Source: Candidatus Scalindua sp. SCAELEC01 (GTDB taxonomy: Bacteria; Planctomycetota; Brocadiia; Brocadiales; Scalinduaceae). Taken from it: 33,526 nt of DNA. Position numbers and translations under genes: made by a program. Shown piece by piece: positions 1-33,526 of this stretch; within the stretch, counting starts at the first letter, position 1; the number at the start of each line of letters is the position of its first letter. The stretch spans positions 1 to 33,526 of the forward strand of contig SHMT01000041.1 in the NCBI GenBank assembly GCA_004282745.1. Direction: 5' to 3'. The notes below the pieces were generated by a model. It was not told where the DNA came from, made no database searches, and was given only the letters and a program-made list of their open reading frames with translations.

Positions 1-120
1 GAAAAAGAAGGAAAAGGAGAAAATAGAAGAAAATATTTTTTATTTACTTTTTTTTAAGAAGATGTTCGGGTAGAGAGTGCAATTTTAACTCGCCAGATTT
101 AAGACATTTTCAGAACGCTG

Positions 121-654
121 GTGACACCAATCGCCACATTGTCTAAAGAGTTTGAACAAAATTCCATTACGTGTATTTCTCCAAGCAAGACATTTAACCT
201 TGCAGGTTTGTATGCATCGGCCATAATTATCCCTAATGCAAAACATCGTAGACAATTTCATGAGGCTCGAAGAGGAATAGTACCAGGTCCGAATGTTTTC
301 GGATTGATAGCAATGGAGGCGGCTTATATGAATGGCGATGAATGGTTAGAACAATTGTTGGTATATTTGAACGGTAATTTGGAATATTTACTTACCTTTT
401 TTGTACGGAAACTCCCTAGAATAAAAGTGATCAAACCAGAGGGAACCTATTTAGTATGGTTAGATTGTCGTGAGTTGGGCTTATTTCCTGAAGATCTAAA
501 GAGATTCATGAAAAATGATGCACGAGTTGCGCTAGATGAAGGCTCGCTTTTCGGACCAAGCGGTGCCGGTTTCGCGAGGATGAATATCGCCTGCCCTCGT
601 TCAACTTTGATAGAAGCATTGAAGAGGTTAGAGACGGCTGTTAATACAATTTGA
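121..654 (+). pseudogene. PatB/MalY-like PLP aminotransferase, 3' fragment
   Basis: This encodes only the C-terminal half (about 177 residues) of a class I/II aminotransferase of the PatB/MalY cystathionine beta-lyase type; full members have about 390 residues. The PLP-lysine motif SPSKTFNLAGL is near residue 21-31, and the C-terminal domain with the substrate-carboxylate region (GAGFARMNIACPR) is complete. The large-domain part before the lysine is missing. Upstream in the same frame there are stops at 100-102 and 55-57, and the residues before position 121 do not resemble the family, so the GTG at 121 is unlikely to be a genuine start. It is either a truncated pseudogene or a join at the contig edge; the purine-rich first 50 bases make the latter possible. 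The family assignment is good; function of the fragment is doubtful. Confidence 0.7.
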
Positions 655-666
655 CAGGAATAGAAA

Positions 667-690
667 AGCCGGCACAATAGTATGCCGGCT
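667..690. terminator. Bidirectional hairpin between convergent genes
   Basis: An 8-bp perfect stem (AGCCGGCA / TGCCGGCT) with an 8-base loop sits between the convergent ends of the aminotransferase fragment and the FKBP gene. Neither side has a long T tract; on the minus strand TTTCTATT follows. It is probably a shared, weak intrinsic terminator. Confidence 0.55.
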
Positions 691-747
691 CCGAATTTAT
701 TTCAATCAATTCTTTCTCGATTTCTCTTTCATATCTCTGACTACACA

Positions 748-1482
748 TTAGGGTGTTTCTTCTGTTTCCGGTGTTATAATGTCAAGCAATTCAACCGTAA
801 AAATTAGCGTCTGGCTAGGTCCAATAGTTGGTGGTGCATTAAAACCATACGCAAGCTCAGAAGGAATATACAATTCACTTTTCCCCCCCACTTTCATAAG
901 TTGCAAACCTTCAATCCAACCTTTAATCACTTGGTTTAGTCCAAATTCAGCTGGTTGATCACGCTTGTACGAACTGTCAAACTCTTTTCCATTAATCAAC
1001 GTACCGCGATAATGCACCTTAACAGTATCCGTCACCTTTGGGTTTGCACCACTTCCCTCAGTTATAACTTTATACTGTAAGCCTGATCCAGTCACTTTGA
1101 CGCCTGATTTATTTTTATTGGTTTCAAGAAAAGCTTTTCCCAATCTGATATTTTCATCGCTTGCCGTCTTTTGTGCTGCTTGAATCTTCTCTGCTGCCTT
1201 CTCTTGAAAGGAGGTCATTACAGAAGTTATCTCTTCCTGTGACATTGCCAATTCGCTTCCCTTTATGACATCATTCATACCTTTTACAAACAGTTCTTCA
1301 CTCACTTCAAGTTCATTCTGTTTAGAGAAACCTCCGATTTGAGTACCGATGATATAGCTCATTTTTTGGGACTCCGACCAATTTGCCGATGCACTTACCG
1401 GTGTAACCTCATCGTCCGCAGTAGCAATACCCGATAAAACAGACACCATTAAGGCTGATAATAAGACAATTTTTCGTATCAC
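748..1482 (-). CDS. Exported FKBP-type peptidyl-prolyl cis-trans isomerase (Mip/FkpA-like)
   Basis: A 244-residue prolyl isomerase expected in the periplasm or cell envelope. It has an N-terminal signal peptide (IRKIVLLSALMVSVLSGIATA), a helical FKBP_N dimerisation domain at roughly residues 30-130, and a C-terminal FKBP_C domain at about 140-235 with typical blocks VKVHYRGTLINGKEFDSS, VIKGWIEGLQLMKVGGK and IPSELAYG. This is the two-domain Mip/FkpA/FklB arrangement. The start is taken as GTG at 1482 rather than the GTG at 1500, because a strong AAGGAG lies between them with a 6-base spacer before the inner GTG, and the signal peptide then begins at the right place. It stands alone, convergent with the aminotransferase remnant. 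Confidence in the family is high; the substrate is unknown. Confidence 0.9.
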   Translation of the reverse strand: MIRKIVLLSALMVSVLSGIATADDEVTPVSASANWSESQKMSYIIGTQIGGFSKQNELEVSEELFVKGMNDVIKGSELAMSQEEITSVMTSFQEKAAEKIQAAQKTASDENIRLGKAFLETNKNKSGVKVTGSGLQYKVITEGSGANPKVTDTVKVHYRGTLINGKEFDSSYKRDQPAEFGLNQVIKGWIEGLQLMKVGGKSELYIPSELAYGFNAPPTIGPSQTLIFTVELLDIITPETEETP

Positions 1483-1488
1483 AATACA

Positions 1489-1494
1489 CTCCTT
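1489..1494 (-). promoter_or_regulatory. Ribosome binding site deciding the FKBP start
   Basis: AAGGAG on the minus strand, six bases before GTG 1482. It lies inside the longer open frame, which argues that the upstream GTG at 1500 is not the start. Confidence 0.7.
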
Positions 1495-1500
1495 ACGCAC

Positions 1501-1826
1501 ACAAGTTTTTTAAAATTAACCGGAATATCTCTTACTCCGATCTATAATTAGAACACAATATTACCATATTTCAATAATTATTTTGGATTTTAGTGAATGG
1601 TGTAAGCTAGGCAAACAGTCCCATAAACGAGATGCCAATACATACTGATTCACAAAAAGTGGATAAAGATAAATCCTGTTATAGGGGAAGCGTGCAAATT
1701 TGAGGACACGGGGCATTTCACAGACAAAACAAACACGTAAAAAGAGCAGCTATGCGTCATCAGCAAAGAGAGACACCGACTCGCTATGAACCAGAAAATT
1801 TCAAATCCAACCAAATAACGTTTATA
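1501..1826. other. Gene-free spacer
   Basis: This is the upstream region of the FKBP gene and the downstream flank of the GH13 gene. I see no gene, clear promoter, terminator or member of the repeat families described elsewhere. Confidence 0.5.
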
Positions 1827-3587
1827 TTAATCCTGCACAACTTGTTTTTCTTTGTACTCCTTCAACCAAACGATCTGATACGGTTCCAAAACAAACTTTT
1901 TACTACTAATTTTTGTATGAGTCAGGATATCAACTAAGGGGACCTCTACCTCATCTGGAAGAACTATTTCCACACACAGGCCATCAAAATTAAACAGTGC
2001 AAGTACCGACTCCTCGATTTCTTTTGCGTATCGTTTTATAGCAAACACCTTATTTCCCAAATCTAAAATCTCAAACTTATTTAATGGGTGAAAGGCCTCT
2101 TCATTTATTCTTATCGATAAGAGCTGTTTATACCTTTTGAAGAGAACCCTTTGTAAACTGCCCTCTTCCTCAAGAAGCTCCTTTAAATTATCATAATTTA
2201 ATTTATCCCTATTAATGGACCTATTGATCCTTGTTTTTCTTACCGCCTCATGATAGTTTTGCGAACCCACAAGTGAGTGGAAATAGATACCGGGGACACC
2301 GGGCATTACCAGTACCAAGGCTTGAGAGAGAATCATTCTCTTGACTCGAATGGTATCATCCTCCTTTGGATTTGTTAACAAATCAATATAACTGCAATTC
2401 AACTCATATGGAGACACTTCCTCGTCTCCAATTGCCCTGAATGAGACTAAGCCCCCATGCTCAATAGTTGATTGCACTAAAAAGTCCATCTCGGCTTCAT
2501 CTAAAATTTCATTTACGGCCCTTACACCAATACCATCATGGCTTGCCGTGAAGTTAAAAAAGCATACCCCGTCACTTGGGAGGGTTAACTCTTTTGCCCA
2601 TTGGGTAAGTTTTGTTGTATTAGATTTTAATATGGAAAATGCCAATAGAGGAGGGAGAGCGAAGTTATAAACCATTTGCGCCTCATCGTCTCCTGCCCCA
2701 AAATATGAAACATTTTCACCGTGAGGTACATTTGTTTCTGTAATAACCATGACTTCAGGTGCAACCGCATGCATAACTTCCCGCATAAGCTGAATCAACT
2801 CGTGAGTCTTTGGGTGATGAACACAGGGTGTTCCAAACTCTTTCCATATAAAGGCAATGGCATCGAGCCTTATCAGTGATGCACCCTTTTCAACATAAAA
2901 TAACAATACGTCTAATACCTTCAGCAACACTTTGTAATTAGCATAATTCAAATCTACCTGGTCATTGCCAAATGTTGTCCAAATGTTTCTAATTTTTCCC
3001 TCATCATCAACAAACTCAGTAAGAAGAGGTGAAGTTCGTGGTCTTACTACATTTGACAAATCGGTACTCGGATCAACATCAATGAAGAAATTTTCGAACT
3101 CGGGCGAATTTGCTAAATAACGATTAAACCATTTGCTTAATTTTGAGACATGATTAACGACACAATCAAACATTATCCTGTAATTTTTCCGAATCTCTTC
3201 TATATCTCTCCAGGAACCCTTAAGGGGACATACACCTTTATAGCGTACGATTGAAAAACCATCATCGGATGAGTACGGATAAAATGGTAATATATGGACA
3301 GAATTTATGACATCCTGCACATACTCGTTTAAAAACCTGCTTAAAGTAGCAAGTGCAGTCTCACCATGATGAAAAACCTGATCACCGTAGGTGATAAGTA
3401 TGATATCGTGTTGCGTTAAATAATAGGGGACACTTTTCACTTTCTGCTTGTATTTGTAGATTAAGGCAAGAACCTCCTCATACGCCTTAGCCGAATCCTC
3501 TGGAGAATAGACAAACTCTAAGGCCTCTTCTATAAGTTTTAACCTGTTTTCTGTCGTATGTCGTGTATAGTGCTCTTCATTAGCCAT
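1827..3587 (-). CDS. GH13 sugar phosphorylase (sucrose/glucosylglycerate phosphorylase-like, GH13_18)
   Basis: A 586-residue alpha-amylase-superfamily enzyme without signal peptide, so cytoplasmic. The GH13 catalytic triad is visible: nucleophile D242 in SLIRLDAIAF, acid/base E284 in VITETNVPHGENVSYFG, and transition-state Asp D351 in TASHDGIGVR; the early barrel motif FDCVVNHVS is at 140-148. The pattern RLDAIAFIWKEFGTPCVHHPKTH and the GENVSYFG block belong to the subfamily of sucrose phosphorylase and its relatives (sucrose-6-phosphate and glucosylglycerate phosphorylases, E. coli YcjM type). Such enzymes cleave an alpha-glucoside with phosphate to give glucose-1-phosphate. Length and the -FIWKEFG- signature favour the glucosylglycerate/YcjM branch over sucrose, but this is inference. 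The start ATG has an AGAGGA about 11 bases upstream. No operon partner is adjacent; a MITE copy lies 69 bp upstream. Confidence 0.88.
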   Translation of the reverse strand: MANEEHYTRHTTENRLKLIEEALEFVYSPEDSAKAYEEVLALIYKYKQKVKSVPYYLTQHDIILITYGDQVFHHGETALATLSRFLNEYVQDVINSVHILPFYPYSSDDGFSIVRYKGVCPLKGSWRDIEEIRKNYRIMFDCVVNHVSKLSKWFNRYLANSPEFENFFIDVDPSTDLSNVVRPRTSPLLTEFVDDEGKIRNIWTTFGNDQVDLNYANYKVLLKVLDVLLFYVEKGASLIRLDAIAFIWKEFGTPCVHHPKTHELIQLMREVMHAVAPEVMVITETNVPHGENVSYFGAGDDEAQMVYNFALPPLLAFSILKSNTTKLTQWAKELTLPSDGVCFFNFTASHDGIGVRAVNEILDEAEMDFLVQSTIEHGGLVSFRAIGDEEVSPYELNCSYIDLLTNPKEDDTIRVKRMILSQALVLVMPGVPGIYFHSLVGSQNYHEAVRKTRINRSINRDKLNYDNLKELLEEEGSLQRVLFKRYKQLLSIRINEEAFHPLNKFEILDLGNKVFAIKRYAKEIEESVLALFNFDGLCVEIVLPDEVEVPLVDILTHTKISSKKFVLEPYQIVWLKEYKEKQVVQD

Positions 3588-3655
3588 AACGTTACCAGTC
3601 CTCTAATACTATTTAACCAACACCCTTTGCAGGTTAGTTTTTGGAACAGATATAT

Positions 3656-3802
3656 AGTGTCTGAACGAAAACCCAGTGTTTGAATGAAAAGTGCCCAGGT
3701 ACAAGGCGCGTAATAATTTCGTAACCGGAACGTACAATTGTACTTGAGGATTGCGAAATTATTGCAGCAACACAGTAGATGGGTAGTTTTTGTTCAAACA
3801 CT
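3656..3802 (+). mobile_element. 147-bp MITE, copy 1
   Basis: A non-coding element with terminal inverted repeats AGTGTCTGAACGAAAAC / GTTTTTGTTCAAACACT. The interior is also self-complementary (AATAATTTCG ... CGAAATTATT) around the palindrome GTACAATTGTAC at 3732-3743, so one strand can fold into a long hairpin. Flanks are ATAT (3652-3655) and GTAT (3803-3806), an imperfect 4-bp duplication. Near-identical copies are at 6757-6903 and 14379-14525. Confidence 0.85.
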
Positions 3803-3932
3803 GTATAATAGTTATTTCATAAAATATTGTCAATAGTGAAATCTGAAAGGCTTGTAGGTTAGAGGGGCGCTTCGCTTGAGGCAGAAACAGAGGTGGTGGA
3901 GAAGGATCAACAATAATTGAGGGATTGAAATA

Positions 3933-4024
3933 TAAAGTGACTAAAGTTTAAAGTGAGCTAAAGTGACTAAAGTTTAAAGTGGGCTAAAGTGACTAAAGTT
4001 TAAAGTGAGCTAAAGTGACTAAAA
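3933..4024 (+). repeat. 26-bp tandem repeat, array A (family R2)
   Basis: Three full 26-bp units (3933-3958, 3959-3984, 3985-4010), each reading TAAAGTGACTAAAGTTTAAA followed by GTGRGC, then a partial fourth. The units differ by a single A/G. Flanks (a GGGATTGAAATA lead and a ATATATGCAAAGTG tail) are shared with the array at 17602, so the repeat family is larger than the tandem core. No spacers, so not CRISPR. Confidence 0.85.
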
Positions 4025-4046
4025 ATATATGCAAAGTGGAGAAAGC

Positions 4047-4155
4047 CCCAGTTAAATATGCTACGAATTTAATCCAAGTTGAATAATTGGTTCAACCCCA
4101 GTACAGTCGTATCTCCTTACGGGGCACGCGGGACAAGTGGGGCAGGCACGAAGAA
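4047..4155 (+). repeat. Dispersed repeat R4, full-length copy
   Basis: It runs from CCCCAGTTAAATA through GTTGAATAATTGGTTCAAC (a 6-bp hairpin) to GGGACAAGTGGGGCAGGCAC. Related copies are at 17714-17919 (interrupted by R3 and internally deleted), 24652-24785, and reversed at 30788-30845. No coding potential seen. Confidence 0.7.
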
Positions 4156-4267
4156 AAGTGCCTATAGTGCAGAGAGCAAATAGGTAGTTACTGTGCTGAT
4201 TCGCAAATTCGTGAAGAATGACAAACTTTATTTGGAGTCACAATTTCATATGATGATCTTTAAGTTA

Positions 4268-4480
4268 TACTTATCTCATAATGATTTTCAGATAAGATTG
4301 AGCGAGTAAAGTCTTCGGCGCCTGTCTGGGGATAACGGCCCGCCTGAACGACATGTCGGGCAGGCGACCAAGATTTGGCTTCCGGCCCGCCCGGACTGTC
4401 AACCGTTTGCCAGCCCGACGCTCTTTCTGGCGGGGACGGGTAAAACCGAAAACTAAATCGGTTTTAGCATATCACGCAAA
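4268..4480 (+). repeat. Dispersed repeat R3 with a GC-rich palindrome
   Basis: A diverged copy of the R3 family. It starts with TTATCTCATAATGATTTTCA, then GAGCGAGTAAAGTCTTCGG, the GC-rich near-palindrome CGCCTG-AACGACATGTCGGG-CAGGCG (4350-4375), and ends near the AAATCGGTTTTAG block. Other copies: 10348-10505 (reverse), 17741-17871, 29155-29512 (split) and 32384-32467 (reverse). Confidence 0.7.
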
Positions 4481-4894
4481 AGGGGCGAGTGCTCAAAAAG
4501 CGTAATAAAGTGAATTACTTCTTTTTTCTCTCAGCGCTCTTTGCGGCTTTGCGTGATAAAACAATTAATATATTCATTGCGTGGTAAGAGAAGAGGCACT
4601 CCATCTGAAGACCTCTAATTGAAAGTTAAGTTTTATCTTAGAATCTAATAACCGGGATGCCTCCAACCTTAAACGAAGTGCTCCACTCACCTCCTAGCCT
4701 TTCTGCTTTTACGCTTTGCGCCATGCACTATGCGCTTTGCATAGATTTTTTATTCACTTATACCTTTTGCTGTAACTTCAAAAACACTCTACAACGTAAA
4801 GACCTTTACTTAATATGTGGATGCTTTGGAGTACAGAAATCAGTTAGACTACCCATCAAATAAACGCTTACTATCTCTTCTTTAATTTGTTATA

Positions 4895-5485
4895 ATGGCC
4901 TTAATGAATTCAACAAGCAGTGATAACGCAAACGTGAGTGTAAAAGGAGAGAGCGAAAACACCGAGAAGGCTACCTTTGCTGGTGGATGTTTCTGGTGTA
5001 TGCAACACCCCTTTGATGGATTAGAGGGTGTTATTTCAACTGCCGTGGGCTATACCGGAGGCCACAAGGAAGACCCTACTTACGAAGAGGTCTGTAGCGG
5101 GACTACCGGCCACACGGAGTCGATTGAGATCATATTTGATCCATCACGTATTTCCTACGATAAACTGTTAGATCTCTTCTGGAAAAATATTGATCCCACA
5201 ACGCTGAATAGACAATTTGCGGATGTGGGTACACAATATAGGACAGCCATCTTCTATCATAACGAAGTGCAACAGCAATTAGCCGAAGCTTCAAAAGTTG
5301 CAATGCAAGAGTCCGGCAGACATGAAAGACCGATCGTTACCGAAATAACAGCAGCAGCAATATTTTATCAGGCAGAAGAGTACCACCAAAAATACTACGA
5401 AAAGTGTCCTGTCAGATATCAATCATATAAGACAGGCTCAGGAAGAGAGCTCTACCTCAAGGAAACCTGGAATAGTGATTCGTAG
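4895..5485 (+). CDS. msrA: Peptide methionine (S)-S-oxide reductase MsrA
   Basis: A 196-residue methionine sulfoxide reductase A that reduces the S epimer of methionine sulfoxide in proteins, cytoplasmic. The catalytic motif GCFWC is at residues 31-35 (C32 active site), followed by the family blocks VGYTGG, YEEVCSGTTGHTE, FWKNIDPTTLNRQFADVGTQYRTAIFYH and the C-terminal KCPVRYQSYKTGSGR. Length is normal. The start is uncertain: ATG at 4895 and at 4904 are both possible, no good Shine-Dalgarno precedes either, and the sequence TATAAT at 4891-4896 overlaps the first ATG, which may mean a promoter -10 box there with translation from the later ATG. The dCMP deaminase gene follows after 17 bases and the two probably share a transcript. 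Confidence 0.95.
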   Translation: MALMNSTSSDNANVSVKGESENTEKATFAGGCFWCMQHPFDGLEGVISTAVGYTGGHKEDPTYEEVCSGTTGHTESIEIIFDPSRISYDKLLDLFWKNIDPTTLNRQFADVGTQYRTAIFYHNEVQQQLAEASKVAMQESGRHERPIVTEITAAAIFYQAEEYHQKYYEKCPVRYQSYKTGSGRELYLKETWNSDS

Positions 5486-5502
5486 ATGGTAGGCATCCAA
5501 AC

Positions 5503-6000
5503 ATGGGCAAGAGTGATACCATACGTCCTTCATGGGACGACTACTTTATGGAGGTCGCACACGCCATTTCAAAAAGGGCAACGTGTGACCGTGGAAAAAG
5601 CGGCTGTGTAATTGCGCGAGACAGACAACTTATCGTATCGGGGTACGTAGGCTCCCCAACAGGTTTTCCCCATTGTGACGAAGTTGGACATCAGATTAAA
5701 AAGGTAACCCACGAAAATGGTGACGTAACCGAACATTGCACGCGCACGGTTCATGCCGAGCAAAATGCGATTTGCCAGGCCGCTAAGATCGGTGTCTCAA
5801 TCTCTGGCGCTACCATTTACACCAGAATGACCCCATGCAGGACATGCGCAATGCTTATCATAAACTGCGGCATTAAGAGAGTGGTCTGCGAACGGAAATA
5901 TCATCAGGGAGAAGCTTCTGAGAAGATGTTCCAGGAGGTTGGAATAGAGATCGTTTATAAGTACAATGAACATCAAAAATATAACAACAAAACCCAGTAA
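5503..6000 (+). CDS. dCMP deaminase (ComEB-like)
   Basis: A 165-residue zinc-dependent deoxycytidylate deaminase-type protein, expected to make dUMP for thymidylate synthesis. The zinc and catalytic residues are clear: HAE at 84-86 and PCRTC at 111-115, in the CDA fold; the N-terminal WDDYFMEVAHAISKRATCDR and GYVGSPTGFPHCDE blocks are typical of the dCMP deaminase/ComEB branch rather than tRNA or cytidine deaminases. It follows msrA by 17 bases, and its 3' end meets the lipoprotein gene, so the three genes look like one transcript. Cytidylate deamination is well supported by family; no competence genes are near, so a ComEB role in DNA uptake is not implied. Confidence 0.93.
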   Translation: MGKSDTIRPSWDDYFMEVAHAISKRATCDRGKSGCVIARDRQLIVSGYVGSPTGFPHCDEVGHQIKKVTHENGDVTEHCTRTVHAEQNAICQAAKIGVSISGATIYTRMTPCRTCAMLIINCGIKRVVCERKYHQGEASEKMFQEVGIEIVYKYNEHQKYNNKTQ

Positions 6001-6004
6001 AGAA

Positions 6005-6703
6005 ATGAGATTAAAAATTACCACCCTAACCTTAAAACTCAGCACTCTGTTTCTCGTATCGACCCTTCTCATCTCGGGCTGTTTAGAACCAAAACCTCCT
6101 CAAGAAATAGCCAGATGCTTTTGGGATGCGGTAGAGGCAAAAGAGACTGATACTGCCCATAAATATACTACGATTTCCTCTTACGGTACAATTGATTTGC
6201 TCGAAGAACGATTTACGATTACCAATATCAGATTTGGTAAGATACTGATAGACGGAGATAAGACAACGATTGAGACAACGATCCAGATTCTCAGGGACAG
6301 TTCAGATGGAGATAATGTGCCTATACAGACTATTTTGGTCAAGGAAAAGGGCTTATGGAAGGTCGATTATGCGCAAACAAAGGCTACTCTTTCCCTTCAA
6401 TTTTCTTTCGAAGAGATGTTAAACAACATCCGGCTATTCGGCAATAACTTTTCAGAGAACATAGAGAAGTCGCTTGAAGAGTTAAAACATAATATGCCGG
6501 AAATAGAGAAAAAATTGGATGAATTGAGTACAACTGCAGCAGAAAAAATCAGGGAAGCGTGGGAACAATACCTTCCAGAGATAAAGAAAAAGGTTGAAGA
6601 GTTTGGGACGGCTTTGGAAAAGGCCTTAAAAAATGGAAGCAGAGACCCTAAAGAGCCTCCCCCTCAAAAGAATCACCAGTCTGATGATTACATCACCTTT
6701 TAA
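6005..6703 (+). CDS. Lipoprotein of unknown function (DUF4878-like N-terminal region)
   Basis: A 232-residue predicted lipoprotein. A signal sequence ends in the lipobox LLISGC, giving an N-terminal acylated cysteine. Residues after it (PPQEIARCFWDAVEAKETDTAHKYTT ... KEKGLWKVDY) look like the NTF2-like DUF4878 type domain; the C-terminal half is a highly charged amphipathic, probably coiled-coil helix (EKSLEELKHNMPEIEKKLDELSTTAAEKI) and a polar tail. I choose ATG 6005, which places the lipobox about 30 residues in; an ATG at 5966 would overlap the deaminase by 35 bases. The ATG follows the deaminase stop by 4 bases, suggesting translational coupling. Function unknown; the domain name is a tentative recognition. 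Confidence 0.7.
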   Translation: MRLKITTLTLKLSTLFLVSTLLISGCLEPKPPQEIARCFWDAVEAKETDTAHKYTTISSYGTIDLLEERFTITNIRFGKILIDGDKTTIETTIQILRDSSDGDNVPIQTILVKEKGLWKVDYAQTKATLSLQFSFEEMLNNIRLFGNNFSENIEKSLEELKHNMPEIEKKLDELSTTAAEKIREAWEQYLPEIKKKVEEFGTALEKALKNGSRDPKEPPPQKNHQSDDYITF

Positions 6704-6756
6704 TACTACCTAGCAAATCTTTGAATTGACCTGGATAGGCCGAAACATGATTAGTT

Positions 6757-6903
6757 AGTGTTTGAACGAAAACTACCCATCTCCTTTGTTGCTGCAATAA
6801 TTTCTCAATCCTCAAGTACAATTGTACGTTCCGGTTACGAAATTATTACGCGCCTTGTACCTAGGCACTTTTCATTCAAACACAGGGTTTTCGTTCAGAC
6901 ACT
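6757..6903 (-). mobile_element. 147-bp MITE, copy 2 (reverse orientation)
   Basis: Same element as at 3656 and 14379, inverted, and flanked by a perfect 4-bp target duplication AGTT (6753-6756 and 6904-6907). It lies between the lipoprotein gene and a convergent glycosyltransferase gene. Confidence 0.9.
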
Positions 6904-6937
6904 AGTTATAATTCTCGTCTCAAAAACGAGTGAACAA

Positions 6938-8173
6938 TCAGTAGACAGTTGCATCATCCTCTCCGAGCCCGATTAGTGACCGATAAACGTCTTGATAGAT
7001 CTTGCGCTGGTGATCCCACTTATAGTTTTTATGATAAAGTGAAGCGGCATTACGTGCCAACTTCTGTCTCTTGTTCGGATTATGGTACAATGACAAAATG
7101 GCTCTCGCTAGATCTTCGGCATTTCCTGCTTCATAGAAACAGATTGAATCTTCATCAAAGTAGGCTCTAACCGATGTCAGGCGTGAAGCTATCACTGCCT
7201 TGCCAAAGTTGATATAGTCATACATTTTGCCCGTGTGGACCAGGTTCGAGTATGGGGAAGATTTTTGGGCAATTATACCAACATCTGCCTGGCGTAGTTC
7301 CAATACCATTTGAGAAAACGTTACCCAACCCAGATAGTAAACGTATTTTTGTACGCCCAAAGCCTTTATCTGGGCTACAAATTTTTCAACGTAAGTTCCT
7401 TGACCGAGGACATGAATCCTAAGGCCAGGAATCACATCTTTTACCAGGGAAGCCGCTTCCACAATAGTATCTTGGCCATACCTCTCTTCTATTGCCCCAT
7501 GACAAATAATTCTAAAATCATCACCGGAGGGAATTGGTGAGATGTCTCCGCTTTCAAATAGACGGGCATCCGGAACGTTCAGTATAACTGAAATCTTATC
7601 CGGGTTGGCTCCCCGGCTCACGTAAGTCTCTTTTAACTGCTCAGTTACAGTAAAAACACGTTGGGCATAATTCAGACTTATCTGTTCAACAAATTCCAAA
7701 AGGAAGATGAGAAGATGAGAACCAGACATGGTTGTCCATAACTCTGGCGTTGGTTCGTGCATCTGTATTACCGTCTTTGCTCCTAACAGGCGGGGAATTA
7801 AGGTAGTAAATATCAAAAAATCTGGCATCGTATTTACCTGAATAACGGCAAAATAGTAACGCAGGTGAAGGACAGTCACTTTAATGGAGGCTAACAAAAA
7901 AAACGATAGATAATCATACAGGTAGCGTCCTATACTCCCCTTTTCACGCTTGAGGGGAACACGGTGTATATGGATTCCATCAACAATTTCTTCTGAGGCT
8001 TGATCTGGACCACGCAAGCAGATTACGTGGATTTCGAGACCGATTTCTGACAGAGCAATAACTTCGCGATGCACCGATTTTTCTTCCGGGTAGTAATCGT
8101 GTCGAATCACACAACCACGTTTTTTCTTTTTGATCTGATTCATAATTGAGAAAGTCATAATACCAGATGTCAC
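6938..8173 (-). CDS. Glycosyltransferase family 4 (GT-B fold)
   Basis: A 411-residue GT4-type glycosyltransferase that would transfer a sugar from a nucleotide donor to the growing lipid-linked glycan at the inner membrane face. The N-terminal domain begins CVIRHDYYPEEKSVHREVIALSEIGLEIHV, and the C-terminal Rossmann domain has FRIICHGAIEERYGQDTIVEAA, IHVLGQGTY, the helix before the conserved donor-binding region, and SNLVHTGKMYDYINFGKAVIASR. The usual EX7E is modified to a KMYDYINFGK form. The open frame starts with GTG at 8173, three bases after the stop of the upstream glycosyltransferase, which suggests coupling; ATG 8158 or ATG 8143 (NQIKKKKRG) are alternatives. Sugar specificity cannot be told from sequence. 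Confidence 0.9.
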   Translation of the reverse strand: MTSGIMTFSIMNQIKKKKRGCVIRHDYYPEEKSVHREVIALSEIGLEIHVICLRGPDQASEEIVDGIHIHRVPLKREKGSIGRYLYDYLSFFLLASIKVTVLHLRYYFAVIQVNTMPDFLIFTTLIPRLLGAKTVIQMHEPTPELWTTMSGSHLLIFLLEFVEQISLNYAQRVFTVTEQLKETYVSRGANPDKISVILNVPDARLFESGDISPIPSGDDFRIICHGAIEERYGQDTIVEAASLVKDVIPGLRIHVLGQGTYVEKFVAQIKALGVQKYVYYLGWVTFSQMVLELRQADVGIIAQKSSPYSNLVHTGKMYDYINFGKAVIASRLTSVRAYFDEDSICFYEAGNAEDLARAILSLYHNPNKRQKLARNAASLYHKNYKWDHQRKIYQDVYRSLIGLGEDDATVY

Positions 8174-8176
8174 TAT

Positions 8177-9169
8177 TCAAAATTCTGAATTCCAAACTCC
8201 GGAAAACTCCACGCGTAATTGCGGTGGACAAAGCGTATTGTACATTTCAATGATACGATGGGTAATTTGACCGGAACCAAGGTTTCCAATCTTATCCCTT
8301 CCATGCGTTCGTTTATTTCGAGTCAACACCTTAAAAAGCTTGTCGGCAACATCTTCAGGATTTGGTTCTGCAAGATAGCACCCCTCAACCCCTCCTATTA
8401 CCGCAGCCACATCTCCAACGTCGGTAGAGACAATCGGCAAATTACAAGCCATCGCCTCCTTGATAACCATTGGAGATCCTTCAGACCAGGATGTAAGTAC
8501 CAAAGCATCACAGGCATTCATATAGATAGGCATTACCGAATGAGGTTTGCCTGAAACGAGAATCAACTCAACATCTGGCCGGCACTGCTTGATAATATCG
8601 ACTGATGCCTCTAAAAGCTCTAAACTCTTTTCCGGTTGCCAATGTTCGCCAGCCCATAATAGTAACGGCTTTTCCTTTGGCAATTTCAGCTGCGCCCGTG
8701 CTGAGCCCTGTGGAACGGGTTTAAAACGCTCAAAGTCAACGCCACAGGGAATAACATTCACCCGAGAATCATTTTTGTAAATAAGCGCTTTCTCATTTTC
8801 ATTCACCACGATAACCCGATCAAACAAAAAACGGGCACACCTCCCGGGGATCTTTAACCAGGTAGGAGCATGTTCTCGAACTTCACCACCGTGATACGTA
8901 ACCACAACAGGACACTTAAACTGTAGCCGGGCCACAAAACCGGAAATAGCATGGTGGGCATGGACGAGTTGATATGGTTTTCTCAAAAGCATACACCAAA
9001 GACGGAATACCCCCCACAGATAATTGAATCTGCTTTTACGGCCGTTTATAAAAAGTACATCTATCTCAACACCTGCCCTTCGAAGCGCTTGGACCTGATC
9101 TTTCACAAACGTACCAAAAGCCGGTTGATCTGATGTGGGATACATATTAGTGATGACTAAGACTCTCAA
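8177..9169 (-). CDS. Glycosyltransferase family 4 (GT-B fold)
   Basis: A 330-residue GT4 glycosyltransferase, slightly short. N terminus RVLVITNMYPTSDQPAFGTFVKDQVQALRRAGVEIDV is the classical acceptor-domain start; VVVTYHGGEVREH and VIPCGVDFERFKP precede the donor domain, which has LLLWAGEHWQPEKSLELL and the nucleotide-sugar motif TSWSEGSPMVIKEAMACNLPIVSTDVGDV (the EGSPMVIKEAMA is the E-X7-E signature). Starts with TTG at 9169, the only start that keeps the conserved first strand. It is read just ahead of the second glycosyltransferase (3-base gap). Donor and acceptor unknown. Confidence 0.92.
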   Translation of the reverse strand: MRVLVITNMYPTSDQPAFGTFVKDQVQALRRAGVEIDVLFINGRKSRFNYLWGVFRLWCMLLRKPYQLVHAHHAISGFVARLQFKCPVVVTYHGGEVREHAPTWLKIPGRCARFLFDRVIVVNENEKALIYKNDSRVNVIPCGVDFERFKPVPQGSARAQLKLPKEKPLLLWAGEHWQPEKSLELLEASVDIIKQCRPDVELILVSGKPHSVMPIYMNACDALVLTSWSEGSPMVIKEAMACNLPIVSTDVGDVAAVIGGVEGCYLAEPNPEDVADKLFKVLTRNKRTHGRDKIGNLGSGQITHRIIEMYNTLCPPQLRVEFSGVWNSEF

Positions 9170-9254
9170 ATCTACCCGATAAAAAAGTTATTGGTTTTTT
9201 CTGTCTAAGAACACAGTAAAAGAGAATGCCACTAGGTTTCAATAATTTGTTTAG

Positions 9255-10268
9255 TTAAAGAAAACGTCGATAAACTGCGTAACCTGATTTGCTAAGTTTT
9301 AGCCGCAAGGGATGATGTATCCTGATATTACGACCATAATTTACCAACGTTCCCCCAAATTTTGCCTTAAAGTCACGCACCCCATACTCCTCGTCCGGTT
9401 TACCGGCACCGCCGAAATCATAAACACGATAACCATTCTCCACGCCCCACTTTAGTATATGCCACGTAAGCATTTCAGTCGGATGATAATAGGAAAAATT
9501 ACGGTCCATTCCACCATACCACCCATAAATGGCATCCTTATAAATGAGTTCGACCGAACAGGCAGCGCCAATACCATCAACACGCGCGAGAAGAAACTTG
9601 ATCATCCCTCGTGGGTAAAGGATATCGAAGGCAGCCTCAAAGAGACTAATACCAGCAAGAGACACCTTGGCTACTGCATATGTCTTTTGTAATAAAGTAT
9701 ACCATTCAGTTAATTGATTCCGTTTGTTAATTTCGCTGATTGAAACTCTGTCTCTCCTTAACTCACGGGAGATCTTCTGGCGAGTACTGCGGCTTAAATT
9801 GCTCATTATTTTATCCAAAGGACAATTAAGATAGTTAAGATAGTTAAGGTGTCCTTCATACACAAATCCCCATTTATCCAAAACCGGCAGCACAGTAGTC
9901 AGGTCGCAGAGGTTTCGAAGTTCTGTAAAAAGAGAGTTATGGTTGTCCTGATTAAGATAATCCCGAAGTAAATAATCGAGAGCTCTTTCTCCTTCATCAC
10001 GTGGAGAACAGAGAACGCTACCATAAACTACCGACCTCGTGGTGAAGTGCGACAAGATTCCCTTCTTAAGGGTTATCTGCACAGGTATGAAGAGTGCAAG
10101 TATTGTCCCTTGGTCATTGACCGTTGCCCAAAGAGTAGATTGATATCCATGGGCACGATTAAGTGCCTCAAACATCTCCGGTGTATGAAATATATTGGCA
10201 TTAGGATGTTCAATTAAAAATTTGTGCCAACTCTCTTTATTCAGAGTCCTAACTACAGTAAATTTCAA
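9255..10268 (-). CDS. FemAB-like acyltransferase (GNAT fold) in a polysaccharide cluster
   Basis: A 337-residue protein with the double-GNAT arrangement of FemAB/FemX-like and PEP-CTERM-associated FemAB proteins. Recognisable blocks: N-terminal WHKFLIEHPNANIFHTPEMFEAL, a middle LSRSTRQKISRELRRDRVSISEI and the second GNAT lobe YGWYGGMDRNFSYYHPTEMLTWHILKWGVENGYRVYDFGGAGKPDEEYGVRDFKAKFGG. Gram-positive FemABX add amino acids to peptidoglycan from aminoacyl-tRNA, but homologues in Gram-negative exopolysaccharide loci are thought to modify glycans or act as other acyltransferases; the substrate here is not known. TTG start at 10268 has AAGGA eight bases upstream. It is first in a likely transcript with the two GT4 genes. 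Confidence 0.87.
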   Translation of the reverse strand: MKFTVVRTLNKESWHKFLIEHPNANIFHTPEMFEALNRAHGYQSTLWATVNDQGTILALFIPVQITLKKGILSHFTTRSVVYGSVLCSPRDEGERALDYLLRDYLNQDNHNSLFTELRNLCDLTTVLPVLDKWGFVYEGHLNYLNYLNCPLDKIMSNLSRSTRQKISRELRRDRVSISEINKRNQLTEWYTLLQKTYAVAKVSLAGISLFEAAFDILYPRGMIKFLLARVDGIGAACSVELIYKDAIYGWYGGMDRNFSYYHPTEMLTWHILKWGVENGYRVYDFGGAGKPDEEYGVRDFKAKFGGTLVNYGRNIRIHHPLRLKLSKSGYAVYRRFL

Positions 10269-10908
10269 ATTAATTATCCTTAACTTTAGTGTAAACTATA
10301 AGTTATTTCCCGGTTAAGGGCCCAGGAAAGTATAACTTGTTGTTCTCGCCTGTCCGAATGGCCGTGCGGGCTGGAAACCAAATTTTGGTTGCCTGTCCGA
10401 CATGTCGTTCAGGCGGGTCGTTATCTCCGGACAAAAAGCACCGAGGACTTTACACACTCAATTTTATACCGGATTTTGTCCGAAAACCCTTATCAGATGA
10501 GTATAATATATTTTGCTAATACTATCATTGTGTGAAATAGCTTACAACAAAAAATCGTAAGTTCAAACTGTTTTCAGTGAAACCAACCTTCTGTGGGTAA
10601 GCTGCATATCGTATCAACCAGGTTTTTATACAAAAAAACAGAGATAAAGTCAGAAGGCGGCTTAAGGGTGCAGGAAAAAAATAACGTGTTTTTTTATCGC
10701 GCTCAGTTTGAACTTACCATAGAATCAATTACTCGCAAATAAGATTCCGAACAAATTGCTTCTAAGGTTTTTGCATAAAACGACGATAATGAGAAAAACA
10801 TTTTACCCTCAGAATTATGCCCTCAGCAGAACTATTTTTAAAGCTTCTCCAGGCATACAAGGTTAGCGTGGAATCTTTCCTGAGAGAGTGTGATATATAA
10901 CTGATGAT
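10269..10908. other. 640-bp gene-free region
   Basis: Divergent upstream region of the FemAB-like gene and the HAD-membrane gene. It contains the R7 motif at 10318-10344 (shared with 24497-24523), the reverse R3 copy at 10348-10505, and a diverged piece around 10666-10700 that resembles R7 (GGGTGCAGGAAAAAA). The remainder shows nothing I can identify. Confidence 0.6.
10348..10505 (-). repeat. Dispersed repeat R3, reverse copy
   Basis: Read on the minus strand it gives TACTCATCTGATAAGGGTTTTCGGACAAAATCCGG..., the AAAGTCCTCGG block and the GC-rich palindrome around CGACATGTCG (10398-10407). The palindrome is nearly the reverse complement of the one in the copy at 4268. Confidence 0.7.
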
Positions 10909-12489
10909 ATGGAACCTGAACAAAAAAAAGAGACACAAAGACTTTCCGATCCCCCTCTGTCACAAACACGTAATCGGAAGATTATATGTGAGCACCACAT
11001 TCGCCAACAAGGTACTACTGGTCCGTCAAATTCTGACCAAAGAACCGGTACCGAGACGACCATGTCGTTAAAAGAACGTAGCCCATCAGACACCCTCAAG
11101 CTCCTCAAAGAACTACCCGGTCAAACCCCCCTGATTCTTGATCTTGATGAAACTTTAGTTCTACAATCCACGACCGATGGGTTCCTCGGTTCGGTCTGGC
11201 CAAAGGAATTTGCCATGATCTTGCTGTTTTTACTCGATCGAATCCATCCATGGAGGTTTACTGGTGGCGATGAAATGCGTGACTGGTTCCGTGTCCTTGT
11301 AGTGGCCATAGTGATGCCATGGTCGCTATTCAGATGGCATCTCCTGGCGAGAAGTTGGACATTTCGTTGGGCCAACAACACATTGGTCGAAGTAGTGAGA
11401 TCTCACGAGGGACCGGTTACCGTTGCTACCCGGGGATTTGATCCCATAGTAAAACCAGTTTTGGCCGCACTCTGTCTTAACCGTGCTGAGCTCGTTGCCA
11501 ATCGCATTGACCGCCCAGGGGATCGTCTACAAACTAAGACGGAGATACTCCGACGATCAGGTTCCGCCTACTCTCTTAAAGAAGCCGTTGTCGTAACCGA
11601 TTCCGAAGACGATCATGATCTTCTTATCAACGCTGGCATCGGCTGCCTCACCCGGTGGTCTGATGAAGAGTGGTCGAACCCCTTCAATGACGTCTACCTA
11701 CCGTTCCTATACACTGAGCGGGTGAAAAACCCCAGTGTCCGCTTTGTACTTGATGCCTGGATCGCTGACGACTTTGTAGCCATCCTCCTAGCCTTTACGT
11801 GGACCGCATCCCAACCAGTCATCCACGGACTCGGGTTAGCCGCACTCATGATAGCATTTTGGACCACCTACGAAATCGGATATCACGAAAACGATGTACT
11901 AGGCTCAACCTATGAAGCAAAACCAAAACTATCGAAAGCCTTCATCCGTAGTAAGTACCGAATGCCAAAGTTCGCACCGTGGGTTTGGGCATCTGCTCTG
12001 ACTATAGTTGGTGCTTGCCTGCTTACAGTACCAACCGAAACCCTGCACCCCCTATCGACTACTATCATAATCTGGCTTCTCATACTCGTCGTCACTCGAG
12101 CAACCTTTGCGATATTCAACCGGCTTCCCAAGACTTTCCGCATCTTCCCTCATGCTGTCCTCCAGTTAGAGAAATTTGGGTCTCTTGCACTGCTCACTGC
12201 CATTACCCCAATTGGAATAATAACGATAGCAAGCCAGAGCCTTTATCGTTGGGTACCCTATGTCAAGTACCGCCTGGGATCCGGTAAGAGTTTTCCCGAG
12301 GTACATACCACAACCTTCCGGCTAGCGGTAATACTGGCAGGCCTCATGGTTTTAGCATTTTTCAATGCAGAGATTGCCGTAAGCTGGCATGCAGCAGTGG
12401 TACTTGGTTGGTTCACATTACGGTCTCGACGTTCACTCACCATCCTCATTTGTCGAGTAGTACGTTTGATATCCGTTCGCAGACAATGA
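10909..12489 (+). CDS. HAD-like phosphatase domain fused to a membrane domain (UbiA-like?)
   Basis: A 526-residue two-part protein. Residues about 72-265 form a HAD-type domain: motif I is LILDLDETLV (D78, D80), and VVVTDSEDDHDLL fits motif IV. Residues about 290-520 are hydrophobic, with six to eight likely membrane segments and an early cytosolic motif YEIGYHENDVLGSTYEAK. HAD-UbiA prenyltransferase fusions with this order are known, and the ENDVLGSTYE stretch sits where UbiA has its NDxxDxxxD motif, but it lacks the expected aspartates, so UbiA membership is only a guess. The start is unclear: ATG 10909 gives a polar, poorly conserved-looking 51-residue lead, while ATG 11062 begins just before the HAD domain; neither has a good Shine-Dalgarno. 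Composition is clearly more GC-rich than its neighbours, suggesting recent transfer. Confidence 0.65.
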   Translation: MEPEQKKETQRLSDPPLSQTRNRKIICEHHIRQQGTTGPSNSDQRTGTETTMSLKERSPSDTLKLLKELPGQTPLILDLDETLVLQSTTDGFLGSVWPKEFAMILLFLLDRIHPWRFTGGDEMRDWFRVLVVAIVMPWSLFRWHLLARSWTFRWANNTLVEVVRSHEGPVTVATRGFDPIVKPVLAALCLNRAELVANRIDRPGDRLQTKTEILRRSGSAYSLKEAVVVTDSEDDHDLLINAGIGCLTRWSDEEWSNPFNDVYLPFLYTERVKNPSVRFVLDAWIADDFVAILLAFTWTASQPVIHGLGLAALMIAFWTTYEIGYHENDVLGSTYEAKPKLSKAFIRSKYRMPKFAPWVWASALTIVGACLLTVPTETLHPLSTTIIIWLLILVVTRATFAIFNRLPKTFRIFPHAVLQLEKFGSLALLTAITPIGIITIASQSLYRWVPYVKYRLGSGKSFPEVHTTTFRLAVILAGLMVLAFFNAEIAVSWHAAVVLGWFTLRSRRSLTILICRVVRLISVRRQ

Positions 12490-12895
12490 AAACGACATCA
12501 AATTTTAATTCTAAAATTGTTCATTGCCCCCCTTCCCCGTGGTATTAACTTGATTCCTGAGGAAAATTGTTAGATCAGCCGCTGTCCATATATTGCCCGG
12601 TGAAAGCACAAGAGATTATTAACCACGAAGATCTCGAAGAAATAATTGATAAGACAAATCCCTTGATATCATCTTTCAGAATTCTTACATTAAAGTTTAT
12701 CAATAATTTGATCTTTACGTTTGAAAGTTTAAAATAGGTTAATAATTGGGCCTAATGTATTGGATGGATTTTATCTACACTTTTTAGTTCCACAAGAAAT
12801 TCGCAAATTAATATTTCCCTTACTTCTTATTTTCTTTATGTTAATGTTTTTATCTGTTAATCATCTTCAATTCCTCAATTTTTTTTATATCTACC
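12490..12895. other. 406-bp gene-free region
   Basis: AT-rich and without a recognisable gene. The stretch near 12855-12880 (TCTGTTAATCATCTTCAAT) recurs near 25105, so there is some repeat content. It lies between the 3' ends of two converging genes; I see no clear terminator hairpin. Confidence 0.45.
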
Positions 12896-14059
12896 CTACT
12901 TTGTTGAGGACAAGGGTGAAGGTACGCGGTTACTGAATGGTGCCTGAAAATTATTTATCTCAGAATCGACAGAGAGGGCTCGCACCAGGTCCCAATCATC
13001 AACACCCTCCGGTAACTCTGCAGAAGTCAGTTCGAATATCACGAAGCCCTTGATTCCTTTCGATCTTCCATAATTGATATGGCGTACTATTGCTGATGGA
13101 TCATATTGCCAGTCGTTATGATCTTTTTCCTCCAACCAGCCTAAACCAAGGTAAATTTTGTCGCTCTGGTCCGGCACAAAACTGTTCCAGAGATTAACTT
13201 CATCTTCCAACGTCTGATCGTTTGAGGTATACTGCATGGGTATAACAGCATCCACCATACCCTCTCTGATCCACGTAGTCGGATCCTGCTGAAAGTTGAA
13301 ATGCTCTGGTCCCAGTAACCGTGTTTTTTTCAAATCTTTTTCAATGGTATTGCGCATTGAGTACCAGTTATCAGGGTTTTTCGCATACCATTTTTGATAC
13401 CACTGTGGGACATCTCCCACCCACAAATTTTCTTCCCCGGTGAACAATCCAGTTAACCAACCAACTACCGTACCATAATCTACTCCATGATAGCTGGCAG
13501 ATGCCGCCGCAAACGAGGTAGCTGTCAGGAATTTTTCAGGATATTTTAGCTTGATTGCGGCATTTGCCAATCTTATTGTTTCGTTAATACCATTCATTTT
13601 AACCGCATTGCACTTTTCCCATATTTCATAGCGAATGTAGTCAAAATGGACACCATCCAATTCCGGATAGGTATCAAGCAAGGAAATAACCCATTTAACC
13701 TGTGCCTTTTGTTCTTTTGGATCAGCAAAATTTACCGTTGACCTGTTATCTGTTCTCCAGTGGTTACAGATCCACCCATGAACACTTAATCCCCTGGATT
13801 TCGCATCGTGTATAAAAGCCTTAAAGTCATCAGGGTCAGATTCTCCATTATTATCTTCTATCTGAGGAGATATCACAAATACAGTATTTAAATTTGCCTG
13901 CAGAATTTTTTCCAGTGTTTCCTGCCTGTTCAAGCTATTGAAGGCGTATTGGTTCAACCACACTCCGCGTAATTCGCTTTGAGTCCCTATCGCACGTACA
14001 TCACATAAACTGCTGAGCAGCCCTATGCCAATGAAAAAAGCCATCAAGATTGCCTTCAC
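12896..14059 (-). CDS. Exported GHL10/DUF187-type glycosidase-like protein
   Basis: A roughly 387-residue exported protein of the glycosyl-hydrolase-like 10 (PF02638, formerly DUF187) type. After a signal peptide (VKAILMAFFIGIGLLSSLCDVRA) comes the typical opening ELRGVWLNQYAF, then the barrel segments ANLNTVFVISPQ, RGLSVHGWI, LDGVHFDYIRY and VDAVIPMQYTS, ending with SKGIKGFVIFEL. Family members are thought to act on cell-wall or extracellular glycans; activity has rarely been shown. Start chosen as GTG 14059, which has AAAGGGGGGG five bases upstream and begins the signal peptide at once; ATG 14083 and GTG 14101 are alternatives. It is separated from the flippase gene by a MITE copy. A role in trimming or remodelling the polymer made by this locus is inference. 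Confidence 0.8.
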   Translation of the reverse strand: MKAILMAFFIGIGLLSSLCDVRAIGTQSELRGVWLNQYAFNSLNRQETLEKILQANLNTVFVISPQIEDNNGESDPDDFKAFIHDAKSRGLSVHGWICNHWRTDNRSTVNFADPKEQKAQVKWVISLLDTYPELDGVHFDYIRYEIWEKCNAVKMNGINETIRLANAAIKLKYPEKFLTATSFAAASASYHGVDYGTVVGWLTGLFTGEENLWVGDVPQWYQKWYAKNPDNWYSMRNTIEKDLKKTRLLGPEHFNFQQDPTTWIREGMVDAVIPMQYTSNDQTLEDEVNLWNSFVPDQSDKIYLGLGWLEEKDHNDWQYDPSAIVRHINYGRSKGIKGFVIFELTSAELPEGVDDWDLVRALSVDSEINNFQAPFSNRVPSPLSSTK

Positions 14060-14378
14060 AATAGCCCCCCCTTTCTGTTGCATATTATAAATTTCCCCCA
14101 CTCACTTTAAAATTGATTCCTATATCAACCTAGTACTAGAAGGGTGATTGATTCGTTGCTCTGTATTATCCAGAAATTTGTCCCAACTATCTGCTATATT
14201 GGTAGATATGTAGATTAAAACAGACACTCCATATCAATTCAATGTTTTTCTCAGATCTAAAACCATAGGTATCTGGACAGATTATCCGAAAATAGATATA
14301 CCTTTTGCAAATTAATTCTTGGAATTACTGAGCACGAGTTTGTCGAAATTTTGATTTATCGATTGAACAAAACTAATT
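14060..14378. other. Gene-free spacer upstream of the GHL10 gene
   Basis: Holds the Shine-Dalgarno of the GHL10 gene at 14065-14074 and otherwise AT-rich sequence up to the MITE copy at 14379. No further feature seen. Confidence 0.4.
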
Positions 14379-14525
14379 AGTGTCTGAACGAAAACCCTGT
14401 GTTTGAATGAAAAGTGCCTAGGTACAAGGCGCGTAATAATTTCGTAACCGGAACGTACAATTGTACTTGAGGATTGCGAAATTATTGCAGCAACGCAGTA
14501 GATGGGTAGTTTTCGTTCAAACACT
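14379..14525 (+). mobile_element. 147-bp MITE, copy 3
   Basis: Same orientation and nearly identical to copy 1; flanked by a perfect 4-bp duplication AATT (14375-14378 and 14526-14529). Terminal repeats AGTGTCTGAACGAAAAC / GTTTTCGTTCAAACACT. No coding capacity. Confidence 0.9.
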
Positions 14526-14862
14526 AATTACTGAGATCAAACCCCTTCTTCATACGAAGTCTACTATTTCCTCCGGCCAGAAGCCTCCGAGGACTGTGTG
14601 ATTGGGACACAGATAAAGTTCGGGCGTAATCATGCATTAAAGAACCGAATATTAATATAGGTTGGATTTCCCAAGACTTTTGATCTATTAGGACCGTACA
14701 CTACAACTGCTTGATTTTTTACGAACTTACTGCAAATCTTTCATCATAATCTAGAAACGACACACTGGATATCACACCAGATGATAATTGCAATCCGATA
14801 CAACATGTGCTAACGTACTGTAAAACTCAAGTAGTGTGTCCATTATCACCAGAACCGGGAGC
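14526..14862. other. 337-bp gene-free region upstream of the flippase
   Basis: No gene and none of the dispersed repeats. It must carry the promoter and leader of the flippase gene, but I could not point to a convincing promoter. Confidence 0.4.
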
Positions 14863-16142
14863 GTGAAATACAAATTTTTACACAAAAAATTGTTGCCAGC
14901 TTCAAAGAAAAAGCCCCCAGTGGTCTACTCACATTAATTGATCAGGGAGTCTTTAGCCTGACCAACTTTCTTACAGGCATAATTGTCGGTCGGTTCACGA
15001 CAAAAGAGGAATTCGGTCTTTTTCTGCTTGGTTACACCATAATAAATCTGGTAGTAGACGTTCAAGGTGCCTTTATCACAACACCTTACACAATCTATTT
15101 CCCTCAATATACTTCCAAAAGAAGGGTTACGTATACGGGCAGCACATTAATTCATCAAATACTATTCTCCCTCGTCACCATCGTGTTTTTTATGCTGGTG
15201 ATATATATTATTCCTCAGAAAATTCTTCCCTCTGGCCTGAACTCGGTTATCCCGTCACTTGCGGTGGTACTCAGTTTTTTTCTTCTCAGAGACTATGTTA
15301 GACGAATCAGTTTTGCAGCCCTTCAGATGAAGACAGCAATGCTCCTCGATATTGGTGTGAGTGCTTTGCAACTCTCAGGTCTCGTATATTTAAGCTATCT
15401 TACATCCCTAACTATTGCCCGAAGCTTCCTGGTGATCGGCTTCAGTTGCTGTGCAGTCAGTATGTTTTGGCTTTTTTTTAACAGGCGCTCTTTTTCAATT
15501 AATATCCAGGATGTAGTGGTAAGTTTAAAAAAGAACCTTATGACCGGAAAATGGATTTTAGCCAGCGGTATTCTCTGGAGTCTCAGTCTTTACTCATACC
15601 CATGGATTTTAGTCAGTTTCCATGGGACTGAATCAGCGGGCGTTCTCGCCGCATGCCATGGAACCGTGGCAATTTTTAACCCACTGTTAACAGGATTCCA
15701 AAATTATATTTCTCCTAAAATTGCTCATTCGTATGCAGAATTCGGTAAAGAGACGCTTTATAAATTTGTTTTAAAAATTACCCTGTTGTTAGGTCTGGTC
15801 GTGCTGGTATTTTCTCTGTTTCTCACTTTGACAGGAAATTTTTTAGTTGTAAAATTATATGGCAGCAAATACGCCGGTAACGGTATGGTTATTTCACTTC
15901 TCGCGTTTGATCTCTTTTTGACCTCAATCGGGTTTTCAATCTCACGAACACTATTTGTTATTGAAAAAGCTAATATAGATTTTATAATTAACGTTGTTTC
16001 TGCGGTCTTTCTATTTTCCTTTGGTATCTGGCTGATAAAAGACTTTGGTGTGTTCGGGACCGCCATGGCTCTCATAGCAGGAAATTTTATTTCTATTGTA
16101 CTTTTATTTGTCTATTTCAATCGTACCCGTCGTACACAATAG
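14863..16142 (+). CDS. Wzx-like polysaccharide flippase, start disrupted
   Basis: A multi-pass membrane protein of the Wzx/MATE-like polysaccharide transporter family, which would flip lipid-linked repeat units to the periplasm. The protein encoded from about 14890 starts IVASFKEKAPSGLLTLIDQGVFSLTNFLTGIIVGRFTTKEEFGLF, the usual first membrane segments, and ends near NFISIVLLFVYFNRTRRT; total about 427 residues and some 12 membrane segments. The frame is open back to a stop at 14832 yet contains no ATG, GTG or TTG before 15183 that would keep the first segments. A GTG at 14863 in the next frame gives KYKFLHKK and runs into the A6 tract at 14884-14889, where a one-base deletion would explain the break. 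So either the gene is frameshifted, the read has an error, or a rare start codon is used. The ligase gene follows 74 bases downstream. Confidence 0.75.
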
Positions 16143-16155
16143 ATGCAAACGGGTA

Positions 16156-16184
16156 TACTAAAACCATTATGAGATGAGTGTATA
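16156..16184 (-). repeat. Deleted remnant of repeat R3
   Basis: The sequence joins the TATACTAAAACC end of R3 directly to its other end AACCATTATGAGATGAGT, as if the middle were lost. It falls in the leader of the polymerase/ligase gene. Confidence 0.5.
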
Positions 16185-16216
16185 ATCATTTTTTATGCTA
16201 CTCTTCACATGAGATC

Positions 16217-17506
16217 ATGACAGAACAAATTAGCAAAATACCCTGGCTCATTTTTATCTTTTTATCCATACTCTTCTTTTTCATTGAAGGTCATGAACTC
16301 ACTTTCTCCCTGCATGTAAATCAAGACATCTCCACGGATGATCTTATCACTATGGCAAGTGGTGAGGGGAGCCCTCTCAGAAGGATTTCACTTGCCCTAC
16401 TGGCTATCTCTTCCTCCCTTATTTTTCTCCTCAAAGGATTACAAAAGATTGAAATTAGCGGAATTCTCGGATGGTCTATGCTCCTCTTTATTTTGTGGTG
16501 TCTTACCTCAATTGCGTGGTCCACTGACGCACCACTTACTCTCAGACGCTTAATCGTTCTCCTTGCCATTTCTGTTTCCGGTTTTTTTCTATCACAACAA
16601 TATCCCGTAAAGAATCTGGTGTTTTTTGTCCTCGTCTCCTGTGGCCTCTATCTGATAACCGGAATATCCTGTGAGATCTATATGGGAACCTTTACCCCTT
16701 TTGCAGCCGATTACCGATTTTCAGGTACACATAACGCGAATATGCAGGGAGCTAACTGTGCTTTACTGCTTATTGCGGCAGCTTCTTTTTTTTTTACACG
16801 ATCGAACAACCGATACTACTATATATTAATAATGGTCTTTGCTCTGCTTGCCCTGTTTCTCACCAAATCCCGAACATCATTTTATTGCTCAATTTTGGCA
16901 GTCCTTATAATTTACATAGTTTCATCTCCCTTAAACTTAAAGAAACTGATCAGTTTGTTCGCATTTTTTGCCATTCTACTCGGCTTTGTTGTCATTATAA
17001 CGAACTCAAGTTCCATCAGCATGTCAGACACCTTTACAGCCCTGAACCTTGGAAGAGGTACAGAGAATGTTGAAACTTATACAGGTCGGACATTTATCTG
17101 GAAAATGTGTCTTAATTATATTGCAGAACGGCCATATTGCGGATATGGCTTCAATTGTTTCTGGAATGCTACACACATCTATGAATTGATCAGTACTCTC
17201 AATTGGCCGGTGAATAGTGCGCACTCACTCTACTTAAATCTTATGCTCAGTGTGGGATTGGTAGGAGCAATAATCTTTGTTGTCTTCCTCGTGTGGGGGA
17301 TACGGAATACTTTTGTGCTGTTTATGCGAACAGGTGAATCCGGATATCTTTTTTTATTTTCTCTCTTTGTTTTTTTCACTATTCATGGGATATTTGAAGG
17401 ATACCTCATAGAATTGGGGTACATTCCTTTTGTTTTTTTCTGGGGGCTCTGTTATTGCGGTTTTAGAAGGAAATCTGCTGTAGAACAAACACCCAAAATG
17501 AACTAA
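16217..17506 (+). CDS. O-antigen ligase / Wzy-type polymerase family membrane protein
   Basis: A 429-residue integral membrane protein of the Wzy/WaaL (PF04932) superfamily. It has about 11-12 hydrophobic segments and a large periplasmic loop around residues 265-330 (after FVVIITNSSS) carrying GRTFIWKMCLNYIAERPYCGYGFNCFW ... NSAHSLYLNLMLSVGLVG; the R and H of the RxxxW and HSLYLN parts match the conserved functional pattern of the family. It would polymerise flipped repeat units or ligate the chain to an acceptor; sequence does not separate the two. ATG 16217 is preferred over ATG 16178 because the longer lead is polar and unlike the family, and TEQISKIPW directly precedes the first membrane segment. 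It lies downstream of the flippase, a typical Wzx/Wzy pairing. Confidence 0.88.
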   Translation: MTEQISKIPWLIFIFLSILFFFIEGHELTFSLHVNQDISTDDLITMASGEGSPLRRISLALLAISSSLIFLLKGLQKIEISGILGWSMLLFILWCLTSIAWSTDAPLTLRRLIVLLAISVSGFFLSQQYPVKNLVFFVLVSCGLYLITGISCEIYMGTFTPFAADYRFSGTHNANMQGANCALLLIAAASFFFTRSNNRYYYILIMVFALLALFLTKSRTSFYCSILAVLIIYIVSSPLNLKKLISLFAFFAILLGFVVIITNSSSISMSDTFTALNLGRGTENVETYTGRTFIWKMCLNYIAERPYCGYGFNCFWNATHIYELISTLNWPVNSAHSLYLNLMLSVGLVGAIIFVVFLVWGIRNTFVLFMRTGESGYLFLFSLFVFFTIHGIFEGYLIELGYIPFVFFWGLCYCGFRRKSAVEQTPKMN

Positions 17507-17601
17507 AGTGTAAAACAGAGAAGTGGGAAGTTAAGGTACACGTACAGAGAGTGGTAGAGGGGAAGGATTAATAACAATTTGGGAATTGAGGGATTGAAAT
17601 A

Positions 17602-17694
17602 TAAAGTGACTAAAGTTTAAAGTGAGCTAAAGTGACTAAAGTTTAAAGTGGGCTAAAGTGACTAAAGTTTAAAGTGAGCTAAAGTGACTAAAAA
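17602..17694 (+). repeat. 26-bp tandem repeat, array B (family R2)
   Basis: Three full 26-bp units (17602-17627, 17628-17653, 17654-17679) plus a partial one, in the same order and with the same G variant in the middle unit as array A at 3933. Both arrays and about 60 bp of flank on each side therefore derive from one duplication rather than from independent expansion. Confidence 0.85.
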
Positions 17695-17740
17695 TATATG
17701 CAAAGTGCAGAGAGCCCCAGTTAAATATTCTGCGAATTTA

Positions 17741-17871
17741 TACTCATCTCATAATGGTTTTCGGATAAAATCCGAGATAAAATTGAGCGAGTAAAGTCCT
17801 CGGCATCCGGGGATACCTTCACCAAGATTTGGTTTCCAGTAAAACAGAAAACCAAACCGGTTTTAGTATAA
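17741..17871 (+). repeat. Dispersed repeat R3, intact copy
   Basis: This copy defines the family. It begins TACTCATCTCATAATGG, then a hairpin CGGAT-AAA-ATCCG, GAGCGAGTAAAGTCCTCGG, then GATTTGGTTTCC facing GAAAACCAAACC, and ends GGTTTTAGTATA. The pair GATTTGG/CCAAACC can form a second stem. It directly follows R4 sequence. Confidence 0.8.
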
Positions 17872-17919
17872 TCACAGTTGAATAATTGGTTCAACGGGAC
17901 AAGTGGGGCAGGCACGAAG
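17872..17919 (+). repeat. Repeat R4, internally deleted copy
   Basis: GTTGAATAATTGGTTCAAC is joined directly to GGGACAAGTGGGGCAGGCAC; the CCCCAGTACAG...GGGGCAC middle seen at 4099-4128 is missing. Confidence 0.65.
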
Positions 17920-18291
17920 GACCTCGAAGGAATAGCACTATTGGATAGAAGCAACTCTCGATACAAAATGGTTATTTAGAGAAGAGGTATCTTTTACCTG
18001 TAGTGCATGCGTCACGAATTTTTGAATCAACGAATTTTCAATTTATCAGTCTTTAATTAACTCTCAACAGCAAAGAACCACGAACCATGTGTTTTAATTC
18101 CTGAATACCTAAATCCCTGAATTCTTAAATCCTTTAATTATCTTTACGTTTTTTTAGTCACTTTAGTTCACTTTTAGCTTTGAGCTTTCATGATTACGCT
18201 TTGCTCCCTGCGCTCTGCGATATAATCATAATCTCATTTAGTACACGTAAGATACATCAATCTTGTTGCGGCTATGCCGCACAGTGTCATA
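17920..18291. other. Gene-free region upstream of the deacetylase
   Basis: Contains short diverged remnants of R2 (TTTTTAGTCACTTTAGTTCA near 18150-18172) and otherwise nothing that I can identify. Confidence 0.45.
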
Positions 18292-19518
18292 ATGAAAAAA
18301 CTTAATGTATTAATAATTGCCGATAAGCAAGACATGGAGTCTCTTGATATCAATAAACAGAGTGACCGGTGGAATGTTTATTGGGAGATCCTCCATTATG
18401 ATGAGATTTACAATAAGATTGAGAGTTTAAAAAAGACTATAGTATTCAGAAAAATCCACTTTGTAGTATTCTCGCGAAATGACCAAGTCGGAAAACTGAC
18501 CAGTATCGGACCGGTGATTAGTGCACTCAAGGTTGGCTATACGACCATAAGCGGGATTGATCAACAAAAAAGAGTCGAACAAATGTGCCAATGTTTTCTT
18601 GATTTCATGGAGGGGGATACAGTACTTCCATTTGATGATGAGACACAGAAAAAGAGTCCGTTACCTTATAAACCGAAAGGAACTTTTTCGTTGGTTTTTG
18701 ATACAGAGCAGCTGGGCGGTGTCAGATATGGAATCCCCAGGATTTTTAAAGTTTTGAATATTTATGGGATAAAGGCGACATTTTTCATCACAAACCTGAT
18801 GCAGTGGATTTATCCCGGTATTGTTGATAAAATTGTATCAAAGGGACATGAAATTGGCATTCACGGCAGGTATCATGAATACCTATCGACATCTGATGAA
18901 AGGAAACAGTGCCAGATAATAGAAGAGACACTCGATGATTTTAAAGGGTATTCCGTATTTGGTGCAAATTTTATCGGCCGCATGGACGAGGCCACTCTCG
19001 CATCTCTTACTCAAAACGGGATAAAATATTTCGTATACCCACTCATTCACGATTACGCAACTCTTGGATTTCGTAAATACTCGACACTGAATACCGTCAT
19101 CAGCGTCAACAGGCACAACCTTATCATGGTCCCAATCTCAGTAGAAACCTATGGACTTCCCTGGATAATGATCAGAGGGATGCTTGAATCTGTGCTGAAA
19201 GAGTTAAAGAAAAATGAGTATAAGCACCTTACTATCCTCCTCCATCCATTTAGAGATGGCAATATTAGCCATATTGGTGTTTTGGAGAAAATAATTAAAT
19301 TTCTCTATAACAATGACCTTATCTCTCTACCAATCGCTGACAAAATCTCAGCGCATAACGCACAGCATAATGCCGATTGCGCCACAGATATCAATGTTGC
19401 CAGAGCAAAGAGAAAATTATTTCAGTTCCCAATGAGTCTTACTGATATTAAATATGCACCGGTTGGAATTGGCATTAAGATGATTCAAAGAGTGAGACCC
19501 AACACAACAGTATTTTGA
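18292..19518 (+). CDS. NodB-domain polysaccharide deacetylase-like protein
   Basis: A 408-residue protein without signal peptide. Residues 1-110 form an uncharacterised N-terminal domain; a carbohydrate esterase 4 (NodB) domain starts at about residue 130. The metal-binding aspartate of motif 1 is in SLVFDTEQ (D137), and motif 2 HxxxH is in HEIGIHGRYHEYL (H191, H195); ATFFIT and the late LLHPFRD block also match. CE4 enzymes remove N-acetyl (or O-acetyl) groups from glycans; being cytoplasmic, it could act on a precursor at the inner membrane. Start at ATG 18292; an ATG at 18274 is also open, without better ribosome binding site. Two bases of this family lie in the locus (see 22359). WecB follows after 189 bases. 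Confidence 0.85.
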   Translation: MKKLNVLIIADKQDMESLDINKQSDRWNVYWEILHYDEIYNKIESLKKTIVFRKIHFVVFSRNDQVGKLTSIGPVISALKVGYTTISGIDQQKRVEQMCQCFLDFMEGDTVLPFDDETQKKSPLPYKPKGTFSLVFDTEQLGGVRYGIPRIFKVLNIYGIKATFFITNLMQWIYPGIVDKIVSKGHEIGIHGRYHEYLSTSDERKQCQIIEETLDDFKGYSVFGANFIGRMDEATLASLTQNGIKYFVYPLIHDYATLGFRKYSTLNTVISVNRHNLIMVPISVETYGLPWIMIRGMLESVLKELKKNEYKHLTILLHPFRDGNISHIGVLEKIIKFLYNNDLISLPIADKISAHNAQHNADCATDINVARAKRKLFQFPMSLTDIKYAPVGIGIKMIQRVRPNTTVF

Positions 19519-19707
19519 TTTTACAGAAATTTCCATTTTAAAATATTTGCGCGTTAAGACTTCCTACTCGAACGTACCAGTTCGGTACGGGCGCGCCTCT
19601 GCGTTAAAATAAATATTGAGTATTTTATATTTGTAACTCTGCGGACCCTATTCATAAAAACAGATACTTAACCGGACAACTGATAAAAAGTCAGAGAAAG
19701 ATTACCT
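19519..19707 (+). other. Intergenic region with a hairpin
   Basis: Between the deacetylase and wecB. It contains a stem CGTACC-AGTTC-GGTACG around 19575-19591 and a piece CTTAACCGGACAA at about 19668-19680 that resembles the end of the 218-bp element at 29262. No T tract follows the hairpin, so a terminator is not supported. Confidence 0.4.
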
Positions 19708-20874
19708 TTGAAAAAGAAAATCCTCATCGCCTTTGGCACTCGACCGGAAGCTATTAAAATGGCTCCACTTGTGAGGACTCTTAAACAAAATCAAAAAGAG
19801 TTTATTACCAAAATATGTGTAACGGTACAACATCGTGAGATGCTGGATCAGGTGCTTGACGTTTTTAATATTTCACCCGATTACTGCCTGGACATTATGA
19901 GAGAAAACCAGGACCTCTTTTATATAACATCTTCCGTTTTACTCAAGATAAAGGAAGTCCTGCTTAAATTCAAACCAGATATCGTCCTTGTACAGGGCGA
20001 CACAACAACTGCTTTTTCTGTGGCCTTAGCCTCTTTCTATCTTAAAATCAGGGTAGGACACGTAGAGGCCGGATTAAGGACATTTGATCTCAATTCACCA
20101 TGGCCGGAAGAGGCAAACAGGCAGTTGACAACCAGATTGGTCTCTTTTCATTTTTCACCAACTCTCTTAAATAGAGACAATCTTTTAAAAGATCAGGTTC
20201 CGGATTCCAATATTGTTGTTACGGGTAATACTGTTATTGACGCACTTAATCTTGTCATGAACAAGATTAAGGCCAACCGTCAGCTGAAACAGCAAGTTAC
20301 AGAAGCTATCATGGTTAACGGTTACGATCTCCAACGGTTAGAAGAGTTACGAAAACTAATACTGGTTACCGGCCACCGACGCGAGAGCTTTGGTGAAGGC
20401 ATTAAGAGTATTTGTAATGCCCTCAAAACAATCGCAGTCCAACATCCGGACACTGATATCGTTTATCCGGTACACCCCAATCCAAATGTAAAAAAACCGG
20501 TCTGTGACATCTTAAAGGAAATACATAACGTATTCCTTATTGAGCCCTTGAGTTACGAACCTTTTGTCTATTTGATGGGTCAATCTTATTTAATAATTTC
20601 AGACAGTGGTGGAATTCAGGAGGAGGCACCGAGTTTGGGAATACCGGTTCTGGTGACACGCAACATAACAGAACGTCCGGAAGCGGTTGACGCTGGTACG
20701 GTAAAACTTGTGGGAACAGACTCCGGAACTATTATTTCTGAAACTTTTCAATTACTTACAGACCAATCAGTTTACGAAAAAATGGCAAGTAAACATAACC
20801 CCTACGGGGACGGACATGCCAGTCACCGGATAATAGATTTCCTGAAATCAATTCCTCCTATGAAAAACCTATAA
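19708..20874 (+). CDS. wecB: Non-hydrolysing UDP-GlcNAc 2-epimerase
   Basis: A 388-residue cytoplasmic enzyme that interconverts UDP-GlcNAc and UDP-ManNAc, supplying ManNAc or its derivatives to the polymer. The opening [21 protein letters not shown], the central [41 protein letters not shown] and the late [29 protein letters not shown] are family signatures and include the catalytic Asp/Glu/His region. Length is normal (family usually 360-380). It starts with TTG at 19708, with an AGAGAAAG just upstream; no other start gives the conserved first strand. A ManNAc-dehydrogenase (WecC) partner is not found in the window, so ManNAcA formation cannot be inferred here. Confidence 0.94.
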   Translation: [388 protein letters not shown]

Positions 20875-20916
20875 AATATTAGGATTGTACTGACAGACAT
20901 AAACTACCGGAGAACA

Positions 20917-22038
20917 ATGAAAATCATCCTTTTTACGAGAACAGAGTTAAAAGAGGGACATGGTGATGTAGTGAGGGTCGTTGAGTTATCTAAAGCCATC
21001 AATAAGAGACACCAGGTTCATTTAGCAATGTTAGACAGCAATCAAACCAGCTTTTGTGGCATTGAAATAGTGAGAATTAACAAGTATTTATTAAAGGTTC
21101 CATTCCTTGCCCTCTTCTCTTTTTATAAAATTGTAAGAGAGATCAAACCGGACATAATACAGGCCGAATCATATCAAACCGCTTACCTGTGTGGAATACT
21201 ATCCAGGTTTGGGAAAAATAACCCCAAATGCATATGGGACATTCACGGTGACATTCTGAGCGAATTAGAATTTGAAGAGAAAAGTATCTATAATTTTGTA
21301 AAAATGTTAAACACAAAATTAATGGTATTCCTTTCCAAAACTCTTGTAAAAAACAAAATAGTTGTCTCCCACAACCAGAAGAGGGAATTAAAGCAGAAGA
21401 GTCATATCTGGGTTATCCCTAATGGGCATTCTCCCGAGAATCTGATTAATCCCCGAAATATTGCTCTACAAAAAAACAAACCAATCTTAACGTACGTTGG
21501 TACTCTCGAAAAATGGGCAAAAGTATCAGACCTCATTGAGGCATTCAGAATAGTTACTGAAAAGTCATCCTGTTTTTTATATGTCATAGGCGACGGTCCC
21601 GATATGAGTAAATTACGAGAACGGGTAAAGCATTACAATTTAGAAAAAACTGTTTTATTTACCGGAAAAATCCCCTATGGAAGTATAAAAAATTATCTGC
21701 ACGCCTCAGATATTCTCCTTGCACCATTTCCCGATCATACGGCACTTCGTGTAGCATGTCCGATAAAATTATTGGAGTACATGAGTGTAGGCAAACCTAT
21801 CGTAACAATGAATATCGGTGAAATTCCATCAATTATGGAAAGATCAAAAGCTGCAATTGTAACCTCACCCGATGTAGCGTCATTTGCCAATGGCATTATA
21901 AAGCTCATTTACGATAAAAATCTGCAAATTGAAATTTCAAAAAATGCAAAATTACTTTCCAGGGAGTTTACGTGGGAAAAAATGGGAAAAAAATTATTGG
22001 CGGTATATGATGAAGTAGAGAATAGGGGAGACAATTGA
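20917..22038 (+). CDS. Glycosyltransferase family 4
   Basis: A 373-residue GT-B glycosyltransferase. N-terminal KIILFTRTELKEGHGDVVRVVELSKAIN; donor-domain blocks ILTYVGTLEKWAKVSDLIEAF, FLYVIGDGPDMSKLRE, VLFTGKIPYGSIKNYLHASDILLAPFPDHTALRVACPIKLLEYMSVGKPIVTMNIGEIPSIM. The KLLEYMSVGKP segment stands in place of the usual E-X7-E. ATG 20917 has GGAGAA three bases before it. It follows wecB with 42 bases and is closed by a strong terminator at 22140, so these two genes form the end of a transcript. Donor sugar unknown. Confidence 0.9.
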   Translation: MKIILFTRTELKEGHGDVVRVVELSKAINKRHQVHLAMLDSNQTSFCGIEIVRINKYLLKVPFLALFSFYKIVREIKPDIIQAESYQTAYLCGILSRFGKNNPKCIWDIHGDILSELEFEEKSIYNFVKMLNTKLMVFLSKTLVKNKIVVSHNQKRELKQKSHIWVIPNGHSPENLINPRNIALQKNKPILTYVGTLEKWAKVSDLIEAFRIVTEKSSCFLYVIGDGPDMSKLRERVKHYNLEKTVLFTGKIPYGSIKNYLHASDILLAPFPDHTALRVACPIKLLEYMSVGKPIVTMNIGEIPSIMERSKAAIVTSPDVASFANGIIKLIYDKNLQIEISKNAKLLSREFTWEKMGKKLLAVYDEVENRGDN

Positions 22039-22050
22039 GGGATTAAAATA

Positions 22051-22076
22051 TAAAGTGGCTAAAGTTTAAAGTGAGC
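22051..22076 (+). repeat. Repeat R2, single unit
   Basis: One 26-bp unit of the family, starting TAAAGTGGCTAAAGTTTAAA, with the same GGGATT lead and GTGGAGAGCAGAGAGC tail as the arrays at 3933 and 17602. It lies just after the stop of the glycosyltransferase gene. Confidence 0.75.
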
Positions 22077-22139
22077 TAAAGTGGAGAGCAGAGAGCATTA
22101 AAAAAGCTCAAAGCGATAAGCGCAAGGCTCAAAGCTGAA

Positions 22140-22186
22140 AGCTCCCCAGTTAAATAGTCTTCGAATTTAACGGGGGAGCTTTTTAT
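22140..22186 (+). terminator. Strong rho-independent terminator
   Basis: Arms of 15 bases (AGCTCCCCAGTTAAA at 22140-22154 and TTTAACGGGGGAGCT at 22166-22180) pair with a single mismatch; an 11-base loop and then TTTTTATT follow. It ends the wecB-glycosyltransferase transcript. The left arm is itself part of the widespread R4 motif CCCCAGTTAAATA, so a repeat has been turned into, or captured as, a terminator. Confidence 0.85.
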
Positions 22187-22358
22187 TGCTACCAATTTTA
22201 GTCACTTTAGATCACTTCCAACTATGAGTTCTTATTCTTCGTGCACTTCGTGGTCTTCGTGGTAGAATGTTTTTGTCTGATAACTATATTTAATCCCTAA
22301 ATTATCTTTACCTTTATCTATACCTACAACCTTATGCGAAGCTTATTCTTTATTAACC

Positions 22359-23702
22359 ATGAAGAGTATTTATAGTACAATTTCTATCTGTATCACCCTG
22401 CCTATACTCCTGTTGTCTGCTTTTTTTGTATTAAGTCATGTTACGATGCGGCAGGAATATCTTCTGGAATATGATACAAAAGCAGAGGTAGCATTGCGTA
22501 AGTTCCCTTATCCCTACAGAGCGGCGTTGTCAATCTGCAGTGATATCGACAACACCGAAACTCTGGAAGAGTTTCTGGCTATTAATACATTTCTTAACAC
22601 AACTGAAATGACCAGTATGGGGAGAGGAGTGGGGCTTGATATTGGTAACAGCTTTTTCTTTTTTGCACCCCGGAGTGAGGCAATTTCCTATTTCAACAGT
22701 CCACCAGAAGTCGCTGAGTGCATTAGGAAATATATAAAATCGGAGCAGATAGATACCCTGCACTCATATGGGGAAAAAGAAGATTTTACCCGTGCGAATG
22801 CCGTTTCATCAATAAAAGAGTTGAAAGATAGTGATTTGAAGATCGATGTGTGGGTGGACCATACCCGCACACCAGACAATTTTGGTGATGATGTGACCTT
22901 CGGAACCGGAGACCAACCAGATACTAAAACATACCATGCAGACCTGACAGTGGATTACGGAATTAAATTTGTCTGGCTCGGCAGGATAACAACAATTACG
23001 GGGCAATCCGTACCAATCACATCACGTTCATTTACCGGAATTTATGATCCGGACCATCCAATAGAGTCTGTAAGAAATATTGTAAAGGAATTTGGCAAAC
23101 ATGTTCTGGCAGTTTTTGGAAATGATAAATATGAAATGCACAGAAAGAACGACCTGGTAAAGATCAGCACTCTCGATGATGGTCAAAAGGTCTATGAATT
23201 TATGAGATTTGATAATTTCTGGAGAGGTGTAGCAGAGGGTGGCAATTCTAAAAATCTCGCTTATACAATTTCAAAAAAGACGTTGGAGAAGCTGAAAGGT
23301 AATGGAGGGTTTATGGTGGTATATACTCATTTAGGTCAGAGAAACAATCCACCGGAATATATCCCAAAAGAGACCCAAGCCGCTTTGCGGAATCTGGCTG
23401 AAGAATTCAGGAGAGGAGATATTTATATAACAACAACATCAAAACTTCTTAACTATTGTGTTAACCATCGATATCTTAAGTGGTCTTATGAAACAAAAGA
23501 TGGTGAAACCATTATAACAATAGAAAAAATTGATGATCCTGTCTCAGGATCTTATATTCCCTCCTTACAACAGCTACGGGGAATCACTTTCTATGTACCG
23601 GACACAGAAACTACCCGTATTTTTGTCAATAATGGAGAAGTGACAAAAGTAAAAAAAAATGGACCTGATTTTATGGGACGAAAAAGTGTAACGATTCCCT
23701 GA
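22359..23702 (+). CDS. Membrane-anchored, divergent polysaccharide deacetylase-like protein
   Basis: A 447-residue protein with one N-terminal membrane segment (ISICITLPILLLSAFFVLSHV), so the rest is periplasmic or outside. The domain that follows has a NodB-like opening RAALSICSDIDNTETLEEFLAI (D62 and D64 as motif-1 aspartates), DTLHSYGEKEDF, DVWVDHTRTPDNFGDD and a late VVYTHLGQRNN, which together resemble an unusually diverged CE4 barrel with possible metal ligands D64, H and H. The C-terminal 80 residues look beta-rich. I see neither the standard HxxxH motif 2 nor a good family name. It is monocistronic, between the terminator at 22140 and a convergent phosphoglycosyl transferase gene only 16 bases away. 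A role in modifying the exported polymer is inferred from context. Confidence 0.7.
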   Translation: MKSIYSTISICITLPILLLSAFFVLSHVTMRQEYLLEYDTKAEVALRKFPYPYRAALSICSDIDNTETLEEFLAINTFLNTTEMTSMGRGVGLDIGNSFFFFAPRSEAISYFNSPPEVAECIRKYIKSEQIDTLHSYGEKEDFTRANAVSSIKELKDSDLKIDVWVDHTRTPDNFGDDVTFGTGDQPDTKTYHADLTVDYGIKFVWLGRITTITGQSVPITSRSFTGIYDPDHPIESVRNIVKEFGKHVLAVFGNDKYEMHRKNDLVKISTLDDGQKVYEFMRFDNFWRGVAEGGNSKNLAYTISKKTLEKLKGNGGFMVVYTHLGQRNNPPEYIPKETQAALRNLAEEFRRGDIYITTTSKLLNYCVNHRYLKWSYETKDGETIITIEKIDDPVSGSYIPSLQQLRGITFYVPDTETTRIFVNNGEVTKVKKNGPDFMGRKSVTIP

Positions 23703-23718
23703 TCGATGCCATCAGCCA

Positions 23719-24354
23719 TTAATATAAAATATCTATGACGGTAGCGATTATTAATTTCAGATAAACACGCACACCTTGTTTCTGTACCCACTCTAAATCC
23801 ATTTGAATCTGTTCTGCAACCGGCAACTCACGACTTGATATCTGCGCCCAACCGGTCAATCCCGGTAATACCTGAAAACGCTGCTTCCAACTTTCAGGAA
23901 AGCAATCTACTTCTGCCTGAATCAAGGGCCGCGGCCCTACCAGACTCATCTCACCTTTTAATACATTTATCAATTGCGGGATTTCGTCCACACTTCTACT
24001 AGACATCAATTTTCCAATACGAGTATAGGGATCATCGGTCCGCAACTGAATATTTGGCTCATCAAGGTCTGAAATATCGGGGGCATTAGCCTCGGCACCC
24101 TGATACATTGTCCTGAACTTATACATGGTAAAGGGAACATTATTAAGTCCAACCCTACGTTGAGCGAAAATAGCAGGACCCTTTGAATCAAGTCGGATTA
24201 GGATTAACAGTAAAAATAATAACGGGGAGAGTACCATTAACATTAAAAGTGATATAAAACAATCCAGACTCCGAATTAGAGTTGATTCAATTTTTGACAT
24301 CGATCGGGGCTCCACCTTCACAATATCAAGATTTTCAGAAATAACATAACTCAT
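23719..24354 (-). CDS. Undecaprenyl-phosphate sugar phosphotransferase (monotopic phosphoglycosyl transferase)
   Basis: A 211-residue small-monoPGT that transfers a sugar-1-phosphate to undecaprenyl phosphate and so starts the repeat unit. A single re-entrant membrane helix ([25 protein letters not shown], with the Ser-Pro kink at 43-44) precedes the catalytic domain with [25 protein letters not shown], the essential Asp-Glu dyad in SVDEIPQ (D123, E124) and the [11 protein letters not shown] block followed by PGLTGWAQI. Length matches the short PglC/WcaJ-C form. ATG 24354 has GGAGG nine bases upstream. Convergent with the deacetylase-like gene. A downstream product sugar cannot be assigned. 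Confidence 0.94.
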
Positions 24355-24496
24355 CCTGTGATGCCTCCAATGGTTACAGTGCTAACAAAAACATAGCTGG
24401 TTCTCCGAGAGTTCGTGCATCCTGCTCAACTCTGTCAAAATTACAACCCGTCCGAACAGCTGGTCGGGCAGGTAGCGACATCCATGTCTTTGCTTA

Positions 24497-24531
24497 GGGC
24501 CCAGGAAAGAACAACTTGTTGTTTTTTCCTG
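24497..24531. repeat. Repeat R7 with a 13-bp hairpin
   Basis: GGGCCCAGGAAAGAACAACT begins a 27-bp motif also present at 10318-10344. Here CAGGAAAGAACAA pairs with TTGTTTTTTCCTG around a CTTG loop; a T-rich right arm gives it some terminator character. Confidence 0.55.
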
Positions 24532-24651
24532 CACCCTTAATGCCATTTTAGGCGCCCGCCGGAACTACTCATTAGGGCAGGTTGTGTGCCAACGTACAAA
24601 ATCTGTATTCATATAAACTTAAAGCGCTCAGATAAAAAGATCGCAGATTAA

Positions 24652-24785
24652 GAACCCCCAATTAAATAGTCTCCCCGATGGAATAAAATGATTTCATGGG
24701 GCAAGCCGAATTTAATCTCAGTTGAATAATTGGTTCAACCCCTGTACAGTCGCACCTTCTTACGGGGCGCGCGGGACAAGTGACA
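24652..24785 (+). repeat. Dispersed repeat R4, copy with insert
   Basis: Contains AATTAAATAGTCTCCC, an extra stretch with an inverted repeat (CCCCGATGGAATAAA / TTTCATGGGG at 24673-24701), then GAATTTAATCTCAGTTGAAT, the TTGGTTCAACCCC hairpin and the GGGGCGCGCGGGACAAGTGA end. Confidence 0.6.
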
Positions 24786-24837
24786 CAGGAAAAATGCATG
24801 GTGTATGCGTAAAGTACGCTAAAGAGGGAAGTGCGCT

Positions 24838-25085
24838 ATGAAATTTACTTATGATACTTGTTGTAACATTGCATAAATACAGTTTTACAAAAAAAAGAAG
24901 GAAGTAGAATCAATTATAACAAGTGATGAATTGGTTGTCGATACAGCGGTCAGATGGAACAATATATGACGCAGAGTTATCAAATGCAAATGAACAAATA
25001 AAAGGTCAGGGCCGGGGAAATTTGTTAATTGTAAACGGAGTAACTGGCGCTAGAAACACGATACCGCTACATACCGATTTCCTAA
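24838..25085 (+). pseudogene. Broken DUF2283-family antitoxin-like gene
   Basis: This stretch aligns by eye with the intact gene at 30368-30616 nearly base for base. ATG 24838 opens KFTYDTCCNIA then a stop, where the intact copy reads KFTFDTRYNIGY; the ISDELVVD segment and the later IYDAELSNANEQIKGQGRGNLLIVNGVTGA segment lie in different frames because of small indels. The conserved NEQIKG and LLIVN blocks are clear. It is a decayed paralogue, 5 kb from the intact gene; no trace of a partner toxin gene is left upstream. Confidence 0.85.
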
Positions 25086-25187
25086 ATGATAAAGGCTCTT
25101 TGTCTGTTAATCATCTTCAATCCCTAAATTGTCGTTAATCTTTTACCTCCTACCTTTTCAGATTCTTTCTCTCCCTGCTTAATGCTA

Positions 25188-27857
25188 TTAGTTATTTTTA
25201 TAATAATTACCGTAGTTGTCCTTACCCGGCATAACCTGATTGAGGATGGTACCAATCACATTTATGCCTGACTCGTTTAACATACTCTTTGCTTCGTTCA
25301 CCTGTTTGACAGAAACTTTCCCCGATTTAACGACAAAGATTACGCCGTCAACCATGCGAAGTAGAGGTTTTACAATACCACCCGTATTCAGTAACGGTGG
25401 GGCATCTATCAATACAACATCATAGCGTTGTTTCAGGATATCCAGAAGCTTCTCAACAAGTGCATAATAAACCGGTCCCTCCACCTTCTGATCATTTTCC
25501 AGGCCGGCAGGTATGATTGACAGATTGGGTTCATCAAGGGATTTCACGTTTGAGAGTATTTCACTCGCCAGAAAACGGCTCTCCAACCTGCGGCCTAAAC
25601 GCTTGATGACGGGAGCATAATTTTCCTGGAAATGTATCTTCTTGTCCTCATACAGTTCTAAATCGCCCTGTTCAAAAGAGTAGGTACCCTGGTTCCAGCT
25701 GAAGAGCATTTGAAGATGCTCTTCCATCTGCAATTTCAAAGGTCCCTGTAACTGGTCCTGATTGATATACCCCAAATTGACTAGGATATACCCTAAAGGT
25801 TGTTCTGCTCGCTGGCTTCTCTCCAGGGCATCTTTGAGTTGTTCTTCCGTAATAAGGTCAGCACGCAGAAGCGTTGTTCCAAGTCGATTGGCAGGTGGAG
25901 CATCTTTATTCATGATATGAAAGAGTTGTCCGTTTTTAAAGATAGCCGCCATAGTCTGAGAATCATTACTGACTACAAGCTGTCCACTGAGACTCTTTAA
26001 TGAAATGAGATAAAAGAGATCATCCAAACTGCATTTCTCCAAATTCCCACTCAGTATATCCATTGAAACAATACCTCTCATAATATTTAGTAGCCCAATA
26101 TCAACGGAATCCGTCACACCAAACATGCTGTGCAGGGTAGACCTCTGATGGTCAGTATCAACCATGACCACACGAAGCCCCCCCCTTGCCAGACTTACGG
26201 CTGATTTTGCCACAACCGTAGATTTCCCGTCACCGGGTAACGTACTCTCGATGAGGAGTGTCTGGCCGTCCATCCCGGAACGTTTAACAGGAAACCCACT
26301 AATGAGGCTACTTGAGGTATTATAATAATAGCCCTCTCTGTCGCTTACATCGCCCTGCTCTGTCTCATTCGATGCAAGGGCCAGCCGCTTATTCTGTGTC
26401 AAGGCTTGATCATAAGGCAACATCCCAACAACCTGCAATCCCAGACGACTGGCAACATCTTCAGGGGTTCTCACAGACCTGTCCACGTACTCAATAAAAA
26501 AAGCGAGCCCCACGCCACACACGAATCCCAATGCCACAGCAATACTTATATTCACAGCTTTTTTCGGCCTTATCGGATAACGTGGTAAAACAGCTTTATC
26601 CGCAACGCTGATATTGCTCCTCTTCGTATTACTCAGAACACTTTTCTCATTGGATTGGAGTAACAGAGAATCATAAATCTGTTTATCACTCTCTCGCTGA
26701 CGTATCAACTCATTGTACTCAACGCTTAGCTCACCATAATTTTTGGCAACCTTTTCAAGCTCTTCAAGTTCCTTTTTAATGCTATTTTTAGAGGAAACCA
26801 ACCTATTCATTTCTGACTTGATTGCACCCCTTACCCTCTTCACCTCATCAAATATTTCCTGTTCAAGATTTTTGATTCTGGCATTAATATCGATCATCTC
26901 AGGATGTTTATATCCATAGAGAGAATCCAGTCGCATTCTCTCTGTCTTCAACTCGACCAGATGGTTTCGAAGCTTATCAATAATAGTATTTTGTTCAATC
27001 TCCGGTAGAAAAAGGTACTCCTCTTTATCGAGCGAAAAATTCTCAAGTTGATCATATGTTGCCTGTTTCTTTAATCGATCTGTGTCAATCTGGAAGATCA
27101 TAGCGTTCAGTTCATCCAGTTTATTTGATACGGTATTCTCGTCTTCTTTGAAGTAGAGCAAGCTATGTGCTTCCTGATACTTGACCACTGCCCTTTCAGA
27201 TTCCTGCAATTTGATTCTCTGTTCCTCCAGTTGTGTATCGAGCCATCCTATGGCCTGCTTATATTCCTGACTCTGTTTCTGAATGCTCCGTGCTATAAAT
27301 ACACCGGCATGGGTATTGGCAACAAGAACAGCTATTTCAGGATAGGGGCTTGAGAAGCTTATACTGATTAGTTGGCTACCCATATCCTGTTCAACCTTGA
27401 GGTTTGACAGATACCAATCAAACAGATCAGGCATATCCCAATGAACCATCTCGAACAAATGAGAGGTGGACATCACCATATCCCGCTCCCCTCCCTCCAC
27501 GGCAGCACGATCCCTCCCCAACCCCAGCTCCTTGATAACATCGTTTATCAGGCTGTGACTCTCCAGTAACCTGGATTGGGTTTGATAGTACTCCTGCGTC
27601 ATCTCTCCCCGTGACATAACGCCCTCAATTGTATGTTCATTTGAGTACTGTTTTCCTATTAACAGATTTGTCTTTGCCTCATATATGGGTGTAGTTATAA
27701 AATTCTTAACGGTAACGATAGCAACCACTGCCACAAAAATAGCGATGGCCCACCATTTACGTTTCCAGATAATATTTAAACAGTCCGACAGATGCAGCGT
27801 CTGCTGTGACATGAGCATCGAATCAGGAACAAATTCTGAGTTTTTATTTTGATTCAT
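25188..27857 (-). CDS. Wzc-type polysaccharide co-polymerase/tyrosine kinase with inserted DUF4388 (PATAN) module
   Basis: An 889-residue inner-membrane protein. Residues 33-53 are the first membrane helix, 60-435 the periplasmic Wzz/GNVR part with long coiled coils (about 195-395), and 436-455 the second helix. The cytoplasmic BY-kinase domain has Walker A at 538-547 (STLPGDGKST), Walker A' VMVDTDHQRSTL (564-575) and Walker B YDVVLIDAPPLL (812-823), with YGNYY at the C terminus as possible phosphorylation tail. Between A' and B, normally about 50-60 residues apart before NLSVLPAG, sit about 170 extra residues (roughly 600-770): SGNLEKCSLDDLFYLISLKSLSGQLVVS ... AAIFKNGQLFHIM, then LITEEQLKDALERSQRAEQPLGYILVNLGYINQDQL and a final LFSWNQGTYSFE, the pattern of DUF4388/PATAN domains. 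ATG 27857 has AAAGGTG six bases upstream. wza lies 117 bases upstream on the same strand. Family calls are firm; regulation by the insert is inference. Confidence 0.9.
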   Translation of the reverse strand: MNQNKNSEFVPDSMLMSQQTLHLSDCLNIIWKRKWWAIAIFVAVVAIVTVKNFITTPIYEAKTNLLIGKQYSNEHTIEGVMSRGEMTQEYYQTQSRLLESHSLINDVIKELGLGRDRAAVEGGERDMVMSTSHLFEMVHWDMPDLFDWYLSNLKVEQDMGSQLISISFSSPYPEIAVLVANTHAGVFIARSIQKQSQEYKQAIGWLDTQLEEQRIKLQESERAVVKYQEAHSLLYFKEDENTVSNKLDELNAMIFQIDTDRLKKQATYDQLENFSLDKEEYLFLPEIEQNTIIDKLRNHLVELKTERMRLDSLYGYKHPEMIDINARIKNLEQEIFDEVKRVRGAIKSEMNRLVSSKNSIKKELEELEKVAKNYGELSVEYNELIRQRESDKQIYDSLLLQSNEKSVLSNTKRSNISVADKAVLPRYPIRPKKAVNISIAVALGFVCGVGLAFFIEYVDRSVRTPEDVASRLGLQVVGMLPYDQALTQNKRLALASNETEQGDVSDREGYYYNTSSSLISGFPVKRSGMDGQTLLIESTLPGDGKSTVVAKSAVSLARGGLRVVMVDTDHQRSTLHSMFGVTDSVDIGLLNIMRGIVSMDILSGNLEKCSLDDLFYLISLKSLSGQLVVSNDSQTMAAIFKNGQLFHIMNKDAPPANRLGTTLLRADLITEEQLKDALERSQRAEQPLGYILVNLGYINQDQLQGPLKLQMEEHLQMLFSWNQGTYSFEQGDLELYEDKKIHFQENYAPVIKRLGRRLESRFLASEILSNVKSLDEPNLSIIPAGLENDQKVEGPVYYALVEKLLDILKQRYDVVLIDAPPLLNTGGIVKPLLRMVDGVIFVVKSGKVSVKQVNEAKSMLNESGINVIGTILNQVMPGKDNYGNYYKNN

Positions 27858-27974
27858 AATCTACACCTTTCTCGATTTACCGCTTAAGGATTTGTTTCCC
27901 CTGCTTGTGAATCTGACGACAAACAGAGGTGTCCACATTCCACACCCTCGATCACTATCCTCCTCTTTTCTTCA

Positions 27975-28844
27975 TTAAAAACGGCGTTCAGGGACTTCTA
28001 TAACATCATTGGGTTTGACAATATCATGCATCTTTGCCTTTATTTTCTTTTCCTTTCCATTTATTGTACGAATAATTTTCACACGCTTTTGAGCTGCCAA
28101 TTCGGTAAAACCTCCTGAAAGGGTGATTGCCTGGCGGACAGTCATACCCCTTTCCCAGTCAAGCTTACCCTTTGTCCCTACATGCCCTGATACAAAGATA
28201 ACTTGTTTTTCGTTTACGTAAATATAATCCTCACTATTGATTATGAAAGAAGAAGATTTGCTGTTATGTCCATACTGACCCAGGTCTATAGTAAAAATAA
28301 TGTTCTCTTCATCCTCTTCATGAGGGAACCCCACTCTGGCTCCCGACGAGGTTTTAGATCGAACGATTGTAACCGTTCGTCCCGCCTCACTTGTAAATCC
28401 GCCAGCCTTTGATATTAACTCCAGGATATGGCTTCTCCCTCTTACGTTATAAATTCCCGGCTCTCTCACATGGCCTAGAATGAAAACTTTCTTGGACTTA
28501 TAATTTTCGACAGTAACCGTAACTTGAGGTGATTTTATGAAACCATCTGAAAGTCTCCTCTTAAGGAGCTCTTCCAGCTGGAAGATTGAGAGACCTTCCG
28601 CTTTAACGGCACCGATATGGGGATAGGTAAATTCCCCTCCCTCAGGGACCTCGATCGTTCGCGTCAGATTCTCATGATTCCAGATCTCAATTTTAATAAC
28701 ATCTTCGGGACCTAAAACATATTTCTTTTTAATCTGCTCCTTGTCAAAAGGATCTTGGGCAAGAAGGCTGGAAGATATCGCACCCAAAACCCCGGTGATG
28801 CAGGAGACGATGAATAGAAATCGAAATAAACAGATACATCTCAT
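27975..28844 (-). CDS. Wza-family polysaccharide export protein (SLBB domains)
   Basis: A 289-residue periplasmic/outer-membrane export component. The N-terminal signal sequence (RCICLFRFLFIVSCITGVLGAISSSLLAQ) lacks a clear lipobox after removal of the short lead. The polysaccharide export (PES) domain starts YVLGPEDVIKIEIWNHENLTRTIEVPEGGEFTYPHIGAVKAEGLS; two SLBB units follow, KVFILGHVREPGIYNVRGRSHILELISKAGGF and VIFVSGHVGTKGKLDWERGMTVRQAITLSGGF, each with the GxV...PG/G...I..AGG pattern. The start is ATG 28844: GGAAGGAG lies 8 bases upstream, so an earlier TTG at 28862 is excluded. It is upstream of, and transcribed with, the kinase-like co-polymerase, the usual Wza-Wzc order. Confidence 0.92.
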   Translation of the reverse strand: MRCICLFRFLFIVSCITGVLGAISSSLLAQDPFDKEQIKKKYVLGPEDVIKIEIWNHENLTRTIEVPEGGEFTYPHIGAVKAEGLSIFQLEELLKRRLSDGFIKSPQVTVTVENYKSKKVFILGHVREPGIYNVRGRSHILELISKAGGFTSEAGRTVTIVRSKTSSGARVGFPHEEDEENIIFTIDLGQYGHNSKSSSFIINSEDYIYVNEKQVIFVSGHVGTKGKLDWERGMTVRQAITLSGGFTELAAQKRVKIIRTINGKEKKIKAKMHDIVKPNDVIEVPERRF

Positions 28845-28852
28845 AAAAAAGA

Positions 28853-28860
28853 CTCCTTCC
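28853..28860 (-). promoter_or_regulatory. Ribosome binding site deciding the wza-like start
   Basis: GGAAGGAG, eight bases before ATG 28844 on the minus strand. Confidence 0.75.
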
Positions 28861-29154
28861 AAAAAAACATTACTCTTTTGTCAGAACAAACCAAACCGGA
28901 CATTTATACCAATTACGAATGGGTATACACAAAAAAGTGCCCCCCCCCACATATGCTTCACTTCATACCTGTGGTCTGGCCTGAAATACCTAAAACCACT
29001 TTGCAATGGGTATGAAGACTTAAGTGTGTCGAACAAGTGATTGAACGAGAATCACCTGAATATTGCATTACTGTAAAAGTTTGCCCGTTATTTTACCTGA
29101 TCAACCTACAACATTCAATTATCAATATCCTCCATATTGTGGGTATCACTATTT

Positions 29155-29261
29155 ATACTCACCTCATAATGGTTTTCGGATAAAATCCGAGATAAAATTG
29201 AGCGAGTAAAGTCCTCGGAGTCCGGGGATACCTTCACCAAGATTTGGTTTCCGGTAAAACT
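29155..29261 (+). repeat. R3 repeat, left part of a copy interrupted by an insertion
   Basis: Nearly identical to the first 110 bases of the intact copy at 17741, ending TTTCCGGTAAAACT. The right part of the same copy (GGTAAAACTGAAAACCAAAT to TTTTAGTATA) continues at 29480-29512. Confidence 0.85.
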
Positions 29262-29479
29262 CAGTAGCATCCGGTTAGGTTTTTGCGCATTTAATTTATT
29301 GCCCCAAAACTTGTCATTCCCGCCCGCCTGTACCTATTCGGGCAGGCATGTTTCCCGCTTTAAGCGCGCGGGAACAAGCTTTAGCGGGAATCTATGATGA
29401 AACGAGTCTCTGGATACCCGATAAATGCGTTCGGGTATGACAAAGGCTGCCTTCGCAAAAACCTAACCGGACAATGATG
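29262..29479. mobile_element. 218-bp inverted-repeat element nested in R3
   Basis: Inserted into the R3 copy with a perfect 9-bp target duplication GGTAAAACT (29253-29261 and 29480-29488). Eight bases in from each end are 18-bp perfect inverted repeats TCCGGTTAGGTTTTTGCG / CGCAAAAACCTAACCGGA. The interior has GC-rich palindromes (around 29320-29350 and 29362-29394) but no gene. The empty site is preserved in the R3 copy at 17741-17871. This is a small non-autonomous element of its own family, unrelated to the 147-bp MITE. Confidence 0.85.
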
Positions 29480-29512
29480 GGTAAAACTGAAAACCAAATC
29501 GGTTTTAGTATA
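29480..29512 (+). repeat. R3 repeat, right part of interrupted copy
   Basis: Continuation of the R3 copy after the 218-bp element; ends CGGTTTTAGTATA just before a remnant PIN gene. Confidence 0.8.
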
Positions 29513-29540
29513 GAAAAAAAATGGACTTTACGAACTACTC

Positions 29541-29767
29541 ATGGATTTCCTATACGACATCATAAAACAAAGGGTATCAAGCGATTTGATACTAATACTC
29601 TTGAGGAACTTGAAGCTATTAAACTTTCAACAAAATTAAACTTAGACTGTGACGATGCAATCCAGTATTACATCTGCAAGGCCCACAATTTTAAAATAGT
29701 CAGTTTTGATAAACACTTTGACTCGACAGACGTAGAACGAATCGAACCAAAAAGCATCTTTCCTTAA
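29541..29767 (+). pseudogene. PIN-domain toxin remnant, frameshifted
   Basis: The last 60 residues of the frame ending at 29767 (GIKRFDTNTLEELEAIKLSTKLNLDCDDAIQYYICKAHNFKIVSFDKHFDSTDVERIEP) match the C-terminal half of VapC-like PIN ribonucleases: the acidic DCDDAIQYYICK and IVSFDKHFD carry conserved metal-binding aspartates. In another frame, 29541 onward reads DFLYDIIKQR, as expected for the helix before it, so there is a frameshift near 29570. The N-terminal half with the first catalytic aspartate is lost. A matching antitoxin is not seen. Confidence 0.75.
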
Positions 29768-29930
29768 TATTCTTTGCAAGAATACCCAAAATAGCACTCC
29801 AAAGCTTAAGTATCAGTGTGCTTTGTTTCATTCACTCATTCTCCTCCTGCTCAATCATTAACCATCAACTCTCAGCCTCAAACCTCATGCGCAGCGATCA
29901 TCTAACCTCTAACTTTTGAACACTTCATAC

Positions 29931-30017
29931 CCCCGTCCGAACGGTCTAATGGCCGGGCGGGCGACTTATCTTTTAGCAAGATAGCAATACTTAAATGCGA
30001 GGACCGACACCTTTACA
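29931..30017 (+). repeat. 87-bp direct repeat R5, copy 1
   Basis: Starts CCCCGTCCGAACGGTCTAAT, ends with AATACTTAAATGCGAGGACC plus CTTTACA. It shares the same length with the copy at 32236-32322, differing at about ten positions, and both begin with a GC-rich part related to the palindromes in R3. Confidence 0.85.
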
Positions 30018-30175
30018 TCTTAATCTTATCCATATTTTTACATTGCAATACTGTATTAAAAGTGCGTATAATTCTACTCATCGTTAGCTTTGTTACATCG
30101 AAATATTGAACAAACCACTATTGACGACCTGTATCAATTGAACAATATTAATTAAGTGAAGTGGTACTAACATGA

Positions 30176-30346
30176 GAAAAAGGAGAACAATTCCCCGCCA
30201 AATTTAAACGCACTGGTTTTCGTCGCAATTTTGTATTTAACAACTACTGGCGAGGCAAATATTATAAAAATAAACAAGTTGAAGCATACGCAGTTAAAGA
30301 GAATAATGATTGGCTTGTTATTACTATCATCACAAAACATTTTTAA
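30176..30346 (+). pseudogene. DUF4258-like toxin, C-terminal remnant
   Basis: An open frame of 56 codons without any usable start (a TGA precedes it directly): EKGEQFPAKFKRTGFRRNFVF, then YWRGKYYKNKQVEAYAVKENNDWLVITIITKHF. The end resembles the C-terminal part of DUF4258 proteins (R-GK-YYK...V...VITV..K.F), which commonly precede DUF2283 genes in toxin-antitoxin pairs. Here the intact DUF2283 gene begins 21 bases after its stop. An out-of-frame ATG at 30172 suggests a frameshift in addition to the loss of the N-terminal half. Family assignment is moderately sure. Confidence 0.6.
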
Positions 30347-30353
30347 GTATACG

Positions 30354-30359
30354 AAGGAG
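30354..30359 (+). promoter_or_regulatory. Ribosome binding site deciding the DUF2283 start
   Basis: AAGGAG eight bases before GTG 30368; the GTG at 30359 overlaps it and is thus not the start. Confidence 0.7.
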
Positions 30360-30367
30360 TGTGCACC

Positions 30368-30616
30368 GTGAAATTTACATTTGATACGCGATATAACATT
30401 GGATACATTCGGTTTCATGAAAAAGGCAAGGAAGTAGAGTCCATTAAGATAAGTGATGAATTAGTTGTTGACATGGCTCCAGATGGTACAATATATGGTA
30501 TCGAGTTGCTAAATGCAAATGAACAAATAAAAGGACATGAACATGGAAAACTTTTAATTGTAAACGAAGCAACAGGCGCTATCAACGAGATGCCAATTCA
30601 TACTGATTTAGAATAG
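30368..30616 (+). CDS. DUF2283 family protein (antitoxin-like)
   Basis: An 82-residue DUF2283 protein: KFTFDTRYNIGYIRFHEKGKEVESIKISDELVVDMAPDGTIYGIELLNANEQI fits the family's core (Y-...D-..YI.F......S.E....v.vD....G...GIE.L.A), and the extension LLIVNEATGAINEMPIH is shared with the broken paralogue at 24838. Members often act as antitoxins of DUF4258 partners. The presumed partner upstream (30176-30346) is degraded, so this is probably an orphan antitoxin. GTG start set by the AAGGAG just upstream. Confidence 0.85.
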   Translation: MKFTFDTRYNIGYIRFHEKGKEVESIKISDELVVDMAPDGTIYGIELLNANEQIKGHEHGKLLIVNEATGAINEMPIHTDLE

Positions 30617-30787
30617 TACTAAAACAAGGAATTCCACTATTATTTTTTAGCGTATTAGCATGTCTAACAATTTGTAATCCTCAAACATCTTTACCTACCA
30701 CAAACCATCAGCCAGTGATTCAATTCCTAAATTATAGTAACTGTGATATTTTACTTTGCGTATTTGCGAGGACTGACCCGTTATCCA

Positions 30788-30845
30788 CTTCGTGCCTGCC
30801 CCACTTGTCCCGTGTGCCCCGTAAGGAGATACAACTGTACTAGGG
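30788..30845 (-). repeat. Dispersed repeat R4, reverse copy
   Basis: Read on the minus strand: CCCTAGTACAGTTGTATCTC, then CTTACGGGGCACACGGGACA and AGTGGGGCAGGCACGAAG; same as the right part of the copy at 4099-4152. Confidence 0.7.
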
Positions 30846-30879
30846 TTCTCTGCGCTTTGCATTTATTTTAGACACTTTA

Positions 30880-30905
30880 GCTCACTTTAAACTTTAGTCA
30901 CTTTA
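30880..30905 (-). repeat. Repeat R2, single reverse unit
   Basis: One 26-bp unit on the minus strand with the matching TATTTTAATCCCTCAATTGT lead and GCTTTGCATTTATTTTAG tail. A similar unit is at 31783-31808. Confidence 0.75.
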
Positions 30906-31016
30906 TATTTTAATCCCTCAATTGTCTTTACCTCTAACATTTGAAAACTTCATGCGCAGATTGTATTTAAAAAGGTCAATAATGCTTATTTGCTATGACT
31001 GACCGGGCCCGTTTTC

Positions 31017-31325
31017 TTACCTTTTTATCTTTTGTTTTCTTTCTTTAAGCCATTTATCAAGAGAGTTTTGGCTTTCCCCTGAACGCCTACCTGCTAATAT
31101 GCCTTCGATGCTAATATCTTCATCAATATCTGGCCAATGGATTCCTTCCCCATCTCCAATCAGTTCATAATTTTCTTGTTCAATTTTACTACCGTTTATC
31201 AAACGAGGATACCAAATGATGGGAACGGATATATTTCTCCCATCATTGAGATAAACGGTAAAAGAATTTTTTCCAAAAACAACTTTTTGAGCCAAACATT
31301 CATGTTCAAGTACCAAAGTACTCAT
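31017..31325 (-). CDS. DUF2442 family protein
   Basis: A 102-residue protein with the DUF2442 pattern: KNSFTVYLNDGRNISVPIIWYPRLINGSKIEQENYELIGDGEGIHWPDIDEDISIEGILAGR. The GIHWPDIDEDISIEGLL-type block is diagnostic. Such proteins are usually paired with DUF4160 proteins in small two-gene modules thought to be toxin-antitoxin systems. The start ATG 31325 overlaps the DUF4160 gene by 20 bases. C terminus is positively charged (KWLKERKQKIKR). Confidence 0.92.
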   Translation of the reverse strand: MSTLVLEHECLAQKVVFGKNSFTVYLNDGRNISVPIIWYPRLINGSKIEQENYELIGDGEGIHWPDIDEDISIEGILAGRRSGESQNSLDKWLKERKQKIKR

Positions 31326-31542
31326 ACCATTTCTCCTGTAATATTACCTTGTTTTTTTCTATTAATTTTTGAATTTTTATAAGTTCATGATCACTAAAGC
31401 CCTTAGATTTTTGCAGGCGGATTGGATTCAACCAAAATTTAGCTGTAAATCTTTCCCGTTTTGCATGGATATGGGCTGGCTCTTTTGCATCACTAGAATA
31501 AAAGTAAAAACGATAGGAATCAATTGTAGTAACAGTTGGCAT
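31306..31542 (-). CDS. DUF4160 family protein
   Basis: A 78-residue protein of the DUF4160 type: TIDSYRFYFYSSDAKEPAHIHAKRERFTAKFWLNPIRLQKSKGFSDHELIKIQKLIEKNKVILQEKWYEYF; the EPAHIHAxR box and the final EKWYEYF are the family hallmark. Followed by the overlapping DUF2442 gene, as is usual. The module is intact, unlike several neighbours. Which of the two would be the toxin has not been settled to my knowledge. Confidence 0.93.
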   Translation of the reverse strand: MPTVTTIDSYRFYFYSSDAKEPAHIHAKRERFTAKFWLNPIRLQKSKGFSDHELIKIQKLIEKNKVILQEKWYEYFGT

Positions 31543-31782
31543 TTTTCAGCAATAAACTCAATGCTTCAATAATATGTTACACGTCCTAATCTTAGTGTTA
31601 GGTCCAGCAAAAAAAGTGTAACAGATAATTCTAGATTTGTCAAATGAGCAGGCAGGAGTAAAAGTTCAACAGAGTTTGCTAGTGTCCGACCACGTTGACC
31701 AAAGCAAAATTCGTTTATATATGGACTGTTTCATATTGCGGCTTTTCGTCTCTGCTCTTTGCATTTATTTTTAGGCACTTTA

Positions 31783-31808
31783 GCTCACTTTAAACTTTAG
31801 TCACTTTA
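31783..31808 (-). repeat. Repeat R2, single reverse unit
   Basis: Second reverse unit, again preceded (in genome order) by CTCTTTGCATTTATTTTTAG and followed by TATATTTTAATCCC. Confidence 0.75.
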
Positions 31809-31929
31809 TATTTTAATCCCAAAATCTCTCAATCCTTAAAATACCTAAATTATTATTACAACTTTGCCTTAGATCTTCGACCTTACTGACCGCGCTAAAG
31901 GACTTGATACTTTTTAATGAAGGGTTGTT

Positions 31930-32151
31930 TTACTTGCCAATCGCTTCTATAGGAAGGTTTTCAATATTCACATTAACAATATCGGAAAGAGTAAAACGCT
32001 GGCTTACATCCAATACTTCAATTCCTATTAATTGACCTTTTTCATCAAAGTCAATAACAACGCCATCTTCAACCTCCTTGGACTTGGCTACAAATTCCTC
32101 TTTGAAAAAAACATAGATTGCATCTGCTTCTTTACTATATTCAATCTTCAT
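31930..32151 (-). CDS. DUF2283 family protein (antitoxin-like)
   Basis: A 73-residue DUF2283 protein of the short standard form: KIEYSKEADAIYVFFKEEFVAKSKEVEDGVVIDFDEKGQLIGIEVLDVSQRF. ATG 32151 has a good AAGGAG seven bases upstream. Directly before it, on the same strand, 32205-32161 reads FPDEVLIISVVDKS then a stop, which looks like the last few residues of a DUF4258-type partner; the rest is gone. It is thus probably an orphan antitoxin. It is not a close paralogue of the DUF2283 gene at 30368. Confidence 0.92.
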   Translation of the reverse strand: MKIEYSKEADAIYVFFKEEFVAKSKEVEDGVVIDFDEKGQLIGIEVLDVSQRFTLSDIVNVNIENLPIEAIGK

Positions 32152-32235
32152 TTAATCTCCTTAACTCTTATCGACTACACTTATTATAAGAACTTCATCA
32201 GGAAATTATTTCTAGGTTACTATTAGATATCTTGT

Positions 32236-32322
32236 CCCCGTCCGAACAGTCTGATGGTCGGGCAGGCGACTTGTCTTTTAGCAGGTTAGCAATACTTAAA
32301 TGCGAGGGCCGCCCCCTTTACA
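32236..32322 (+). repeat. 87-bp direct repeat R5, copy 2
   Basis: Begins CCCCGTCCGAACAGTCTGAT; see the copy at 29931. The two copies bracket the DUF2283, DUF4160/DUF2442 and second DUF2283 genes. Confidence 0.85.
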
Positions 32323-32383
32323 ATTTCAAACCAATAATTCTTCCTCTTTCATCTTGCAGTCATAGGGAGATTTGCCCCCTTGC

Positions 32384-32467
32384 CGTTATCCCCGGACAAA
32401 AGCCGAGGACTTTACTCGCTCAAATCTTATCTCGGATTTTATCCGAAAACCATTATGAGATGAGTAG
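32384..32467 (-). repeat. Dispersed repeat R3, reverse copy
   Basis: Read on the minus strand: TACTCATCTCATAATGGTTT, CGGATAAAATCCGAGATAAG, ATTTGAGCGAGTAAAGTCCT and CGG...CCGGGGATAACGGC; the left half of the family is well kept and the right half is absent. Confidence 0.8.
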
Positions 32468-32506
32468 ACATCATATATTCCGACTTTGAACAAACTACCC
32501 TTTAAG

Positions 32507-32938
32507 TCATCTTTTCGCTTTAATATACTTCTCAATTTCGTTGATAAGTATCGGTATATTAGGATGACTAAAACTCATAAGAGGAGCAATGACTCGGTTA
32601 TGTTTGATGTTTGGATGTGTATGCTTATGATGAGGATGAGTTTTAGAAAGTGTTACATCATCAGGATGCGGTTGGCAATCATACCAAAACAATTTCTCTT
32701 TACCCTGCCAGATTTCATAACCATACCAATCGATAAGCGCGGGTAATCGATGAAACAAAATACGTTCACGAACAACAAGCTTAAAATCATCTTCAAAACA
32801 AAGTTCGCCACTTACCCTTGCCAATGTTGCGCCTAGCCTGAGGAAAACAACGGTAGAACTGATGATCGAAGGAAACGATTCTTTAAGAGTATATAAAAAA
32901 AATTCATAATCTACAGGAGATTTTAATGGATTATTCAT
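32507..32938 (-). CDS. TumE-like toxin (DUF6516 family)
   Basis: A 143-residue protein of the TumE/DUF6516 type. Visible blocks: VVFLRLGATLARVSGELCFEDDFKLVVRERILFH and YGYEIWQGKEKLFWYDCQPHPDDVTLSKTHPHHKHTHPNIKHNRVIAP, where the WYDCQPHP and HPHHKH box is typical. It starts four bases inside the upstream small gene (ATG overlapping), which fits translational coupling of a toxin-antitoxin pair. Family known as candidate toxins in TA modules, with a mechanism not known to me. Confidence 0.85.
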   Translation of the reverse strand: MNNPLKSPVDYEFFLYTLKESFPSIISSTVVFLRLGATLARVSGELCFEDDFKLVVRERILFHRLPALIDWYGYEIWQGKEKLFWYDCQPHPDDVTLSKTHPHHKHTHPNIKHNRVIAPLMSFSHPNIPILINEIEKYIKAKR

Positions 32939-33204
32939 TTTGTCACTTGAATTAACCCTGACAAACTTGGCGCTTGCCGTTGAATCCTCTGTATTTCATT
33001 CCTATACTCAGCCTGACGTGCTAGCCAGGTCCTATAAACACTTGCCCACTCACCAAAATCTAAAACCCAACTATCATCTTCTGGTTCTTCTCCGCTAACA
33101 TAAGCAGCGTAAAAGGTTTCTGACCGGATTCCAAATTTCTGTTCAAAACATAAAAGTTCTTGTTCAAGTGCGTGAATATCCAAAAGAATTTCATGTATGT
33201 CCAT
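32935..33204 (-). CDS. TumA-like antitoxin partner
   Basis: An 89-residue protein, largely helical (MDIHEILLDIHALEQELLCFEQKFGIRSETFYAAYVSGEEP, then WVLDFGEWASVYRTWLARQAEYRNEIQRI). The phrase GEEP.....LDFGEWA....L.R....Y...I is what I associate with the small partner gene of TumE/DUF6516. ATG 33204 has AGGTGA four bases upstream, and the toxin gene starts at its stop. Assignment rests mostly on position and these motifs. Confidence 0.8.
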   Translation of the reverse strand: MDIHEILLDIHALEQELLCFEQKFGIRSETFYAAYVSGEEPEDDSWVLDFGEWASVYRTWLARQAEYRNEIQRIQRQAPSLSGLIQVTK

Positions 33205-33526
33205 ACATCACCTCAATTATAAATTATAATCTAACTTATAACTCTTGATTGGTTTTCTGACAACTAAAATATTTGGTATTCTTCAATCGTAAAATAGTAT
33301 ACTCCAAAATCTCCCACAGATTCTAATGAGGAGGCCTTTTTTCTAGGTACAAGGCACAATATATGTTGACGGGTAAATTTTAACAACTATAATTATTTCT
33401 GGCTCTTTTACAGAATGTGTGGGTAAAAATAAGGAAAAGCATAGATTTAATTGTAATAAAGCTCACCTTAAGGAGTATTTTTTATTCCCTTCTCCGCCAC
33501 CCACCTCTCTTCTGGGTGAAGGTGGG
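33205..33526. other. Gene-free terminal region
   Basis: No gene. Near 33340-33385 the sequence CTAGGTACAAGGCACAATA followed by GACGGGTAAATTTTAACA resembles two inner parts of the 147-bp MITE and may be an old, deleted copy. The last 30 bases have CCCACCT facing AGGTGGG. Confidence 0.4.

Follow-up and report, generated by a model that had tools for sequence, protein, structure and literature searches.

A Wzc-like polysaccharide co-polymerase with a predicted c-di-GMP receptor nested in its kinase domain in Candidatus Scalindua and other bacteria

Our data point toward a Wzc kinase with a built-in predicted c-di-GMP receptor that probably gates polymer synthesis and export. The protein is encoded in a stretch of 33,526 nucleotides (the window), positions 1 to 33,526 of contig SHMT01000041.1 of Candidatus Scalindua sp. 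SCAELEC01. Its cytosolic part has the order kinase, DUF4388, MshEN, DUF4388, kinase, since the DUF4388 flanks the MshEN domain on both sides, and the nesting is kinase[DUF4388[MshEN]]. The reading as a gated co-polymerase, which we regard as the best overall explanation, builds on this nesting, the predicted fold, its conservation, the grouping of all insert-bearing proteins in a single clade, the linkage to an OPX gene, and the c-di-GMP enzymes of the genome, all established in this analysis.

The open reading frame (25188 to 27857, minus strand) encodes 889 residues and is present as a preliminary description, made from the letters alone, had given it, with coordinates and motifs correct. 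The Wzz-GNVR part claimed there was borne out by a Pfam Wzz chain-length domain (PF02706, E = 7.7e-10; residues 21-111, minus strand, 27525 to 27797) and a GNVR region preceding TM2 (PF13807, E = 1.6e-12; residues 384-454, minus strand, 26496 to 26708), and the P-loop region gave split Pfam matches (CbiA/AAA_31). The top PDB sequence match of the protein is Wzc of E. coli K30 (3.4e-25), and Pfam, PDB sequences, and Foldseek all identify it as a Wzc-type PCP-2a BY-kinase, with Wzz/GNVR and a P-loop kinase fused in one protein. Walker A (STLPGDGKST; residues 538-547, 26217 to 26246), Walker A′ (VVMVDTDHQR; residues 563-572, 26142 to 26171), and Walker B (VVLIDAPP; residues 814-821, 25395 to 25418), all on the minus strand, lie at about the positions described earlier. 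All three had been called intact, which holds for A, B, and both aspartates of A′ but not for the arginine of DxDxR, which is replaced by glutamine. Despite this loss, the protein remains a Wzc homologue; tyrosine kinase activity is not claimed. A short C-terminal tyrosine segment (NYGNYYKNN; minus strand, 25191 to 25220) is reduced or absent in relatives. AlphaFold2 modeled the cytosolic part with a pLDDT of 79.7 and a pTM of 0.77, and Foldseek aligned this model with CapAB, Wzc, BceF, and VpsO over about 350 columns, the targets having 203 to 260 residues and the insert being surplus. In the predicted model, the BY-kinase core is retained, and the insert is an extra segment compared to the crystal structures of Wzc, CapAB, and VpsO.

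The insertion of about 150 residues is located between Walker A′ and Walker B. Indeed, the long gap after Walker A′ that had been noticed before was confirmed: Walker A and B are 277 residues apart in the window copy and 274 to 285 in insert-bearing relatives, compared to 106 to 124 in canonical Wzc of Brocadiales, including one protein of the same genome (L073/L105); at the insert-bearing locus L088 the spacing is 276 residues. That the insert belongs to the kinase core is ruled out by insert-free canonical relatives, which align on both flanks. The inserted module (residues 599-768; minus strand, 25554 to 26063) was predicted by AlphaFold2 to fold as a unit of its own, with a pLDDT of 82.9 when modeled alone, beside the retained kinase core, as the preliminary description had expected. 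Within it, residues 603-734 (minus strand, 25656 to 26051) match DUF4388/PATAN (Pfam PF14332, E = 7.2e-21) with 74.9 bits against a gathering cut-off of 25, covering profile positions 1-98 of 122. The label DUF4388 was therefore correctly assigned before, but it was incomplete: the MshEN domain inside had been missed, and its NCBIfam match rules out DUF4388 as the entire content of the insert. Among PDB structures, the DUF4388 part gave nothing beyond partial, low-probability matches to gyrase/MutL, which are meaningless.

The MshEN-type c-di-GMP motif occupies residues 658-710 within the DUF4388 (minus strand, 25728 to 25886; NCBIfam NF053729, E = 7.5e-13). The NCBIfam match spans residues 658-705 and, at 48.1 bits, exceeds the curated cut-off of 38. 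The motif reads RLGTTLLRADLITEEQLKDALERS-QRAEQ-PLGYILVNLGYINQDQLQGPLKLQ, a 24+5+24 layout identical to that of MshE, in whose published structure the motif consists of two 24-residue repeats and a 5-residue linker. A profile of the insert matched the PDB sequences of PilF (4e-17) and MshE (2e-7), and the NCBIfam motif sits at the equal position in all four paralogues of the genome. When the cytosolic region was shuffled 200,000 times, the relaxed double motif never appeared, which together with the conservation in 15 sequences rules out a chance motif; nor is the insertion itself a chance event, since it recurs in 14 further loci and three paralogues. The published relaxed MshEN motif holds in 11 of the 15 sequences and fails in the window copy because the G18 turn is an aspartate there. 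The AlphaFold2 model of the insert had as top Foldseek matches c-di-GMP-bound PilF GSPII-B (9glg, 8pdk, 8pkz, and 8pfa) and MshE (5htl), with an rmsd of 1.0 to 1.2 Å over 52 to 53 residues and a probability of 1.00; the E value of about 0.1 reflects the shortness of the motif. In the comparison for an MshEN fold, the predicted model lies within about 1.0 to 1.2 Å of 5htl and 8pdk. The earlier idea of a nested sensor is thus plausible as far as a regulatory role is concerned, but since the module is a DUF4388 with an MshEN c-di-GMP-binding fold, the better-supported input is a second messenger and not an unknown bound partner.

Conservation is in line with such a role. Mean pairwise identity among the 15 sequences is 52% in the N-terminal kinase part, 63% in the insert, 77% in MshEN, and 48% in the C-terminal kinase part, and judged from these alignments MshEN is the best-conserved portion of the cytosolic part. 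R9, G11, G40, G47, L54, and Q61 (MshE numbering) are invariant, and each of L10, L25, L29, L39, and L58 is conserved in 14 of the 15 sequences; R9, L10, G11, L25, L29, L39, G40, L54, L58, and Q61, which contact c-di-GMP in MshE, are therefore kept in 14 to 15 of the 15. The positions that deviate are Q32 (Asn in 13 of 15, Ser in the window copy) and R38 (Pro in all 15), so that of the MshE contacts R9, L10, G11, L25, L29, Q32 / R38, L39, G40, L54, L58, and Q61, the window copy keeps all except these two. In PilF GSPII-C, R38→P is the only deviation, and c-di-GMP binding at about 500 nM has been attributed to that domain. At six positions where 12 or more of the 15 sequences agree (13, 17, 18, 32, 35, and 36, with G18→D among them), the window copy has a residue other than the consensus, and its affinity for c-di-GMP may therefore be lower; it may bind the messenger more weakly. 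A Gly-Pro inside the last MshEN helix (L54-x-G-P-L58) counts against the best explanation, and XpsE is an example of an MshEN domain that has lost c-di-GMP binding. Taken at the level of the family, the nested MshEN likely binds c-di-GMP; for the window copy, binding is favored on balance.

The last MshEN helix is predicted to extend into the DUF4388 as LQGPLKLQMEEHLQMLFSW (residues 703-721; minus strand, 25695 to 25751; from model and conservation), and this stretch lies in the 20-column block with the highest conservation (0.93) anywhere in the cytosolic part. The peak falls in the segment LQGPLKLQMEEHLQMLFSWN, which leads from this helix into the DUF4388 and is likely the coupling element. 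The same finding, that the top-conserved block is the helix linking MshEN to DUF4388, would also suit a docking or adaptor platform for a protein partner in which c-di-GMP binding has been lost. DUF4388/PATAN is indeed regarded as an adaptor, and Q32 and R38 depart from the MshE consensus. However, the pocket residues are better conserved than the remaining insert and the kinase, R38→P is tolerated in the c-di-GMP-binding PilF GSPII-C, and the genome has retained c-di-GMP synthesis; we therefore consider a mere docking function unlikely.

What the kinase has lost allows another reading. About half of the octamer interface of known BY-kinases comes from EX2RX2R and about half from the tyrosine cluster, and Wzc is accepted to be controlled by cycling of the octamer through phosphorylation of the tail. 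Compared to canonical Wzc, one of them from the same genome, the insert clade has no EX2RX2R ahead of the P-loop (the position reads EGYYYNTSSSLISGF in the window protein and ESYRALR in the canonical same-genome Wzc), the A′ arginine is mostly replaced, and 0 to 5 terminal tyrosines are left. The canonical same-genome protein has DGDLRKP as Walker A′, the window protein has Gln for Arg, and nearly all insert-bearing relatives have other residues. It is imaginable that the proteins of the clade act as scaffolds without need of tyrosine phosphorylation, similar to the pseudokinase EcpK, and that their insert is mainly structural and stands in for the octamer interface that EX2RX2R and the Y-cluster build in known BY-kinases. 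These losses fit that proposal, and pseudokinase co-polymerases are known, so that control without phosphorylation exists. Unlike in EcpK, however, the Walker A lysine, both A′ aspartates, and the Walker B aspartate are strictly kept throughout the clade; most members retain a few terminal tyrosines, with three in the tail of the window protein; and a purely structural insert would have no need of a conserved ligand pocket. This reading is thus distinctly improbable, although the ideas of a scaffold and of a receptor are compatible. The genome has a single gene for an LMW phosphatase, which lies outside the window.

The architecture is not unique to the window protein but marks a clade of which this genome has four members: all four DUF4388 matches of the 4.59-Mb genome are in Wzc-like open frames of 887 to 920 residues. 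A scan of our collection, in answer to the proposal to search other genomes, found 14 more loci in Jettenia, Scalindua, Brocadia, Anammoxibacter, Loosdrechtia, and MAGs labeled Proteobacteria, Deferribacteres, Desulfobacterales, and Nitrospirae. The full module is present in 14 of 62 Brocadiales genomes (19 genes), and the open frames of the Brocadiales carriers always have about 840 to 920 residues (13 fetched loci checked). Outside Brocadiales, a kinase-plus-insert profile had no match at E ≤ 1e-60 in 294 sampled genomes of Planctomycetota. In an unrooted tree of the kinase columns without the insert, all proteins with the insert fall into a single clade (UFBoot 100) in which the Brocadiales members cluster with a support of 95. 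The genes at L005 and L006 each pair with one of two Scalindua sp. genes (support of 100 each), and the paralogues are therefore older than that species split. That the insert is neutral or decaying and simply tolerated in a loop, for which the six unusual MshEN residues of the window copy could be cited, is hardly credible given its presence in Brocadiales and in MAGs of four other labels, the four paralogues, and the conservation of MshEN above the kinase.

The genomic surroundings are those of a polysaccharide locus. Directly upstream of the kinase lies a gene for an OPX (Wza-like) export protein (27975 to 28862, minus strand; Pfam Poly_export/SLBB), and the same arrangement was found in 14 of 18 loci with an insert kinase. 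Nearby are an initiating bacterial sugar transferase (23719 to 24354, minus strand; PF02397, 1.2e-53), a Wzy_C/O-antigen ligase-type protein (16178 to 17506, plus strand; PF04932, 3.2e-20), a glycosyltransferase, a UDP-GlcNAc 2-epimerase, and a polysaccharide deacetylase. In Candidatus Brocadia pituitae, a transposase-like open frame (IS4-like by eye; L016, 4041-6173, plus strand) occupies the OPX position upstream of the nested-receptor Wzc, and the paralogue at L006 is preceded by an OPX gene (2892-3906, plus strand) that is broken into two reading frames by a frameshift or an assembly error.

The genome encodes 10 GGDEF proteins and has 15 MshEN matches. At another nested-receptor locus (L007; contig C23, 120000-136000), a protein that resembles WecA/undecaprenyl-phosphate sugar transferases and has a PilZ domain at its C terminus (2832-4265, plus strand) is encoded two genes upstream of the Wzc and is a possible second c-di-GMP input into that polysaccharide locus; a STAS-PilZ protein (967-1776, plus strand) is encoded nearby. 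Elsewhere (contig C78, 5418-8293), a GGDEF protein directly precedes two MshEN-bearing proteins of 573 to 580 residues, the size of PilB/GspE ATPases, and these genes likely form a local c-di-GMP circuit.

In our model, some of the ten GGDEF proteins would make c-di-GMP, which, as its level rises, would be bound by the four-helix bundle of the nested MshEN. The conserved last helix (LQGPLKLQMEEHLQ-LFSW) may relay the change via the DUF4388 to the nucleotide-binding core, and the Wzc ring would be shifted between assembled and disassembled states or altered in its nucleotide cycling. Such a switch of the ring would gate Wzy polymerization and export through the adjoining OPX protein. We infer that in Wzc of the window type, assembly or the ATPase cycle is gated by c-di-GMP and not chiefly by phosphorylation of tyrosines, and that the nested receptor would control chain length or kinase cycling, as had been suggested for a sensor at this place. 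Coupling of c-di-GMP binding to Wzc assembly appears somewhat more probable than its absence; if the two are coupled, our guess, drawn from analogy, is that the effect would quite likely be an activation. More tentatively, this may be a clade in which c-di-GMP took over control from tyrosine phosphorylation: the nested receptor might substitute for the lost interface of EX2RX2R and tyrosine tail and act as an allosteric switch of octamer assembly around Wzy, and hence of polymer synthesis, with little or no phosphotyrosine cycle.

The window protein shares with the PCP-2a BY-kinases Wzc, Etk, and VpsO the Wzz-GNVR periplasmic part, two TM, the C-terminal P-loop kinase fold, Walker A/B, and an OPX partner gene; the insert clade differs by the additional DUF4388[MshEN] of about 150 residues, the lack of EX2RX2R, the mostly lost A′ arginine, and a short or missing tyrosine tail. 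With the MshEN of MshE, PilB, PilF GSPII-B/-C, and NfrB it shares the 53-residue double motif, its spacing, the fold, and most pocket residues. In MshE-type traffic ATPases, however, MshEN is N-terminal, whereas here it is nested in a DUF4388 in a kinase, with Q32→N/S and R38→P and without an MshEN_C subdomain. An MshEN joined to a BY-kinase is already known: EpsG (TIGR03029), an EPS chain-length tyrosine kinase, has both in a single polypeptide, and model positions 4-60 of TIGR03029 match MshEN segments. But in EpsG, MshEN is N-terminal to the kinase and without DUF4388, whereas ours is nested in a full-length Wzc, which scores 48.6 bits with TIGR03029, below the equivalog cut-off of 313.8. 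The main text of the MshEN paper refers to an exopolysaccharide protein of Methylobacillus but does not name it. EcpK/EpsV pseudokinase co-polymerases likewise depart from the standard phosphotyrosine cycle, but EcpK is a separate protein without any Walker motif, whereas the insert clade keeps Walker A/B and is fused. The literature searched, which did not extend to subscription papers and preprints, contained neither a DUF4388-embedded MshEN in a full-length Wzc with EX2RX2R loss nor a link of an MshEN receptor to a Wzc co-polymerase.

The DUF4388[MshEN] composite itself is common in Planctomycetota, and the special feature is therefore its placement in a kinase: ten sampled long DUF4388 domains of the phylum hold an MshEN match inside, whereas the kinase-nested form is absent from the genomes sampled outside Brocadiales. 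Planctomycetota DUF4388 domains often have the nested motif (L024 to L053), and the "domain of unknown function" DUF4388 of Pfam may, judged by sequence, be a c-di-GMP receptor in many cases.

If our model is true, the nested receptor joins c-di-GMP, the main signal for sessility, to Wzx/Wzy polymer length and export within one protein, and a Wzc ring can do without the usual tyrosine ratchet. Anammox bacteria, which rely on extracellular polymers for their granules and biofilms, make up many of the carriers of the nested-receptor Wzc, and the protein is therefore a concrete target for the control of granulation. Slime production would, as predicted, be under direct control of the biofilm signal c-di-GMP at the export machine.
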